Positions 1 through 64,000 of a stretch of DNA of 64,000 bases are shown piece after piece. The translations under genes were made by a program, and so were the position numbers. The stretch comes from Humisphaera borealis (GTDB lineage: Bacteria > Planctomycetota > Phycisphaerae > Tepidisphaerales > Tepidisphaeraceae), in assembly GCF_015169395.1 (NCBI RefSeq), contig NZ_CP063458.1:4278001-4342000 (forward strand), given 5' to 3'. The stretch's first letter is position 1. The number at the start of each line of letters is the position of its first letter. The notes beneath the pieces are model-generated. The model was given only the letters and a program-made list of their open reading frames with translations, did no database searches and was not told the origin of the DNA.

Positions 1-45
1 CCGGCTGACGTTTTTGGCACGGATCGGATCGGCAGGGCAAACTGC

Positions 46-90
46 TATTGCACCTGCGTCTATCACACCTGTGTCTATTGCACCTGCGCC
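46..90. repeat. 15-bp tandem repeat, three copies
   Basis: Three back-to-back near-identical 15-mers (TATTGCACCTGCGTC, TATCACACCTGTGTC, TATTGCACCTGCGCC). The last copy overlaps the stop codon of the small gene on the minus strand. No function can be assigned. Confidence 0.7.
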
Positions 91-284
91 GGCTCAAAAC
101 CGTCGCAACCGCTGATCGCCGTCACCTGAAGGTGCAGCGCCGCATGTTTCGGGTGGCCGCACTCTTCGAGCAGGTCCTCGGGCGCCTGTTGCTGGGTGCG
201 TACCTGCACAAGCTGGCTGTCCTGCTGGTGGTGTTCGCCGAAATGGGCACACAAGCCGCACTGTCCGTCGTTGACCTGAAGCAT
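75..284 (-). CDS. small Cys/His-rich protein, possible metal-binding
   Basis: A 69-residue protein of unknown function. It contains CGLCAHFGEHH near the N-terminus and ECGHPKHAALHL in the middle, so two Cys pairs or Cys/His clusters could bind zinc or iron. There is no signal peptide or membrane segment, so it is probably cytoplasmic. The start at 284 was chosen because AAAGGAG lies 7-8 bases upstream; longer readings of the frame lack such a site. It is divergent from the oxidoreductase gene at 517. The gene is supported by the ribosome-binding site and motif-like cysteine spacing, not by a recognised family. Confidence 0.6.
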   Translation of the reverse strand: MLQVNDGQCGLCAHFGEHHQQDSQLVQVRTQQQAPEDLLEECGHPKHAALHLQVTAISGCDGFEPAQVQ

Positions 285-516
285 AATGGGCTCCTTTGTC
301 GTTGAGGTCCTACTGTCGGCGTCATCGCCGTACCCGGCATTGTTGCACCTGCCGGCGCGCCCGGGCCACCATGAAATGCATTTGAGACAGGCTTCAGGCC
401 GGTCATCCAACATCTTGACTTTTCCCCCACACCACAGAAGCTAACGGCCGCCCGACGATCCTGCATCGCCGGTCGTTTTCCACAAACTTGCAGCTAACCC
501 CCAGGCGGAGGATCCC

Positions 517-1563
517 ATGTCGGTTCGGTACGGCGTCGTCGGTTGCGGCGCGATTGCTCAGCGTCGCCACATCCCCGAGTGCGTTCATAACCCCAACAGC
601 ACGCTGGTTGCCCTCTGCGACCCCAATGCCCAGCGGATCGACGAGATCAGCAAGGCCTACGGCGGCGTCGCCAAGTGCTACACCGACTACGCCGAGATGC
701 TGAAAGACCCCACCGTCGACGCCGTCGTCGTCTCCGGCCCCAACAGCATGCACGCCAGCCAGAGCATCCAGGCACTCGAAGCCGGCAAACACGTCCTGTG
801 CGAGAAGCCGATGGCCACCACCCGCGAAGACGCCAAGGCGATGATGGCGGCGGCGAAGAAGTCGGGCAACTACCTGATGATCGCCCTCAACCAGCGGCTG
901 ATCCCCGCCCACAAGCGCGCCAAGGAAATCATCGACTCCGGCCGTCTCGGCAAGGTCCTGTCCTTCCGCACCGCCTTCCAGCACCCCGGCCCCGAATCCT
1001 GGAGCGTCGACGGCGGCAAGAGCTGGTTCTTCCAGAAGGGCTCCGCCTTCATGGGCGTGACCGGCGACCTCGGCGTTCATAAAGCCGACCTGCTCCGCTG
1101 GCTCCTCGGACAGGAGTTCGTCGAAGTCGGCGGGTTCATCTCCACCCTCGACAAGCGCGACGCCGCCGGCAAGCTCATCGAACTCGACGACAACGCCTTC
1201 CTCAAGCTCAAGACCGACAAGGGCGTGCTCGGCTCGATGATCCTGTCCTGGACCAACTACGGCCCGGAAGAAAACTACACTATCGTCTTTTGCGAGAAGG
1301 GCGTGCTGTCCATCGGCACCGACCCGACCTACGGTGTGATTGTCGACTACCGCAACGGCGAAAAGGAACTCCACAAGGTCGGCGAGATTGCCACCAACAC
1401 CCGCCAGGTGCCCAGCGGCGTGATCGACAGCTTCACCGAGTGCATCCGCACCAGCACACCGCCGAGCATCGACGGCCGCGAAGGCTACTGCTCGCTGGAC
1501 GTCATCCTGACCGCGATGGACGCCGGCAAGGAAGGCCGTGTGATGAAGATCCTGGGGTGCTAG
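517..1563 (+). CDS. Gfo/Idh/MocA family oxidoreductase (cytoplasmic)
   Basis: NAD(P)-dependent sugar or cyclitol dehydrogenase of 348 residues. The N-terminal Rossmann fold shows VVGCGAIAQ (residues 7-15) and the family motif CEKPMA (EKP at 96-98), in which the Lys is expected to be catalytic. The C-terminal half is the usual alpha/beta substrate-binding domain. There is no Tat leader, unlike the paralogue at 6723, so it should act inside the cell. GGAGGATCCC sits directly before the ATG. The exact substrate cannot be read from sequence; members act on glucose, inositol, 1,5-anhydro sugars or 3-keto sugars. The neighbouring genes are unrelated, so operon context does not help. Confidence 0.9.
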   Translation: MSVRYGVVGCGAIAQRRHIPECVHNPNSTLVALCDPNAQRIDEISKAYGGVAKCYTDYAEMLKDPTVDAVVVSGPNSMHASQSIQALEAGKHVLCEKPMATTREDAKAMMAAAKKSGNYLMIALNQRLIPAHKRAKEIIDSGRLGKVLSFRTAFQHPGPESWSVDGGKSWFFQKGSAFMGVTGDLGVHKADLLRWLLGQEFVEVGGFISTLDKRDAAGKLIELDDNAFLKLKTDKGVLGSMILSWTNYGPEENYTIVFCEKGVLSIGTDPTYGVIVDYRNGEKELHKVGEIATNTRQVPSGVIDSFTECIRTSTPPSIDGREGYCSLDVILTAMDAGKEGRVMKILGC

Positions 1564-1790
1564 AAGAGGACCGGTCGAACGACGGAATCAGGATGGCGAA
1601 TGGAGTTCGAATGCTGCAATGACCCGCCGTGCGTGGTTGTTGGGTTCTTCGGACTTCATTCGCCGTTGCATTTCAGTCTTGCGTCATCCGGGTACTTCTT
1701 CGACGCGACCCTCCATCCATGCCGACGCCTTCAACGTGGGGCGAAAGATGGCTGCGATGAGGGGTCGCCCGTTTCGTCAAGGAACCGGCA

Positions 1791-2642
1791 ATGCACATCG
1801 AGTTGCTCGAAAGCCGGCGACTGATGTCGCAAGTGCCGATCGCGGAAGCCGCGAATGCCGACATCGGGGGTAGGTTCACGTCCCTGTCGTCGGCACCGCT
1901 TGAGGTGTCGGCATACGGTTTGGCGACTGCCGAGAAACGCCGCGCTGAGCAATTGACGAGCCTGTTCGAAAACAGCACGCCCGACCTGCAATACGGCTAC
2001 ATCCAGAATCTGCACGACGGTCGCGGCCTGACGGCCGGACGCGCCGGGTTCTGCACCGGCACCGGCGACTTCTACGAGGTGGTCCGCCGGTACACGGATC
2101 TGAAGCCCGACAACCGTCTGGCCAGGTTTCTGCACCGGCTTGAGCGGCTTGCCGAAAGGGGTAGCCCTTCGACCGCCCGTCTGGCCGGCATCAAGAAGGC
2201 CTGGCGCAAGTGCGCCCTCGACGCTGACTTCCAGGGCGTCCAGGATTCCGTTGTTGATGACTATTACTACACCCCCGCCATGACGCGCGCCCAAACGGTC
2301 GGCCTGACCTACGCGTTGTCAAAGGCGCAGCTTTACGATGCGATCATCCAGCAAGGCGAAGGCGACGATCCCGACGGGCTGCCCGCGATGATCACCCGCG
2401 CCAACACCCAGGCCGGCGGCACGCCCGCCAGCGGCGTTCCCGAGACCTCCTGGTTGCGTGCCTTCCTGGACGTCCGCATTCAAACGCTGACCCACCCCAC
2501 CGACCCCGCCACCGCCAAAGCCTGGGCCGATTCGGTCGATCGCGTGCAGGTGTTCGCGACTCTGCTCGACCAGAACAATCTCGGCCTGACGGGCACGATC
2601 GACGTGACCGTTTACGGCGATCGCTTCCTGCTGGTAGAGTAG
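1791..2642 (+). CDS. GH46-type chitosanase with N-terminal LESRRLMS motif
   Basis: A 283-residue protein whose body (about residues 50-280) follows the GH46 chitosanase pattern known from Streptomyces CsnN174. The segments FENSTPDLQYGYIQ, HDGRGLTAGRAGFCTGTGD, DAIIQQGEGDDPDGLP and VTVYGDRFLL align in order. The catalytic pair should be Glu60 (in FENS) and Asp76 (in HDGRG). It would cleave beta-1,4-linked glucosamine polymers. The N-terminus has no hydrophobic signal peptide; it has MHIELLESRRLMS, resembling the short LEPR/LEGRQLMS motif at the start of many planctomycete surface proteins. AAGGA lies 7 bases before the ATG. The family call is from remembered motifs. Confidence 0.85.
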   Translation: MHIELLESRRLMSQVPIAEAANADIGGRFTSLSSAPLEVSAYGLATAEKRRAEQLTSLFENSTPDLQYGYIQNLHDGRGLTAGRAGFCTGTGDFYEVVRRYTDLKPDNRLARFLHRLERLAERGSPSTARLAGIKKAWRKCALDADFQGVQDSVVDDYYYTPAMTRAQTVGLTYALSKAQLYDAIIQQGEGDDPDGLPAMITRANTQAGGTPASGVPETSWLRAFLDVRIQTLTHPTDPATAKAWADSVDRVQVFATLLDQNNLGLTGTIDVTVYGDRFLLVE

Positions 2643-2685
2643 GGCCGGCAGTCGTCCTATGCTTGTAACCGCCTAGCATTCCTGC

Positions 2686-2931
2686 ATGGACCCTCGATTC
2701 CCCGCGGCCTGCCCCAACTGCAAGTCAACTGACCTCTATACGCGCCGCACACCGACCAATCAGTGGCTGCCATTCCTTCGCGGTCTCGGAGGTTTTCTCC
2801 GCTACGCGACGATGGATGTGGTTCTCTGTTCAAAGTGCGGCCATTGCATGTTCTTTGCGGACAACAGCGCCAGACAGAAGGTGAAGACGTCCAAGTCGTG
2901 GTTGCTGCTGAAGACCGATGGCGGGCTTTAA
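2686..2931 (+). CDS. small zinc-ribbon protein
   Basis: An 81-residue protein with CPNC at residues 9-12 and CSKCGHC at 48-54, a typical two-knuckle zinc ribbon separated by a mostly hydrophobic stretch (residues 27-47). It could bind nucleic acid or protein, but no family can be named. No clear ribosome-binding site precedes the ATG. It lies 43 bases after the chitosanase gene, in the same direction, and is followed by a long gene-free repeat region. Confidence 0.6.
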   Translation: MDPRFPAACPNCKSTDLYTRRTPTNQWLPFLRGLGGFLRYATMDVVLCSKCGHCMFFADNSARQKVKTSKSWLLLKTDGGL

Positions 2932-3327
2932 GAACTCTCGCGCGACCGCGGCGCGACGGCGTTCTGGGAACGCCGAGCTCCAGCTCGGCATTTCTTCCGC
3001 GCTCCGGTCGCACTGGATCGAATCAACATCTGCCCGGACATCAGCACTTGAATTTTTTCTGGCTTGACTTAACATATGCCGTACAAGATATCGGGCGCAC
3101 CCTGGTTCCATTAACCCGGAGACGGTCGCGCTCTTGGCACTCCCGGCGGGTGTGGTCCGCCGGGTGGGGCGCGGCGTGTTCTGGCATGGACGCCCGGCGA
3201 GACAAGGCAAGTTGGCACTGGCTCGGGTGATCGGACTCGATCGCGCCGGGTGTTCTGGTTTGGAGGCCGGTCCAAGTCGGCGATGAAGCGACTTTACTCG
3301 TCGACCGGCTCGGGACGCGCGGGCAAT

Positions 3328-3547
3328 CTCGGGTTCGTTTGGCCAACAAGCCGAGGGCGCAGCGTACGCGCGGAGCCCCGGGTTCTGACGGTCGAACGCG
3401 AATCTGGTCGCGATCTTGGGTTCGTTCGGCAGAACGAGATGGAGGTGGAGGACGAATATGGATTGGTGTGTGGCGCAGCTCGCACGGATTGGAAAGCCGT
3501 GTCACGGATAGCTGTCTGGACGGACTTCTCGGGTTCGTTCGGCGAAT
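3328..3547. repeat. dispersed GGGTTCGTTCGGC repeat, cluster 1 (three copies)
   Basis: The gene-free stretch 2932-3786 holds three copies of a roughly 19-bp motif, CTCGGGTTCGTTCGGC plus a few bases, starting at 3328, 3415 and 3528. Between them lie modules also present in the cluster at 41.5 kb: CCAACAAGCCGAGGGCGCAG, GCCCCGGGTTC and TTGGAAAGCCGTGTC. Open frames across it are low-complexity by-products of the repeat and show no protein family. No transposase is nearby. Confidence 0.75.
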
Positions 3548-3573
3548 CGGCCGCGTGTTGGGTGTGGCGGGAA

Positions 3574-3761
3574 ATGAAGAATCAAGAATGAAGAACGGGG
3601 AACGAAACACGGGAAAGGCGAGGAGCGTTGGAAAGACGGGGAGCATCACTCGCCGTTCCACTACCCGCGATCGACCAGGCTTCGCCTTTGACCGGTCGAA
3701 GGCCAATCCTGACCGGTCATTCTCCGTGCTTCATTCTTCGTTCTTCATCCTTCATTCGTCA
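3574..3761. repeat. imperfect inverted repeat of the GAATGAAGAACGA type
   Basis: The left arm (about 3574-3607, with AATGAAGAACGGGGAACG) is mirrored by the right arm (about 3720-3761, with CGTTCTTCATCCTTCATTCG). Between them is a smaller dyad built on GACCGGTC. The arms resemble the inverted repeat at 52.1 kb. It lies just past the stop codon of the DUF3500 gene and could fold in its transcript. Confidence 0.55.
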
Positions 3762-3786
3762 CTGCACCCGCCCCGTCGGGGGGTGT

Positions 3787-4899
3787 TTACTTCTTGTGGT
3801 CCGTCGCCGACTCGTAGTGCTTCTTGAGCATGTCCTCGCCGAAGTCGTTGGCGGGGTCACGCCAGACGCTGTGGACGTGGTTGGCGTTGTTTTGGGTGTT
3901 GTCGTACTCGATCAGGAAGGTCGGGCCGACGACGCGGTAATAATGGCCCACGCTCGGCTCGGTGCCGCCGGCCCAGGCGAAGTTGACCTTGTCGAAGCCG
4001 GCGACGTGCAGCTTGCGCAGCTCTTCGCTGGCCAGTTCGCCGCGATGCCGCCGGGCGTACTCTTCGATGATCTGGAGCAGCAGGTCGCGCTGCTCGGGCG
4101 TCATGTCCGCGGCGGGCAGCCCGTCCTTGCCGGCGACGACCGCCTTCATGTCCACCTTGCGGACGGCGGCGGTGATGATGTCCTTGGGTGCCTCGGCGGA
4201 GACGATCGCCTTCTTCTTCTGGTCGTCTGTGAGCGACTGCACGAGCTTTCGGCCGACGTCTTCCTCGGTCGCGAGCACCTTCAGACCCTTGCGCGGTCCT
4301 TCGCGGACTTCGCCGGGGTTGGTGCCCAGGAACATCGGCAGGCCGGTGACCATCTTGCCGCCGGCGATTGTAAACGTGACGGAGAGATGATGACCTTCAT
4401 ACCGCCAACCCCATGTGCCCTTGGCTTCGGGCTTTCCGAAGATCGTGACGAAGTAGCCTTCGGGATCGCGGACGGGGGTCTTCGGCGGGCCGGCTTCGAT
4501 CTCCTTGAGGATCGCCTCCAGGCTCATGATCTGCTGCACCTTGGTGAAGCCGTGGCCGCTGAGGCCCGTCGCGAGCAGGCCCATCGCCAGGCTGCGCTGG
4601 GCGGGTGTCATCTCGCGGAGCGGCAGGCCGTTGCGGACCTTGGGGATGAAGTGCCAGTTCAGACGCTCGTCGTCCTCGAAGCCGTACATCGCCTTCTTCT
4701 GCTGTTCGGGCGTCAGGCTGTTCCAGAACGCGGTGGCGGCGCTGGCCATCTCCTCGGAGACACGCTCCATCGACACCGGCCGGACCGAGGTCGACGGCGC
4801 GTCATGGGCGAGCAGCGAAGCGGCGGGGCAGGCAACGGCCAGCGCGAGCACCCAGTGGCGCAACTGACGGCCGAGCGGACGGCGGAACGGATGATTCAT
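3787..4899 (-). CDS. exported DUF3500-domain protein
   Basis: A 370-residue protein starting MNHPFRRPLG with a signal peptide (hydrophobic LALAVACPAASLLA, then AHDAP). The mature part matches DUF3500 (PF12006) as I remember it: MTPAQRSLAMGLLATGLSG, a segment around RDPEGYFVTIFG, WGWRYEGHHLSVTFTI and NPGEVREGPRKGLKVL. The biochemical role of the family is unknown. The longest open frame begins 49 codons earlier, but the start at 4899 is preferred because GGAG lies upstream and the signal peptide begins there. It is divergent from the TPR gene, with a large inverted repeat between them. Confidence 0.85.
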   Translation of the reverse strand: MNHPFRRPLGRQLRHWVLALAVACPAASLLAHDAPSTSVRPVSMERVSEEMASAATAFWNSLTPEQQKKAMYGFEDDERLNWHFIPKVRNGLPLREMTPAQRSLAMGLLATGLSGHGFTKVQQIMSLEAILKEIEAGPPKTPVRDPEGYFVTIFGKPEAKGTWGWRYEGHHLSVTFTIAGGKMVTGLPMFLGTNPGEVREGPRKGLKVLATEEDVGRKLVQSLTDDQKKKAIVSAEAPKDIITAAVRKVDMKAVVAGKDGLPAADMTPEQRDLLLQIIEEYARRHRGELASEELRKLHVAGFDKVNFAWAGGTEPSVGHYYRVVGPTFLIEYDNTQNNANHVHSVWRDPANDFGEDMLKKHYESATDHKK

Positions 4900-5037
4900 G
4901 GGAGCGTCTCCGGAGGTTGGTTCAAGAGCAAAAAGGTTCGTGAAGTCGAGTCGTCGAAACATGTTACCCGAACAGGGCGGCGATCGTTGTGGAGAAGAGG
5001 CACCATGCTGAAGGATGTGTCGTCCCTGGGAGTCCGG

Positions 5038-5164
5038 TTTCAACACGAAGGCACGAAGTCACGAAGGGCACAAAGAAGAGGCAGAACGAAGCTGCTTCCC
5101 ACGACTGGCCGAGTTTCCTGATGTTTCTTCGTGGCCTTCGTGACTTCGCGCCTTCGTGTTGAAA
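5038..5164. repeat. large inverted repeat with CACGAAGGCACGAAG arms
   Basis: Two 40-base arms (5038-5077 and 5125-5164) are reverse complements with only a few mismatches; the core reads CAACACGAAGGCACGAAG. It lies in the divergent region between the DUF3500 and TPR genes, so it is not at a shared 3' end. A related but looser palindrome occurs at 8131-8210. Confidence 0.85.
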
Positions 5165-5262
5165 TCGGACTTCCGGAGATTCGATTCGCGCATCAATCTA
5201 TTCGTCGAATCAGGCATCCAGGGCATCGCAACAGCGCATCGGCCGGCAGGAGGTACAACCCC

Positions 5263-6060
5263 ATGATGACACTCAAACGGATTCTCGCGTTCCTGTTGAC
5301 CAGTCTGCCTTGTGCCTGCGGGATGGAGTTCTCGGCGGCGGGGGCGGACGGCGCGCCGGCCGTCGCCGGTCCGCAGTCGCGCGAGCATACCGAGCGGCTG
5401 GTGAAGGTCGTCGAGCGGAGCACGGCCGCGCTGGCCCGCGACGCGAAGGATGTCGACGCGCTTCAGGCGCGGGGCGAGGCGAACTTCCGGCTCGGGCGGA
5501 TCGCCGACTCGGTCCGCGACTTCGACAAGGTCGTCGAACTGGCTCCCGACTCGCTCCCGTACAACTGGCAACGCGGATTGGCGCTGTACTACGCGGGGCG
5601 GTTGGAGGATGGCGTCAAGCAGTTCGAGCGGCACCGCACGGTCAACCCCGAAGACGTCGAAAACGCCACCTGGCACTACCTGTGCCTGGCGAAGTCCTTG
5701 GGAAAAGAGAAAGGGCCGGCCGAGGCGCGCAATCAGTTCATCCCGATCTCGGCCGACACGCGTGTGCCGCTGATGAAGGTGCACGCGCTCTACGCGGGCA
5801 AAGCGACCGTGCAGGAGGTAATCGACGCCGCCAAGGCCGGCGATCCGCCGCCGGGGGCGCTCAAGACGCAGTTGTTTTACGCGCACCTGTACATCGCGCT
5901 GTACTACGAAGCGCAGGCGGACGACGCCAAGGCAAAGGAGCACATGACGCTTGCCGCGACGACCTATGGCGTCGACGGATACATGGGCGATGTGGCGCGG
6001 GTTCACGCTTGGTGGCTTGCGCAGAAGTCAGTACCGGCTACCGCGCCGGCAAAACCTTGA
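5263..6060 (+). CDS. exported TPR-repeat protein
   Basis: A 265-residue protein with an N-terminal hydrophobic signal (MMTLKRILAFLLTSLPCACG) followed by tetratricopeptide-like helices. One clear TPR is DVDALQARGEANFRLGRIADSV followed by FDKVVELAPDS, and the next is YNWQRGLALYYAGRLEDGV. A Cys pair in the signal region does not make a good lipobox. It probably acts as a protein-interaction scaffold in the periplasm; the partner is unknown. AGGAGG lies about 9 bases before the ATG, which rules out the longer upstream reading of the frame. Confidence 0.8.
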   Translation: MMTLKRILAFLLTSLPCACGMEFSAAGADGAPAVAGPQSREHTERLVKVVERSTAALARDAKDVDALQARGEANFRLGRIADSVRDFDKVVELAPDSLPYNWQRGLALYYAGRLEDGVKQFERHRTVNPEDVENATWHYLCLAKSLGKEKGPAEARNQFIPISADTRVPLMKVHALYAGKATVQEVIDAAKAGDPPPGALKTQLFYAHLYIALYYEAQADDAKAKEHMTLAATTYGVDGYMGDVARVHAWWLAQKSVPATAPAKP

Positions 6061-6120
6061 GAGGCAATTCGGACGGCAAGACGTCGTCTTGTGTCGAGAT
6101 GTGTTCTGGTGTCCCATGCC

Positions 6121-6186
6121 CCGCGCTCCGCTTCGCGTCGCGGCTAACCGATGAGCTGGTTAGCCGCGACGCGAAGCGGAGCGCGG
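6121..6186. repeat. perfect 29-bp palindrome with 8-base loop
   Basis: The arms 6121-6149 and 6158-6186 are exact reverse complements (the left arm begins CCGCGCTCCGCTTCGCGTCG). It starts 61 bases after the TPR gene stop and would form a very stable hairpin. There is no T-run, so it is more like a mobile palindromic element or an RNA-stabilising hairpin than a classical terminator. Confidence 0.9.
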
Positions 6187-6329
6187 GTGCGCCAGAGGAC
6201 GACGCGTCGTCCAACGAAAAACGCCGAAAGCACGACGTTACTCGCGTCGCGGCTGGCAACGGGAGTTCCGTAGTGATTTCGGCGTCGAAGATCGACGATC
6301 TGATCGGGCTGGTTATCTGATCGCGAGGA

Positions 6330-6476
6330 TTACTGGTTCTGGTTCTTCTTGCGGACGTAGAAAAACACGCCGACCAGCACCAGCATGACGACGAACAGGA
6401 TGATCTGCGTCGTGCCGAAGATGCCGTTTTCACCGAAGAGCTGAGCGAGCGTCGAGATTTGGCTGAGGAGGTTCAT
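6330..6476 (-). CDS. small single-pass membrane protein
   Basis: A 48-residue peptide starting MNLLSQISTLAQLFGENG, followed by one strong membrane helix (IILFVVMLVLVGVFFYV) and a short basic tail RKKNQNQ. The positive C-terminus suggests an N-out/C-in topology. A weak AGGATCG precedes this start; a longer upstream frame has no signal or site. No family recognised. It is convergent with the TPR gene and divergent from the Tat oxidoreductase gene. Confidence 0.55.
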   Translation of the reverse strand: MNLLSQISTLAQLFGENGIFGTTQIILFVVMLVLVGVFFYVRKKNQNQ

Positions 6477-6722
6477 GCGGTCGATCCTACAAATGAGATG
6501 GGTTGATCTTCCTACGCTGGCGACGTGTTTACCCGAGAGAAGAAGCGAGAGCAAGGGGCCCAAACGCCCTGATAAAAGGGTCGATTCCCATGCTCGCGGG
6601 TCTGCCTCAGGTGGCACGATCACATGACCGCACCGAAAACAACACGACGCTGTCGCGGGCGTATTGCGGGTGCATCATATCCTTCTTCCTATCCAGTTGT
6701 GAACACCCTTCGAGGTGACGCC

Positions 6723-8123
6723 ATGTCAGAAAAATCGGATTCCTTTATTCGTCAGAATTCTGCGCCGCTGGCTTCCCGGCGTGACCTGCTGAAGGCGGTC
6801 GCGGCGGGCACGGCGGGATACTGGGTTGCCGGCCGCGGCGCCTGGGCCGCCGACGCCAAACCCGGCGAACCACCCGCCCCGACGGCGCCCGAGGACAAGG
6901 TGCGGCTCGGGATCATTGCCGTCGCCGGTCGGGCCGAGGGAAACCTCAACGAAGAAGGCAACGCGATCGCCGACCAGGACATCCGCGCGATCTGCGATGT
7001 GGACGAAGCGAACCTCGCCAAGGCCGCCAAGCGGTTCCCCAAGGCCGAGACGTACAAGGATTTCCGCAAGCTGCTGGAGCGGACCGATCTGGACGCGGTG
7101 GTGGTAAGCACCGCCGACCACTGTCACGCGCCGGCGTCGCTGATCGCCCTGTCCACCGGCCGGCACGTCTACTGCGAAAAGCCGCTGGCCCATACGGTGG
7201 AAGAGGCCCGGCGGGTGGCGGAGGTGGCGAAAAAGTACAAGCGGGTCACGCAGATGGGCACGCAGATTCACGCCGGCGACAACTACCGCCGGGTGGTGGA
7301 ATTGGTGCAGTCGGGGGCGATCGGCCCCGTGAAGGAGGTTCACGTGGTGCTCGGCGGGGCGCGGTGGCCTTCGAGCCCGGTCCCGTCGCCGCAGCCGGGA
7401 CAGGAAACGCCTAAGGCCTTTGCCTACGACATCTGGGCCGGCCCTCAGCCGCTCATTCCGTTCGCCAAGGAGTTCCACCCGATGAACTGGCGGAGTTTCT
7501 GGCATTGGGGCACGGGCACGCTGGGCGACATGGGGTGTCACTTCATCGACCTGCCGTTCTGGGCGCTAGGATTAAAGCACCCGACCAAGGCACGGGCGCG
7601 GGGTCCGGAGGTTCGCGCTGACATCTGCCCGGAGTGGATCATCGCGAGCTGGGATTTCCCGCAGCGCGGCGCGCAGCCGCCGGTCACCCTGACCTGGTAC
7701 CACGGCGACAAGAAGCCGGAAGGCGTCGAAGGCTGGGGCCTGCCGCAGGGCAAGCGAACGGGCGTGATCTTCGTCGGAGAAAAGGGAAAGCTGTTTGCCG
7801 ACTACGGCTCACACAAACTGCTCGGCGAAGGCTGGGACGACTTCAAGGCACCGCCGGTCACAATCGCCAAGAGCCAGGGCCATCACCGCGAATGGCTGGC
7901 GGCGATCCGGAAGAACGATCCGTCGGCGACGACATGCAACTTCGACTACAGCGGCGCGCTCGCCGAGACGGTGCTGCTCGGAACCGTCGCCTTCCGCACG
8001 GGCAAGGAGCTCGTCTGGGACGCGGCGAACCTGAAGGCGACCAACGCACCCGAAGCCGAGAAGTTCATCCGCCAGGCGGAGTATCGCAAAGGGTGGGGGA
8101 TGGATGTGTTGAATACGCTGTAA
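6723..8123 (+). CDS. Tat-exported Gfo/Idh/MocA family oxidoreductase
   Basis: A 466-residue dehydrogenase-fold protein. Residues 18-43 form a twin-arginine leader (SRRDLLKAVAAG, ending AWAA), so folded, cofactor-loaded enzyme is expected to cross to the periplasm. The Rossmann part starts at RLGIIAVAG and the conserved CEKPLA lies at 151-156 (EKP 152-154). The extended C-terminal region with PMNWRSFWHWGTGTLGDMG is typical of the large planctomycete/Bacteroidetes subfamily. Such enzymes oxidise or reduce sugar derivatives with tightly bound NAD(P). GAGGTG lies upstream of the chosen ATG. Substrate not known. Confidence 0.9.
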   Translation: MSEKSDSFIRQNSAPLASRRDLLKAVAAGTAGYWVAGRGAWAADAKPGEPPAPTAPEDKVRLGIIAVAGRAEGNLNEEGNAIADQDIRAICDVDEANLAKAAKRFPKAETYKDFRKLLERTDLDAVVVSTADHCHAPASLIALSTGRHVYCEKPLAHTVEEARRVAEVAKKYKRVTQMGTQIHAGDNYRRVVELVQSGAIGPVKEVHVVLGGARWPSSPVPSPQPGQETPKAFAYDIWAGPQPLIPFAKEFHPMNWRSFWHWGTGTLGDMGCHFIDLPFWALGLKHPTKARARGPEVRADICPEWIIASWDFPQRGAQPPVTLTWYHGDKKPEGVEGWGLPQGKRTGVIFVGEKGKLFADYGSHKLLGEGWDDFKAPPVTIAKSQGHHREWLAAIRKNDPSATTCNFDYSGALAETVLLGTVAFRTGKELVWDAANLKATNAPEAEKFIRQAEYRKGWGMDVLNTL

Positions 8124-8130
8124 AGAAGTC

Positions 8131-8210
8131 ACGAAGGCATCGAGGCACGAAGGCACCAAGAGCGGCGAAAGCCCCTTCGTGCCTATGTGCCTCCTGCCTT
8201 CGTGCCTTGG
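8131..8210. repeat. inverted repeat between convergent genes, ACGAAGGCA family
   Basis: The left side (ACGAAGGCATCGAGGCACGA) pairs imperfectly with the right side (TGCCTCCTGCCTTCGTGCC), filling nearly all the space between the oxidoreductase stop and the HIT gene stop. It can fold in both transcripts and may serve as a bidirectional terminator or 3' protector. The arms share the ACGAAGGC word with the 5.1-kb inverted repeat. Confidence 0.7.
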
Positions 8211-8717
8211 TCAGGCCTGGCGGATGAAGGCCAGCAGTTCCTGATACGTCTTGCTCAGTGCTTCGGGCACGATGCGGGTTTCGCCGACCACCTGCATGAA
8301 GCTCACGTCGCCGCCCCAGCGGGGGACGATGTGCTGGTGGAGGTGGCCCGGCACGCCGGCCCCGGCGCAGCGGCCGACGTTGATGCCGATGTTGAACCCC
8401 TGCGCCGACACCGCCCGGCGAAGGAGTTTGACGGCTTCGGTCGTCTGGACCATCAGGTCGGTCTGCTGGTCGGAGGACATGAGATCCAGGTCGGGAACGT
8501 GCGAGCGCGGGGCGACCATCAGGTGGCCGTTGGCGTAGGGGTAGCGATTGAGGAGGACGACCGAATGATCGGTCTGCCAGAGGACCAGCGCCGCCGACCG
8601 CTCGGCCTCCGTCGATTCTTCCGCGGCTTTGCAGAGGAAGCAGACGCCTTCATCGGGCTTGGTCAGCGACTTGATGTACGACATCCGCCATGGTGCGTAG
8701 AGAACGGACTCTCTCAT
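8211..8717 (-). CDS. HIT-family nucleotide hydrolase/transferase
   Basis: A 168-residue histidine-triad protein. It has the catalytic HLHQH motif (GVPGHLHQHIVPRWGG) and NRYPYANGHLMVAP upstream; FLC near residue 26 may contribute to a Cys/His zinc site as in the Ap4A phosphorylase/FHIT-like branch. It likely hydrolyses dinucleoside polyphosphates or adenylylated compounds in the cytoplasm. The start MRESVLYAPWRMSYI fits the family's usual (L)WAPWRxxYI opening; no strong ribosome-binding site is visible. It may be the last gene of a minus-strand run with the methyltransferase (118-base gap). Confidence 0.88.
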   Translation of the reverse strand: MRESVLYAPWRMSYIKSLTKPDEGVCFLCKAAEESTEAERSAALVLWQTDHSVVLLNRYPYANGHLMVAPRSHVPDLDLMSSDQQTDLMVQTTEAVKLLRRAVSAQGFNIGINVGRCAGAGVPGHLHQHIVPRWGGDVSFMQVVGETRIVPEALSKTYQELLAFIRQA

Positions 8718-8835
8718 AGTGAAGCCGAGCGTAGCGGTCGGGTGTTGTGATGGAAAGATCGAACGGCTCAGCAAACCCGCAAGTAGTGGACCATTCGCGA
8801 TGCGCCGGATAGCGGCGACCGCTTATAGGGGCACG

Positions 8836-9762
8836 CTACCGCTTCGAGACCCAGCAGATTTTCAGGTAGGGCTCGCCGGTAAAGTCGGCCGGCATGGGGG
8901 CGTGGGTCAGTTTCCATGCCGAGGGATCGTCGGCGGCATCAAGGATCAGCGACGAGAACGCCGGTCGGCTCAGGCTCCGCTGGTTCGTGGTGCACAACAG
9001 GGTTCCCCGGCCCCGCAGCAGCGTCATGGCGACGCTGCTGAGCGTGCCGAAGTCGCGTTCGACGCGGAAAACCTTTCCCTTCTTGTCGCGGGAAAAGGTG
9101 GGCGGGTCGATGATGACCAGGTCGAACTTGCGGCCCTTCTTCGCGAACCGGCGGAGCCAGTCGCCGGCCTCGCCGACGATGAACTCGTGGTCGGCGGGGT
9201 TGAGGTCGTTGGCTTCGAAGTTGCGTTTGCCCCATTCGAGCGACGGCCGGGAAAGATCCACGCTGACCGAGCGTCCGCCGCCCGCCCCGGCCGCGACCGA
9301 GAATGCGCAGGTGTAGGAGAAGAGGTTCAGCACCTCTTTGCCGCGGGACATTTCGCGGACACGCTGACGGTTGCTCCGCTGGTCGAGGAAGATCCCCTGC
9401 GAGTATCCGGCGGCAAAGTCGATGACGTATTTCAGCCCGTTTTCGGTCGCGAGGAATGGCTCGGCGACGACTTCGCCGGCGATGTGTTTCGGCGGTTCCT
9501 TGTTGGTCTGGTCCAGACGCTTCCAATAGACCGATCGGGGCTCGCCCAGCTCGGCGGCCCAGGCGGGCAGGTCCTGGTCGCGCGTCTGGATCAGCCATCG
9601 GCCGGCAAAGACGTCGATCAGCAGGTTGGGAAAGCCGTCGGCGGCACCATCGACCAGGCGGTAGCAGTCCGTGTCGGCCGATCGAATGGCAGAACGCCGA
9701 GTGGCCGCGCGGGTGAGCCGGTCGGCGATGGAGGACGGATTAGTCGAGGGTGCCGGTTTCAA
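8836..9762 (-). CDS. class I SAM methyltransferase, RlmI-like (23S rRNA m5C)
   Basis: A 308-residue methyltransferase. Features typical of the RlmI/RlmK-like group are GYSQGIFLDQRSNRQRVRE (about residues 138-156), then VLNLFSYTCAFSVAA as the SAM-binding loop, SVDLSRPSLEWGKRNFEAN, and DLVIIDPPTFSR as the catalytic DPP motif. These enzymes methylate a cytosine of 23S rRNA. The N-terminal PUA-like part is short or degenerate compared with E. coli RlmI (about 396 residues), so the exact target is uncertain. It lies 54 bases after the membrane-protein gene on the same strand. Confidence 0.82.
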   Translation of the reverse strand: MKPAPSTNPSSIADRLTRAATRRSAIRSADTDCYRLVDGAADGFPNLLIDVFAGRWLIQTRDQDLPAWAAELGEPRSVYWKRLDQTNKEPPKHIAGEVVAEPFLATENGLKYVIDFAAGYSQGIFLDQRSNRQRVREMSRGKEVLNLFSYTCAFSVAAGAGGGRSVSVDLSRPSLEWGKRNFEANDLNPADHEFIVGEAGDWLRRFAKKGRKFDLVIIDPPTFSRDKKGKVFRVERDFGTLSSVAMTLLRGRGTLLCTTNQRSLSRPAFSSLILDAADDPSAWKLTHAPMPADFTGEPYLKICWVSKR

Positions 9763-9816
9763 GCGGTGCGGTTGTACGCCGGGATATCAGGTGACTGCAA
9801 TGCCGGAGACCGCAGA

Positions 9817-10554
9817 TCAGACTGCCTCGAACTCATCCCAGTCGGGCCGGGCCCGTCGGGCGCGACGGAAATTCCAGAGCTGAATGCAGACGACCGGCAG
9901 GAACGCGACCAAGCCGACCACGCCGTGGAACAGGGCCGCTTCGCCTACGCCGGTCGGCGGGCGAGGGAATACATGCTGTCCGAGGACAGTCAGCCGCCCG
10001 TACATGATGCGCTGTTCAACCCAGGGCGTGCCGCCTTCGCGGCTGATGGCGGCATCAATCACCAGAAGCGGATGGCTCGGCGACAGAACGCTGACGAGCG
10101 ATTCATTGCCCGCCAGCCAGGGGCTGAGCCAGATCGGCCAGGTAAGCCAGGCCAGCGCAAGGACGGTAACGACAGTCGTCACGACCGGGATCGGGAGCCT
10201 GATGAACACCAGCAATGCCGTTAAACCGCCCAACGCGATGACAAGCGGTGCCACGACCGCAACGAACGCCGTGAAGAGCCGACCGTTGAGGTTGCCCTGC
10301 AGGACCGCGACAGCGGGGCCGACCAGGCAACCGACGAGTACGGCGGCCGTCGTCAGCAGGTATCCGCTCCAGCGGCTTTCGCCGGCGATGAGCGTCGGGG
10401 CGAGAAGCGCCGCCACGGCACAAGAACCGAATAGCACGCCGTTCAAAGGGCCGGCGGCGCTCAAGCACACCAAGGAGGCCGCCGCCGCAATGACCAGTAC
10501 GGCCAACGGAAACAGGCGACTCGAAAGAGAGGCAGTTGTTGCGACTTGACGCAT
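9817..10554 (-). CDS. hypothetical multi-pass membrane protein
   Basis: A 245-residue protein with about six hydrophobic segments, including LFPLAVLVIAAAASLVCL, GVLFGSCAVAALLAPTL, LVIALGGLTALLVFI and VVTTVVTVLALAWLTWPIWL. A loop of about 55 residues (LAGNESLVSVLSPSHPL to about VFPRPPTG) precedes the last helix, and the C-terminus is basic then acidic. No family is recognised. The start at 10554 has GGAAG 6 bases upstream; a second ATG four codons earlier is possible. It may be co-transcribed with the methyltransferase. Confidence 0.6.
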   Translation of the reverse strand: MRQVATTASLSSRLFPLAVLVIAAAASLVCLSAAGPLNGVLFGSCAVAALLAPTLIAGESRWSGYLLTTAAVLVGCLVGPAVAVLQGNLNGRLFTAFVAVVAPLVIALGGLTALLVFIRLPIPVVTTVVTVLALAWLTWPIWLSPWLAGNESLVSVLSPSHPLLVIDAAISREGGTPWVEQRIMYGRLTVLGQHVFPRPPTGVGEAALFHGVVGLVAFLPVVCIQLWNFRRARRARPDWDEFEAV

Positions 10555-11495
10555 AGAGTCTTCCATCGGCTTGAGCGGCAATTCGGCAATAGACTCCGCA
10601 CGATTCTGAAGCTTGCGATCGAACCGTTCCCAAAGCCTGTGGTCGGGTGTTCTTCCAATAATAGCCTTTCTGCGGCTGTCCCTGGCGGGAGGTAGGCGTT
10701 GAGTTGCCGGTGAAATGCTTGGCAGAACCGACCACTTTGCGCGAACGGAAGGCACCGGACTCCACCAGTGTCTCTTCGACGGCGGGCGGCGGGGCAGCAT
10801 TCTTGGCGGTACGCTTGGCGGCGCGAGCTACGTCCCAACTCTGACGGCCATCAGGTCACGGCAGCGCAATCGCGCAACATATAATGTCTTCGGCGTGAAT
10901 ACATTGATAATCGCAGATCGGGACAAGGTTTCGAAGTGTGCCGGAAGCGGCGCGCTACTTCAGAAAACTGATTCTGACCGCCGTATCACCCGTTGTTTCA
11001 CAGGACGGTTCCCAGGCTGTTGATAGACAAAGAGTTGCTCGCGGGGCAACGCGGTCATGCGATGCATTGCCAGAACATTGATCGATCTGACCTCAGCCAC
11101 AATTCTTGGCACTGTTCTTGCGATGTCGCGGCTCAGCCGAGTTGCAGTGGTGTTTAGTCCGCCGTTCTTCAACTGCACGAAGATGGTCCATAGAAACGTT
11201 CGCATGCCTCAACCGCACGGCGGCGTCTCGTAGTCTTGCAATGAAGCAATAGGTCGTTGAACCATGATGTTTCCCACCGCGTGGATGGTTCGTGCATAAG
11301 CACGAATAGCGCTTCCCATTCGGTCGATTGGCGATGGATTCATCGCTTGCGGCTTGTTTCCCATCGATTATGTCACTCGGTGTGTGGTGAGTTCGGACGC
11401 CACACGCTGATCTCCTCTGAGATTCCGGAAGACTGTTCCTTCGTTCGTAACAGGCAGGCATCGCGAAAGCATTCTTTCGCGATGGATGGTTTCTT
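10555..11495. other. long gene-free stretch
   Basis: About 940 bases without a supported gene. Open frames exist on both strands (for example 10960-11205 minus and 11257-11526 plus), but none has a convincing ribosome-binding site, signal peptide or domain. A small hairpin (TCGCGAAAG...CTTTCGCGA, about 11460-11483) lies just before the amidase start and could sit in its 5' leader. Promoter elements could not be assigned. Confidence 0.5.
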
Positions 11496-13433
11496 ATGGT
11501 TTCAAAGTTCTCGAAACGACCGCTGATGATGGCCGCTGCGTCCGCTACGGTTTTTCTCTTTTCGCGAAGCGCCAGCGCCCAGTGGTCGGTGGAGGAGAAG
11601 AGCATCGCCGACCTTGCCAGCGCCTACAGTACCGGTCTCACGACCGCCACCGGGGTGACGCAGCAGTACCTCGATCGGATCGCGCGATATAACAATGTTG
11701 TTGGTGGGCTGAATTCGATTGCATCGCTGAATCCCAACGTATTGGCCGAGGCGGCGCTGGCCGACAGCCGAATCGCCAGTGGCGCTACCTTCGCACAATA
11801 CCCGCTGCTGGGTGTTCCGGTGCTGGTAAAGGATTCGTACGACGTCAGCGGGCTTGTCACGACCAACGGCGTGAGCGTGTTGAACGGGGCGACCACCGCC
11901 GGAGCAACCTCAATGGTCGCCCCGAATGATGCATTCAGCGTGGCAAGGCTTCGAGCCGCCGGAGCGATCATTCTCGGCAAGACGAGCCTGAGCACGATGG
12001 CCTATTCGTTCAACGGCATCGACAACGCGCATGGCGTACCGATCAATCCATACCAGCCGCAGCGACAGCCGGGCGGATCGAGCTCGGGCACCGGCGTCAG
12101 CCTGGCGGCGAACTTCGCGATGCTGGGAATGGGTGGCGAAACCGGCGGCTCGATCCGTATCCCTTCGAACGCCAATGCACTCGTCGGGCTCAAGACGAGC
12201 GCCGGCCTGATTGATCCCGGCGGAACCTGGCCGCTGACCCCCACCCGCGACGTGGTCGGCCCGATGGCCAAGACCGTCACGGATGTCGCTTACGCCATGA
12301 ATGCACTGGTCGCGCCCAGCTCAACAAACCTCTTCAACGGAACGCCCTTCTACCCCACAGCGAATCCGGGAACCGTCCGCCCTACGGATTACACGGCGGC
12401 GCTGAGCACAACATCATTGCAGGGCAAGGTGCTGGCGGTACCGAAGTCGATGGCGAACATCGGCACGCAGTACGAAGGGACGATTCATCCCCAAGTGCTG
12501 GCGAACTTCAATAGGGCCATCGTGGACCTTAAGGCCCAAGGCGCGACGGTGATCTATGTCGATCTTCCGGCGAGCACGACGTACTACAACACCCTCGGTC
12601 GTTCCACTGCCAACGGCGGTGCGACAACCGTCAACTTTCCGTACGCCTATCCCACAACGACCGTGGGTGGAACCACCCCTGCGACACTCTGGTCGAGCTA
12701 CGCGGCCGCGTACTACTACGAGAAGCAGATCGAGAGCTACAACAATCCGACGATCAAGAACCTTCGTGACTTTGCCACAGCGCTGAACAACGGCCGCAAC
12801 GGTGCCGCCGGTGACGCCCGAAGTACCCTCAACACGGCCTACACGAACATCAATACGCTCGCTGGTTACTGGGAAACGGGACTCGCCAAAGGGTTCGGGG
12901 ACGCCAACAACGACGGCTCTCCCGACAACCCCGAAGCGATCACCGCCCTGCAGGCATTCGCCAGTCTGCGCAACTTTCAGTACGAAAGCTTCATGGCCAG
13001 TCCGAATCTCTCGGACGACCCCACGACGACTGATGTCAATGAATCGCAGATCACCAATATCAGTGCGTTTGTCGCACCCACGTACGGTTCGGTAATGCCG
13101 CTCCAAACTGCGATTCTGCCGGGCGGAACCACCGATCCACTTGCGGTATCAGGCACGGCGAGCCTGCTGGGGCGGTTCGAAAGCAACATCCTGGGGTCAC
13201 CGTCGATCAGTGTTCCCATGGGCTATGCGAGTGATGGAACTCCAATGGGCATCCAGTTCTTCGGGGAGCTGCTTTCAGAGGAGAAGCTGATCGGCCTGGC
13301 GTACGACTACGAACAGGCGACGAGATGGCGTATCGCGCCGGATCTGAGCTTCGTCCCCGAACCGTCGGGAATTGCGTTGATCTTTGTATCGGGCGGACTT
13401 CTGGTCTTGCGACGTCGACGACAACTGGTCTGA
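11496..13433 (+). CDS. secreted amidase-signature enzyme with PEP-CTERM tail
   Basis: A 645-residue protein. A signal peptide (residues 1-28, ending SASA) is followed by an amidase-signature domain with the full Ser-cisSer-Lys set: Lys112 in VPVLVKDSYDV, cis-Ser in GGSSSG (195-197) and nucleophile Ser219 in GGETGGSIRIP. It should hydrolyse amide bonds outside the cytoplasm. An insertion of about 200 residues (roughly 260-460) lengthens it relative to the usual 450-500 residues. The C-terminus is a PEP-CTERM sorting signal: VPEPSG, a hydrophobic helix and RRRRQLV, implying processing by an exosortase. A terminator hairpin follows. Confidence 0.9.
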   Translation: MVSKFSKRPLMMAAASATVFLFSRSASAQWSVEEKSIADLASAYSTGLTTATGVTQQYLDRIARYNNVVGGLNSIASLNPNVLAEAALADSRIASGATFAQYPLLGVPVLVKDSYDVSGLVTTNGVSVLNGATTAGATSMVAPNDAFSVARLRAAGAIILGKTSLSTMAYSFNGIDNAHGVPINPYQPQRQPGGSSSGTGVSLAANFAMLGMGGETGGSIRIPSNANALVGLKTSAGLIDPGGTWPLTPTRDVVGPMAKTVTDVAYAMNALVAPSSTNLFNGTPFYPTANPGTVRPTDYTAALSTTSLQGKVLAVPKSMANIGTQYEGTIHPQVLANFNRAIVDLKAQGATVIYVDLPASTTYYNTLGRSTANGGATTVNFPYAYPTTTVGGTTPATLWSSYAAAYYYEKQIESYNNPTIKNLRDFATALNNGRNGAAGDARSTLNTAYTNINTLAGYWETGLAKGFGDANNDGSPDNPEAITALQAFASLRNFQYESFMASPNLSDDPTTTDVNESQITNISAFVAPTYGSVMPLQTAILPGGTTDPLAVSGTASLLGRFESNILGSPSISVPMGYASDGTPMGIQFFGELLSEEKLIGLAYDYEQATRWRIAPDLSFVPEPSGIALIFVSGGLLVLRRRRQLV

Positions 13434-13457
13434 CGTGACACCGGCTTTAAGTGCAGA

Positions 13458-13490
13458 GCGGACGCCGCAGGAGCAATCTGCGGCGTCCGC
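13458..13490. terminator. bidirectional terminator-like hairpin
   Basis: Exact 13-bp arms (GCGGACGCCGCAG and its complement) with a 7-base loop lie between the convergent amidase and minus-strand orphan genes. There is no long T-run. Confidence 0.65.
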
Positions 13491-13531
13491 TGCGTTGTGG
13501 TGTCAGGAATTCCCGTGCCACTCGCCGCTGA

Positions 13532-14245
13532 TCAATCCAGCAGGTTCTCGGTGATCAGTTTCAATACCCGTCGATCCAGGTGCGAACCAGTGAATGCCGC
13601 ATACACGCGTTCGAGCGTTGAGCGCTGGCGGAACAGCTTGTAGTGCACGCAGCCGTGGGTGATTGCATGGAGTTCCGGCACCATCTGAAAACGTCGGAGT
13701 CGGACCTTTTCGGTGGTCTCGAACTTAATGTAGTAGAGAGGGTCTTCCTCGCGAATGCTGATTGACCGCGTGTCCTCGGATACCTCGAAAGTCCCCTGCA
13801 GCGGACGCAGCCACTTGGAAATGTCGTATGCCGCCGGCACGTAGTGCAGCTTGGTCTGCACTTCACTGCGGTGCATGAAAGCGGGGTAGGTCGCCAGGAC
13901 CAGTGGTTTTGCACAGAAAAAGAGCATTCGGTGGTCGAACAGGATGGTTCGAAAGCCTTTCCGCGTCGGGTGCATGTAGCTGAACAATTGGGCAGTCAGG
14001 CTGGACTTGTCGTCCAACGCGGAGAAGCCCTCCAGGTGAATGCCGACGTTCGCATCGACGATGCTCCGTACGACAAACGTATTGGCCATGTGCAGGTGGA
14101 AGGCGGGGCAAGCGAAGAAGTCGTGGGGATTGTCCGGCCCCCGCGACGGTACCAGGTCGTGAATCAGCGGGCGGGGCTCCTTATAGAGCATGTGGTAATC
14201 GGCATAGACCTCTACGGGATATACGGTCGACCAGAAGACGTCCAT
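13532..14245 (-). CDS. orphan protein, possibly virus-derived
   Basis: A 237-residue protein without signal peptide or membrane segment. It opens MDVFWSTVYPVEVYADYHML and contains FFACPAFHLHMANTFVVRS and LFDHRMLFFC. From memory this order (a CPA...NTFVVRS segment in the first third) recalls uncharacterised proteins of large tailed phages, but I cannot confirm it. The start at 14245 leaves out an unrelated-looking Cys/Arg-rich extension. The surroundings show no phage structural or integration gene, so at most this is an isolated captured gene. Confidence 0.6.
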   Translation of the reverse strand: MDVFWSTVYPVEVYADYHMLYKEPRPLIHDLVPSRGPDNPHDFFACPAFHLHMANTFVVRSIVDANVGIHLEGFSALDDKSSLTAQLFSYMHPTRKGFRTILFDHRMLFFCAKPLVLATYPAFMHRSEVQTKLHYVPAAYDISKWLRPLQGTFEVSEDTRSISIREEDPLYYIKFETTEKVRLRRFQMVPELHAITHGCVHYKLFRQRSTLERVYAAFTGSHLDRRVLKLITENLLD

Positions 14246-14419
14246 GCAACTTGTCCTGACGATGAACTGGAAAAATCTCCCTGCACAGCAAGGTTTGCGA
14301 GCCAGGGCGCTCGAAGAAGGCGGACAGACTGCAGCAAGTCTCATGCCGTCGGGCGCAAAGCCCCGATTCGGCCAAGCCGAGATTGGCTGGGACGGTGGGC
14401 GACGTTTCCGCGAGCGCTC

Positions 14420-15526
14420 CTACTTCGCGGGAGGTTCCGGCAGTTCAAACTCCGGGCGGGGCGTGGTGGTGTCGGACCATTCCCGCTCGAGCTGGTCGAT
14501 CGCGCGTTGGATGCGGTCGGCTTCGGTGATCAGCCGTTGCTGCTCCTTGCGCAGCTCGGAGATGACTTTGTAATGCGCTTCGGCGGCCTCCCGGAGGGCC
14601 TGCTGCCGCGGCGCCATGATCTTCTTGTGGTAGTCCACCATCGACTGCACCTTCTTCTCGTCGATGGCGGTGTCCGAGAGCCCTGCCGGTCCTTCGCCCG
14701 GCGGTGTTGCGACCGGGGGCGTGACGGCGGGGGGCGTCACCGCAGGAGGGGTCACCGCCGGCGACTCGGCCGCGGTGGCATTCGGAGACTTCGCCGGCTC
14801 GGCCGCGGCCCCGGCGGGTTTGCCGGCCGGTTCAATCACGAGCGTGACCTTCGTTCCTTTGGGGGGCATCAGGTCGGCGTTCCGTTCGAACTCCAGCAGG
14901 TCGTTGCTGCTGCTGACCAGGTCGGGAATGTCGATCATCGCATAGTCGAAGTTCACCAGGGTGACGACATAGCCCGTGTCGTCGGCACCGTAACGGCCTT
15001 CAGGTGTTACACGCGAGCCGGCGAAGATCCAGGTGAAAGCTTTCGGTTCCTTCTTGGTCTTGATGTCGCGCAGCCATCGGTAGGCCGGATAGCTGACCGC
15101 CTGGCCGTCCTTCTCAAATGTCACGGTCAACTGCAGCGGCGGGCCCTGGGGCGGGAGCCATTTCTTGGTGGCGTCGAGAAACGTCATCGGCTGCCCCGGC
15201 TTTAGACCGACGGCGAGCATCGCGGTATGGATGTGCGACGGCTTGGCCGCAGTGCGCATGACCGCCTCGTGCTCTGCGGTGCCGGCCGAGCAGATGAAGA
15301 ACTCGAGTGGCGCGTTGACGGCCAGCGCCTCGCATTCCACCCGCACCTGTCGTTTGTCGACGTCGAACTCGACGTGCGGCAATTTGCCAGTCTTGCCGGC
15401 CGGTGCCGGTACGACTGCCGGCTGCTCCTGAGCTTCGACGCGGCCGGCCGGGCCAAACGCCACAGAAGCGGCCGCGGCGGCGGCAAGTGAACGGGTGATC
15501 ATCGATCGCAGGGAGAGTCGCGGCAT
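14420..15526 (-). CDS. exported YdjY-domain protein with coiled-coil tail
   Basis: A 368-residue protein with an N-terminal signal peptide (SLAAAAAASVAFG, ending VEAQ). Residues about 45-220 match the YdjY-type domain (VEFDVDKRQVRVECEALAV, EFFICSAGTAEHEAVMRT, HTAMLAVGLKPG). A proline-rich linker with three AVTPP-type repeats (encoded around 14700-14760) is followed by a charged helical region (KKIMAPRQQALREAAEAHY to RAIDQLERE) that is probably coiled coil. The role is unknown; the domain is seen in envelope proteins of planctomycetes and relatives. Confidence 0.78.
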   Translation of the reverse strand: MPRLSLRSMITRSLAAAAAASVAFGPAGRVEAQEQPAVVPAPAGKTGKLPHVEFDVDKRQVRVECEALAVNAPLEFFICSAGTAEHEAVMRTAAKPSHIHTAMLAVGLKPGQPMTFLDATKKWLPPQGPPLQLTVTFEKDGQAVSYPAYRWLRDIKTKKEPKAFTWIFAGSRVTPEGRYGADDTGYVVTLVNFDYAMIDIPDLVSSSNDLLEFERNADLMPPKGTKVTLVIEPAGKPAGAAAEPAKSPNATAAESPAVTPPAVTPPAVTPPVATPPGEGPAGLSDTAIDEKKVQSMVDYHKKIMAPRQQALREAAEAHYKVISELRKEQQRLITEADRIQRAIDQLEREWSDTTTPRPEFELPEPPAK

Positions 15527-16006
15527 GGGTTCACCTCAGACAAGGAGTTCGGGCGGGTCGGGCCGGTTCGACAAGGGAAAGCGGGCCGGCTCGATCGATG
15601 CTAAGCCGTGCGGCACGATTTTGGAATGAACCGTGCACGATTGACTCACGGCGTATCGGTCGCGAGACGGCCCATCATTTGCAGTAGTTGGGACGTTTGG
15701 GGTATCCTGCGCGCGGCCGAAGCTTTTAGAAATTCGAGCCCGCACCCCGTGTAGCAGGAGGCCGCACGGGGATCGACGCTGAAGGCGCCCATGCGGGAGA
15801 TCGGAGTTTGAGTGGCCGGATCTGAAATCTCGTGTTGGAGATTTTGTGACCTGCTGCTTGCAAACTTTCGATTCTTGCCTTGAAAACCGTCGGGTTGGTC
15901 GTTTCTATCCCTTTGTGATGCAATCATTTAAGGGGATTCAGAACCGGCCGAACCTCGGTGGGCTTGCGACCAGGCGAAGACCTCCCTCATTGAAGGAGTC
16001 AGTGAC
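15527..16006. other. divergent control region of mreBCD and the YdjY gene
   Basis: About 480 bases with no supported gene. It must hold promoters for the mre genes and for the minus-strand YdjY gene, but no clear -35/-10 pair stands out. The last 15 bases contain GAAGGAG, the mreB ribosome-binding site. Confidence 0.5.
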
Positions 16007-17062
16007 GTGATCTTCGATTCTCTCCTGGGGATGTTCAGCATCGACATGGGGATCGACCTCGGAACGTGTAACACCCTGGTCTGTGTAAAGGGTGAAGGCA
16101 TCGTTCTGAACGAGCCCAGCGTCGTCGCCGTCAAAAAGGGCACCAACAGGGTCCTTCAAAATGGCAACGCCGTCGGTCTGGTCGCCAAGGAGATGCTGGG
16201 CAAAACGCCAGGCTCCATCACCGCCATTCGCCCGTTGAAGGACGGCGTCATCTCGGACTTTGAAGTCACCGAGGCGATGCTGTCGTACTTCATTCGGCGC
16301 GTGCACGGCCGAAAGCACTTCATCGGGCCGCGCGTTGTTATCGCCATTCCATCTGGCATTACCGCCGTCGAAAAGCGCGCCGTTCTGCAAAGCGCAGAGC
16401 GCGCCGGTGCCCGCCGCACGTACCTGGTCGAAGAACCGATGGCCGCCGCGATCGGCGCCGGCCTGCCGGTCACCGAACCGACGGCGAGCATGATCGTCGA
16501 TATCGGCGGCGGCACGACCGAAGTCGCCATCATTTCGCTGGCTGATATCTCCGTCTGCAAGTCGGTCCGCACCGCCGGCGACGACTTCGACGAGGCGATC
16601 ATCAACCACATGAAGAAGACGTATAACATGGCGATCGGCGAGCAGATGGCCGAACGCATCAAGATCGAGATCGGCTCGGCGAGCGTGATGGGGGACAACG
16701 AGCCGAGCATGGACGTCCGCGGCCGCGACATGATCAGCGGCCTGCCCCGCAAGACGGTCGTTACCACCGAAGAAATCCGTGAGGCGCTGCAGGAACCGGT
16801 GACGAACATCATCGACGCCGTCACGCAAACTTTGGAACAGGCCGAGCCCGAACTCGCGGCAGACTTGGTCGATAACGGCATCACGATGGCCGGCGGCAGC
16901 AGCCTGCTTCGAGGGCTGCCGAACGTCATCGCGAATGCGACGGGCCTGGATGTCCGGCTCGCCGAGGACCCGCTCACCTGCGTCGCGAGGGGTACCAGCG
17001 TTTACCTGGAAAACCTGGAACTCTGGAAAGAGACGATGGAGAGCGACGCCGACGATTTGTAG
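16007..17062 (+). CDS. mreB: rod-shape actin homologue MreB
   Basis: A 351-residue actin-fold ATPase that polymerises under the inner membrane and guides the elongation machinery. Motifs: DMGIDLGTCNTLVCVKGEGI (phosphate 1), IVDIGGGTTEVAIISL (phosphate 2) and GITMAGGSSLLRGLPN (adenosine site). The length is that of the family. The start is GTG at 16007 with GAAGGAG 8 bases upstream, giving the N-terminal amphipathic segment IFDSLLGMFS. It is followed by mreC and mreD. A palindromic repeat lies between mreB and mreC and begins almost at the mreB stop codon. Confidence 0.97.
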   Translation: MIFDSLLGMFSIDMGIDLGTCNTLVCVKGEGIVLNEPSVVAVKKGTNRVLQNGNAVGLVAKEMLGKTPGSITAIRPLKDGVISDFEVTEAMLSYFIRRVHGRKHFIGPRVVIAIPSGITAVEKRAVLQSAERAGARRTYLVEEPMAAAIGAGLPVTEPTASMIVDIGGGTTEVAIISLADISVCKSVRTAGDDFDEAIINHMKKTYNMAIGEQMAERIKIEIGSASVMGDNEPSMDVRGRDMISGLPRKTVVTTEEIREALQEPVTNIIDAVTQTLEQAEPELAADLVDNGITMAGGSSLLRGLPNVIANATGLDVRLAEDPLTCVARGTSVYLENLELWKETMESDADDL

Positions 17063-17074
17063 GGCGGCGGGTCA

Positions 17075-17187
17075 TGTAGGGCGGGCACTTTCCGCCGGAC
17101 GCAATGGCGGCTTGGCGGTTGATGTCCATCCCACGGCGTGTGGTGCACTTCGAACGGTGTTTCCGGCGGGCATTGCTCGCCCTACCT
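17075..17187. repeat. imperfect inverted repeat in the mreB-mreC gap
   Basis: The left arm (GTAGGGCGGGCACTTTCCGC, 17076 on) mirrors the right arm (TTTCCGGCGGGCATTGCTCG to about 17185) with several mismatches. The same TAGGGCGG word also overlaps the mreB stop. It fills most of the 136-base gap. The outer GTAGGG/CCCTAC ends match those of the two-copy palindrome at 27.3 and 49.8 kb. Confidence 0.65.
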
Positions 17188-17198
17188 GATGTTCACCT

Positions 17199-18068
17199 GT
17201 GCGGTTTAACCAGGTCTTCTATCTTCTGCTCGTTCTCAGCGCGGTCAGTGCTTTCGTGTTGCCACATCGTCTTTCGGACCGCTTTCGCCCCTTTGCCGGC
17301 ACACTTTTGACGCCGGTTGCACAGCCGTCGCGATCCATGGCGGCCTGGCTTTCCGGGCGCGGTGGCGGACCGGTAGCGCCGACGGATCCTCGGCCGGCCG
17401 ATGCCGTGGTGAGCGAAAACATTGACCTCAAGCAGTCGGTCGCCAAATTGACGTTTGACCTCAACGAACTGCGCAAGGTCAACGCCGAGCGGGAAAAACT
17501 CGGCGACATCCGCGATCTGTGCACGCCGGTGACGGTCATCGGTTCCGAAAGCACGGCCAGGCAGATTCTCATGTTGCGATCCAGCAGCCTGGCGGGGCTG
17601 ACCAAGGGCATGGCCGTTCTGCACGAGCGCGACATCGTTGGTGTGTTGGACAACGTCGGGCCGGCTTCGGCACAGGTGCGGCTGGTGTCCGACCCCAAGT
17701 CGAGCGTGCGGGCGCATTTCGCGTCGTTCGTGAAGGCGGCGGCCGCTCCCGGCCAGCCGGTCAGCGACGACGAACTGCCCGTGCAGTTTGTCCGGCTGAA
17801 TCTACCTGCGATGCTCGTCGAAGGTGCGGGTAACGGACGGATGCTATGCCGGCACATTGCCCTGACGGACGCCGAGAAAGCAGGGCTCGCCGAGGGTGCC
17901 TGGGTTGTCGTCGATGACCCCGATTGGCCCAAGGAAGTGCAGGGTCGACGTGTCGGCGTGGTCAAGAAGATCAACAAAGGCGCGAAGATGATGGCCGAGA
18001 TCGAGATTCGCCCGGAGGTGGATCTGCTGCGACTCAAAGAGGTCATGGTCCTGACCAGGGGACGCTAG
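17199..18068 (+). CDS. mreC: rod-shape-determining protein MreC
   Basis: A 289-residue periplasmic scaffold of the elongation complex. It has an N-terminal membrane anchor (VFYLLLVLSAVSAFVLP), a coiled-coil region (ENIDLKQSVAKLTFDLNELR, about residues 72-100) and two beta-barrel segments in the C-terminal half (VTVIGSES, GMAVLHERDIVGVLDNVG, RLVSDPKSSVRAHF). The GTG at 17199 is the only start that includes the anchor; no strong ribosome-binding site is visible because the upstream palindrome ends here. It is followed by mreD. Confidence 0.93.
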   Translation: MRFNQVFYLLLVLSAVSAFVLPHRLSDRFRPFAGTLLTPVAQPSRSMAAWLSGRGGGPVAPTDPRPADAVVSENIDLKQSVAKLTFDLNELRKVNAEREKLGDIRDLCTPVTVIGSESTARQILMLRSSSLAGLTKGMAVLHERDIVGVLDNVGPASAQVRLVSDPKSSVRAHFASFVKAAAAPGQPVSDDELPVQFVRLNLPAMLVEGAGNGRMLCRHIALTDAEKAGLAEGAWVVVDDPDWPKEVQGRRVGVVKKINKGAKMMAEIEIRPEVDLLRLKEVMVLTRGR

Positions 18069-18124
18069 CGGTCAACGCCACCTCGAATGCCGCACGCCTT
18101 TGTCCCACACGCTGCTGATCCGAC

Positions 18125-18661
18125 ATGCGCTGGCTCCCCGTTTTCATCATCGCCTACGTCGTCCTCGGCTTGCAGCTGGGGACCGGCGATCTGCTGGCGT
18201 ACAAAGGAGCACAGCCGAACTTCGTGCTTATCCTCGTGGTTTTCATCGCGAGCAATGCCCCGCGTGATGCGGCGCTCCTGAGCTCGCTGTTGCTCGGATT
18301 GTTTCACGACATGATTTTCCCCCACGCACTGGGGCTTTACACATTCACTTATGGTCTGGCCGGCCTGCTCGTTGCCGGAAGCCGGCAGGTCGCCTACAGC
18401 GACCACCCGCTGACGCACTTTTTCCTCACGCTGGGTACGGGGCTGGTCATCGCGGCGATCCTGTGGATTCACTCCCTGATTCGGCCTGCCGGAAACCCAC
18501 TGGACGTCGCGGGCGTGGGGACACTCCCGGCGATCGCCGGCTCGACCAGCGCGTACTTCCTGACGGCGGTCTATTCGGCGTTCCTCTCGTTGCCGATGAT
18601 GTGGCTGCTGGCAAAAGCAAAACCCTTGCTGGGCTTCAGGCCCGCAAGACAGCGCTACTGA
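18125..18661 (+). CDS. mreD: rod-shape-determining protein MreD-like
   Basis: A 178-residue membrane protein with about five helices, including FIIAYVVLGLQLGTGDLL, FVLILVVFIAS, FHDMIFPHALGLYTFTYGLA and TGLVIAAILWIHSL. MreD is poorly conserved; the call rests on size, topology, the FHDxxxxxxLGLYTF segment and position 56 bases after mreC. It would form the membrane part of the MreBCD complex. No PBP2 or RodA gene follows. Confidence 0.85.
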   Translation: MRWLPVFIIAYVVLGLQLGTGDLLAYKGAQPNFVLILVVFIASNAPRDAALLSSLLLGLFHDMIFPHALGLYTFTYGLAGLLVAGSRQVAYSDHPLTHFFLTLGTGLVIAAILWIHSLIRPAGNPLDVAGVGTLPAIAGSTSAYFLTAVYSAFLSLPMMWLLAKAKPLLGFRPARQRY

Positions 18662-18930
18662 CAGGCGTTTGGTCCATCGGACACGCGACGTACGACGTCG
18701 GCATCGATAGCACCTATCGGAACAGCGAGCTGGGAAGGTGACACCGGAGCGGCGGGGGCAAAATATTCCAACTCGATATCGGCATCCGGCACCGGCGTCC
18801 AGCGAATGCAGGCCTGTTTTGAGGCATTCTTGCTGGCTTCAGGCGGCATGGCCGTCGAAACTGCTTGACTTCACGCGGTGACGGTTCGAAACTTTCCCAT
18901 TCCCGATCAAACGACCTTTCCGGAGTACCC

Positions 18931-19812
18931 ATGACCACTGACCGCTCGCGCCGTGATCTGCTCAAGTCCGCCATGTTCGCCGCGGCGATGCCGATCGCCG
19001 GTGTTGCTTTTGCCGCCGACGAACCGAAGGACCTGCTCAAGCCGAGCAACCCGACCGCCGGGCCGGACCGGTTCAAGGGTCTGAAGGTTGGCGTCGCGTC
19101 ATACACCTTCCGGAAGGTGACGCTCGAACAGACGATCAAGGCGATCCAGCGGGTCGGGCTGCACTACGTTTCGATCAAGGACTTCCACCTGCCGATGAAG
19201 AGCACCGCCGAAGAGCGCAAGGCGGTCGCAAAGGCGTTCGTCGACGCGGGGATTATGCCGCTGTCTTGCGGCAACGTGAAACTGACGACCGACGAAGCCG
19301 CCAGCCGCAATGCTTTCGAATACGTCCGCGACACCGGCGCGAAAGTGATGGTGTGTGCCCCAGACCCCGCCGCGTTGCCCATGCTCGAGAAGCTGGTCAA
19401 AGAGTTCGACATCAAGCTTGCGATCCACAACCACGGACCGGAAGACAAGATCTTCCCGTCGCCGTACGAAGTTCAAAAAGCCGTCGAGAAACTGGACCCG
19501 CGCATCGGCTACTGCATCGACGTCGGCCACACCGCTCGCGCGGGTCACGATCCTGCCAAGGCCATGCGCGACCTCAAGGACCGCCTGTACGATGTCCATT
19601 TCAAGGACGTCGCCGATCTCAAGGGCAAGAGCGCCAAGTCGGAGATTGAACTGGGCCGCGGCGAGCTCAACATCAAGTCGATGACGCAGGCCCTGATCGA
19701 AATCGGCTTTGTGGGTCATGTCGGCTTCGAACACGAGAAGGACCCGATCGATCCGCTGCCCGGCCTTGCCGAATCGGTCGGTTATCTCAAGGGTGTGATT
19801 GCGGCGATGTAG
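18931..19812 (+). CDS. Tat-exported sugar phosphate isomerase/epimerase-like protein
   Basis: A 293-residue AP-endonuclease-2-type TIM barrel. The first 28 residues are a twin-arginine leader (DRSRRDLLKSAMFAAAMP, cut after AFA). Barrel motifs include VGVASYTFRKVTLEQTI, LAIHNHGPED, YCIDVGHTARAG and VGFEHE; the Glu, His and Asp residues here fit a metal site. Such exported enzymes are thought to act on sugars or keto-sugars in the periplasm. CGGAG lies 6 bases before the ATG. It is a distant paralogue of the gene at 57143. The substrate is unknown. Confidence 0.88.
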   Translation: MTTDRSRRDLLKSAMFAAAMPIAGVAFAADEPKDLLKPSNPTAGPDRFKGLKVGVASYTFRKVTLEQTIKAIQRVGLHYVSIKDFHLPMKSTAEERKAVAKAFVDAGIMPLSCGNVKLTTDEAASRNAFEYVRDTGAKVMVCAPDPAALPMLEKLVKEFDIKLAIHNHGPEDKIFPSPYEVQKAVEKLDPRIGYCIDVGHTARAGHDPAKAMRDLKDRLYDVHFKDVADLKGKSAKSEIELGRGELNIKSMTQALIEIGFVGHVGFEHEKDPIDPLPGLAESVGYLKGVIAAM

Positions 19813-19837
19813 AAAACCGCACAGCGATCCGCAGTCC

Positions 19838-19868
19838 AAGGCCCTGTGGTAATGCTACGGGGCCTTTT
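19838..19868. terminator. intrinsic terminator between convergent genes
   Basis: AAGGCCC and GGGCCTT arms (19838-19844, 19860-19866) are followed by TTCT on the plus strand and flanked by A's on the other side, so it can serve both the isomerase gene and the minus-strand membrane-protein gene. Confidence 0.65.
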
Positions 19869-20837
19869 CTAATGCGCTGCGGGAAGGCGACCAAGCCGGA
19901 TTGCCCAGACGATCGCGCAGAAGTACGTGAGGCAGGCCGCGGTCTCGATGGTCTCCTCGCAGACCTGCGACTGGCGGAGATTCAGACGGTAGCGAAGAAG
20001 GTCGTCCAGCGCATAAGCGACGAACATCAGCAGCGTCGCGGTACCAAGGGGCCAGACGAGCCTCCCTTGTCGGCGACCCCGGAGAAACATCGCGATCGCG
20101 CCGCGCCACACGACATAAGCACCGGCTGCCGCGATAGCCAGGAAGATTGCCGCCCAGAGGATGCGCGGGGGAAAGGGCGAATTGCCGCTGGTCCACCAAT
20201 CTCGTCGAAAGTGGACGCCCCAATAGCCAATGACATCCGAGTTCAGCTTTTCGTGAAGGTCGGCCTCGCGGGCGCTGACGAGCAGAGCACCGGCGGCAAG
20301 AAGCATCATCAACGCGCGGGCCTCGCGGTCACGCGATCGGACCGCCACGACCAGTGCCAGTACCGCCGACAAAATCCACAACGAACTATGAAAACGTTCG
20401 AGAGGTCCGGTTTCGGCTGAGGTGGCGAAAAGGCCGTTGATCGCTGCCGAAGTTGCGGCGATCGCCACCGACCCGGCCAGCGAGCCCAGCACGATCGCCA
20501 GCGAGACGAGCAGGCAGGCTCCCACCGACAACTCTATAGCACTACTTCCGGCTGCGGCGAGTTGGAGATGCCATGACCGCGCTGCCCGTCTCGCTGCGAG
20601 ATACGAGGCCAAAAGGCATACCCCGCCCACCATGCTGAACCAGGTCAGAAAGAGTGCGACATCTCCGTCGCCGGCGAGAATCGCCGAGTCACGAGCGGCG
20701 CCAGCTCGCGCCTCGGTCGACGGCCAGCAAAGCGAGAGTGTTACTGTCGACGCGATCGCCGCCGTTCCCCGGACTGACTTCGAGGAATCCTCACGTTCGG
20801 CACCACTCGAATTGGAAGTCGCGCACTGACGCGGCAT
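19869..20837 (-). CDS. hypothetical multi-pass membrane protein
   Basis: A 322-residue protein with about seven predicted helices, for example FLTWFSMVGGVCLLASYLAA, VGACLLVSLAIVLGSLAGSV, LWILSAVLALVVAV, ALMMLLAAGALLVSA, ILWAAIFLAIAAAGAYVVW and PLGTATLLMFVAYALDDLL. Loops contain DRDAREAR-type charged stretches (RSRDREARALM) and HEKLNSDVIGYWGVHF. No family recognised. The start is uncertain; the first about 45 residues are polar and the protein may begin at a later codon. Confidence 0.6.
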   Translation of the reverse strand: MPRQCATSNSSGAEREDSSKSVRGTAAIASTVTLSLCWPSTEARAGAARDSAILAGDGDVALFLTWFSMVGGVCLLASYLAARRAARSWHLQLAAAGSSAIELSVGACLLVSLAIVLGSLAGSVAIAATSAAINGLFATSAETGPLERFHSSLWILSAVLALVVAVRSRDREARALMMLLAAGALLVSAREADLHEKLNSDVIGYWGVHFRRDWWTSGNSPFPPRILWAAIFLAIAAAGAYVVWRGAIAMFLRGRRQGRLVWPLGTATLLMFVAYALDDLLRYRLNLRQSQVCEETIETAACLTYFCAIVWAIRLGRLPAAH

Positions 20838-20962
20838 ACTGCAAATCCAACGACGGGAGCGAACGCTTTCGAGCGTTCGTTTGCTTCAAGTGGAATATCC
20901 TAGGACAATTCGGGAGTCGGTGTAAGTCACCGGGTCGCGCGGCCGTCACGGACGATTCTCAG

Positions 20963-22171
20963 ATGAAGATTCTCGATCGCTATGTTTTAAGCACATTTCT
21001 CAAGAACTACCTGATCGCCTTCATGGTGCTGGTGGGGATGTACGTCGTACTGGACATGGTGTTCAACTTCGACGAACTCGTGGACGTGAAGGGCGTCGGC
21101 GAGGCGAGCAAGACCGACGTCTGGGAGACCATCGCCGGGATTGCAGACTTCTACTTCTATCAGGTCTTCGTTTTCTTCGTTTACCTCAGCGGCATGATTC
21201 CCGTCGTCGCCGCCGCATTCACCCTGCTGCGGCTTGCCCGCTTCAATGAGCTGACGGCAGTTCTGGCGGCGGGCGTACCCATGATACGGATCGCGCTGCC
21301 GATCTGCCTGGCGGGGATGGTGCTCCAGGGGCTGCTGATTATCGACCAGCAGTTGCTGATCCCACGGATGATCCCCAAGCTGATGCGCGATCATGACGAA
21401 CGCTCCGACGCCGGCTCCAAGAGCTTCGATATTCGCGTGATGCAGGACAGCGACCTGGGGCTGCTGCGCGCCAGCCGGTACACCCCCGGCACCGCGACCA
21501 CCCCGCCGACCATGGAGATCGTGGACATCACCGAGCGCTCGGAGGTGGACCATCCGATCATGTCAGGCGGCAAACCGCTCGTCGGCCCCGATGGCAAGGT
21601 GGTCATGACCCGAGACCTGATCGCCTCGGCGCATATCACTGCCGACGCGGCGATCTGGAACGACGGCGAGCAGCGGTGGGATCTCGTCAACGGCCAGCGG
21701 GTGGTCGGGTTGTCACCGGATTCACTGCGGTCCGTGGTCCAGCCGGTCGCGTTCTACCGGAGCAACGTGACACCGGAGGAAGTTGCACTCTATCGCAGCG
21801 GCAACTGGGTGGAGTTTCTCAGTTCGGGCAAGATCGACGAACTGCTCCAGCGGCCCGGCAGCTACGGTCAAACCCACCTGATGCGCGTCAAGCACTGGCG
21901 GTTCGTGCAGCCGATCATGAACCTGGTGCTTCTGCTGCTGGCGATTCCGTTTCTCATGACGCGGGAGCCGGGCAAGCTCAAGTCGGCGGCGTCCAAATGC
22001 CTGGTCGTGACGGCGGTCGGGATGGGGGCGATCTTCCTGTCGCACCAGCTCGCCGGAACCCTCCCGCCAAAGCCCGAATGGGCAGCGTTCTGGCCCGCCC
22101 TGATGGCTTGGACACCGGTATTCATCTTCGGACCCTTGGCATATCTATTCCTTGACCGAGTCAAGACTTAG
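20963..22171 (+). CDS. LptF/LptG-type (YjgP/YjgQ) permease
   Basis: A 402-residue protein of the LptFG family, the membrane half of the ABC exporter that moves lipopolysaccharide from inner to outer membrane. The N-terminus KILDRYVLSTFLKNYLIAFM and following helices, LSGMIPVVAAAFTLLRLARF and ELTAVLAAGVPMIRI are characteristic; a periplasmic beta-jellyroll (about residues 135-290) precedes the C-terminal helices (IMNLVLLLLAIPFLM, GMGAIFLSHQLAGTLPP). Which of LptF or LptG it is cannot be told. The start at 20963 gives the family's usual N-terminus. No LptB is in the window. Confidence 0.9.
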   Translation: MKILDRYVLSTFLKNYLIAFMVLVGMYVVLDMVFNFDELVDVKGVGEASKTDVWETIAGIADFYFYQVFVFFVYLSGMIPVVAAAFTLLRLARFNELTAVLAAGVPMIRIALPICLAGMVLQGLLIIDQQLLIPRMIPKLMRDHDERSDAGSKSFDIRVMQDSDLGLLRASRYTPGTATTPPTMEIVDITERSEVDHPIMSGGKPLVGPDGKVVMTRDLIASAHITADAAIWNDGEQRWDLVNGQRVVGLSPDSLRSVVQPVAFYRSNVTPEEVALYRSGNWVEFLSSGKIDELLQRPGSYGQTHLMRVKHWRFVQPIMNLVLLLLAIPFLMTREPGKLKSAASKCLVVTAVGMGAIFLSHQLAGTLPPKPEWAAFWPALMAWTPVFIFGPLAYLFLDRVKT

Positions 22172-22751
22172 GATTGTTAATAGCAGATCGCTGCTGATCG
22201 CCTGAGCGCCCTGTCTTCGGTTGCCCGCGAGTTGCCGACCCGGGAATCGAATCGTACATCCTGTGGGTCAGCCAATCGCACTCGACCGGGCCTTACGAGG
22301 CCTCGTCAGACGCAATTGAACTGGCGGAGGACCGCCTGTTGGCTACACGGTGCTGACAGGTTGTGAGGTCTTCGTCGGGGACGCTTGTCGCCCCCGGAAC
22401 ATTGCCGGGCTTTCCATGAGAAAGCGGCGTGATTCCAAAAACGCTCCCTTCCCACTTTCTGGCGACGCCGGCCGCGCCCACACCGCGGCCGGCGTTTTTG
22501 TTTTTGCGAGCAGTCGCAACGATCCGCCGACTCCTCTAAAGCCAGCGCATGCCTTCGTCGCCGGCGCTCGTTCGTTCAGGTCGTGTCCGGCTTAGGGTCA
22601 GCGGCCTGCCCTGATGCAATCAATTTGCATGTCGATGGTTGTAAATCCGACGACGCCCCCCGTCCGTACAGTTTTGCGGAAATATTCGCGCGGCCATCCG
22701 TGTAGTCTTCGCGGATTCCGACTGTTTACCCTTTTTTCCCGGAGGCCTCTC
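22172..22751. other. gene-free stretch with a possible structured RNA
   Basis: About 580 bases with no convincing coding frame. Several short dyads occur (GGCGGAGGACCGCC at 22323-22336; GGGGACGC...CCCCCGG near 22377-22399) and a strong intrinsic terminator follows at 22466. This could be the long 3' end of the permease transcript or a separate non-coding RNA. I checked it against tRNA, tmRNA, SRP and 6S landmarks and found no match. Confidence 0.4.
22466..22506 (+). terminator. strong intrinsic terminator
   Basis: Eleven-base perfect arms (CGCCGGCCGCG and complement) with a 7-base loop are followed by TTTTTGTTTTTG. It terminates plus-strand transcription about 300 bases after the permease gene and 246 bases before the next gene. 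Confidence 0.88.
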
Positions 22752-23018
22752 ATGATTCGTTTCCTCTCCCCCGTCCTCGGTATTCTCATGCTCGTTGGTG
22801 TCGTCGGCTGCCAGCACAGCGACAGCAAGATGAGCGACTCGAAGATGATGTCCGAAGTGGACGTCTGCCCTTCCTGTAAAGGCACGCAGAAAGCGACTGG
22901 CGACGGCAAGTGCGAGATGTGCGGCAAGATGGTCGCCGACGCCTGCCCGACTTGTCCCGGCGTTCAGGTTGCGGTCGACGGCAAGTGCCCCAGCTGCGGC
23001 AAGGGCGTCAGCAAGTAA
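22752..23018 (+). CDS. small lipoprotein with repeated CxxC zinc knuckles
   Basis: An 88-residue protein. The signal peptide ends in a lipobox (GVVGC, Cys20), so it should be lipid-anchored. After a Ser/Met/Lys-rich spacer (SKMSDSKMMSE) come four CxxC knuckles: CPSC, CEMC, CPTC and CPSC, each within a CPxC...GKC-type repeat. These should bind two zinc or other metal ions. GGAGG lies 7 bases before the ATG. The mature domain resembles rubredoxin-like or double zinc-ribbon repeats, which are uncommon on lipoproteins. The role is unknown; metal storage or sensing is possible. Confidence 0.75.
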   Translation: MIRFLSPVLGILMLVGVVGCQHSDSKMSDSKMMSEVDVCPSCKGTQKATGDGKCEMCGKMVADACPTCPGVQVAVDGKCPSCGKGVSK

Positions 23019-23196
23019 GCCCTCGGCGGCTCCGCCGCCCGATAGCGCTGCACTCACATCCGGTACCCCACCAGGCTTCCTGTCCGCTCAGCGCGACTGG
23101 AAGCCTGTTTTCATTGCTGTGCCTCGCTCCCGCTGATTTGGACAACCCCGCCGGCCGTGGGATGATCGGTGCTCCTGAAGCGAAGGGAGCAACCCC

Positions 23197-24417
23197 ATGT
23201 CGTACCGCGCCTTGAAATGCCTGTTCCCGGCGATGCTGCTGGCCGGCTGCCAGCCCGCGGCGACAGCCCCACCTCAGCGCGATGCCGCGGCAACATCCCA
23301 AAGCGCATCGAAACCGGCCACGAAACATGCTACCGGCGGGACGACCCTTCGAAATGCCGCCCGAACCGGAAACATTGTCCTGCTCCGTCAGAGGATTTCA
23401 GCCGGCGAAGACCTGTCCGATGCCGATGCCGCCGGTCAGACCGCGCTCCACCTTGCCGCCGCCGCCGACAACGCCGACGCAGTAAAGGCCCTGATCGAAG
23501 CCGGCGCGGCGATCAATGCGGCCAGCGCCGACGGCAAGACCCCGCTTCACTTGGCAGCCATGGCGTCAGGCACCGCGGCCTCGGTGCTGATCTTTCGCGG
23601 AGCGTCGATCGATGCCCGCGACCAGTGGCAGCAGACGCCGTTGCACCTGGCGGCGTACGCGGGCCGCGAATCGATCATCTCGATGCTACTTAGCCACAAA
23701 GCCGACATCGGGGCACGCGACGCCGACGGAGAGACGCCGCTATTCAAGGCCGCGCGGGCCGGAGAGGTCGGTGCCCTGGATCGACTGATCGCCGCCGGTG
23801 CCGATGTCAACGCTGCTCGAAATGCGCCGGCGACCACGTTGCAGTCCGCCGCGGCGGCGCCGACGGGTGATACGCCGCTGGTCGCGGCGGCCCGCGAAGA
23901 GCAGGACGCGGTCATCCGCCATCTCTTGGCGGCCGGGGCGAAGCCGGCCATCCCGGGGGAAGGCGGTCACACCGCATTGCACATCACCGCGGGGAAGAAT
24001 CGGGTCGAGATCTCCCAGGCGCTGATCGACGCCGGTGCCGCGATCAATGCCAGGGACGAGGCGGGTAACACGCCGATGCATCGTGCTGCGGGGCGTGGTC
24101 GTCACAACGCGGTCAAGCTGTTGATCGATCGCAAGGCCGACCTGGATATTCGCAATGGTGTGGGGCAGTCGCCGCTGCTGGTAGCGGCCGGGGCGGGCGA
24201 AGCCGAGATCTGCGCGTCGTTGCTGAAAGCGGGCGCCGATTTAAATGCGGTCGACCAGGACGACAACTCGGCGTTGCACCTGGCGGCTGCCGCCGAGAGC
24301 TCGACGACGATCCGCGTGCTGCTGGACAGTGGTGCGAAACGGACCGCGACGAACAAAGAGGGAAAACGTCCGGGTGACCTGACTACGAGTGAGAACCTGA
24401 AGTCTCTGCTCCGCTGA
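23197..24417 (+). CDS. ankyrin-repeat lipoprotein
   Basis: A 406-residue protein with a lipobox signal (FPAMLLAGC, Cys18) and about ten ankyrin repeats from residue 49 to the end. Each follows the GxTxLHLAAxxG...LLxxGAxIxAxD pattern, for example GQTALHLAAAADNADAVKAL and NSALHLAAAAESSTTIRVLL. Ankyrin arrays bind proteins; here the array would sit in the periplasm. AAGGGAG lies 7-8 bases before the ATG. The partner is unknown. Large ankyrin families in secreted form are common in planctomycetes and host-associated bacteria, but nothing here suggests a host. Confidence 0.9.
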   Translation: MSYRALKCLFPAMLLAGCQPAATAPPQRDAAATSQSASKPATKHATGGTTLRNAARTGNIVLLRQRISAGEDLSDADAAGQTALHLAAAADNADAVKALIEAGAAINAASADGKTPLHLAAMASGTAASVLIFRGASIDARDQWQQTPLHLAAYAGRESIISMLLSHKADIGARDADGETPLFKAARAGEVGALDRLIAAGADVNAARNAPATTLQSAAAAPTGDTPLVAAAREEQDAVIRHLLAAGAKPAIPGEGGHTALHITAGKNRVEISQALIDAGAAINARDEAGNTPMHRAAGRGRHNAVKLLIDRKADLDIRNGVGQSPLLVAAGAGEAEICASLLKAGADLNAVDQDDNSALHLAAAAESSTTIRVLLDSGAKRTATNKEGKRPGDLTTSENLKSLLR

Positions 24418-24443
24418 GACTCGATCCGGCACTCGTGCAGCTA

Positions 24444-25871
24444 TTACCACCAGCCCTTTTTCTTGCCGTTATCGGCACCCGCGCCACCGGCTGCGCCGGC
24501 CATCGCCGGCACCGCTCGCATCTCGGGGCTTCCGGGCCGCTGATTCGGGTGGCCCATGCCGCCACCGTTGGGCAGGTACATTTCCGCCGGGAGGTCGAAC
24601 CCGTGGGCCTCGAGCTTCTCCTGAAAGCTGGGCCGCAGGCCGCTGGGGCGGAGCGACCCCTTGATCTTGCCGTTCTCGTCGACGCCTTCTTCGTGGAACC
24701 GGAACAAGTCTTGCATCACCACGCGTTCCCCTTCCATACCGGCGATTTCGGTGATGTGGGTGATCTTGCGCGTCCCGTCCCGCAGGCGGGACTGCTGCAC
24801 GATCAACTGCACCGCCGACGCCAACTGCTCGCGCACCACCCGGACAGGGAAATCGATGCCGCCCATCAGCGCCATCGTTTCGATTCGGCTGACGGCGTCG
24901 CGCGGGGTGTTCGCGTGGAGCGTGGTCAGCGAACCGTCGTGGCCGGTGTTCATGGCCTGGAGCATGTCCAGCGTTTCGCCGCCCCGGCACTCGCCGACGA
25001 CGATGCGGTCCGGCCGCATGCGCAACGCGTTGCGGACCAGGTCGCGAATGGTGACGGCACCGCTGCCGTCGATTTCGGGCTTCTTGCTTTCCAGCCGGAC
25101 CACCTGGTCCTGCCCCAGTTGCAGTTCGGCGGCGTCTTCGATCGTGACGATGCGTTCGTGGGTCGGGATGAAGCTCGACAGCACGTTCAGCAGCGTCGTC
25201 TTACCCGAGCCGGTGCCGCCGGACACGACGATGTTCGTTCGCGCCACGACGCAGGCTTCCATGAACCGGGCCATGTTCTCGGAGATTGAGCCGTACTTGA
25301 CCAGGTCCTGAATCGTGAGCCGACGGGTCGGGAACTTCCGGATCGTCACGTTGCACCCGTCGATCGCGACCGGCGGAATACAGGCGTTCACGCGTGACCC
25401 GTCGGGCAGGCGGGCGTCTACCAGCGGATTCTTGGTATCAACGTGCCGGCCGATGGGGATGATGATCCGGTCGATCACCCGCCGGACGTGCTGGTCGTCG
25501 TCAAATTTCACGGACGTCAGCGTTGAACGACCTGCCCGCTCGGCATAAACGCGGTCGTGACGGTTGACCATGACTTCCGTCACCGACGGGTCGTCCAGCA
25601 GCGACTGGATTGGACCGAAACCGCAGACTTCGTCCAGCGCCTGCCTGATCAGCATCTGCTGGATGTCCGTCGAGAGATTGGGAGCCACGTGGGGCATCAG
25701 TTCGACGAAGCGGGCTTCAAGCCGCGGCCGCGCTTCGGCGGGCGGAAGCTGCTCGCCGCCCCGTAGATCCCCCTGAATTGCAGCCAGCAACTCGAAGCGA
25801 AGTCGCTTGATCTCGTGAAGAGGCACGGTGGCGATGGCTGTATCGGCGGTCGGAGCGTTGTCTGCAATCAT
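24444..25871 (-). CDS. CpaF/TadA-type secretion ATPase
   Basis: A 475-residue VirB11-like ATPase that powers Tad (Flp) pili or related type II/IV secretion machines from the cytoplasm. The N-terminal domain shows [20 protein letters not shown]. The ATPase core has Walker [10 protein letters not shown] (218-226), [11 protein letters not shown] (Asp/Glu box), [18 protein letters not shown] (Walker B region) and [18 protein letters not shown] (His box). A Gly/Pro/Ala-rich C-terminal tail of about 45 residues (from EMYLPNGGG) is extra. No other Tad genes (cpaB, cpaC, cpaE, tadB, tadC, flp) are in the window, so its machine must be encoded elsewhere. Confidence 0.92.
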
Positions 25872-26148
25872 GTGACTTCTGCGGTATCGGATTGGGTACG
25901 GCGCATCCCCGTCGTAGCGCTACACGCGATAGAATCGACCCGTAAACGGGGTCGGGTAAGGGAAACTGGCATGTCCGGGAATACATGGCCCGGCGTGGCT
26001 GATCAGGACGGCACTCGCAGGAAGCGAAGCGCTCGAAGCCGCGCCCACAGCGCTGCCGTGTGCCCACCGTCGCGAGGAGGCGCTCCGAGGCTCGCGCGGA
26101 TTTCCATACGCGCACGAGTAGAATGCGTCCAACGAAAGGACACGCACC

Positions 26149-26640
26149 GTGCCGACATCGATTGACGTTCTCGTTAACACCCTCACCGGCGCCAAAGGCC
26201 TGGTCATGGGTTATTGCCAGGACCTCGGGCCCGCGGAATATCTCCACCGGCCGACGCCCGAAAGCAACTGCGTCGCCTGGCTTCTGGGACATCTGGTTCT
26301 GACCGACCGCCGCATCATGACAATGGTGCTCGGCGCGTCAGACCTTCCGGCACTTCCCGACGGGTTTGAAAAGCGGTTCAGCCGCGACGCCGGCTGTCCG
26401 CAGGCCAGCGACTTTGGCGACACGTCCATTCTTCTCCCCTTGTTCGCACAAACCCGCGACCTGCTGATCGCCCGCGTGCGTTCGACCGACCCGGCCGACT
26501 TCGACAAGCCGCTGGCGTTCAAGCACCCGCGGTTTGATACCCCCTGGGGCGCGGTCAACTTCATGGGTCTCCACGCGGCGATGCACGCCGGGCAGATCAC
26601 CATCATCCGCCGGAGCCTCGGCCGTCCGCCGCTGGTTTAG
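26149..26640 (+). CDS. DinB-like four-helix protein
   Basis: A 163-residue protein of the DinB/YfiT-like superfamily. The three metal-binding His positions are plausible: CVAWLLGHLVLTDRR (His near residue 48), and FMGLHAAMHAGQITIIRR (two His near 141 and 145). Members include damage-inducible proteins and thiol-dependent transferases, so the reaction is not known. The start is GTG at 26149 with AAAGGA upstream. It stands alone between the CpaF gene and an ATPase gene. Confidence 0.8.
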   Translation: MPTSIDVLVNTLTGAKGLVMGYCQDLGPAEYLHRPTPESNCVAWLLGHLVLTDRRIMTMVLGASDLPALPDGFEKRFSRDAGCPQASDFGDTSILLPLFAQTRDLLIARVRSTDPADFDKPLAFKHPRFDTPWGAVNFMGLHAAMHAGQITIIRRSLGRPPLV

Positions 26641-26721
26641 GCGAATCGATGTGGCGTCAGCAGTCTGATTCGGGATTTCGAACAGCGGATTTCGAACTGA
26701 AATAGCCTTACAGTCCCGCCA

Positions 26722-27291
26722 ATGGACCCATCGCGGCGAATCGTACTGACTGGCGGACCCGGCGCGGGCAAGAGCGTGATCGGTCGGGAGATCGCCGGTC
26801 GATACCCGGATCGGTTTGTTCTCATCCCCGAGGCCGCGACGCAGGTCTACACGCGATTGGGAACCCGCTGGGACCGTCTCTCGATCGAAGAACGCCGTGA
26901 CGTGCAGCGGCAGATTTATCGCTGGCAACTCGAGCAGGAACAGAGGATCGCCGAGGCGCATCCCGGGCATGTGCTGCTGCTGGACCGCGGGACGATCGAC
27001 GGGGCGGCGTATTGGCCCGACGGACCGGACCAGTACTGGGTTGATGTCGGCAGCACCCACGGCATCGAGCTGTCGCGGTACGACGCGGTGATCTGGCTGG
27101 AGACGGCGGCGGCACTGGGGATCTACGACGGCGACGCGAGCAATGCCGTCCGCTTCGAGCACGCCGACGCCGCCGTTGATGCCGGTCGCAAACTGCTCGA
27201 ACTCTGGGGCCCTCACCCGAATCTCAGGCACGTGGGCGCGTTCGTACACTTCGAGGACAAGGTTTCGGCGGTGTGCGAGATGCTCCCGTAG
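26722..27291 (+). CDS. P-loop nucleoside-kinase-like ATPase (AAA_28 type)
   Basis: A 189-residue P-loop protein. Walker A is GGPGAGKS (residues 11-18); HVLLLDRGTIDGAAYWPDGP gives a Walker-B-like DRG motif, and AATQVYTRLG may form a lid. It resembles short kinase-like NTPases of the AAA_28 group, which phosphorylate or sense small molecules; the substrate is unknown. The stop codon TAG is part of the left arm of a palindromic repeat, so its transcript ends in that hairpin. Confidence 0.75.
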   Translation: MDPSRRIVLTGGPGAGKSVIGREIAGRYPDRFVLIPEAATQVYTRLGTRWDRLSIEERRDVQRQIYRWQLEQEQRIAEAHPGHVLLLDRGTIDGAAYWPDGPDQYWVDVGSTHGIELSRYDAVIWLETAAALGIYDGDASNAVRFEHADAAVDAGRKLLELWGPHPNLRHVGAFVHFEDKVSAVCEMLP

Positions 27292-27367
27292 GGTCCGCCT
27301 TGGCGGACGCGAAGTTTCGCATGTGGCGCAATACGCGGCGTGACGCGTCCGCCAAGGCGGACCCTAC
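27288..27367. repeat. nested palindromic repeat, copy 1
   Basis: Arms 27288-27311 and 27344-27367 are perfect 24-bp reverse complements. Each arm also contains its own palindrome (GTCCGCCTTGGCGGAC), so the element can form a cruciform or a three-hairpin fold. The same 24-bp arms occur at 49770-49871 around a different, longer spacer. The left arm includes the stop codon of the upstream ATPase gene. It looks like a REP- or MITE-like mobile palindrome without its own transposase. Confidence 0.9.
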
Positions 27368-27376
27368 CTGGCGCAA

Positions 27377-27410
27377 TAAAAAAACGCCCGGTCCTCCGCA
27401 GGACGGGCGC
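27377..27410 (-). terminator. intrinsic terminator of rpsR
   Basis: On the minus strand a GC hairpin (CGCCCGTCC...GGACCGGGCG) is followed by seven T's. It lies about 54 bases after the rpsR stop and ends the minus-strand transcript. Confidence 0.88.
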
Positions 27411-27463
27411 TGTACTACAGAAAAAACCTGTAGCAAGAATTCTTGTGTCAACCGTTTCGTCGA

Positions 27464-27727
27464 TCAGACGATCGCGGTGACGTAGGGCAGAAGCGACATG
27501 TAGCGGGCCCGCTTGACGGCCTGTGCGATCATGCGCTGTTCCATCGCGGTAGCGCCCGTGCGCTTACGGCTGAGGATCTTGCCGTTGCCGCTCAGCATCT
27601 TCTTCAGCGATTCGGTGTCTTTGTAGTCGATGTAAATCTTACCCGAGGTGCTGGTGCGGGCGATCTTGATTTTCGGGCGACTGAAGGTCTGAAACTTTTC
27701 GGCCCGTTCGGGACGCTCTCTTGCCAT
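27464..27727 (-). CDS. rpsR: 30S ribosomal protein bS18
   Basis: An 87-residue ribosomal protein with the family core IDYKDTESLKKMLSGNGKIL, SRKRTGATAMEQRMIAQAVK and RARYMSLLPYV. It binds 16S rRNA in the platform of the small subunit next to bS6. GGAG lies about 10 bases before the ATG. In many bacteria rpsR sits between rpsF and rplI; here neither neighbour is present and the gene is followed directly by its own terminator. Confidence 0.97.
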   Translation of the reverse strand: MARERPERAEKFQTFSRPKIKIARTSTSGKIYIDYKDTESLKKMLSGNGKILSRKRTGATAMEQRMIAQAVKRARYMSLLPYVTAIV

Positions 27728-27878
27728 TGCTGTTAACTCCGATGCCTCATGGGTTTAGCCCGCCAGTCACGACGCAGACACGCGACCGCCCGGCGGGCGA
27801 GGGAGGGGAAGTATAGCGACGCCTCGCAATACAGCAAGAACCCCCGTCACAGAATCAACAGGCGGAGCAATTCCCCCG

Positions 27879-28469
27879 TCACTTTGCCGTTACCACGCCC
27901 ACCGACGTCTGCTCCCGTGCCGATTCGGCGGTCGCGAGTTCGCTTGCGATCACGGGCTGGCCGCTCAGGGTGCCGGCGTACCAGATCCAGGCATTGCGGC
28001 CGGAACTGGTCAGGCAGGCTCGGACGGTGTACTTCCCGCCGCGGGCAACGAACCGGATGCCACCCCGTCCATCGGCCAGGCTGTTGTCGGATTGCTTTTC
28101 GAGCAGGTCGGCGGCGCCTTCGCTCTTGAGCATGCCGTCAAGGAACTCGCCGAGAATGCGTTCGTTGCTCGCCAGGGGCATCAGCAGATGACGAACGTTC
28201 AGTACCCCGTACGCGGTTGCACCGGACGGACTGATCCAGACCTGATGCTCGCTGATCGAAGTCGTCTTGATGGGCTCGGCCGACCAGTCGGCAGGGGGCG
28301 TGCACGTCGCGCGGACCACCTCGACATAACGAGGGTCGGTCAGCGCTTGTGGACGGGTCGATGGCAGTGTTGCCGGAGGCGTGGCTGTTGGCTGCGGCGA
28401 TGGTGTTGCACAACCCGTCGCCAACAGCAGCAGGAATAGAACCGTTGCAATGAGCCGGTAAGGTCGCAT
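27879..28469 (-). CDS. hypothetical lipoprotein
   Basis: A 196-residue protein with a lipobox signal peptide (LFLLLLATGC, Cys20), a short Thr/Pro linker (PTATPPATLPSTRP) and a compact domain of unknown type containing CTPPADWSAEPIKTTSISEH, VYGVLNVRHLLMPLAS-like strands and RNAWIWYAGTLSG. The start at 28469 was chosen because it places the signal at the N-terminus; the longer frame adds a basic, unrelated stretch. It lies between rpmE and rpsR on the same strand but is separated from rpmE by a terminator. Confidence 0.72.
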   Translation of the reverse strand: MRPYRLIATVLFLLLLATGCATPSPQPTATPPATLPSTRPQALTDPRYVEVVRATCTPPADWSAEPIKTTSISEHQVWISPSGATAYGVLNVRHLLMPLASNERILGEFLDGMLKSEGAADLLEKQSDNSLADGRGGIRFVARGGKYTVRACLTSSGRNAWIWYAGTLSGQPVIASELATAESAREQTSVGVVTAK

Positions 28470-28521
28470 CAGGGACGAGTGTAGGTCGTCTGCGGGCGGG
28501 TCGTTTGCCGAGAGCGCAGCA

Positions 28522-28583
28522 GAAAAAAACCGACGCCGTCGGCCGAGGTTTTTGACGGGGGCTCCCTCGGGGCGACGGCGTCG
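28522..28583 (-). terminator. intrinsic terminator of rpmE
   Basis: On the minus strand an 11-bp perfect stem (CGACGCCGTCG, 28573-28583, pairing with 28531-28541) encloses a smaller hairpin and is followed by GTTTTTTTC. It ends 52 bases after the rpmE stop. Confidence 0.85.
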
Positions 28584-28634
28584 ATTGTCTTCAGCACCTG
28601 CCACGATGCGTGGCAGGGCGGCATACCCGGGCCA

Positions 28635-28871
28635 TTACTTGGCGGCGGGTGTGTTGGTCTTCTGGAAGCTGTAGGTGCCGCCGAACTTCTTGCTGAACCG
28701 CTCCACGCGGCCGGCGGTATCCACGAACTTCTGCTTGCCCGTGAAGAACGGGTGGCAGGACGAGCAGATATCGACGCCCAGCTTGGGCTGGGTGCTGCGG
28801 GTGACGAACTCGTTGCCGCAGGCGCAGCGGACGTTACAGGTCTGATAACGGGGATGAATCTTGGCTTTCAC
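28635..28871 (-). CDS. rpmE: 50S ribosomal protein bL31
   Basis: A 78-residue protein of the large subunit: [21 protein letters not shown], then [30 protein letters not shown] in order. It is the zinc-binding (C+) form, with Cys in CACG and CSSC. The start is GTG at 28871; the longer frame upstream codes for nothing like bL31. GGAG lies about 6 bases upstream on the minus strand. A C-terminal tail ([12 protein letters not shown]) slightly extends the usual length of about 70. Followed by a strong terminator. Confidence 0.95.
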
Positions 28872-29224
28872 GGTCGAACTCCTTGGCCGGACGTGCGTGG
28901 AACCGCAATTAACGACAGGCGGAGATCGCTCCGCCGGCCGGTGGCTTATCTCCACGTCAGCCGTGCCTGAAAAAACCATTCCACCGCGGGTGAATCCCGG
29001 GGTGAAAGGGGCCGAAATGATAACTGGGTTATAGCGCAATGGCAAGGCGCGGCCGGTAAGAAGGGCCGCCCCGTGATTCGGTGATCACCTGTGTTGCCGA
29101 CGCGAGAAGCCCAATCGTAGGTCGGATGTATCGAAGTGGCGTCGCGTGGGAGTCCGCCAGTGGGTGGCGGATTGTTGCCTTTCAGGATCGTTCGTGACCC
29201 TGGGTCTGGGGCGAGGGAAGTTTC
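28872..29224. other. divergent promoter region of rpmE and the PilZ gene
   Basis: About 350 bases without a supported gene. It must hold the rpmE promoter and leader and the start of the PilZ transcript. No riboswitch-like fold or clear promoter pair could be assigned. Confidence 0.45.
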
Positions 29225-29953
29225 ATGAGCTCCAAGAGTAAGAACAAAAAATCGTCCGAAACCGGCGTCGCCGGGTCGATCACCGTCACCGAGCGGTCAT
29301 TCGCAAGTGCTGGCGGGGCGAGCATTCGTACACCTTGGGGCGTGTTCGACATGACACGCCACGATGAAGACACCCGCGACCCGTTCGAGCCCGATGACCC
29401 GATCGCGATGTTTCCCGATAAGGCCAGGGGCACAGCAGGTTCGATGTCCGACTCGCCGCCGCCGGTCTCGCCGCGCGAGCTATTCGAGATGCTGATGGCA
29501 CCCGCCGCCCAGGTGACCCGGTCGTCGCCGGTGCGCACCTCGCCCGGCAACTCTCCGACGGCGACGGCGGACGCAACGGCATTCCCGCCGCAGGCCGAAA
29601 TGGTCCTGTCGGCGCTGGAAGTGGGCCGCGCTTCGTCGCCCGGCCACGACCGCCGTGGACAGGCCCGCAAGACCTACCGCGTCCGCGCCATGCTCCGGTT
29701 TCACAGCGATCCCAGCGGCACGCCGCCCTGGACTGTCTTCACCCGCGACATCCATTCCCGCGGCGTCGGGTTCATCACCCAACACCGCCTTCCGCTGGGC
29801 TACGGCGGCGTGATCGAAATCCCCGACCCCAAAGGCGGACCGACGCCCCTGCGTGTCTCCGGCACGTTGCTGCGCTGCCGCGAAGCCGTGTCGGGATGGT
29901 TCGAAGGCTCGCTCTACTTCAACCGCGAACAGCCGGATTTCGACGCCTGCTGA
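29225..29953 (+). CDS. PilZ-like domain protein
   Basis: A 242-residue protein with a long, probably disordered N-terminal part (1-140) and a C-terminal PilZ-like beta-barrel (about 145-238). The c-di-GMP motif elements are RRGQARKTYR (RxxxR type) and DIHSRGVGF (DxSxxG type), with spacing usual for PilZ. It may bind cyclic di-GMP and act as a cytoplasmic receptor for motility, polysaccharide or adhesion control; binding is not proved. No cyclase gene is nearby. Confidence 0.72.
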   Translation: MSSKSKNKKSSETGVAGSITVTERSFASAGGASIRTPWGVFDMTRHDEDTRDPFEPDDPIAMFPDKARGTAGSMSDSPPPVSPRELFEMLMAPAAQVTRSSPVRTSPGNSPTATADATAFPPQAEMVLSALEVGRASSPGHDRRGQARKTYRVRAMLRFHSDPSGTPPWTVFTRDIHSRGVGFITQHRLPLGYGGVIEIPDPKGGPTPLRVSGTLLRCREAVSGWFEGSLYFNREQPDFDAC

Positions 29954-30069
29954 GTCGGTGGCGACGAGCCGGACTCGACGAGTCGGGTAGGACGTCGCAT
30001 GCCGTCCTTTGCGGCTGACAATCCATTTCTCACAAGACGCATCCGCGCCTGCTTCGTAAACTGCGGCGC

Positions 30070-31566
30070 ATGAACCACCGCACACCGCTGTTGCTGCTGT
30101 TGACCCTGCTGGCGGCCAACGGTGTCACTGCCGCGGCAGCCGATCCTGCCGGTCTCCGCAGGATCGAACGTCCCAACGTCGTGCTGATCTTTGTTGACGA
30201 CATGGGCTATGGCGACATCGGTTGCTTCGGCGCGAAAGACATCAAGACGCCCCACATCGACCGCCTGGCCACCGAGGGGACGAAGTTCACCAGCTTCTAT
30301 GTCGGACAGGCTGTCTGTACGGCGTCGCGGGCCGCATTGATGACCGGGTGCTACCCCAATCGCGTGGGTATGCAGGGGGCATTGAACCACACGAGCAAGA
30401 CGGGCATTCATCCCGACGAATTGCTGCTGCCCGAGATCTTCAAGCAAAAGGGATATGCAACTGCGATCTACGGCAAGTGGCATCTGGGAACGGTGGACGC
30501 GTTCGGCCCGCTGAAGAACGGGTTCGACGACTTCTTCGGCCTGCCCTATTCCAACGACAACGGGAAGAAACACCCCACGATTCCCAACATCCCCGACCTG
30601 CCTCTGAAAGACGGAGAGAAAGTCGTCGAACTGGAGCCCGATCAGTCGCAGTTCACCCGGCAGTTCACGGAGAAAGCCGTCGGGTTTATCGATCGCAACA
30701 AGTCTGGCCCGTTCTTTTTGTACGTGCCGCACGTCATGCCCCACGTGCCGATTTTCGCGTCGGCATCGTTCAAGGGCACGTCCGGCCGGGGGCTTTACGG
30801 CGACGTCATTCAGGAACTGGACTGGTCGGTCGGCCAGATCATGGCGGCCCTGCGGCGGCACGGGCTGGACGACAAAACGCTGGTCATCTTCACCAGCGAC
30901 AACGGGCCATTCATTAGCTACGGCGACCACGCCGGTTCCAACGGTCCGTTGCGCGAAGGAAAGCTGACGGCTTACGAAGGCGGCATGCGACTGCCCTGCA
31001 TCATGCGCTGGCCGGGACAAGTGCCGGCTGGTCGGACGTCGGCCGAGATGCTGGCCACCATCGACCTGGTTCCCACGGTGGCAAAGCTGCTCGGCGTCGA
31101 TCTGCCGAAGGGAAGAGTGATCGACGGAAAGGACGCCTGGCCGCTGATCAGTGGCCAGCCGGGGGCGAAGAGTCCGCACGAGGTCTACTACTTCTACGCC
31201 GGCGGGGAACTGCACGCGGTCCGAGCAGGAAGGTGGAAGCTGCACGTTTCCCACCCGTACCTCACCGTCGCGGCAGAGCCGGGCACCGGCGGCAAGCCGA
31301 GCAACTGGGGAAAACAGGCACCCAAGCCGATTACGCAGAGCGGTATCGAAGGCATTGCCAGCCGGCATGGCTACCGCGTGGCCTCCCAGGAACTTGCCCT
31401 CTACGACCTCGAAGCTGACGTCGGCGAAAGCACCAATCTGGCAGCGGCCAATTCCGCTGTTGTCGAGCAGTTGATGAAGTACGTGTTCGAAGCGCGAAAG
31501 GACCTCGGCGACGAACTGACGGGGCAAATCGGGAGCGGCGTGCGCAAAGCAGGCACGGTCGAGTAA
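30070..31566 (+). CDS. exported formylglycine-dependent sulfatase
   Basis: A 498-residue arylsulfatase-like enzyme. Residues 1-24 are a signal peptide. Metal ligands start in VVLIFVDDMGYGD (Asp43, Asp44), and the maturation motif is CTASR (Cys83), a Cys-type site to be converted to formylglycine. GKWHLG, FFLYVPHVMPHVPI and TSDNGP complete the family. It removes sulfate esters from sulfated polysaccharides or steroids; the exact substrate is not readable. Planctomycetes often carry many such genes. A formylglycine-generating enzyme is not in the window. Confidence 0.93.
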   Translation: MNHRTPLLLLLTLLAANGVTAAAADPAGLRRIERPNVVLIFVDDMGYGDIGCFGAKDIKTPHIDRLATEGTKFTSFYVGQAVCTASRAALMTGCYPNRVGMQGALNHTSKTGIHPDELLLPEIFKQKGYATAIYGKWHLGTVDAFGPLKNGFDDFFGLPYSNDNGKKHPTIPNIPDLPLKDGEKVVELEPDQSQFTRQFTEKAVGFIDRNKSGPFFLYVPHVMPHVPIFASASFKGTSGRGLYGDVIQELDWSVGQIMAALRRHGLDDKTLVIFTSDNGPFISYGDHAGSNGPLREGKLTAYEGGMRLPCIMRWPGQVPAGRTSAEMLATIDLVPTVAKLLGVDLPKGRVIDGKDAWPLISGQPGAKSPHEVYYFYAGGELHAVRAGRWKLHVSHPYLTVAAEPGTGGKPSNWGKQAPKPITQSGIEGIASRHGYRVASQELALYDLEADVGESTNLAAANSAVVEQLMKYVFEARKDLGDELTGQIGSGVRKAGTVE

Positions 31567-31710
31567 CGCACTTCAATTGATGCCCAGCATCGGTACGATG
31601 GGGATCCTGGGGGAATCCCTAGTTTGCGGATTACCCTTACGGACTCTTCGAGGCGCGTATATATTGTGAAAGTCGACTCGAGCGACCGATCCGCAAAGCG
31701 GGATTCGGCG

Positions 31711-31716
31711 TATAAT
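31711..31716 (+). promoter_or_regulatory. possible -10 element of the pseudopilin gene
   Basis: TATAAT lies 87 bases before the pseudopilin start. A good TTGACA-type -35 is not visible at the usual distance, so this is a weak call. Confidence 0.3.
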
Positions 31717-31802
31717 CGATTCAGGAGTGGTAAGAGGATCCATATCTGCCGCGGCCTGCGGTTGCCTTAACGTTCAGGGGGATGTCTTGTCGTAGGAGCT
31801 TT

Positions 31803-32672
31803 ATGTCACGTCGAGGGTCTTCACGCGCCGGATTTACCCTGGTCGAACTGCTGGTGGTCATCGGCATTATCGCGCTGCTGATGTCGATTCTGCTTCCGTC
31901 GCTGCAAAGGGCGCGGGAGGCCGGCAACACCACCAAGTGTCTGTCCAACCTTCGACAGCTCGGCAACGCGATCATGAACTACGCCAACGAGAACAAGGGC
32001 GCATTGGTCCCTTGCGATGTTCGCGGACCGGCCACCAGCACGACGGTCGATTCCTGGGCAACGCTGCTCGTCGGCTATCGCTACCTCTCCTACCCTGATG
32101 TCTTCGATAAGACGACGCCGCCGTCGTTCGATTCGGTCTTCAAGTGCCCGAGTGGAACGACCGATATGCGTGGCACTTCGACGACGGGCACCGGTATCCC
32201 GGATTCCCGCAAGGATGTCCGCGGTGCAGGGCCGACGCTCTACACGTCGAACTTCATCATGACGGGCAAGTCGGTCTGGTCCTGGTACGCGCCGAACGGG
32301 ACCAGCAACAATGACCTGACCATCCCCATGCACCGTGTGGTCTCCGACAGCTGGCCGGGTACCAACCAGGTCGGGGCCCCCCGCAAAATCGGTTCGATCA
32401 AGAACTCGTCCGAGGTGGTCATTCTGTTCGATGGCATCGGCAGCGTGAACATGCAGACGCAGAACGCCAACCGCCTGAACGCCCGTCATGGCAACCAGAA
32501 GCAGACCAACTGCCTGATGCTCGACGGCCACGCCGAAACCTTCGCGACGGAAACACTGCCCGGCGGTGGAGGCGACGCCGGCGCGCTTCCGACCGACGCG
32601 GCCGCCACTTTCAGCACCGCCAACCTTGCCAAGTACCCGTATCCGAAGTGGCGTGTGAACAACACGCGCTGA
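31803..32672 (+). CDS. DUF1559-type pseudopilin-like protein
   Basis: A 289-residue protein with a type IV prepilin leader: cleavage expected at Gly10 before FTLVE (Glu15 is the conserved +5), followed by a hydrophobic helix [19 protein letters not shown]. The rest is the planctomycete-type extension ([20 protein letters not shown] near the helix and [20 protein letters not shown] near the C-terminus). Its prepilin peptidase is not in the window. TAGGAG lies 4-5 bases before the chosen ATG; an earlier in-frame ATG lacks a site. Function unknown; hundreds of paralogues occur per planctomycete genome. Confidence 0.9.
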
Positions 32673-32700
32673 TCGAAGCACTGGACACGAGACCATACAG

Positions 32701-32746
32701 CAAGAACGCTCCAAGCTGCCGAGCCCCGGCGATTGGAGCGTTCTTG
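32701..32746 (+). terminator. terminator-like hairpin after the pseudopilin gene
   Basis: Perfect 14-bp arms (CAAGAACGCTCCAA and its complement) with an 18-base loop, 28 bases after the pseudopilin stop. The T content after it is modest. Confidence 0.65.
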
Positions 32747-32809
32747 CATTTGGGGGCTCGCTGGGCTTCAAATGCCTCGCGTTCAGTCACCCCATCCGGA
32801 AAGCTTTCG

Positions 32810-33535
32810 ATGACCTCCCTCAACCCGTCTCGACAGATGTCCCGCCTACTCCTTCTGGCCCTGGTGTCGTTGATCGCCGTCGGCGTGCGGGCGGATGTCG
32901 CGGCGCCGCCGGCAGGAGCTTTCGTTGCGATCTTCGACGGCAAAACCCTGGACGGCTGGCGTGCCCCGGACATGACCTGGTGGAAGGTCGAAGACGGTGC
33001 CATCACCGGTCATGTTCCGGCCGACCACAAGCTCAAGGAGAACAGCTTCCTCGTCTGGCAGGGAGAGCCGGTCAAAGACTTCGAACTGAAGTTCAGCTTC
33101 CGAATCTTCGGCAAGGACGCCAACAGCGGCATGCAGTTTCGCTCGGAAGTCAAAGACCGCGGGCTGGTGCACGGCTACCAGGCCGATATCGACGGCGCGG
33201 GCAAGTTCGCCGCCGGTATCTGGGACGAGTATGGCACCCGCAAAAGCCTCGCTGCCCGCGGCGAGCGGGCGACGTGGGACGCAGACGGAAAAAAGACCGC
33301 CGAGAAGATCCCCGACCCCTTTGACGGCAAGCCCGCCGACCTGACGCAGTGGACCGAGTACCACATCATCGCCGTCGGCGAAAAGATCACCCTGAAGGTC
33401 AACGGCAAGCTCGCCTGCGAACTGACAGACCGCGACAAGCAGAAGCAGCGCGTCAGCGGCGTGCTGGCGGTACCTGTCATCCCGAAGGAGATGAAAGTGC
33501 AGTACAAGGACATCCTGCTGAAGCGGCTACCCTAG
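32810..33535 (+). CDS. exported DUF1080 protein (3-keto-disaccharide hydrolase fold)
   Basis: A 241-residue protein with a signal peptide (LLLLALVSLIAVGVRA) and a DUF1080/PF06439 domain. Typical segments are FVAIFDGKTLDGWRAP, WWKVEDGAITGH, FELKFSFRIFGKDANSGMQFRS and KDILLKRLP. Members fold like a concanavalin-type sandwich and some cleave 3-keto-disaccharides after Gfo/Idh oxidation. Two ATGs are possible (32810 and 32837); GGAAAG supports the first. It may work with the Tat oxidoreductase and isomerases elsewhere in this window. Confidence 0.88.
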   Translation: MTSLNPSRQMSRLLLLALVSLIAVGVRADVAAPPAGAFVAIFDGKTLDGWRAPDMTWWKVEDGAITGHVPADHKLKENSFLVWQGEPVKDFELKFSFRIFGKDANSGMQFRSEVKDRGLVHGYQADIDGAGKFAAGIWDEYGTRKSLAARGERATWDADGKKTAEKIPDPFDGKPADLTQWTEYHIIAVGEKITLKVNGKLACELTDRDKQKQRVSGVLAVPVIPKEMKVQYKDILLKRLP

Positions 33536-33577
33536 CCGGAACAATCCAGACTCAGCGCGCAAGGCGAAAACTGGGAC

Positions 33578-34426
33578 TCACTCCGACGGCTTCGTCGTCG
33601 GAGTCGGTTCAGGCGTGACCGGGCGGGTCAGCGGAAGCCCGCCGCCGGGCAGGTGGGATAGGACCAGCGGCGAAAGGATGTGCCGGCTGAACGTCCGCGA
33701 CATCACCGACACATGGTCGCCGATGTTGCCGAACTTCAGCCATCCCTTCTCATACGGGCAGGATACCAGCTTCTCATATTGCTTCGGGTCGGCGGCATTG
33801 GCGGGCTGAATGAACCCCACCCGCCCGGCCGAGTCGCCGTTCTTGCGGTCGATTGTGCCGAACAGCTTGGTCCCAAGCCCCAGCACGAAATAGTCCAGCG
33901 TGCTTGAAAACACGTATACCCGTCCCGTGACGTGCGACAACGCCGACGACAGGTCGTAATCCGGCGACAGTGCCGGCGAGAGCAGCAGCGCGCCGTCCAC
34001 CTTTACATCCTTCGGAAGTTTCTCCAGCGCGAAGATGATCACGCCCGTGCCGGCGCTATGGCCGGTCAGCATGATCTGCCCCTTCGGGTTGGCCTTGCGG
34101 AAGGCGATCACCTTCTCGGCGACCTTCGCCGCTTCCTCGTCGGCGCGGCGGCGGTTCATCAGCGCCTTGAGGCCCTTCTCGTCGCCGGTCCAGTCGTAGA
34201 TCTCGGCTTTGCCTTTGAATCCGCCGTCCTTCAATCCGCCGATCAGAAAATGATCGATCCCCGCCTCCCCGGCGATGCCCGGTACGTGCAGGATGTAAGC
34301 GTCTTTGCTGTCCACGCGCATGGGGTCGGGCAGGTCCGCCCGGCCGACGGCTGAGAGCCCGGCACCGATGCCCAGCCAGGCGATGAGCGTGAAGGCAAGA
34401 CGACGGAGGCGGGCCGGTCGTGGCAT
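33578..34426 (-). CDS. exported alpha/beta-hydrolase-like protein
   Basis: A 282-residue protein with a signal peptide (FTLIAWLGIGAGLSAVGRA) and a GHSAG nucleophile motif (IMLTGHSAGTGV), typical of lipases/esterases. A candidate acid is in SPALSPDYD and a candidate His in GDHVSVMS. It probably acts on esters outside the cytoplasm. AGGAG lies 7 bases before the ATG at 34426. It is 50 bases after deoC on the same strand and is likely co-transcribed with it, an unusual pairing. A Pro/Thr-rich tail (TPEPTPTTKPSE) ends the protein. Confidence 0.78.
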   Translation of the reverse strand: MPRPARLRRLAFTLIAWLGIGAGLSAVGRADLPDPMRVDSKDAYILHVPGIAGEAGIDHFLIGGLKDGGFKGKAEIYDWTGDEKGLKALMNRRRADEEAAKVAEKVIAFRKANPKGQIMLTGHSAGTGVIIFALEKLPKDVKVDGALLLSPALSPDYDLSSALSHVTGRVYVFSSTLDYFVLGLGTKLFGTIDRKNGDSAGRVGFIQPANAADPKQYEKLVSCPYEKGWLKFGNIGDHVSVMSRTFSRHILSPLVLSHLPGGGLPLTRPVTPEPTPTTKPSE

Positions 34427-34476
34427 CAGTTGCTCCTGCGGTGAAGGTTCCGTGACAACTTTCGGCACCCGGGCAT

Positions 34477-35202
34477 TCAATACCCCGCCGCACCGCCCGG
34501 CGACGCCGAGCCGGATCGCAGCTCGTTCACCACTGCGACCGACGCGCTCATACCCAGTCGATCGGCTCCGGCTTCGATCATCTTAAGCGTCGAGGGCAGG
34601 TCGCGCATGCCGCCGGCGGCCTTGATGCGGATGCCTTCGCCGTACTTTTTCATGAGCCGGACGGCCTCGACCGTCGCGCCGCCGGTGGGATGGAACCCGG
34701 TGCTGGTCTTGATGAAGTCGCAGCCGCTTTCCCGGACGGCCCGGCACGCCAACGCGATCGCCGCTTCCCCGCGATCGCTGCCGAGCGACAGCAGGTACCC
34801 GGATTCGACGATCACCTTCACCACCACGTCGCGTCGTGCCGCCCGGACCGCCCGCACCAGTTCGATCAGCTCGGCCCGGGCGGCGTCCAGGTTTCCGGTC
34901 GCCAGGTACGGCAGATGGGCGACCACGTCCACTTCATCGGCCCCGTCCTTCACCAGCCCGGTCGCTTCAATCGCCTTGGCAATCGACTTCGAGGTCCCGT
35001 GCGGAAAGCCACAAACGGTGCAGACCAGAACCCCCGTTCCTCGAAGCTTCTCCCGGGCATGGGCGACAAACACCGGCGAAATGCAGACCGAGCAGAACCC
35101 GTGCTCGATCGCCTCGGCGATCACACGGTCTACGTCGGCAAACTGCGACTCGGGTTTGAGCACCGTGTGATCGATACGAGAGGCGAGGTCGGCGGGATTC
35201 AT
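34477..35202 (-). CDS. deoC: deoxyribose-phosphate aldolase
   Basis: A 241-residue class I aldolase that splits 2-deoxyribose-5-phosphate to glyceraldehyde-3-phosphate and acetaldehyde in nucleoside salvage. DHTVLKPE, CTVCGFPHG, DEVDVV, the Schiff-base Lys165 in DFIKTSTG and Lys194 in IKAAGGMRD match the family. The start MNPADLASRIDHT agrees with relatives; a longer frame upstream is unlikely. There is no ribosome-binding site, and TATAAT ends 7 bases before the ATG, so the transcript may be leaderless. Neighbouring nucleoside genes are absent; the alpha/beta hydrolase gene follows. Confidence 0.95.
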   Translation of the reverse strand: MNPADLASRIDHTVLKPESQFADVDRVIAEAIEHGFCSVCISPVFVAHAREKLRGTGVLVCTVCGFPHGTSKSIAKAIEATGLVKDGADEVDVVAHLPYLATGNLDAARAELIELVRAVRAARRDVVVKVIVESGYLLSLGSDRGEAAIALACRAVRESGCDFIKTSTGFHPTGGATVEAVRLMKKYGEGIRIKAAGGMRDLPSTLKMIEAGADRLGMSASVAVVNELRSGSASPGGAAGY

Positions 35203-35208
35203 GACCCG

Positions 35209-35214
35209 ATTATA
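35209..35214 (-). promoter_or_regulatory. -10 element of deoC, leaderless configuration
   Basis: A perfect TATAAT on the minus strand with only 6 bases between it and the deoC ATG. Transcription would begin at or next to the start codon. No clear -35 is seen. Confidence 0.4.
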
Positions 35215-35429
35215 GAGACTTTCGACCCCCAGGCGCACTCCTTCGGGCGACCCGTCAAAGTCGAAAAGGACGCCGGCGTTAACAGTTGTCGCGAGAATCT
35301 CGGTCCGCCGTTTAGGTCGGTCGCACTCCGTGGCCCTGAAAAGGGCTCCCGCCGGACTCAACAACTCGGGCTACATTTCCCCCGTCAGTCAGGAACCCCG
35401 TCGTTGCACGCTTGCCGAAGGAGACGCCC

Positions 35430-36477
35430 TTGTACCGTTCCCATTCCACTCGCTCTGGTCGCGTCCCGGTCGTCGAATCGCTCGAAGGGCGTCAGTTAAT
35501 GAGCGTGACGCTCGACCCGGTGACCAAGGTATTGACCACCAATGGCGGGGCGGCGACGGATACAGTGTCCATCTCCATAGACGACCGTGAGGCTGAAAGT
35601 GGTGGAGAACGGAGTGGTCCGTTACTTCGCGCTGGGGTCGGTGAAGGCCATCGTCATGAACGGCAACGGCGGGAACGATTCGCTCACCGTGTCGGACCTG
35701 GTCCTGAAACCTGTAACCCTAAACGGCGGTGCTGGCGACGATACCCTCCGCGGTGGCGGCGGCAACGATACCCTTAACGGGGGCAATGGCGCGGACACGC
35801 TCGACGGCGGCCGCGGCGGCGATGTGTTCAACGGTGGGGCGGGTGTCGATACCGTCACCTACGCCAGCCGTACAAAGTCCCTCTATGTCAACATCAACAA
35901 CATCGCCGACGACGGCGAAGGTTTCCCCGACGCCAGCGTCGAGAAGGACAACGTCAAGACGGATGTGGAGAACCTCAAAGGCGGCTCCGCTGCCGACTGG
36001 TTCATGGGATCATCCGCCGCCAACACCTTCCAGGGCTTCGGCGGCGATGACCTCCTGATGGGCGGCGCCGGCGACGACGTCCTCATCGGCGGCGATGGCA
36101 ACGACGCCTTCGGCGGTGAAGGCGGCGGCGGTGCCGACAAGTACTACGGGGAAGCCGGCGACGACTTCTTCTATGGAGAAGGCTCCGACAACGTCTACTT
36201 CAGCGGCGGCGACGGCGACGACGAGTTCTATGTCACCTTCGGCGGCACGCTCGTCGGCGGCAACGGCAACGACAAATTCTACGCCGGCGGATCGGCTCCC
36301 ATCACCATCAACGCCGGCGCGGGCAACGACATCATCGACGTTTGCAACGGCGAAGTGAAAGACATCGTCGACGGAGGCACGGGCACCGATCAGGTGAAGA
36401 TCGACAAGTTCAGCAACACCCAACTCGACAAGACCACCAATTGCGAAACGATTCTCGTGGGTGTCGCGGGCTTCTGA
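35430..36477 (+). pseudogene. RTX-like Ca-binding repeat protein with LEGRQLMS leader, split by a +1 frameshift
   Basis: The N-terminal frame begins at a TTG (35430) with AAGGAG 6 bases upstream and reads LYRSHSTRSGRVPVVESLEG then RQLMSVTLDPVT, a planctomycete LEPR-like leader without a hydrophobic signal. At about 35585 one extra base (GACGACC before GTG) moves it out of frame; the second frame (open from 35581 to 36477) carries glycine/aspartate nonapeptides such as GGAGDDTLRGGGGND and GGDGNDAFGG that bind calcium in a beta-roll. Removing one C rejoins both into about 348 residues. The shift may be real decay or a sequencing error. Confidence 0.75.
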
Positions 36478-36582
36478 TTCGAACTTCGCTGAAACGTCCG
36501 GGTTAGCGTTTCTAACGACGACGCATGAGATCCCACGCTCGTGTAGGTCGTTCGGAACACCAATGGCCGTCTTTTCCTGCGG

Positions 36583-39500
36583 TCACTTCGCCCGGGCCAC
36601 GCGACGCCGCCGGGCCAGCAGTCCGCAGCCGGCCATCGCGAGCAAACCGACCGAGGCCGGTTCGGGGACGGCTGTAAGGGTGACGTCGTTACCGACGTAG
36701 CTGATCGTGAAGACGGTACCGAGGTTACCTGCCACGGTGTCCCCTTCGTTCAGCGGTACCCCGCCGATGCTGAACAGGCCGGAGATGGTTCCGGTTGCGG
36801 TGTTGTCGACAATCACAAACGCCTGGCCGGCTGCCAGATTCGGTTGCTCCACGATCGACAGTGCGACAGTGGGATTGATCGTCAGCGTCGTTCCGGTGCC
36901 GGTCAGCGCGAGCTGGTCGTAGTCCGTGCCGGCAACGAGCAGGGTATCGGCACCGACATCGCCGAGCTCGACGGTGTACGTGGAGCCGGTAGCCATCGTG
37001 ACCGGGGCGGTCGCGGTCAGTTTGCCCGGGCTTGTGCCCGGCGAGAGGGTGCCGCCGCTGTTGATACTGATCGCCGCTGCAATGCTGCCCGAACCACCGA
37101 GGGTCGCATTGTTGGAAACATTGACGGCGGTGGAACCCGAGGTCGCCAGCGACCCGTTGACCAGCAGGGTGCCCGCGGAGACGAGCGTATCGCCGGTGTA
37201 AGTGCTGGCACCGGAGATGGTGAGGATGCCCGTGCCAGTCTTGGTCAGGCCGCCGGTGCTGGTTCCACCAAATCGCAGCAAGGCGGAGGCGATGCTCACC
37301 GAGTTCGCACCGGTATCGATCTTCGCGCCGCCATTCTTCACATTGGCAGTCACGGACGTGGGCAAGGTCAATCCCGCACTGGCGACAAGCTGGCCGCCGT
37401 CGAAGTTGAACTCACGGGTGCCCACCGTCGTTGAGGTGACGCTTCCCAGTGTGAGGGTGCCGCCATTGAGGTTGACGATGCCGCTCTGAGCGGAGCCGAC
37501 CTGATACCCGATGGTGCCGATATTGGCCGACCCAGTGTTGATGGTCAGTGTGCCACCGCCCAAGCTTGCGCCATTGCCCAATAGAAGCGACGCAAGTCCG
37601 GCCGTCGCGTTATAGACGCCGCCGTTGATGATCAACGCGCCGTTACCCGCAGTGCCATTGCCGAGGATGTCCTGTGCGCCGGTCCCAGACCCCTGGGTGG
37701 TCAGCGTTGCGCCGGCATTAATCGTCAAGTCGCTGGCGACCGTGTTGCCCACCAACAGGCCTCGCTGGTTAACGGCGGCACCACCGGACACAAAGTTGCC
37801 TGTATTGAGCTGATTTCCCGTGCCTCGTACGTCCAGTCGCGAAATTGTGAGCGTGCCGGCCGTGTTGAAGATGCTATTGCCGGTCGTGAGAAAGCCATTG
37901 GCCCCCGCCGGGCTGATCGTCAGGAAGCCGGTCGCGCCGGTACCGGTCACGGACTGCCCGGTGCCCAGTGTGAAGTTAGCCGCGCTTTGCAACGTCGCCC
38001 CGTTGCCGATCGTGATAAGAGCCGTGTTCCCGGTCGCATTCGCGGCCAGCACCAGCGTTCCGGCTGACACCGTGGTGGCACCGGTATAGGTATTGGTGCC
38101 CGAGAGTGTCAGCGTTCCGGCACCCTGCTTCACGAGGCTCAGATTGCCGGCCAGGATCACGCTATTGGCCGCCGAGCCGCCGGTAGGAGAGTAATTTATG
38201 GCATTGTTGACGGTCAGCACCGCCGCGTTGATGGCGTCGGTGTTTGTGATCGTCTTGGTGCCGGTTGACGCAGAACCGCCGCTGTAAGTGATGCCCGCAA
38301 TCGTCTGACTAAACCCATTGAGGTCCAGAATGGGAGAAGTGGCACCAGATGAGTTCCCCATGATCAGCTCCGACGCCGAGGGCAGTACGCCCGCCGCTCC
38401 CATTTTAAGGGTGCCAACGGCCAACACGGTGTTTACCCAGCTATAGGTTTTTCCAGGCGCTCCGACCAGCCAGGTACCGGCGTCGGTCTTGGCGAAGTTG
38501 CCGCCGGTCAGGTTCACGTTGCCGATCACCCGGTTCGTGGCGCTGGTCGATGTGCCGCGAACGAACAAGACGGCGTTATTGGCCAGCGTTCCCGTGATGT
38601 CACCGCTGATGGTGATGGAGCCCGTGCCGCCTGAGTTCCACTGAACCAGGTTTGTATCGCTGCTGACGTTGATGGAGCCTGTGAGTGTGTGATTGAACGC
38701 GCTGCTGTTAACAAGCGCCGCACGACCTCCCAGATTACCGGAAAAGTTGAGGTTTTCGGCAATCGTCAAGCCAGCAGTGGCGCTCGACAAATCGAGGTTC
38801 ACACCGGTGGTACCATTGCCGCCATTGATCGTCGTCGCGCCGGCCGTGGTGCCCAGCGCGTTGTTGTGTGCGATCGCCAGGGTCCCGCTGTTGACCACGG
38901 TCGCCCCGGTGTAGTCGTTGTTTCCAGCTAGCGTAAGGGTACCCGTGCCGAACTTGGTCAGCGTTGAGGCCGACGTATTGTCGCTGATCACGGAATTGAT
39001 CGTGATGGCCGCATTAGCCACCCCGGCGAGATCACCGCCGGCGGTAGAAGCCGTCAGTGTGCCCGGCGTCGCTGCGATGCCGATCGTCAGCGCCCCGGCC
39101 CCTGCACCCTGAAGGATAGCACTGGTGCGAAGGGTGTTCCCCGCGCCGATATCCACGGTGCCCGCGGTGGTGGCGGTGTTTACCAGGGTATCGGTCGACG
39201 TGACACCGGGGGCGGCCAGGGTAATGTCGGCGACCGTGCCGACACCTTCAATGATGCGTGTGTGACCGGCTCCGCCCGCAATAGTTTTCGTTCCGGAACT
39301 CAGGCGCGTGACATCGGTGTAGGCGGCTCCGGTGATAAGCCCATTCGGAGCGTTGGTGGAGTTCACCGCCCAGCCGTCTCCATTAATGGTGGCCCAGAAG
39401 CCGAGGATACCCAGGCTGTTATTCGTGTTATTGGTGGTGGCAAGGCCAGCCGCACCAAAGCTGATGCCGGAGCCTGCGTTGTTGGTGATGGTGCCCAACT

Positions 39501-41001
39501 GCAGGACCGCCGTGTTGGCACCCGACCGCGTCACACTGGAGGTCAGGCCAGTCGTCAACGTGGTAGACGCGACCACTTCCAGATGGCTACCCGTAGCACC
39601 GGCCAGGATAAGGTTGCCCCCAAGTGTAAGGGAAGCGGTGTCTGACAGTTTATTGTTGTCCTGGGTGGCGTAGTCGAGGATCAGCGTTCCGGTATTCAGC
39701 GTGGTCGCACCGGTGAAGGTGTTGTTGCCGGAGAGCGTCAGGGAATTGCCGCCATTCTTGATCAGGCTGCCGCCGGTGCCGCTGATGGCTGCACCGATGT
39801 TGTTACCAACGTTGCTGCCATCGGTCTGGATCGTGAGCGTGTTGGCACCCAGGCTGACAGTGGTCGTGCCGGGGATGATCAGCGTGCTGTTGCCGTTGAT
39901 TGTGGTCGAGACGTTTCCACCCAGCGTGAGACCGCCATTCAAGTTCAGTGCGAGTGTGTTGGCGGCGGCGCCGCCCGAAGTGATCAGGGTGCCGCCATTA
40001 ATCGTCAGCGGCTGGAAATAGTTGGCTGTCGTGGCTCCTGTTCCCGACTGTGCGAAATTGAGCGTAGCACCCGACGCAACCGTAATGCTTGACGGGCCGT
40101 TGGTACCGGGAGTGTTCCCGCCCAGCGCGGGGTAGGCAGTGCCACCGACGACGAGACTGCCCGCGTTGACGTTGATCGCCCCGGTGAATGTATTGGCACC
40201 AGACAAAGTGAGCGTGCCGGTCCCGGCCTTGGTGAGGCCGACGCCCGTGCTTCCGCTGATTGCGCCCCCAAAGACCGCGTTGCTGTTCGTCGTGATGGTG
40301 CGGTTGGCCGCGCCCAACGCCATAGCGTTGGTAAACGTCAGCGCACCGTTGTTGGTGGCGTCGCCAAGGGTGAAGTCGCCACCGACAGTGATGCCTCCTG
40401 CGTACTTTCCGGTCAGGTCTCGAGCGGTTGTGCTGTTTGAGCGGATGGTGCCGCCGTTGATCGTCAGCGTATTGCCCGCGCCTCCGCCCAACGCATTGAC
40501 ACCGCCGACGGCGACCGTTCCAGCGTTCAGCGTGAAACCGCCCACGTAGGCGTTACCGTTTGCGCTGACGAGAGTGCCATTGCCGTTCTTGATGTATCCC
40601 GAGCCCGCAGCGACCGATAGCGCCTGTGCAGCCAGATCGAGCGTCGAACCGGTGCCTACATCCAACGTGCGGATGTTTCCACCCGTTCCAAGTGTCCCCC
40701 CCGCCGTGAACGTTACAGTGAACCCATTGGCGACCGTTATGTTGCCGACATCAACGGTTGCCCCGGTGACCAGTGAATTGGCACCGAAGACGATGTTGCC
40801 GTTCGTTGTAAAGGCCGAAGTGAAGGGACCCCCTGGCGACGCACTCCAGTTGGCAGTGTTGATCGTCGCGAGCGTCCCGTTGGTGTTCCAATACTGCTGA
40901 GCCTGCACAGCGGAGGCGGTCAACAGACCTCCACCGAGAATCGACATGGCGATGATTCTGGACGAGCGATTGCGACGCTTATTCTGAAGCGAAATCTTCA
41001 T
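36583..41001 (-). CDS. giant autotransporter-associated beta-strand repeat protein with PEP-CTERM
   Basis: A 1472-residue secreted protein. The signal peptide is about residues 1-36 (IIAMSILGGGLLTASAVQAQ). The body is an array of autotransporter-associated repeats of the type GTGTLTLSGxNTYTGATxVxxGTL, seen at least five times (for example GAGTLTLSGTNTYTGATTVS), folding as a right-handed beta-helix. The tail is PEP-CTERM (VPEPASVGLLAMAG, then ARRRR), so an exosortase should sort it. No translocator barrel is present, so it is not a true type V autotransporter; it is likely a surface or matrix protein. Confidence 0.92.
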   Translation of the reverse strand: MKISLQNKRRNRSSRIIAMSILGGGLLTASAVQAQQYWNTNGTLATINTANWSASPGGPFTSAFTTNGNIVFGANSLVTGATVDVGNITVANGFTVTFTAGGTLGTGGNIRTLDVGTGSTLDLAAQALSVAAGSGYIKNGNGTLVSANGNAYVGGFTLNAGTVAVGGVNALGGGAGNTLTINGGTIRSNSTTARDLTGKYAGGITVGGDFTLGDATNNGALTFTNAMALGAANRTITTNSNAVFGGAISGSTGVGLTKAGTGTLTLSGANTFTGAINVNAGSLVVGGTAYPALGGNTPGTNGPSSITVASGATLNFAQSGTGATTANYFQPLTINGGTLITSGGAAANTLALNLNGGLTLGGNVSTTINGNSTLIIPGTTTVSLGANTLTIQTDGSNVGNNIGAAISGTGGSLIKNGGNSLTLSGNNTFTGATTLNTGTLILDYATQDNNKLSDTASLTLGGNLILAGATGSHLEVVASTTLTTGLTSSVTRSGANTAVLQLGTITNNAGSGISFGAAGLATTNNTNNSLGILGFWATINGDGWAVNSTNAPNGLITGAAYTDVTRLSSGTKTIAGGAGHTRIIEGVGTVADITLAAPGVTSTDTLVNTATTAGTVDIGAGNTLRTSAILQGAGAGALTIGIAATPGTLTASTAGGDLAGVANAAITINSVISDNTSASTLTKFGTGTLTLAGNNDYTGATVVNSGTLAIAHNNALGTTAGATTINGGNGTTGVNLDLSSATAGLTIAENLNFSGNLGGRAALVNSSAFNHTLTGSINVSSDTNLVQWNSGGTGSITISGDITGTLANNAVLFVRGTSTSATNRVIGNVNLTGGNFAKTDAGTWLVGAPGKTYSWVNTVLAVGTLKMGAAGVLPSASELIMGNSSGATSPILDLNGFSQTIAGITYSGGSASTGTKTITNTDAINAAVLTVNNAINYSPTGGSAANSVILAGNLSLVKQGAGTLTLSGTNTYTGATTVSAGTLVLAANATGNTALITIGNGATLQSAANFTLGTGQSVTGTGATGFLTISPAGANGFLTTGNSIFNTAGTLTISRLDVRGTGNQLNTGNFVSGGAAVNQRGLLVGNTVASDLTINAGATLTTQGSGTGAQDILGNGTAGNGALIINGGVYNATAGLASLLLGNGASLGGGTLTINTGSANIGTIGYQVGSAQSGIVNLNGGTLTLGSVTSTTVGTREFNFDGGQLVASAGLTLPTSVTANVKNGGAKIDTGANSVSIASALLRFGGTSTGGLTKTGTGILTISGASTYTGDTLVSAGTLLVNGSLATSGSTAVNVSNNATLGGSGSIAAAISINSGGTLSPGTSPGKLTATAPVTMATGSTYTVELGDVGADTLLVAGTDYDQLALTGTGTTLTINPTVALSIVEQPNLAAGQAFVIVDNTATGTISGLFSIGGVPLNEGDTVAGNLGTVFTISYVGNDVTLTAVPEPASVGLLAMAGCGLLARRRRVARAK

Positions 41002-42035
41002 GAGTGATGTTCTTCCAGCAATGCTAAATGTCGCAACCTCATCGCGAAGCACGAAAGGCAATCCAAGCGGACGCTCGAACCGTCTGCAGACCGGTTACCG
41101 CTCAGGCGCTCCTGAGTTTGATCACCGCGGACCCAGTGAACCGGGACTCAGGAACGACCACACGGGAAAAGATTAAGACTCGGCGAGGGTAATCTCGGAG
41201 CTTTGTGTGAGCGAAATCTCTCTTGCCGCAAACGGATTGTCAAAGAGAAAAGGTCTGAAAAGTAGGGTATCGAAGTGGGTCCATGTGGACAGTCCACGCC
41301 TGCCCCGGCCGGGGTCACATGATTTTGCTTGATCGATCGGCCGAAGTCCGTACAATATACGAACATTTAGGCGCCCTAGCGGCCGGTCGTCCGAACTACT
41401 CGGACGGCGAATGCCAAGTTGGAAGACCTGTATTTCGACGGCGTTGCGGCCGTGGGAGGTGGTCTTGGCGCACGAACATCGTCCCCCTGTGGCCATTGTC
41501 CAAGGCGGGCTGTGTCGACGGAGCAATTTTGAGATATCTCGGGTTCGTTCGGCCAACGACACAGCGACACGGCGACCCGGCGACCCAACGACCCGACGGT
41601 GCGGCGCACCCGCGAAGCTTCGGGTTCAGGGATGCCCTCGGGTTCGTTCGGCAGTGTCGCCTTGGGTTCGTTCGGCCGAGGACTGAGGTGGGGGATCAAT
41701 GCTCATCGGCGTGTGACATACCTTTCACGGCTTGGAAAGCCGTGTCGCCGACAGCGGTCACGGTCGGCGGGCTTGGGTTCGTTCGGCGATGTCGAGTCGG
41801 GTTCGTTCGCCCAACAAGCCGACGGCGCAGTTGTTCCCGCGGCGCCCCGGGCTCAGGGACGATCTCGAGTTCGTTCGGCGATGTCGCCTCGGGTTCGTTT
41901 GGCGGCTTGAGCCGGGTGCGGTGGGGCTTGGTGCTATGGAATAACCTGGAACGGCTGCCGTTTTAGGAGGTCGGAAGTCATCGGCACGCGGTGCCGGGGC
42001 TGCTGCGCTCCAGTTCATCAATCAAGGATCGTGTC
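41002..42035. other. gene-free stretch, upstream of the repeat protein gene
   Basis: About 1030 bases. The first 500 should hold the promoter of the giant PEP-CTERM gene; I looked for a sigma-54 type -24/-12 pair there and did not find one. The rest holds the second GGGTTCGTTCGGC cluster. Open frames across the repeats are translation by-products. Confidence 0.6.
41538..41906. repeat. GGGTTCGTTCGGC repeat, cluster 2 (seven copies, three 24-bp pairs)
   Basis: Copies begin at 41538, 41637, 41661, 41772, 41796, 41864 and 41888. Six form three pairs (41637/41661, 41772/41796, 41864/41888), each exactly 24 bases start to start, with spacer bases close to GATGTCGC. Some copies show one change (TTCGTTTGG, CTCGAGTTCG). 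Shared modules with cluster 1 include CCAACAAGCCGACGGCGCAG and TTGGAAAGCCGTGTCGCCGA. The 24-bp step is a little over two helical turns. Confidence 0.85.
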
Positions 42036-42785
42036 ATGCGTCGTCTTGCCCTGTCATTTGCGGCCTCGGTTCTCGCGTTGTCGCCCGTCGCGGTGTTCGC
42101 CGACGAGGTCAAAGACATGCCCACACTGCTGGCGACCCGCGGCAAGCAGGTGCTCGCCGATGACTTCTCGTCCCCGACCATGGATGCCAAATGGAAGCCG
42201 GCCAAGGGCAAGTGGGACATCAAGGATGGCGCGCTGCACGGGGTGGAAGTGGCGTCGGACATGCACGCGGCTGCGATCCGCACCGATCTGAAGCATGGCA
42301 ACGCGGTGTACCAGTTTGATTTCAAGTTTGAGAACGGGAAGGTGATTCACCTGAGCATCAATGGGGCCAAGGGGCACATCTGCCGGGTGACCATTTCGCC
42401 GGACGGCTTCCAGGTGCGGAAGGACGGTTCCAAGACCGACACCACCGACAAGCCGGCGCTGCTGGATTCGTGCAAGATGGCGTTCGAGCAGGGCAAGCGC
42501 TACACGATGGTAGTCGAATGCGTGGGCAACGAGATGATCGCCCGCGTCGACGACGCCCACTTTGCCTTCGGCAGTGACGCAAAGGTTGCTTCGGAGAAGA
42601 CGAACTTCGGCTTCCCGATCTCCGGTGAAGGCAGCATTGATAACGTCAGGGTTTGGGAAGCAAGCGCCAATCCCGATTGGGCCAAGACGAAGGAGAAACT
42701 GACGAGCGAGCATCCGCCGAAGATGGCACCGGCCGTCCCCGCCAGGAAGCCGGCGGCCGCCGCGCCCAAGGGCAAGGCGAAGTAG
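42036..42785 (+). CDS. exported DUF1080-like sandwich protein
   Basis: A 249-residue protein with a signal peptide (LALSFAASVLALSPVAVFA) and a beta-sandwich domain: VLADDFSSPTMDAKWKPAKG, WDIKDGALHGVEVASDMHAA, VYQFDFKFENGKVIHLSING and GSIDNVRVWEA. It is related to the 3-keto-disaccharide hydrolase/LamG group. A Lys/Pro/Ala-rich tail (APAVPARKPAAAAPKGKAK) ends it. AAGGATCG precedes the ATG. Which sugar it binds or cleaves is not known. Confidence 0.75.
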   Translation: MRRLALSFAASVLALSPVAVFADEVKDMPTLLATRGKQVLADDFSSPTMDAKWKPAKGKWDIKDGALHGVEVASDMHAAAIRTDLKHGNAVYQFDFKFENGKVIHLSINGAKGHICRVTISPDGFQVRKDGSKTDTTDKPALLDSCKMAFEQGKRYTMVVECVGNEMIARVDDAHFAFGSDAKVASEKTNFGFPISGEGSIDNVRVWEASANPDWAKTKEKLTSEHPPKMAPAVPARKPAAAAPKGKAK

Positions 42786-42811
42786 CTGCCGACGTTCTGA
42801 ACAGGGAATGC

Positions 42812-42844
42812 GACGGTGGGCAGGCGTGATCGCCTGCCCACCGT
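42812..42844 (+). terminator. strong palindromic hairpin
   Basis: Perfect 14-bp arms (ACGGTGGGCAGGCG and complement) with a 4-base loop, 27 bases after the preceding stop codon. It probably ends that transcript or protects it. Confidence 0.75.
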
Positions 42845-42937
42845 CTCGAATCAACCAGTGCGACGACGCGGCGATCGAACTTTCGGGCTAACATGCGTAG
42901 CGGGCTGGCGCCCGCTCCGACTCGAAAGGAAACGCCG

Positions 42938-43555
42938 ATGAAGATCTGCCGTCCGCCCGCCATGCCGTGTTGCCTGCTGCTTGCCTTGATGGCATCTGCG
43001 CCCGTGGGCTGTGCCCGCTACGAATACGACCTTGTTTCGCCGCCGGAACTGGCCCGGCACGTCGGGGCCGAGCCGGTTGTGGTCGCACAGGACCCGCTGG
43101 AGTATCGCTTTCAGACCGTCGAGAGCCGGCTGGTCATGCAGATTCATAATCCGACGGCAGACGCGGTGCAGTTGATCGGCGAGAAGACGGTGCTGGTGGA
43201 CCCGCAGGGGCAGAGTCATCCGATGCGGTCGCAGACCATCGCGCCCAACTCGTTCATCAAGGTGATCCTTCCGCCGATGCCCACCCGGTTGGAGCGCACG
43301 GGTCCGAGTTTCGGTGTCGGGGTGGGCGTGGGGATCGGGTCGGCGGGGCACCGGCGTTATCCGGGGAGCTTCACGTATGGCGGACCGCTCGAAGACCCGT
43401 ACTACGACGAGCCGCAGTATTACGCGGTGTACGATGTGAACGACGGCAGCTTCTGGGTGTGGGAAGGCGAAGGGTCGGTCCGGCTGACCCTGGTGTTCGC
43501 GCGCGACGGCAAGCCGATCAGTCACGCCTGGGTGATCGGGCGGAAGAAAGTGTGA
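42938..43555 (+). CDS. hypothetical lipoprotein
   Basis: A 205-residue protein with a lipobox-like signal end (ASAPVGC). The mature part contains RYEYDLVSPPELARHVGAEP, LVMQIHNPTADAVQLIGEKT, VDPQGQSHPMRSQTIAPNSF and a Gly-rich stretch (GVGVGVGIGSAGHRR), then acidic Tyr-rich DPYYDEPQYYAVYD. AAAGGA lies before the ATG at 42938. No family recognised; the beta-rich character suggests an envelope-associated domain. Confidence 0.65.
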   Translation: MKICRPPAMPCCLLLALMASAPVGCARYEYDLVSPPELARHVGAEPVVVAQDPLEYRFQTVESRLVMQIHNPTADAVQLIGEKTVLVDPQGQSHPMRSQTIAPNSFIKVILPPMPTRLERTGPSFGVGVGVGIGSAGHRRYPGSFTYGGPLEDPYYDEPQYYAVYDVNDGSFWVWEGEGSVRLTLVFARDGKPISHAWVIGRKKV

Positions 43556-43592
43556 TCCGCGGGGTTGCCCCCCGAATGGGAAACGCGACCCC

Positions 43593-44630
43593 TCACCGGC
43601 TTCGCAGCGCGCCGGGCTCGATGTGCTTGTAGGTGCCGCCGGACTTTGCCGCGATTGCCTTCAGCACGCTCGCACCGTCGCCGGAGTGGGTCAGGTCAAA
43701 GGTGTGAATCACGACCGGCTTGCCGCCGCGTGCCTTTTCCACCTGGGTGACGACGGTGTCGTCCAGATTGATGCCCTTGGCGGTGGCGATGACGATCACC
43801 TGGGGGTTGCGCTTCATCGCCTCGACCATTACCGGGCCGATGTCGGTGCGGCCGCTGGTGGTCAGGTCTTCGAACTTTTTGCGGCACTCGGCGATGCGAT
43901 CGGGATTTGCTTTAGCGGTCGCGCCTTTGGGGTATGCGAACTCGTTGACGTTGGGCTTTTCGGAGGCGGGAATCGTCCAGAACAGGATCTGGAACTCGCG
44001 GTCGGCACCGAGGGACTCGAGCGAGTCGTAAAGGGCGGCCTTGAGGGGATCGAGAACCTCGCGGCTCGATTGACCGCGATCGAGCAGATATACGACCTTG
44101 GCGCCGTCGATGGGGACGTCGAGGAACTGCGGCCCCTTGGCCCGCTCGGACCCGCTCTGGCCGGGCGTGGGAACAGGAGCCGGCCCGGTGACGACGGGGG
44201 CAGGCGCAGGGGCGGGTGCGGTGGAGCGCGACATCAGCAGGTAACCGATGACGCCGAGCAGAACAGCGACCAGGGCACCCACGCCGATGAGAAGCGGCGT
44301 CTTGCTGGATTTGGGGGTGGCCGGGGTGGCGTAATCAACGCGCGGGGTGGCCGTTCGGTTGGCCAGCCCGCTCGCCAGGCCGCTGCTGGCGACGACGTTC
44401 GCGAGTTCGTCCAGGCCGGAGCTGGGCAATCCCGCACCGGTGGCGGCCTTTGTGGAATAGAGTGCTTTTTGTCCGGAGTTGGATCCGACGACGGCACCCC
44501 GGGAGGACTGCTTCAAGTGCGACGGAACGGTCTGAATCGTCCCGCAATACTGGCACCGGCAGACACCGCCTGCGAAGGCGTCGTCCATCTCGAGCGTGGC
44601 TTTGCACTTGGTGCAGATGAGGGTAATCAT
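43593..44630 (-). CDS. zinc-ribbon, single-pass, von Willebrand A-like protein
   Basis: A 345-residue protein in three parts. An N-terminal zinc ribbon has CTKC and CRCQYC (residues 6-29). After a linker comes one membrane helix (TPLLIGVGALVAVLLGVIGYLL, about 109-130) and a Pro/Ala-rich spacer. The C-terminal vWA-like domain starts at KVVYLLDRGQSSREV with a modified MIDAS (DRGQSS), followed by TTSGRTDIG and VIHTFDLTHSGDG. It would sense or bind something outside and signal inside, but no partner is known. It is 13 bases after sppA on the same strand. Confidence 0.7.
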   Translation of the reverse strand: MITLICTKCKATLEMDDAFAGGVCRCQYCGTIQTVPSHLKQSSRGAVVGSNSGQKALYSTKAATGAGLPSSGLDELANVVASSGLASGLANRTATPRVDYATPATPKSSKTPLLIGVGALVAVLLGVIGYLLMSRSTAPAPAPAPVVTGPAPVPTPGQSGSERAKGPQFLDVPIDGAKVVYLLDRGQSSREVLDPLKAALYDSLESLGADREFQILFWTIPASEKPNVNEFAYPKGATAKANPDRIAECRKKFEDLTTSGRTDIGPVMVEAMKRNPQVIVIATAKGINLDDTVVTQVEKARGGKPVVIHTFDLTHSGDGASVLKAIAAKSGGTYKHIEPGALRSR

Positions 44631-44643
44631 TCGCTAATACCGA

Positions 44644-45675
44644 CTACGGACGCCACAGATAGTAGAAGCCCGTCGGCAGCAGCCCTGCCTGTTCGGGGAG
44701 TGACAATTGTACCACACCTGAAGGCGGTGGGGGCGACGGGCTGCTGGCGTAAATCGATCCGCCATAACCGTACGGCCTTGAGTACATCACGGCCGATGCC
44801 TTGGGAGACTTGCTGAGCTTGCGTGCGATGTCGATGGCGTCGGAGAGCAGTCCGGTCTGGTCGGCCAAGCCCAGCTCGACTGCCTTGGCGCCGCTGAACA
44901 CGCGCCCGCTATAGACGCCGGTATAGCTGGTTTTCTTATAATCATTCAGGTCACCTGCAACGCTTTCGGTGACACGACGGTGCTGCTTGACCACTGCGAC
45001 GAATCGGGCGAAGTATTCGTCAACCAGTTGCTGCATGATCCCGCGTTCGTCGTCCTGGAGAAGCTTCCAGGGTGAGCCGATGTCCTTGAGGTACCCGCTT
45101 TTGATCGACGTGGCCGTCACGCCGATCTTGTCGAGGGTTCCCTTGAACGTCACGGATTCGAAGATCACGCCGATGCTCCCGACGACGCTCGTCGGCTGAA
45201 CGACGATGGTGTCGGCGGCGCAGGCGACGTAGTACCCGCCGCTGGCAGCGACTTCCTGCGTGCTGGCGACGATCGGCTTGCCAGTGTCTTTGCGGAACTT
45301 GCGGAGCAGTTCGTACATCGTGTCCGACGCGGTGACCGTGCCACCCGGCGAATTGATACGCAGTACGACCGCCTTGACCGATGAATCTCGCTGTGCGGCT
45401 TCGAGCTGCTGCGCAAACTTGCTGACGGGGTTTTCGGTCGGTGCCAGGAATCCGCCGCCGCGGGCGTTGATCAGCATGCCCTCGACTTCAACAATCGCGA
45501 TCTTTCCCCCGCCCCAGCCGCCGGACTGGACCTCACGCTCGTCGAGCGAGTTGGAGTTGGCGACGGGCGTGACCAGGAAACTGGGCGCACCACAACCGCC
45601 GGCGAGCAGCCCCAGCAAAACCAGGCAAAGTCGCGGTATCGGGTGGCGACTGAATGAGTCTGCGAAAAATGGCAT
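44644..45675 (-). CDS. signal peptide peptidase SppA-type protease (S49), lipoprotein
   Basis: A 343-residue membrane-bound protease that clears leftover signal peptides. The N-terminus ends in a lipobox (LLAGGC, Cys28), an unusual anchor for the family, which normally has a membrane helix. Catalytic Ser145 lies in EVAASGGYYVACAAD; the Lys is in SIKSGYLKDIGSPW (K192 or K197). VVLRINSPGGTVTASDTMYE and GSIGVI are further S49 motifs. It has one S49 domain like B. subtilis SppA. The vWA-type gene follows closely and may be co-transcribed. Confidence 0.88.
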   Translation of the reverse strand: MPFFADSFSRHPIPRLCLVLLGLLAGGCGAPSFLVTPVANSNSLDEREVQSGGWGGGKIAIVEVEGMLINARGGGFLAPTENPVSKFAQQLEAAQRDSSVKAVVLRINSPGGTVTASDTMYELLRKFRKDTGKPIVASTQEVAASGGYYVACAADTIVVQPTSVVGSIGVIFESVTFKGTLDKIGVTATSIKSGYLKDIGSPWKLLQDDERGIMQQLVDEYFARFVAVVKQHRRVTESVAGDLNDYKKTSYTGVYSGRVFSGAKAVELGLADQTGLLSDAIDIARKLSKSPKASAVMYSRPYGYGGSIYASSPSPPPPSGVVQLSLPEQAGLLPTGFYYLWRP

Positions 45676-45901
45676 AGAATACGTTTTCAGAAGGGCGATC
45701 AGTTCGCGTGACCGACAAAACGGGAAGCGTCCGGCAACGAAGCGAAGTTCCCGGTCAGGGCAACCGGCGATGGAAACCCCCAGCCGACGTCAAACCCGTT
45801 TCCAATGCAAAGCGTAGGTCGTTCCGTGTCCGGTCCCGGATTGAAATGTGGTTGACCGGTAACGTGTTACGTTCGTCCCGACGCGGGCAGAGACTATACC
45901 G

Positions 45902-46282
45902 ATGCCGTATCATGTGAGCAAAGGCAAATTCGCCTCCCTCGTCGAAGAAGCGCTCGCCGATCTTCCGGAGCCGTTCGCGCAGTACATCGAAGAAGTACCC
46001 GTCGATGTCCGCGAAAGGCCCACCCTTAAGCAGTTGAAGTCGGTCGGCCTGGCGGAGGACGACTTGCTCATGGGGCTCTACGTCGGCATTCCCCTGACCG
46101 AAAAAAGCGTGCTCCATTCCGGCCAGGCACCAGGCGTCATCTACATCTTCCAGGAAGACATCGAACTGGTCTGCGACAGTGCCGAAGAGCTGGTCCGAGA
46201 AGTCAGAGTCACCGTGCTCCACGAACTCGGGCACCACTTCGGCCTCGACGAGGACGACCTGGCCCGGCTCGGATACGGCTGA
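45902..46282 (+). CDS. short zincin-like metallopeptidase
   Basis: A 126-residue protein of the bacterial 'metallopeptidase family' (DUF1025 type). HELGHHFGLDEDDL gives the HExxH zinc motif (His107, Glu108, His111) plus the conserved downstream acidic run (third ligand probably Asp116). PLTEKSV and VIYIFQEDIE are typical. Cytoplasmic; substrate unknown. It is divergent from sppA. Confidence 0.88.
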   Translation: MPYHVSKGKFASLVEEALADLPEPFAQYIEEVPVDVRERPTLKQLKSVGLAEDDLLMGLYVGIPLTEKSVLHSGQAPGVIYIFQEDIELVCDSAEELVREVRVTVLHELGHHFGLDEDDLARLGYG

Positions 46283-46759
46283 TAGGAAAGAACTTATCAG
46301 ACTCCGGGGTCGTACCGTTGGCGAGGCGGGTTTGTAACGGCGGGATGTCCGGAAACGTCGATGTAGTGGACGGATGCGACAGGCACCGATGTGCCCGCCT
46401 CGGAGTGCCGCGAGAAGCTTGAAAAAAGATTGCTCACGCGACGTGTCCCGGGTTGCCGCACCGATGCGATCGACCGACAATGCCCCGGCGTCGGGGAGAT
46501 GTCCGCCGCCTGCGTGCCGCGTTTTGTAGTCGGCGAACTGTCGATTGCTCGCCGACTGTACCGAACGCAAGTGCCTGCCGACGGACGACATGGATGTCGC
46601 GCGGCGGCCGGGCGTGTCGGGCCGCGGCATGGGCTGGTGCTTGGTACAGGGCCGGTTGAGGGCAGTCGCACGCAGCCGTATTTGGCCGTATTGATGTTGT
46701 CTTCCGTATCGTCCCGCGGAGCTGGTCTCCGTGTCGTCCGCAGTTGCCAGGAGTTCACG
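46283..46759. other. upstream region of the adaptor/SecA-like gene set
   Basis: About 475 bases. An open frame in phase with the HlyD gene covers most of it but its translation is Arg/Cys-rich and has no signal or family, so it is non-coding. It should hold the promoter of the downstream four-gene set. No clear -35/-10 pair found. Confidence 0.5.
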
Positions 46760-47686
46760 ATGCTCGCCCCACGCAGGAAACTTTCGACAGTCAACAAATC
46801 CCGACTCGCCGCCCTCTCGCTCGCAATGGTGGCGATGACCGGGGGTCTGGGTCTGCAGTCGTCGGTGGCGTTGGGTCAGTCGTCCCCGGGTAGCGCCGAA
46901 TCCATGCTGACGTCTCACGAGCGCGGCGTGACCAAGCCCAAGGAAGAACCCAAGCTCGCCTTCGTCGGACCCGGTGTCGTCATGAAGGTACTGGTCAAGG
47001 AAGGTGCAACCGTCACCAAGGACCAGGTCCTGGCGGTACAGGACGATCGCGACGAGACGGGCAAGCTCGAAGTCGCCAAAGGCGAAGTGGAATCGGCCCG
47101 GATGCAGATCGAAGCCGCCGCCGCCGACCTGGAACTCAAGAAGGTAACCCTGGCCCGTCTTGAAGAGCTGTATGCCGACCTGATCAAGCAGCCGGCTCCG
47201 AAGAACACCAACCGCGACCTCGACGAGGCTCGGGTTGCGGTGAAGATCGCGGAGATCAGCATCAAGTTCCGAGAAACCGAGTGGAACAAGGCCAAGCTCG
47301 AGCAGCACCTTCAGCAGATTCGCCTCGACCAGAAAAAGCTCGTGAGCCCGATCGACGGCGTCATCAGCAAGATCGACGTCAATCCCGGCGAAGGCACCGA
47401 CCTGTCCCGCCCCGCGATGCAGATCGTCCAGATCGACACGCTCAAGGTCGAGGTGGATATCCAGGCGACCAAGTGCAAGGCACTCAAGATCGGCGACACG
47501 CTCCAGGTCCGGTACACGGACGAAGACAAGTGGATGCCCGCCACCATCACCTTCATGACCAAGTACGCCAACGCATCCAGCGGCACCCGCAAGGTGCGGC
47601 TCGAGATGAAGAACGAGGCTGATCGAGAAGCCGGCTTGCCTGTTTATGTGAAGCTGCCGGATAATCTGGCGGCGGTAACGAGATAA
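46760..47686 (+). CDS. HlyD/RND-type periplasmic adaptor
   Basis: A 308-residue adaptor protein, first gene of the four-gene set. Signal peptide about residues 16-38 (LAALSLAMVAMTGG, ending LGQ). The lipoyl-like half-motif GVVMKVLVKEGATVTKDQVL is followed by a helical hairpin (EVAKGEVESARMQIEAAAAD to QHLQQIRLDQKKL) and the second half-motif VSPIDGVISKIDVNPGEGT, then a barrel domain. Such proteins bridge inner-membrane pumps and outer-membrane channels or cap a membrane complex. CAGGAG lies 7-8 bases before the ATG. No RND or MFS pump is adjacent. Confidence 0.88.
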   Translation: MLAPRRKLSTVNKSRLAALSLAMVAMTGGLGLQSSVALGQSSPGSAESMLTSHERGVTKPKEEPKLAFVGPGVVMKVLVKEGATVTKDQVLAVQDDRDETGKLEVAKGEVESARMQIEAAAADLELKKVTLARLEELYADLIKQPAPKNTNRDLDEARVAVKIAEISIKFRETEWNKAKLEQHLQQIRLDQKKLVSPIDGVISKIDVNPGEGTDLSRPAMQIVQIDTLKVEVDIQATKCKALKIGDTLQVRYTDEDKWMPATITFMTKYANASSGTRKVRLEMKNEADREAGLPVYVKLPDNLAAVTR

Positions 47687-47785
47687 GCGCCGTCCTGCTT
47701 TTCAGGCCCCTTTGGGGCAGACTCCGGTTGCCGCAAGAGGGGCTTCCGGCCGCCGCGAACGACTGAACTTCGAAAAGAGGCTTCC

Positions 47786-49768
47786 GTGTCTTCCAGCGCA
47801 GTAGAAACATCCAACAAGAACCGTGGCGGTGGCAACAAGGACGGCGGCACCGGCACCGAAGCCTCGGGCCAGCCCGGCAAGGGCGGCAACCGCCATCAGC
47901 TCGTGCAGCGGCTGCTCGACAGCTCGGCGTCGCTGCCTGCGTTCATCAACGACCTGCTGACCACGCAGGCCGTCACCGTCGCCGGCACCGAAGCCGCCGG
48001 CTTCCTGCTGGAGCGCAACGGCGAACAGGTCGCCCTCCGACCGATCGCGCACATTCGTCCCGATGAATCGGCCCCAGAAGTCCGTGCCCAGGCGCTTGCC
48101 GCGTTCCAGGACCTGATCAAGCCCTGCGTCGAGCAGGGCCGCGACGGCGCGATCGAAGTCTCCCCCACCGGCCAGGACGGTGCCGAAGCCCAGTATTGCC
48201 TGATCACGCTGCTTCGCGCCGACGGCGATGTCGTCGGCGTTTCCGCCGTCGTCACCCGGTGCATGAATGTCGATCGCGCCAAGCAGCGGCTGATGAGCAT
48301 GCAGCTCGTCGCGGGCTACTTCGACCTGTTCACGCTCCGCCGCAACAGCGATCAGGCCCGCATGATCGCCCAGAGCCACCAGCACGTGCTGCAGCTGGCC
48401 ACCAGCGTTGCGACGGCCGAAGGTTTCACGTCGGCGGCGATGAACCTGTGTAACGAATTGGCCAGCCGCGCTCACGCCACCCGCGTGTCGCTGGGCTGGC
48501 TCAAAGGCAAGTCGATCAAGATCGTTGCCCTCAGCCACACGGAAGAGTTCGACAAGAAGCAGGAACTCATCGTGATGCTGCAAAAGGTCATGGAAGAGTG
48601 CATGGACCAGGAGGCGATGGTCCAGTACGACCCCAACGGCAAGGGGACCGACAACGTCACCCGCGACGCGGCCGCCCTCAGCCGTACGCAGGGCGGACAC
48701 ATCGTGCTGTCGCTACCGCTGCGGCGAAAGGCCGAAGTGGTCGGCGTTGTCACGCTCGAGTTCCTGCCGCAGCAGAAGGTCGGCCCCCAGGTCGCCAGCG
48801 GATTGGCGATCGCAGTCGATCTGCTCGCGCCGCAGCTTTACGACCGCTACCAGAACGACCGCTACCTGATCACCAAGATCGGCCTCAGTGCCAAGCATGT
48901 CGGCGAGGCGACGATCGGTCCCAAGCACATGATCGCGAAGCTCGTCGCGGTTTTGGTGATCGGGCTTGTCGCGTTCACGGTGCTGTACTCCCCGATGTAT
49001 CGTGTCTCGGCGCCGTTCCAGTTCGTGCCATTGTCGCGGTTTACGATGGTCGCGCCGGCCGACGGCGAGATCGCCGAGCTGGCGAAGGTCACCGATGCCG
49101 TGACAAAGAAGGAACGGAAGATCAAGCCCGGCGACCCCGTCACCAAGGGGCAGATCCTGATCAAGTTCGACACCCACGAGTTGGAACTGCAGCGTGCCGA
49201 GGCCGAGGCCGCCCGGGCCGAGGCGCTGGCTAAAGCCGACCAGGCGCGCGGCGAAGACAAACAGGCCGAAGCTCGCCAGGCCTTGCATCAGGCCGAGGCC
49301 GCCGAGGCCAAGGCTGCCCAGCTCACCCTCCAGATCGAGCAGGTCACCATTCGTTCGCCGATCGACGGTGTCTGGCTCCTGAAGGACCTTGAAGACCGCG
49401 TCGGCTCCCGTGTTCGCCAGGGCGACGAACTGTGCGTCGTCGGTCAGCCCGATTTGCTCAAGGTCGAAATGAGCGTCCCAGAGCGCGATATCCAGCAGGT
49501 GAAGGTCGGCCAGAAGACCTGGATCGCCACCAATTCGCTGCCCGGCGACAAGTACGAAGCGGTCGTGGAGCGCATCATCCCGATGAGCAACCCCGACCCC
49601 AAGGCCGCCGACAACACTTTCAAGGTCTACTGCACCGTCAAGGACAAGGCCGCAACCTGGCGTCCCGGTATGTCCGGCGAAGGACGCATCGAGATCGAAG
49701 AAAAGCCCCTCTGGTGGATCCTGTCGCACCGCCTGGTCGACTTCGTGAAGCTGAAGGTCTGGTATTGA
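47786..49768 (+). CDS. GAF-HlyD hybrid membrane adaptor
   Basis: A 660-residue protein, GTG start at 47786. Residues 1-37 are Gly-rich and disordered. Residues about 195-350 form a GAF-like sensory domain (VLQLATSVATAEGFTSAAMN, SRAHATRVSLGWLKG, HIVLSLPLRRKAEVVGVVTL) and 50-165 may be a second degenerate one. A membrane helix (LVAVLVIGLVAFTVL, 386-400) is followed by a periplasmic HlyD module: FTMVAPADGEIAEL, coiled coil ELQRAEAEAARAEALAKADQ, ITIRSPIDGVW-type second half (VTIRSPIDGVWLL). Thus a cytoplasmic sensor is joined to a periplasmic adaptor. A palindromic repeat separates it from the next gene. Confidence 0.88.
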   Translation: MSSSAVETSNKNRGGGNKDGGTGTEASGQPGKGGNRHQLVQRLLDSSASLPAFINDLLTTQAVTVAGTEAAGFLLERNGEQVALRPIAHIRPDESAPEVRAQALAAFQDLIKPCVEQGRDGAIEVSPTGQDGAEAQYCLITLLRADGDVVGVSAVVTRCMNVDRAKQRLMSMQLVAGYFDLFTLRRNSDQARMIAQSHQHVLQLATSVATAEGFTSAAMNLCNELASRAHATRVSLGWLKGKSIKIVALSHTEEFDKKQELIVMLQKVMEECMDQEAMVQYDPNGKGTDNVTRDAAALSRTQGGHIVLSLPLRRKAEVVGVVTLEFLPQQKVGPQVASGLAIAVDLLAPQLYDRYQNDRYLITKIGLSAKHVGEATIGPKHMIAKLVAVLVIGLVAFTVLYSPMYRVSAPFQFVPLSRFTMVAPADGEIAELAKVTDAVTKKERKIKPGDPVTKGQILIKFDTHELELQRAEAEAARAEALAKADQARGEDKQAEARQALHQAEAAEAKAAQLTLQIEQVTIRSPIDGVWLLKDLEDRVGSRVRQGDELCVVGQPDLLKVEMSVPERDIQQVKVGQKTWIATNSLPGDKYEAVVERIIPMSNPDPKAADNTFKVYCTVKDKAATWRPGMSGEGRIEIEEKPLWWILSHRLVDFVKLKVWY

Positions 49769-49769
49769 A

Positions 49770-49871
49770 GTAGGGTCCGCCTTGGCGGACGCGCAAGCCC
49801 AATACCCGAAACTGATTCGGACACTCGATCTGATTCGAACACCCGATCGCGTCCGCCAAGGCGGACCCTAC
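49770..49871. repeat. nested palindromic repeat, copy 2
   Basis: Arms 49770-49793 and 49848-49871 are perfect 24-bp reverse complements and are identical to the arms of the 27,288 copy. The 54-base interior differs from that copy and has TGATTCGGACACTCGATC-like half repeats. It fills the gap between the GAF-HlyD and M50 genes, ending 4 bases before the M50 ATG, so it also covers where a ribosome-binding site should be. Confidence 0.92.
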
Positions 49872-49875
49872 TCCC

Positions 49876-52086
49876 ATGACTCTCCAACTACGACCGACAT
49901 TTTCCGAGTCCTGGTACCGGGTGAAAACCCTCAAGGTCAAGCTCCGCCCGGGTGCCCAGATCTCGCGGCAGTACTTCCGCGGCGAGCGGTGGTACGTCGT
50001 CCGCGATCCGGCGGGTAATCAATTTCACCGTCTTAGCGACCCCGCCTACCGATTCGTCGGCCTGCTCGACGGCACGCGATCGGTCGAAGAGGCGTGGGAT
50101 CTGTGCGGCGGCACAATGGCCGATGACGCGCCGACCCAGCCGGAAGTCATCCAGATCCTGTCGCACCTGTACAGCGCGAACCTGATCGACGCCGACGTCA
50201 CACCCGACGCGACGGTGCTTCTCCGCCGGCATAAGAACCTGAACAAGCGTAAGTTTCAGGGCCGGCTGATGAACATCATGTTCCCGCGCATCCCGCTGTG
50301 GGACCTGGACACGTTCCTGGTCCGCTGGATGCCGCTGGTCCGCCAGATGTTCAGCCGGTTCGGCGCGTTCGTCTGGCTGGCGGTGGTGATCGCGGCTTGC
50401 GTGATGGTCGCGTCCAAGAGCCAGCAGTCCACCCACAACCTGACCGAAGCCGCCAAGCACGCGATCGACGTCAACGGCAACACGATCAACCTGCTCTACA
50501 TGTGGGGCATGTTCGTCTTCGTGAAGCTGATTCACGAGCTGGGCCATGCGTTCGCGTGTCGCCGGTTCGGCGGCGAGTGTCACGAGCTGGGCATCATGTT
50601 CCTGGTGTTCATCCCGACGCCGTACGTCGACGCGTCGACCGCCTGGAGCTTCCCCAACAAGTGGCACCGCGTGTTCGTGGGTGCCGCGGGCATGATCGTG
50701 GAGCTGTTCTTCGCCTCCCTTTGTGCGTTCATCTGGGTGAACATCGGCGATCCGAACCACAACATCATCGGGCAGCTCGCGTTCAACGCGATGCTCGTCG
50801 CGAGCGTGACGACGATCATCTTTAACGCCAACCCGCTGCTGCGTTACGACGGCTACTACATCCTGTCGGACTATCTTGAAATCCCGAACCTGCGGCAGAA
50901 GAGCCAGGAGTACTCGCTCGGCCTGATCAAGCGGCACATCTTCCGGGTGAAGCAGCAGCAGCCGCTGCCGCCGCCGGTCCAGCGGTTCTGGCTGCTGATG
51001 TACTACTGCACGTCAGGCATCTACCGCATTTTCGTCGGCATCATGATTATCCTGCTGGTCGCGTTCCAGATTCCCATCCTGGGGATCCTGATGGCGCTCG
51101 GCGGCGTGGTGACCTGGATCGCGATGCCGGTGTTCAAGATCTTCAAGTACCTCACGATCGAGCCGGAACTGCACCGCAAGCGCGGCCGAGCGACTGCGTT
51201 CGTTCTGGCGGTGGCGTCGATCATCGTCGTATCGGTCGGCGTGCTGAAGTTCGACCTGAACCTCTACGCGACAGGTATCGCCGAGCCCGCCAACCGAGAA
51301 GTGGTGCGACCGGGTACAAGCGGATTCGTTGCCAGGGTCGTCGCGAAGGACGGCCAGTGGGTGAAGGCCGGCGACGTGATCCTGGAAATGCGGTCCGACG
51401 AGTTGCAGGCCCGGAAGAAGGTTGCCGAGGCGCAGCTCGCGGCCACGGTCGCGATGTACGATGCTGCCGTCGCAGGGAGCGCGGCCGAGGTGCGGCAGGT
51501 CGCCGAAAAGATCGGTGTCTTCCGAAAGCAGATCGCGGATCTAAACGTTCGGATCGATAAGCTGGTGGTCAAGGCCGGCAGCGACGGCCGACTGACCGCA
51601 CCCAACATGCACGAGATGGTCGGGCAGTTCCTGCCGCAGGGCCAGGAATTCGCGATGATCATGCAGACCGAGCAACTGGTCGTGCACACCGCGCTGGAAC
51701 AGAAGGACGCCGAGCCGATCCTGGCCAACAAGAATGTGCAGACACAACTGCGATTTGCCAGCGACATCAAGATCGTGCTTGTCGGTGGTGCACCACGAGA
51801 CGCCGGCGCGGCGTCGGCGGAACTTCGGCATCCCGGGTTCGGTCAGGGTGTCGGCGGTGAAGTGCCGGTCGACCCGACGGAGCCGGGCAAGAGCGCCCTT
51901 CCGCTTTACGACGTCGCAATCCCGCTGGTCAATCCGATCGACCCGGCCAACCCCGAAGGCCGCTACGTGCCGTATCAGCGCGTGCACGTCCGCTTCACGC
52001 TCGACAAGAAGCCCCTCGCCTGGCAATGGGTCCGCCGGTTCTACCAGCTGATCCAGGAGAACGCTGCGGGATCGAAGTGGCTGTAA
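49876..52086 (+). CDS. PqqD-like/M50 site-2 protease/HlyD fusion
   Basis: A 736-residue membrane protein. Residues 25-110 are a PqqD-like winged-helix domain (WYVVRDPAGNQFHRL, AYRFVGLLDGTRSVEEAW), which in other systems binds peptides. The M50 intramembrane protease core follows: HELGH at 220-224 (His220, Glu221, His224) and NANPLLRYDGYY with Asp325 as third ligand, with about eight helices. After a last helix (about 440-465), a HlyD-like barrel and hairpin runs to the end (REVVRPGTSGFVARVVAKDG, MHEMVGQFLPQGQEFAMIMQ). It probably cuts a membrane substrate and couples it to the adaptors. The start has no free ribosome-binding site because of the repeat. Confidence 0.9.
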   Translation: MTLQLRPTFSESWYRVKTLKVKLRPGAQISRQYFRGERWYVVRDPAGNQFHRLSDPAYRFVGLLDGTRSVEEAWDLCGGTMADDAPTQPEVIQILSHLYSANLIDADVTPDATVLLRRHKNLNKRKFQGRLMNIMFPRIPLWDLDTFLVRWMPLVRQMFSRFGAFVWLAVVIAACVMVASKSQQSTHNLTEAAKHAIDVNGNTINLLYMWGMFVFVKLIHELGHAFACRRFGGECHELGIMFLVFIPTPYVDASTAWSFPNKWHRVFVGAAGMIVELFFASLCAFIWVNIGDPNHNIIGQLAFNAMLVASVTTIIFNANPLLRYDGYYILSDYLEIPNLRQKSQEYSLGLIKRHIFRVKQQQPLPPPVQRFWLLMYYCTSGIYRIFVGIMIILLVAFQIPILGILMALGGVVTWIAMPVFKIFKYLTIEPELHRKRGRATAFVLAVASIIVVSVGVLKFDLNLYATGIAEPANREVVRPGTSGFVARVVAKDGQWVKAGDVILEMRSDELQARKKVAEAQLAATVAMYDAAVAGSAAEVRQVAEKIGVFRKQIADLNVRIDKLVVKAGSDGRLTAPNMHEMVGQFLPQGQEFAMIMQTEQLVVHTALEQKDAEPILANKNVQTQLRFASDIKIVLVGGAPRDAGAASAELRHPGFGQGVGGEVPVDPTEPGKSALPLYDVAIPLVNPIDPANPEGRYVPYQRVHVRFTLDKKPLAWQWVRRFYQLIQENAAGSKWL

Positions 52087-52090
52087 GGAG

Positions 52091-52154
52091 AAGGACGAAG
52101 GATGAAGGATAAGGGATGAATCGGTTCATCCTTCGTCCTTCATCCTTTATCCTT
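52091..52154. repeat. inverted repeat before the SecA-like gene
   Basis: Thirty-base arms (52091-52120 and 52125-52154, about 25 matching) with a 4-base TCGG loop, built from AAGGATGAAGGA-like words. It ends 7 bases before the SecA-like ATG and would hide any ribosome-binding site. Similar words make the 3.6-kb repeat. Confidence 0.8.
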
Positions 52155-52161
52155 AGATGCA

Positions 52162-54096
52162 ATGGCTGAAGTCGCCAACGAACTCTGGAGCATCTTCGAC
52201 TCTCGGCGCGTTAAAGCGCCCGAGCTGAAGGGTCTCGATGCGGCCGTCAACAGCATGGTTGGCGTGGCAAAGAATCGTCGGCCGGTGCTGTCGCGGCTTA
52301 AGGCGCAAGTCGAGCGCATCGAGGCGATGGAGTCGGAGATGCAGAACCTGGGGTCAACCCGGTTCCAGGAAGAAGTCGCCGCCAGCCGCGATCTGGCACG
52401 GCTCGGACGTCTGAAGGACGGCGCGCTCGATCGAGCGATGGCCCTGATCCGCGAAGGCGCCAAGCGCGCTTCGGGCCTGCGACCCTATAAGGTGCAGGTG
52501 ATGGGTGCCTTGGCGATGTGCGAAGGCGCGATCGCGGAGATGGCCACCGGCGAAGGCAAGACGCTCACGGCATCGCTCGCGGCAACGCTCTGGGCTTGGG
52601 CCGGTCGGCCGGTGCATGTCATTACCGTCAACGACTACCTCGTCGGCCGCGATGCCGAGGAAATGTCGCCGATCTACAAGATGTGCGGGCTGCGCGTCGG
52701 CCATGTCGTTCACGACACGACGCCCCAGGACCGCATCGACCATTACCGTCGGGATGTCGTTTACGTCACCAGCAAGGAACTCGTCGCCGACTTCCTGCGC
52801 GACCAGATCATGCTCGGCAACCTCCGCAGCAGCACGCAGACGCAGGTCGGCATGCTTATCGGCGGGGCGCAGAACGGCCGGTTGCAGGTGCCGGGATTGT
52901 TCCGCGTGCTGGTCGACGAGGCCGACTCGCTGCTGATCGACGAAGCCGTTACGCCGCTGATCATCAGCAACAGCCCCGACGAGAACCCCAACGCCGACCT
53001 CTACCGTGCCGCCGACGAGCTGGCGCTGAAGCTCGAAGTCGGCCGCGACTTTGCCCTGGACAAGGAAGTCAAGCAGATCGATCTGACCGCGCGCGGCCAG
53101 CGCCGGCTCGAAGAGCTCTCCGGCGATCACGGCTTCTGGAAGGGCAAACGCCGCCGCGAAGAGCTCGTCACCCAGGCCCTCAGCGCCCGCTACTGCTTCA
53201 ACCGCGATGAACAGTACCTCGTCACCGCCGACGAGAAGGTGCAGATCATCGACGAGTTCACCGGCCGCGTGATGGCCGACCGCTCCTGGCGGCACGGGCT
53301 GCACCAGGCGATCGAGGTGAAGGAAGGCGTTCCCATCACCGCCGACAAGGAAAACCTGGCCCGCCAGTCGTTCCAGCGGTTCTTCCGGCAGTACCCCATC
53401 ATGGGCGGCATGACCGGGACCGCGTGGGAAAGCCGTGGCGAGCTGTGGAACATCTACCAGCGGCCGATCGTCCGCATTCCCACGAACAAGCCGTGCATTC
53501 GAGAGCAGTTGCCGATCAAGATGTTCGCGACCACTGCCGAGAAGTTTGATGCCGCCGTGCAGCGCGTGATCGAACTGAATGACAAAGGCCTGCCAGTGCT
53601 GGTGGGCACCAAGACGGTCTGGGCGAGCGAAGAGGTGAGCAAGCGCCTCGCCGCCGCCGGCCGGGCCCATCGTGTGCTGAACGCGGCACAGAACGAGCAG
53701 GAAGCGAACATCGTTTCTGAGGCGGGTCAGCCGGCGCGAATCACCGTTGCCACCAACATGGCCGGCCGTGGCACCGACATCAAGCTGGGTCGCGGCGTCG
53801 CCGAGCTGGGCGGACTGCACGTGATTTCTTGCGAGCCGAACAACAGTTTCCGCGTCGATCGCCAGCTATACGGCCGTGCCGCCCGCCAAGGCGACCCGGG
53901 CTGTGCCCAGCTTTACTGCTCAGCCGAGGACGAACTGTTCGTTCGCCATGCCCCCAAGCTGCGGCGTGCCTGGCGGGCCATCGGCCCCGGCCGGCTGATC
54001 AAGATGGCCCAGGCCCGCGCCGAACGGCTGGCGCGTTTCAACCGCAAGCAGGTCCTCAAGGCCGACGACTGGATGGACCAGAGCCTGCCGTTCTAG
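52162..54096 (+). CDS. truncated SecA-like ATPase
   Basis: A 644-residue cytosolic SecA homologue, well short of the usual 800-900. NBD1: PYKVQVMGALAMCEGAIAEM then ATGEGKT (Walker A 127-134), VHVITVNDYLVGRDAEEM, and VDEADSLLIDEAVTPLIIS. The TNNEFGFDYLRDN segment of SecA is replaced by VTSKELVADFLRDQI with an insertion before the DEAD box. NBD2: TNMAGRGTDIKLGRG (533 on) and YGRAARQGDPG (571 on). Only about 65 residues follow, so the helical scaffold, wing and C-terminal zinc domains are missing. It cannot be the housekeeping SecA; it probably drives or unfolds a substrate for the adjacent M50/HlyD proteins. Confidence 0.92.
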   Translation: MAEVANELWSIFDSRRVKAPELKGLDAAVNSMVGVAKNRRPVLSRLKAQVERIEAMESEMQNLGSTRFQEEVAASRDLARLGRLKDGALDRAMALIREGAKRASGLRPYKVQVMGALAMCEGAIAEMATGEGKTLTASLAATLWAWAGRPVHVITVNDYLVGRDAEEMSPIYKMCGLRVGHVVHDTTPQDRIDHYRRDVVYVTSKELVADFLRDQIMLGNLRSSTQTQVGMLIGGAQNGRLQVPGLFRVLVDEADSLLIDEAVTPLIISNSPDENPNADLYRAADELALKLEVGRDFALDKEVKQIDLTARGQRRLEELSGDHGFWKGKRRREELVTQALSARYCFNRDEQYLVTADEKVQIIDEFTGRVMADRSWRHGLHQAIEVKEGVPITADKENLARQSFQRFFRQYPIMGGMTGTAWESRGELWNIYQRPIVRIPTNKPCIREQLPIKMFATTAEKFDAAVQRVIELNDKGLPVLVGTKTVWASEEVSKRLAAAGRAHRVLNAAQNEQEANIVSEAGQPARITVATNMAGRGTDIKLGRGVAELGGLHVISCEPNNSFRVDRQLYGRAARQGDPGCAQLYCSAEDELFVRHAPKLRRAWRAIGPGRLIKMAQARAERLARFNRKQVLKADDWMDQSLPF

Positions 54097-54282
54097 CTGA
54101 GGTTGGCTCGGGGTTGGCCCTGTAGGATTATTTCACAGGGGGAGGACGCCGATTCCCGCGCGGCCGGTCTGTTTCCCTGTCCATTTCCTGCCGGAACGTG
54201 TTATTCTTGCACGCCGATCGCCTTTGACAGCCGGTCGCCCGGGTCCGTGATCGCACCAAACCAAAGTCCGAAGGGCCGCCCC

Positions 54283-55830
54283 ATGCGAACGATCTTTGTT
54301 CAGCGAATGCTTCGTCGCCGTGTCGCCGGCCGTGTGTCATCGGTCATTCTGCTGGCTGTCACACCGGCGGTGCTGGCGCAGGTCGCGGTTGATCCCCTTG
54401 TTTCGACAACCTCGGGGCCTGCTGCCGTAGCGCCGGCAACCCAGCCGTTAGCGCCGTCCACCCAGCCCGGGACGCTGCCGGCAGTACTTCCCGCGACGGG
54501 ACCGAGTGCCGCCCCGGCCACCCGACCGGCGACGCCGGCCACCGTGCCTGCGGTGGTGCCCGTTTCCGACCCGCAAACCACGGCCAAGGTGAATGCGCTG
54601 ATCGAGCGTCTGGCCGATGCCGACTGGAAGGCTCGCAAGCGCGCTTCCGACGAACTGGAGCGGCTCGGCGAGCCGGCTGAACCGGCGCTCAAGGAGTCGC
54701 TCGCCCGTAAGGATCTTCTTCCCGATGCCCGCACCGCGATCGAAGTGATTCTCAAGCAGTCCAGTGAGCGGAAGCGAACCGGTGCGACGCTGGTCACGCT
54801 CGACGTCAAGCAGGTCGATCCTTTGAAGGCGATCAGCGCCATCCTGGAGCAAGGCAACCTGACACTGACGCAGGAAGCAAAGGACCTGTTGGGGCAGAAG
54901 TCCGCGACCCGGCTCGATGTGCACCTCGACCGTCAACCGCTCTGGTCGGCACTGGCCAAGGTCGGCAGAGAGGCCGGCGTCGGCTTTACCGGTCTGGCCG
55001 ACAACCAAGTCGCATTGGCACCACTGACGGACGCAGCCGGCGCGACGGACAAGATCGCCGGGCCCGCCGCCGAGGACGGCCCGTTTGCCCTTTGCATCCA
55101 GCGGGTCGAAGTGACCGTGCGCAAGATCAAGGATTTTGCAGGAGTTCGCGGTGGCGGCGGTAACCCGATGGCCAATGCCTTCGTCAGCCCGCCAGTCCGG
55201 CTGAGTGTCGCCGCTTGGGCCGAACCCCGCGTAAAACCCGGCACTTGGATGCTCGATTCGATTCCCGAGTGCACCACCGACAAGGGCAAAACACTCAACG
55301 CCCAGATCTACAGCTACGGCCGCAACGCCAAGACCAACGACGGATCGAGCACCTACGTCACGATTAGCGGCGACACCGACGGAGCCAAGGTCATTGCCGC
55401 GATGACCGTGAAGGCGCGATTCGTCCTCAACTGGAACACCGAAGTCTTCGAAGTCGATAACTGCCAGGCCGCCAACGAAGTGACGAAAATCATCGGCGGC
55501 AATCGCGTCGTGCTGAAAAGCGTCAAGAAGGTCGGCAACGACAACTGGACTTACGAAGTGGTGATCCACCGCGACACACGCACGCCCGAGGAATGGACAA
55601 CACTGCAGCAGATCGTCGATCGTGCCGGATGCCGCGTGGTCGATGCCGACGGCAAGACACTGCAGCAGCGGGGCAGCGGTTCGAGCTGGGGTGGCGATGA
55701 GCTCCGCATCAACGGAACACTCGCTCAAGGCAATGGCACCGGTGAGCCCAAAAAGCTGACGTGGGAACTGCCCGGCAAGATCGAGATGCTGCCGGCGACG
55801 TTCGTCTACAAGAACATCCCGCTGCCTTAA
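54283..55830 (+). CDS. exported protein with Thr/Pro linker and HEAT-like motif
   Basis: A 515-residue protein. A signal peptide (VSSVILLAVTPAVLAQ) leads into a long Ala/Pro/Thr linker rich in ATQP, STQP and ATRP. Residues about 108-145 form a HEAT-like pair (LIERLADADWKARKRASDEL then ERLGEPAEPALKESL) common in planctomycetes. The rest (VTLDVKQVDPLKAISAILEQ, RLDVHLDRQPLWSALAKVGR, and a beta-rich C-terminus) resembles secretin/TonB N-domain style modules but is not assigned. AAGGG upstream is weak. It follows the SecA-like gene by 186 bases in the same direction; functional linkage is unproven. Confidence 0.7.
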   Translation: MRTIFVQRMLRRRVAGRVSSVILLAVTPAVLAQVAVDPLVSTTSGPAAVAPATQPLAPSTQPGTLPAVLPATGPSAAPATRPATPATVPAVVPVSDPQTTAKVNALIERLADADWKARKRASDELERLGEPAEPALKESLARKDLLPDARTAIEVILKQSSERKRTGATLVTLDVKQVDPLKAISAILEQGNLTLTQEAKDLLGQKSATRLDVHLDRQPLWSALAKVGREAGVGFTGLADNQVALAPLTDAAGATDKIAGPAAEDGPFALCIQRVEVTVRKIKDFAGVRGGGGNPMANAFVSPPVRLSVAAWAEPRVKPGTWMLDSIPECTTDKGKTLNAQIYSYGRNAKTNDGSSTYVTISGDTDGAKVIAAMTVKARFVLNWNTEVFEVDNCQAANEVTKIIGGNRVVLKSVKKVGNDNWTYEVVIHRDTRTPEEWTTLQQIVDRAGCRVVDADGKTLQQRGSGSSWGGDELRINGTLAQGNGTGEPKKLTWELPGKIEMLPATFVYKNIPLP

Positions 55831-55845
55831 GGCAGACGGGCTGCC

Positions 55846-56979
55846 TCACCCGCCAAACATTTGGGTGAAGTAGGTGTCTTCGCGACCCATCCCGACGCGT
55901 TTCCCGCCGCCCATCATGTTGGCGTGGTGGCCGGGCGAATACCACCAGACACTGATCGCCCGTTCCCCTCGCTCGCTGCCCTGGTAGATGTTCTCGCTGA
56001 AGGCTTTGGTCCCGGCCAGAGCGGCCCGCTTCCAGGGCGTTTCCTTGCCAGGCACCGGCGAGTTGTGATCGAAGAAGTTCAACCGCTTCATGTCCTTGGA
56101 ATGGCCGCGGCTGGCGTCGCACAGCTTGATGTCGATCGCGAGCGCTCCGATTCCCAACAGCAGACGAATGCGGTTGAGCTCTGCGATCCCCATCGCCTCA
56201 CCCTGATCGAGCTTTGCGGCGATCGGGACGTTCGCGCTTAGTGTGGCTTTGTCCTGCGGGGTCATGGGCATCGCCAGCAGGCAGGTATGCTTCTCGCGGG
56301 CAACCAGGACGGCTTCAAGCTGTTCCGGCCGCAGCATGGTCCCCAAAGCCTTGTGCTGTTCGGCCGGCAGCTTCTCCAGGGACGAATGGAAGAATGCTGC
56401 AATCTGAATGACTTCGGAACGGGCCGTTTTCAGCTCTGAGTTTTTCTCGGCCGCCTGTTCTGGTGTGACCTGCAGGAGTTCCGTCAGCCGGGCGATTGCC
56501 GGATCGCACGTCTCCTTGATCGCGGCTTCGGTCAGCGTTCGAGAGCGGGAGACCGAGAGCGATTTCTGCCGCAGACTGCTGACCTCCGCCTCGACTTTCT
56601 GGGATCCACCGCCGGCTTTGACGCGATCGCGCACCAGGTCGGCGCAGGTTTTGTCCAGGCGGGCGAGATAAGCGGCGGTTCGCGGCTCGATGTCGCCGGC
56701 CGCGTACCTGGCGAGTTGCCGAGCGCCTTCCTCGCCCTGCGAAAGCAACAGGTCGGCGATGCGTTGACGTTCCTCCGGGGCAACACCGGGTTTACGAAGC
56801 GACGCGACATGCTTCGCCGAGACAGCCGCTGCCGATTCTGACACCGCCTGCCCATGAGTTGCAGAAGCCAGTGCGAAGAGGCAAACAATCGCGCCGAGAA
56901 TCCCCGCGACCGATAGAGTCGCCGGCAGGCCGGGCCGGGCCGCCTGCGTATCAGGGCGTGATGGTTTTAATGCAGTCAC
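55846..56979 (-). CDS. exported CAP-domain protein
   Basis: A 377-residue protein. Signal peptide about 20-44 (LSVAGILGAIVCLFALASA). The middle is helical, possibly coiled coil (KAGGGSQKVEAEVSSLRQKS to QVTPEQAAEKNSELKTARSE). The CAP/SCP/PR1 domain fills the C-terminal 120 residues: GIAELNRIRLLLGIGALAID, HSKDMKRLNFFDHNSP, ENIYQG and WWYSPGHHANMMGGGKRVGMG, with the His/Glu cavity residues kept. Bacterial CAP proteins bind lipids or act in the envelope. It is convergent with the gene before it, with only a 15-base gap. Confidence 0.85.
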   Translation of the reverse strand: MTALKPSRPDTQAARPGLPATLSVAGILGAIVCLFALASATHGQAVSESAAAVSAKHVASLRKPGVAPEERQRIADLLLSQGEEGARQLARYAAGDIEPRTAAYLARLDKTCADLVRDRVKAGGGSQKVEAEVSSLRQKSLSVSRSRTLTEAAIKETCDPAIARLTELLQVTPEQAAEKNSELKTARSEVIQIAAFFHSSLEKLPAEQHKALGTMLRPEQLEAVLVAREKHTCLLAMPMTPQDKATLSANVPIAAKLDQGEAMGIAELNRIRLLLGIGALAIDIKLCDASRGHSKDMKRLNFFDHNSPVPGKETPWKRAALAGTKAFSENIYQGSERGERAISVWWYSPGHHANMMGGGKRVGMGREDTYFTQMFGG

Positions 56980-57142
56980 AAATCCTCCGGTTTCCGTCCT
57001 TGCGATACCTCAGCGTATGAGCCGCCCTCGCGACGGCAAGTGCGGCAGGGTGGGGCGTCGCGATTTTGACAACATGTGCGGGTGCGATTGAGTAACATGA
57101 CGGTGTCGCAACGTTATACTTAGAAAAAATCGGAGGGTTCCC

Positions 57143-58057
57143 GTGAACGAGTCCATGAACCGCCGCTCGCTTCTGCGCGGCGCATTTGTCGCCGCCGCTT
57201 CCACCGCCCTGGCAGGACCCCTTGCTTTCGACGCATTGGGCGCTGCCGATGCCGCCGCCAAGCCCCGGCTCCGCAAGGCCGTCAAGTTCGGCATGATCGG
57301 GCTCAAAGGCGCGACGATCGAAGAAAAGTTCGCGCTGATCAAGAAGATCGGCTACGAAGGCGTCGAGATGGACAGCCCCAGCGGCGTCAACCCCGCCGAG
57401 GCGGCCGCCGCAGCGAAGAAGGTCGGCATTGAGATTCACGGCGTCGTCATCTCCACGCACTGGGGCACCCGGCACTCCGACCCTGACGAGAAGGTCCGCG
57501 CCAAGGCGTTCGACCACCTCATCGGTGCCCTGAAGGACGCCAAGACCTACGGTGCTTCTACCGTGTTGCTCGTCCCCGGCGTTGTGAAGAACCAGACCGA
57601 TGAGAACTTCGACCTGGTGTGGCAGCGCTCGACCGCCGCAGTCAAGAAGGCGTTACCAACGGCAAAAGAGCTCGGCGTGAAGATCGCGATCGAGGTCGTC
57701 TGGAACAACTTCATCACCTCGTCTGACATGCTCATCAAGTATGTCGACCAGTTTAACGACCCGGCGGTGGGGGCCTACTTCGATTGCTCCAACATGATCA
57801 AGTACGGCGAGCCGTCGGCGACCTGGATTCGCAAACTCGGCAAGCGCATGCTGAAGTTCGATTTCAAAGGGTACAACGGCAAAACCAACAAGTGGGTGCC
57901 GATCGGCGAAGGCACCGAGGACTGGCCGGAAATCCGCAAAGCGCTGGTCGAGATCGGCTACGAAGGCTGGGCCACATCCGAAGTGGGCGGCGGCGGAGAA
58001 GACAAGCTGCGCGAAATCGCCAAGCAGATGGACGAAGTCCTGGGGCTCAAGGCGTAG
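57143..58057 (+). CDS. Tat-exported sugar phosphate isomerase/epimerase-like protein
   Basis: A 304-residue AP-endonuclease-2-type TIM barrel with a Tat leader (MNRRSLLRGAFVAAASTALAG). Barrel signatures are VKFGMIGLKGATIEEKFALI, GYEGVEMDSPSG, GVVISTHWGTRHSDP, IAIEVVWNNF and DWPEIRKALVEIGYEGWATS; Glu and His residues suit a divalent metal site. The start is GTG at 57143 with GGAGGG upstream. It is a second such exported isomerase in the window (see 18931). It likely isomerises a periplasmic keto-sugar; not proved. Its last 11 bases overlap the convergent lipoprotein gene. Confidence 0.88.
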   Translation: MNESMNRRSLLRGAFVAAASTALAGPLAFDALGAADAAAKPRLRKAVKFGMIGLKGATIEEKFALIKKIGYEGVEMDSPSGVNPAEAAAAAKKVGIEIHGVVISTHWGTRHSDPDEKVRAKAFDHLIGALKDAKTYGASTVLLVPGVVKNQTDENFDLVWQRSTAAVKKALPTAKELGVKIAIEVVWNNFITSSDMLIKYVDQFNDPAVGAYFDCSNMIKYGEPSATWIRKLGKRMLKFDFKGYNGKTNKWVPIGEGTEDWPEIRKALVEIGYEGWATSEVGGGGEDKLREIAKQMDEVLGLKA

Positions 58058-58970
58058 GGACGGGTGCGGCCGGGGAAGATGGATGCACGGCGCCCGCTGG
58101 TCGAGTAGCGGGCCCGGAGAATCCCTCCCTTTTGTCGAACATCGCGGCGTTCAATCCGCGATTGACGTCGATCCCCGTCAGCCGCCAGCGATGGACGGCG
58201 GCGGGGAAGGGTCGGATCAACTCCTCGTAGAATGCCGTCGGCCACCAGACGCCTTCGATGCGAACGTAGTCGCCGGGGATGACGTCCACCACCGCGCCTT
58301 TGGTGCTGTCGAGCGCCTCGAGTGTCATCCGGTACCGCCGGACGCGGCGGTCGTCGCGATCGACAGCCACCAGAACCCGGTCTTCAGCATCTCCGCCAAT
58401 ACCAGGCTTCAGAATCGCCAGGAACTGGTCGCACGTCTGGCCGTCAATTTTCACCATGGGTGCCGCTTTGACGATTGCGCCGCGTTCGGCAAGAAACGCC
58501 GGCCCCAGAAGGAAGAGCCGATATGCGTCGGCGACAAGCGCCGCGCTGGCGAGCGTCTCCGGGTCGGTCGATTCCTTGCCATTGTAAGCGACCGAGACGG
58601 TCTCTCGTGTTCGCAGGACCACCTTGCGACCGCCGGAACCGATGTGCGTCTGTGCCGTGAGGAATTGCCCCTCCGCTTTTAGAAGAAGCCTTTCCTGCGA
58701 CCGCTTCCGAAACTGGTCGTCAACCAGTACAGGCTGAACGCGGTTCACCAGTCCGCTGAGCCAGTCGCCGTCATAGGACACACTGACGTCGTGCAGGCGG
58801 GTCAGGTCGCCCTGAGCTTGTCGGGCTGCTTCCAACAGTTGCGCCGCTGCAGCATCAGACGTCGCAAGGGAACCCTGGGGTGTTGGCATGGCGGCGCAGC
58901 CGCCGAGCGCTGTCGCAGCCCATAGGATGCAGCAAATTGTTGTCCAATGAGGCAGCAAGAGCGTTCGCAT
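58047..58970 (-). CDS. hypothetical lipoprotein
   Basis: A 307-residue protein with a lipobox signal (ILWAATALGGC, Cys25). The mature region is mostly beta (VSVSYDGDWLSGLVNRVQPV, RKVVLRTRETVSVAYNGKES, YRMTLEALDSTKGAVVDVIP, YVRIEGVWWPTAFYEEL), suggesting an LolB/LppX-like or similar lipid-binding barrel, but no family is certain. A proline-rich tail ends it. The stop codon lies inside the 3' end of the convergent isomerase gene. Confidence 0.72.
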   Translation of the reverse strand: MRTLLLPHWTTICCILWAATALGGCAAMPTPQGSLATSDAAAAQLLEAARQAQGDLTRLHDVSVSYDGDWLSGLVNRVQPVLVDDQFRKRSQERLLLKAEGQFLTAQTHIGSGGRKVVLRTRETVSVAYNGKESTDPETLASAALVADAYRLFLLGPAFLAERGAIVKAAPMVKIDGQTCDQFLAILKPGIGGDAEDRVLVAVDRDDRRVRRYRMTLEALDSTKGAVVDVIPGDYVRIEGVWWPTAFYEELIRPFPAAVHRWRLTGIDVNRGLNAAMFDKREGFSGPATRPAGAVHPSSPAAPVPTP

Positions 58971-59050
58971 TTGCGATGATAGGGCGAGATCGCATCCATC
59001 TGCATGGATTTGAAATCAGGACGGCTTCCGAAGGCAGGCGATCGCAGATC

Positions 59051-59722
59051 TCAACCGCGCCCCAGAAGCTCGTCCGATTCAATGATTTTCCTAGCCAGTT
59101 CTGCCAAACCAAGGCGGCGCTTCTGACTTTCCTGCTGGAGCCGGCGATGCGCCTCGGCCTCCTGCAGGCCCAGGAGCTTCATGTAAATGCCTTTAGCACG
59201 TTCGATCAGCTTGCGGTTCTCCAGCGTCTGAAGGAGCTGCCGGCTTTGCTCGACCAGACTGTCGCGCTCGGCGCGAAGCCGGGCGACGGCCGCGAACCAG
59301 GTGCCGCCGAGAGAAAGCGTCGCCGCGATCTCCCCCACAGTCGCCGATCGCCCGATGCAACCCACTACTCCGGTGATCAGGCATTGCGAGATCAGTCGTG
59401 GGTCGGCTTGATCCGTAACGACGACAACCGGGATCGGCCCGCTCAACTGCAATGCGCGACACAGATCGAATCCGTCATCGCCATGAAACGGGACCACCAT
59501 CAGGACCGCATTTGCTTCAAAAGCGGATACATGCCCCAACGCTTCTTCGGCGTTTACCGCCGCTGATGCGACGGCGACGTGCCCGGCCAGCCTGATGGCC
59601 GATTGAAAGGGTGCTACGACCGCTGCATCGTCCGCCACCAGCAGCACGCGCAGGGGCAAAGTGCTCGCCGGCGATGCTGTCGCCGGGGGCAGGCCTGCGC
59701 TGGCCGTCTCGGTATCCAACAT
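59051..59722 (-). CDS. ANTAR-domain regulator with degenerate receiver
   Basis: A 223-residue response-regulator-like protein. Residues 23-145 resemble a receiver (RVLLVADDAAVV, PIPVVVVTDQADP), but the phosphoacceptor Asp position reads VLMVVPFHG with Val instead of Asp and the conserved Lys reads Arg (CIGRSATVGEI), so it is probably not phosphorylated. A linker helix leads to a C-terminal ANTAR domain (LENRKLIERAKGIYMKLLGL, RRLGLAELARKIIES), which binds RNA hairpins to stop terminator formation. It is similar in plan to AmiR, whose receiver is also non-phosphorylated. Its target RNA and partner are not apparent. Confidence 0.88.
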   Translation of the reverse strand: MLDTETASAGLPPATASPASTLPLRVLLVADDAAVVAPFQSAIRLAGHVAVASAAVNAEEALGHVSAFEANAVLMVVPFHGDDGFDLCRALQLSGPIPVVVVTDQADPRLISQCLITGVVGCIGRSATVGEIAATLSLGGTWFAAVARLRAERDSLVEQSRQLLQTLENRKLIERAKGIYMKLLGLQEAEAHRRLQQESQKRRLGLAELARKIIESDELLGRG

Positions 59723-59786
59723 GGTTTCCGTTCCAGCCCGATACCCGGGCCGACAACATCAGGTTTCTAAGCGGCAAGATATGTCC

Positions 59787-59812
59787 CGGTCGCATCTCCC
59801 GAAATGCGACCG
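59787..59812. promoter_or_regulatory. small palindrome upstream of the ANTAR gene
   Basis: CGGTCGCAT and its complement (59787-59795, 59804-59812) with an 8-base loop, about 65 bases before the minus-strand ANTAR start. It may be an operator or a leader hairpin. The loop is not the hexanucleotide (A1, G4) known for ANTAR targets. Confidence 0.3.
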
Positions 59813-60046
59813 ATGCCTTACGTGCTCATGTTACGATCATGGAGCGTCAGAGTTCGAAGAAAAAAGATTTCGCGACGTTTCCATGGTCGAACAGGTAAAC
59901 GGTTGTTGATTGCAGGAATGTGCCTTGTACAGCCGCGTCTGCAGCGCGACGTGTGTCATTTGGCACACATCGTCAGTACCTCATGGCTGACGGCTCCAAT
60001 GGGTTATCATCGTCTCCTGAGCCCTAATCGAACCGGGGAATCGCAC

Positions 60047-62494
60047 ATGCATTTGTCCAACACACTCAGACGCTCTTCAGCCGTCACGATGACTGTTTTC
60101 TGGGGTGCCTTGTCCATCGGATGCAAACCGGAACCCGCGCCGACTGCGCCACCTGCAGCGACACCGGCTACCACGTCTGCCACCGTGCCGTCGACCGAGC
60201 CGACAACCAAGCCGGCCGTCGCCAGCTATCTGGCAGTTGTTCGTGAGAGGTATCCCACGCTGCCCGCCACCCAGCCGCTTGCTGTGCCGCTGGCGCTGCG
60301 TGAGTCGGCCCACATCATCCTCACCGAGCCCGTTTACCTCGACGACCAGGGGCACCTCTGGATTACCCGCCACGACGGCGACGACATTGAGTCGGCCACG
60401 CGCAATTTCACACCCGGCCCGGACAGCGAACACGTGGTCCGCCAGTCGGTGCGTTTCGTCTGGTGGCTCCCGGACCGCGCACAGAACTTCTCGCCGCGGG
60501 TGGTGACAGGCGCGTCCTCAGGTGGCGCAGAACTGGTCCTTCCGTACCGGCGTCTGCCGATGGGTACGCGCAACGATTACCGGTGGGATCGAGCTCGATC
60601 CTGGGTTGATAACCAGGTGCAGCGGCTGATCGTCCCCACGGGGCACGGCGTTTCGGTGTTCACCTTCGAATCAGATCGCGAACCGATCGTCGAAGCACAC
60701 CAGAATCTGCTGGATCTCCGAGAACCGGTGCCTGCGCAACCGGCCACACATTCGGCCACGCCACCGGCGGGCCCACGCCAAGGCCCAGCCACGCAGAATA
60801 CCTCAGTGCCGACGTCCTCCGAGCCGCCGCGGTTTCTGTTCGACCCGCGGGGTCTGATTGCGTGGATTCCGGCCACGCCCACCCAGGGCGGCAGTGCCGG
60901 CGCTGCCCGGTTTGTGAACGGTCGGTGGCTGGCGCTCACGTCGGACGCCGGCTGGTCAGACCGCATTCTCCACCTGATTCCACTGCGTGACGGAAGTGTC
61001 ACTCAACTGCTGGTCAGTCCGTCCGGAGAGGGTGGAGGAGTCAAGGTCGCTTTGGCCTCGGTCGAAACGCCGAAGGTCAACCAGAAGGAGATCCTGGACC
61101 TCGTTGACTCGCTGTCCGACCCCGACGCGGACATCCGCAATCTCGCCTACGGACGGCTTACCGAATACGGCCCCGGCATCTGGCCGATTCTAAAACTGAT
61201 TCCCGCCGATGATCTTCCGCCGGAGGCGCGCAGCCGGCTCAATCGCCTGCTCAAGAGCCAGGTCACCCCGATGCTCGGCGGCATGGCGTTGCAGGGCGAT
61301 CAATTACACTTGGTCGCCCGACTGCGAGATGGTGGCGTCATCTTTTACACCGATCAGGGGATCAACGTCCCCAACCCGCTGGCCGATGAACCCATCAGCC
61401 ACGCCCCCGCCTGGATCGCCGCCCGTCCCGGAAAGCCTGTCGAGATGCTCAGCGGCGCGCTGGTCTTCCAGGCTGACCCAAAGCACACGAAGTTCGACAT
61501 TATCCAGGGCCAGTGGATCGTCACGATGGACGACTCGGGGCCGCAGATGTTCCTCGGCAACTCTTTCCGCAAGCTGCTCCGAAAGGACTGCCAGCCTTAT
61601 GCACACGTCGTCGGCATTGACCGGCGGGGTCGCTGGCTTTTCCGGAAACCGACAACCGATGCGGCGGTCTCCGACAGCCCGACGCTCATCATCGATCCCA
61701 CCCTGCCGGACTTCACGCCACGCCTGCCGGTCTGGCTCTATTCCAATGCCGACGAGGTAGGGTGGGACAAGCAAGGCTGGCCGGCGGTGCGGCTGGATCA
61801 ATCGCGGACGAAGCTGGTCGCCGACCAGTGGATCAAAGTGGAGGAGGGCGAAGAATTGATCGTCGAACCGCCGCCTGTCGTATTGCCACCGGTGGTGACG
61901 CCTTCGGCGAAGGTCCAGGCAATACCCTATGGACCGGTCGCACCCACGCAGGCGACCACCCGGCCGACATCGGCGAATCCCCCGTCGCCTGACCCTGCAT
62001 CAGGCCCCGCCACGCGACCCACGACCTCCCCGAGCACCCGGCCCGTCTCCGATGCCCTGCGCATCGAAGAGTTCGGCCGCCCGCTGCTGACCGACGCCGC
62101 CGGCAACCGCTACTTCGGCGGTGTCGATAGCCTGGTTTGCATCGATAAAGGCGGCAACGTGTCGCGGTGGTCTTTGCCGGCCGCCGCCCGCGGCGACGCC
62201 GTCACCGAAGCCCCGACCACGCTGATCCTCGCCGGCGACGCGCGGTTATTCCTCTTCAACCGCGCCGGGCGCGTCCTGCGGATCAAACCGACGCCAGACG
62301 GTATCGAGCCGTTTCTGCTGGAGGAAACGTTTACCCAGAACATTCCTGAAGACGAAAGGCCACGCCGAATCTGGGTTGATCCTGACGGCCGAATCGTGCT
62401 CGCGTTCGAGAAGCGCCTGGCGATCCTCTTCCCGCAGGGTTTTATTCCCACGCCGATCAGACGGATGATGGACCTCGGCGAGGATGATGATTGA
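60047..62494 (+). CDS. large lipoprotein with Pro/Thr linkers and beta-propeller-like tail
   Basis: An 815-residue protein. Signal with lipobox-like end (VFWGALSIGC, Cys26) and a linker rich in ATPATTS and STEPTTKP. The body has beta-rich segments (HLWITRHDGDD, FTFESDREPI, RFLFDPRGLIAWIPAT), then a HEAT-like stretch (EILDLVDSLSDPDADIRNLA), a further beta region, a second Pro/Ser/Thr linker and a C-terminal part with RYFGGVDSLVCIDKGGNVSR and RRIWVDPDGRIVLAF, resembling NHL/PQQ-type propeller blades. The role is unknown. The start at 60047 was chosen because the signal peptide begins there; an open frame extends about 80 codons upstream. Confidence 0.75.
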   Translation: MHLSNTLRRSSAVTMTVFWGALSIGCKPEPAPTAPPAATPATTSATVPSTEPTTKPAVASYLAVVRERYPTLPATQPLAVPLALRESAHIILTEPVYLDDQGHLWITRHDGDDIESATRNFTPGPDSEHVVRQSVRFVWWLPDRAQNFSPRVVTGASSGGAELVLPYRRLPMGTRNDYRWDRARSWVDNQVQRLIVPTGHGVSVFTFESDREPIVEAHQNLLDLREPVPAQPATHSATPPAGPRQGPATQNTSVPTSSEPPRFLFDPRGLIAWIPATPTQGGSAGAARFVNGRWLALTSDAGWSDRILHLIPLRDGSVTQLLVSPSGEGGGVKVALASVETPKVNQKEILDLVDSLSDPDADIRNLAYGRLTEYGPGIWPILKLIPADDLPPEARSRLNRLLKSQVTPMLGGMALQGDQLHLVARLRDGGVIFYTDQGINVPNPLADEPISHAPAWIAARPGKPVEMLSGALVFQADPKHTKFDIIQGQWIVTMDDSGPQMFLGNSFRKLLRKDCQPYAHVVGIDRRGRWLFRKPTTDAAVSDSPTLIIDPTLPDFTPRLPVWLYSNADEVGWDKQGWPAVRLDQSRTKLVADQWIKVEEGEELIVEPPPVVLPPVVTPSAKVQAIPYGPVAPTQATTRPTSANPPSPDPASGPATRPTTSPSTRPVSDALRIEEFGRPLLTDAAGNRYFGGVDSLVCIDKGGNVSRWSLPAAARGDAVTEAPTTLILAGDARLFLFNRAGRVLRIKPTPDGIEPFLLEETFTQNIPEDERPRRIWVDPDGRIVLAFEKRLAILFPQGFIPTPIRRMMDLGEDDD

Positions 62495-62541
62495 GCGCAC
62501 AACGCGTGCTTTTGCATCACGGTCAATAGCCGTCCGCCGCC

Positions 62542-63291
62542 TCACGGCCGCCTACTCAGCGGACCACCGGAGGACGCGAGCACCTTGAGTCGCTCCGCCA
62601 GGTCGCCCCGCGCAACCCACTCTTCATCGCCGTCCGAAAGCAGATAGGCGCCGGCGTTGGGCCCTTCGACCATGTCGAGTGTGTTGGCGACGAGGTAATC
62701 GGCACCGCTCGCCAGACGGCTGGCCTGGCCGATGCGGATCAGCGCTTCCCGGTCTATTCCCACTTCCAGTTTGAACTTCACCAGCATGCCCCGATATCCC
62801 CACTCGCCGCGAAAGAGGTCCACGATCTTCACCGTCTTTCGGCCCAGAATCGCGATCTCGTCGAAGGTGCTTTTGACCTTGCCGGCGTGCGCATCCTTCA
62901 CCACCCATAGTTCCCTGCCGCGTTCGGCGGGGTCCGGCTTGCGGTCGATCACCTGGTATGCCCGCTCGGGTCCATAATCAGATACCGCGGCGGTCATGAA
63001 GACGGCGTCGTAACGCTGCGTCGCCATCAGCGTGGCTAAGGACTGTCTCAGATCCCCGTGCGAGGTGAACGGGACGGCCCGCAAGGCATCGGCCGCGCCT
63101 GCCCCGGCCAGCTCGCGCTGATGATCCCGGTTGCTCGTCACCAGGTCCACACAGCCGACGGTCGACAGTGCCCTGGCAATGCCGTAGCCCGTGTTGCCTG
63201 TGAAGACGTTGCCCCAGTCGCGGACGCGGTCAATCCGCTCTCGGGTACCGCCGGCGGTGACGAGGAATCGCTTGGTGGTCGGTGTGTTCAT
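62542..63291 (-). CDS. stand-alone CoaB-like (DFP) protein
   Basis: A 249-residue protein matching the phosphopantothenoylcysteine synthetase half of Dfp/CoaBC: FLVTAGGTRERIDRVRDWGN, GNTGYGIARALS, FMTAAVSDYGPERAY, GRKTVKIVDL-type strand and ADYLVANTLDMVEGPNAGAY. In coenzyme A synthesis CoaB joins cysteine to phosphopantothenate. A CoaC (decarboxylase) half is absent, as in the separate CoaB of some bacteria, and the ASDG-like catalytic region differs, so the activity needs proof. It is divergent from the MFS gene with a 43-base gap. Confidence 0.83.
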   Translation of the reverse strand: MNTPTTKRFLVTAGGTRERIDRVRDWGNVFTGNTGYGIARALSTVGCVDLVTSNRDHQRELAGAGAADALRAVPFTSHGDLRQSLATLMATQRYDAVFMTAAVSDYGPERAYQVIDRKPDPAERGRELWVVKDAHAGKVKSTFDEIAILGRKTVKIVDLFRGEWGYRGMLVKFKLEVGIDREALIRIGQASRLASGADYLVANTLDMVEGPNAGAYLLSDGDEEWVARGDLAERLKVLASSGGPLSRRP

Positions 63292-63334
63292 GGTTCAAAG
63301 AAACGATGCCGCAATCGAGGCTTCGGTTACACCG

Positions 63335-64000
63335 ATGACAATAACCGCCGGCGCGACTATGGTCGCCTCGCCGATGCCCACTTTGCCGCGCCGCCAACTC
63401 CTGATTCTGCTCTCATTCGTCGCGTTTATCAGCCTGGGGCTGCCCGACGGTGTGCTGGGCGTGGCCTGGCCGTTCATGCGGCACGATTTTGACCTGCCCA
63501 TCAGCCGACTCGGTTGGTTCCTGTCGTTCGGCGTCGCGGGTTACCTGATTTCCTCGTTCTTCGCAGGGCAACTCGTCCGGTGGATTGGCGTTGGCCGGAT
63601 TCTGCTGTTCAGCACCGTGCTGGTGGCGGCATCGCTGACGGGCTACGCGCTGTCGCCGCGGTGGGAAGTCATCCTGCCGCTGGCGCTGTGCGTGGGCCTG
63701 GGTTCTGGGGCGATCGACGCGGCGTTGAACGTCTTTGTCGCGTCGGCGTTCCCGGCGCGGATCGTCAGCTGGCTGCATGCGTTCTATGGCGTCGGTGCGA
63801 CCATTGGCCCGATCGCCATGACCGCCGCCGTCACCACCGTTACCTTCGCATCCCCGCCCGGCTGGCGATGGGGATACGCGTCACTGGCGATCCTTCAGGG
63901 CCTGACGGCGGTCGGGTTTGCCACGACGCTGTCCATGTGGCGGACGATGCCATCGGCGGCGGGCGTCCCTTCCGGACCACAGAGCCCTGTCGACACCAAA
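63335..64000 (+). CDS. MFS transporter, 3' end beyond the window
   Basis: The first 222 codons of a major facilitator, cut by the window edge. The first helix (LLILLSFVAFISLGLPDGVL), helix 2 (LGWFLSFGVAGYLISSFFAG), the loop QLVRWIGVGRILLF after it, and LPLALCVGLGSGAIDAALNV followed by FYGVGATIGPIAM are clear, about six helices so far. It resembles the sugar/nucleoside or drug branch (FucP-like GSGAIDAALN segment); substrate unknown. The start could also be the ATG at 63359 or 63374. The reading frame stays open to the last base. Confidence 0.82.
   Translation, partial: MTITAGATMVASPMPTLPRRQLLILLSFVAFISLGLPDGVLGVAWPFMRHDFDLPISRLGWFLSFGVAGYLISSFFAGQLVRWIGVGRILLFSTVLVAASLTGYALSPRWEVILPLALCVGLGSGAIDAALNVFVASAFPARIVSWLHAFYGVGATIGPIAMTAAVTTVTFASPPGWRWGYASLAILQGLTAVGFATTLSMWRTMPSAAGVPSGPQSPVDTK

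Follow-up and report, generated by a model that had tools for sequence, protein, structure and literature searches.

The gene at positions 1791–2642 of the forward strand of the window (the whole stretch of Humisphaera borealis DNA that was analysed, 64,000 nucleotides) raises the question of how an enzyme whose substrate, chitosan, is extracellular could leave the cell when its amino-terminus does not look like a conventional signal peptide. It is uncommon for an export signal to have neither a hydrophobic core nor a known machine. Our analysis indicates that the product is probably a secreted GH46 endo-chitosanase, exported not through a Sec or Tat signal but by means of a 13-residue leader with an ExLExR core.

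The reading frame starts with the ATG at position 1791 and ends with the stop codon at 2640–2642, encoding 283 amino acids. A Shine-Dalgarno-like AAGGA (positions 1779–1783, + strand), read directly from the sequence, is located 7 nucleotides before the ATG; a promoter scan found nothing. The preliminary description had taken the product for a GH46 chitosanase retaining Glu60 and Asp76, and had advised a comparison with the family profile. Profile, catalytic residues and fold all bear this out. The Pfam profile Glyco_hydro_46 (PF01374) matches residues 54–267 with an E-value of 1.3e-57, over profile positions 1–207 of 210, i.e. as a whole domain. The best relatives of solved structure are the GH46 entries 7c6c, 7c6d and 6lwu (E-values from 4e-70 to 9e-67, with 3.8e-70 for 7c6c), which taken together cover residues 43–281 of the 283. 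An AF2 model, calculated from an input alignment of six homologues, has a pLDDT of 81, with values above 80 across most of the body and around 30 for residues 1–40. When this model is used as a Foldseek query, the same three structures come out on top, with an E-value of 7e-23 and TM-scores of 0.81 and 0.94 for 7c6c.

The catalytic body (residues 45–283, positions 1923–2639, + strand), as delimited by Pfam, the solved homologues and the AF2 model, contains both expected acidic residues. Glu60 (codon GAA, 1968–1970, + strand) aligns with the mutated site of 7c6d, the chain of which is the E19A catalytic mutant, while Asp76 (codon GAC, 2016–2018, + strand) is the first residue of DGRGLT, corresponding to the DGRGxT catalytic loop of GH46. 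By its sequence the product is an intact and complete GH46 enzyme, with predicted activity on chitosan. As the solved homologues align up to residue 281, there is no extra carboxy-terminal domain or signal, and the part that does not belong to the enzyme is confined to approximately the first 44 residues. These comprise the leader and a linker (residues 14–44, positions 1830–1922, + strand), which has no conserved domain and a low AF2 pLDDT.

The leader, MHIELLESRRLMS (residues 1–13, positions 1791–1829, + strand), contains the motif I-E-L-L-E-S-R-R-L-M-S in residues 3–13, matching a consensus of 42 members from the same genome. No hydrophobic core or conventional signal peptide was found at the chitosanase amino-terminus with Kyte-Doolittle averages over 12-residue windows, as had been remarked before: the best window has a mean of 0.66, compared to about 2.5 in three reference signal peptides. 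Nor can an upstream start conceal a signal peptide, since the ten sense codons in frame 5' of the ATG contain no ATG, GTG or TTG and are preceded by an in-frame stop, 11 codons upstream. A start at Met12, inside the motif, is unlikely; it has no visible ribosome-binding site, and the residues preceding it are conserved throughout the class. The ExLExRxL core lies near the amino-terminus, with just MH ahead of it and without the basic RRL stretch of the 2004 consensus. This stretch is also missing from other short leaders and so is not diagnostic of the class within this family of bacteria.

When the leader was scored against a profile from which the chitosanase itself had been left out, it reached 17.5 bits (E-value 6e-4 for 7000 proteins), while the best of 7000 shuffled sequences reached 13.4 bits under the same profile. 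At the DNA level, a pattern for LExRxLM occurs 23 times in the genome (7.19 Mb) and the reversed pattern once; all 23 sites are in frame and near the amino-terminus of an open reading frame. The resemblance is not due to chance, because the leave-one-out score exceeds that of the best shuffle and the pattern counts differ in the same way. A pattern with proline (LEPR) gave fewer matches than its control, proline being rare at that position in this genome.

The preliminary description had also called for an alignment of such amino-termini. They form a genome-wide class. At least 42 proteins carry [VILF]-E-x-L-E-x-R-x-L-[ML]-[SA], always at the amino-terminus and on unrelated proteins of extracellular type, other enzymes included; the profile gives 84 matches at E-values up to 0.05. 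In the 42 members that were examined in full, and on which the consensus figures rest, glutamate or aspartate at position -2, glutamate at +1 and arginine at +3 are each present in 42 of 42, leucine occupies position 0 in 41, and the sequence continues with L, M/L/F, S/A and A/V. The shortest measures about 100 residues and comes from a broken frame in the window; the longest measures 4500. Pfam domains on these proteins are animal haem peroxidase, subtilase, CAP, calpain with RTX, polysaccharide lyase, glucose/sorbosone dehydrogenase with carbohydrate-binding modules (CBMs), FG-GAP, kelch, Calx-beta and RTX repeats. In both size and complexity, the chitosanase ranks near the lower end of these cargoes.

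The conservation within the class bears on export via Tat through S-R-R-L-M-S, which is very improbable here: the chitosanase leader does contain SRR, and Tat is used by some GH46 enzymes (PMC4663542), but the second arginine is found in just 14 of the 42 leaders, against the invariant Glu +1 and Arg +3, and no h-region follows the twin arginine of the chitosanase.

A carboxy-terminal membrane helix is present in none of the 42 leader proteins, which excludes PEP-CTERM-like sorting for them. They also have no common carboxy-terminal signal, their carboxy-termini being mostly unrelated; the leader is therefore the only element shared by all. Within the window, a second leader with the core VVESLEGRQLMS, VPVVESLEGRQLMS (35466–35504, + strand), belongs to an RTX-type protein (35412–36477). 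The RTX-type frame itself (35587–36477, + strand) is in another frame than this leader, so the protein appears to be interrupted, whether by a frameshift or by an error in the sequence. An autotransporter-like repeat protein (36583–41061, - strand) combines an ordinary signal peptide with a PEP-CTERM-like carboxy-terminus, suggesting that this genome also uses a Sec plus PEP-CTERM route. At another locus (L098, 753–2690, + strand), two adjoining genes encode short proteins whose leaders, MIFESLENRRVFS and MNFEALESRQLLS, are no longer than the chitosanase leader.

A leader that does the work of a signal peptide should alternate with it on one and the same kind of enzyme domain. This premise was examined on 57 glucose/sorbosone dehydrogenase domains, including their amino-terminal part, from 26 genomes of the same family, with signal peptides called by a hydropathy rule (not SignalP) and leaders by a motif rule. 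A leader only was assigned to 22 domains, a signal peptide only to 29, both to two and neither to one, while three are cut by contig ends. In one of the "both" cases (L193) the motif match is inside the enzyme and in the other (L231) there is a weak hydrophobic stretch behind the leader; the "neither" case (L226) has a weak stretch resembling a signal peptide. The Fisher P value for exclusion is 8e-12 with kinship ignored. A first classification, before both rules were relaxed, had given 17 leaders, 24 signal peptides, 13 unassigned and three cut. As the rules were relaxed after this first pass and before the CAP domain was tested, CAP provides the cleaner of the two tests: in the 26 genomes it has 19 leaders, six signal peptides, none with both and two with neither by rule (Fisher P 9e-5, again ignoring kinship), the latter pair, IERLEARTLRSA and IEGLESRLLRAA, being leaders by eye. 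Related sequences are not independent events and both Fisher values thus overstate the evidence. For polysaccharide lyases, a leader is present in this genome and in the one of the same genus, and hydrophobic amino-termini in ten others. As far as the rules can tell them apart, the leader and predicted Sec signal peptides stand in the same place on shared enzyme domains and are almost mutually exclusive. Replacement of the Sec signal on the same domains is the behaviour expected of an export signal. The chitosanase appears to fit this pattern, its counterpart in the same-genus genome having a predicted Sec signal.

The exchange also bears on whether the leader is instead a sorting or retention tag, fixing to the surface or envelope proteins that have been exported by something else. 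Many cargoes are adhesin-like or giant, and in Tuwongella 20 of 52 tagged proteins were detected by mass spectrometry, of which eight were in the SDS-soluble fraction only (PMC8567305), as a tag of this kind might lead one to expect. The fractionation does not prove membrane crossing. Against a retention tag, neither end of the tagged proteins shows a further recognisable export signal, and the leader replaces Sec signal peptides rather than accompanying them; we consider this alternative unlikely.

RTX repeats are present on several tagged proteins and a giant RTX protein of Vibrio has a LEPR-XLL amino-terminus (PMC10868602), so that the leader might be an amino-terminal type I signal for HlyB/HlyD/TolC, a proposal that differs in the machine and overlaps with the main explanation. 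Of 30 planctomycete genomes, none has a match above the cut-off of TIGR01843, the model for type I HlyD, which speaks against a classical system, not against a divergent one. The best score of the model in this genome is 42 bits, with a cut-off of 208.65, and one control genome passed the cut-off. The chitosanase, of which the GH46 body reaches residue 281 of 283, also has no carboxy-terminal RTX or secretion signal. A classical type I system has a small chance of being correct, slightly larger than that of the retention tag.

The leader is a general feature of the family; the enzyme is rare among related genomes. Leader-profile matches occur in 26 of 26 genomes of the family; across the phylum, a strict cut-off finds the leader in 19 of 294 genomes, scattered, usually with a basic stretch ahead of the core and L-L-S-A behind it. 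This mostly empty phylum search and the reversed DNA pattern serve as the negative controls for the specificity of the leader. By Pfam, GH46 is found among 61 relatives only in this genome and in that of the same genus, and a protein search for close GH46 bodies returns this genome alone among 392 of the phylum. The nearest relatives found are from Bacillota, a cyanobacterium and a Bacteroidota MAG. The rarity of the enzyme and the distance of these relatives suggest that the gene may have been acquired horizontally and subsequently fitted with the local leader.

Such an origin is also the basis for supposing that the chitosanase is cytoplasmic, or a recent acquisition in which the resemblance to a leader has no function. 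Among the nearer GH46 relatives, two (L005 and L006) have neither a signal peptide nor a leader, so that a GH46 body lacking a signal has precedent. Both suppositions are improbable: the leave-one-out score is well above the shuffles, the leader is placed exactly at the amino-terminus and chitosan is outside the cell. Moreover, in GH46 clusters A, B and D most enzymes are made with a Sec or Tat signal peptide (PMC4663542). The preliminary description had counted normal signal peptides on relatives with the same enzyme body, together with an unconserved motif, as evidence against export. The first has a counterpart here in the predicted Sec signal of the same-genus GH46, although that enzyme belongs to another, more distant subgroup; the second does not, the motif class being strongly conserved. 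In the same-genus enzyme (L001, 918–1778, - strand), a glutamate apparently replaces the catalytic aspartate (KENRGYT versus HDGRGLT). The cyanobacterial GH46 (L005, 2791–3723, + strand) has a LysM-like amino-terminal segment, and a Laceyella GH46 (L004, 1669–3720, + strand) is fused to a long amino-terminal part with a membrane helix and apparent lytic transglycosylase and M23 peptidase domains.

Export of the chitosanase through its leader is therefore a reading well supported by inference. In or at the cytoplasmic membrane, a dedicated exporter would bind the conserved [VIFL]-E-x-L-E-x-R-x-L-L/M face and take the enzyme through the envelope, and the protein may be processed close to the small residues S/A-A/V behind the motif. 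The exported enzyme would degrade chitosan, for instance of fungal walls, outside the cell or at its surface. More tentatively, planctomycetes may possess a separate pathway, neither classical type I nor Tat, that recognises a core some 11 residues long without a hydrophobic stretch and is interchangeable with Sec on ordinary enzymes, the chitosanase being among its smallest complete substrates. We regard this wider proposal as a serious possibility, held with less confidence than export of the chitosanase itself. The motif has been suspected since 2004 (Studholme, as cited in PMC8567305) and much of its known cargo is giant and hard to handle. A single-domain enzyme of 283 amino acids, the activity of which can be read on chitosan plates, is a simple reporter and a minimal test case, for which the natural swap of leader and signal peptide provides a matched control design.

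When compared with known systems, the enzyme body is ordinary. It shares the fold, the catalytic glutamate and aspartate and the DGRGxT loop with 7c6c (Bacillus subtilis MY002) and 6lwu (Gynuella sunshinyii), at 47–48% identity in structural alignment. The difference is in the amino-terminus, a leader where GH46 enzymes of clusters A, B and D usually have a Sec or Tat signal peptide; the GH46 review in question does not mention planctomycetes (PMC4663542).

The leader has its closest parallels in RRLxxExLExRxLLA, the planctomycete motif known from surface proteins of Rhodopirellula baltica and put forward as an export signal (Studholme et al. 2004, as cited in PMC8567305), and in the LxLExLExRxxP set of Tuwongella immobilis. 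These have the same amino-terminal ExLExR core on many unrelated proteins of surface type and on enzymes too; serine proteases and a glucose dehydrogenase are already listed among the tagged proteins (PMC8567305). Compared to the 2004 motif as cited there, the core in our genome mostly runs on as L-M-S-A/V, the shortest leaders, such as MHIELLESRRLMS, have no basic RRL, and the cargo of the chitosanase leader is a single GH46 domain. LEPR-XLL, or LEPR-8K (NCBIfam NF012209), likewise has an LExRxLL-type core near the amino-terminus, judging from the name of the family. NCBIfam scans gave no LEPR-8K match, and NF012209 (cut-off 17 bits) has no match in the genome at E-values up to 0.001, nor did it match any control genome. 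The Vibrio LEPR-XLL cargo measures about 8000 amino acids (PMC10868602), compared to 283 for the chitosanase. Of the earlier proposal that the leader is an export or sorting signal on a simple enzyme, a real class, its presence on simple enzymes and its exchange with Sec signals stand, but not its novelty, as the export idea and the use of the leader on enzymes are already known (PMC8567305). What is new is an unusually minimal cargo for a known class of leaders, together with the exchange test.
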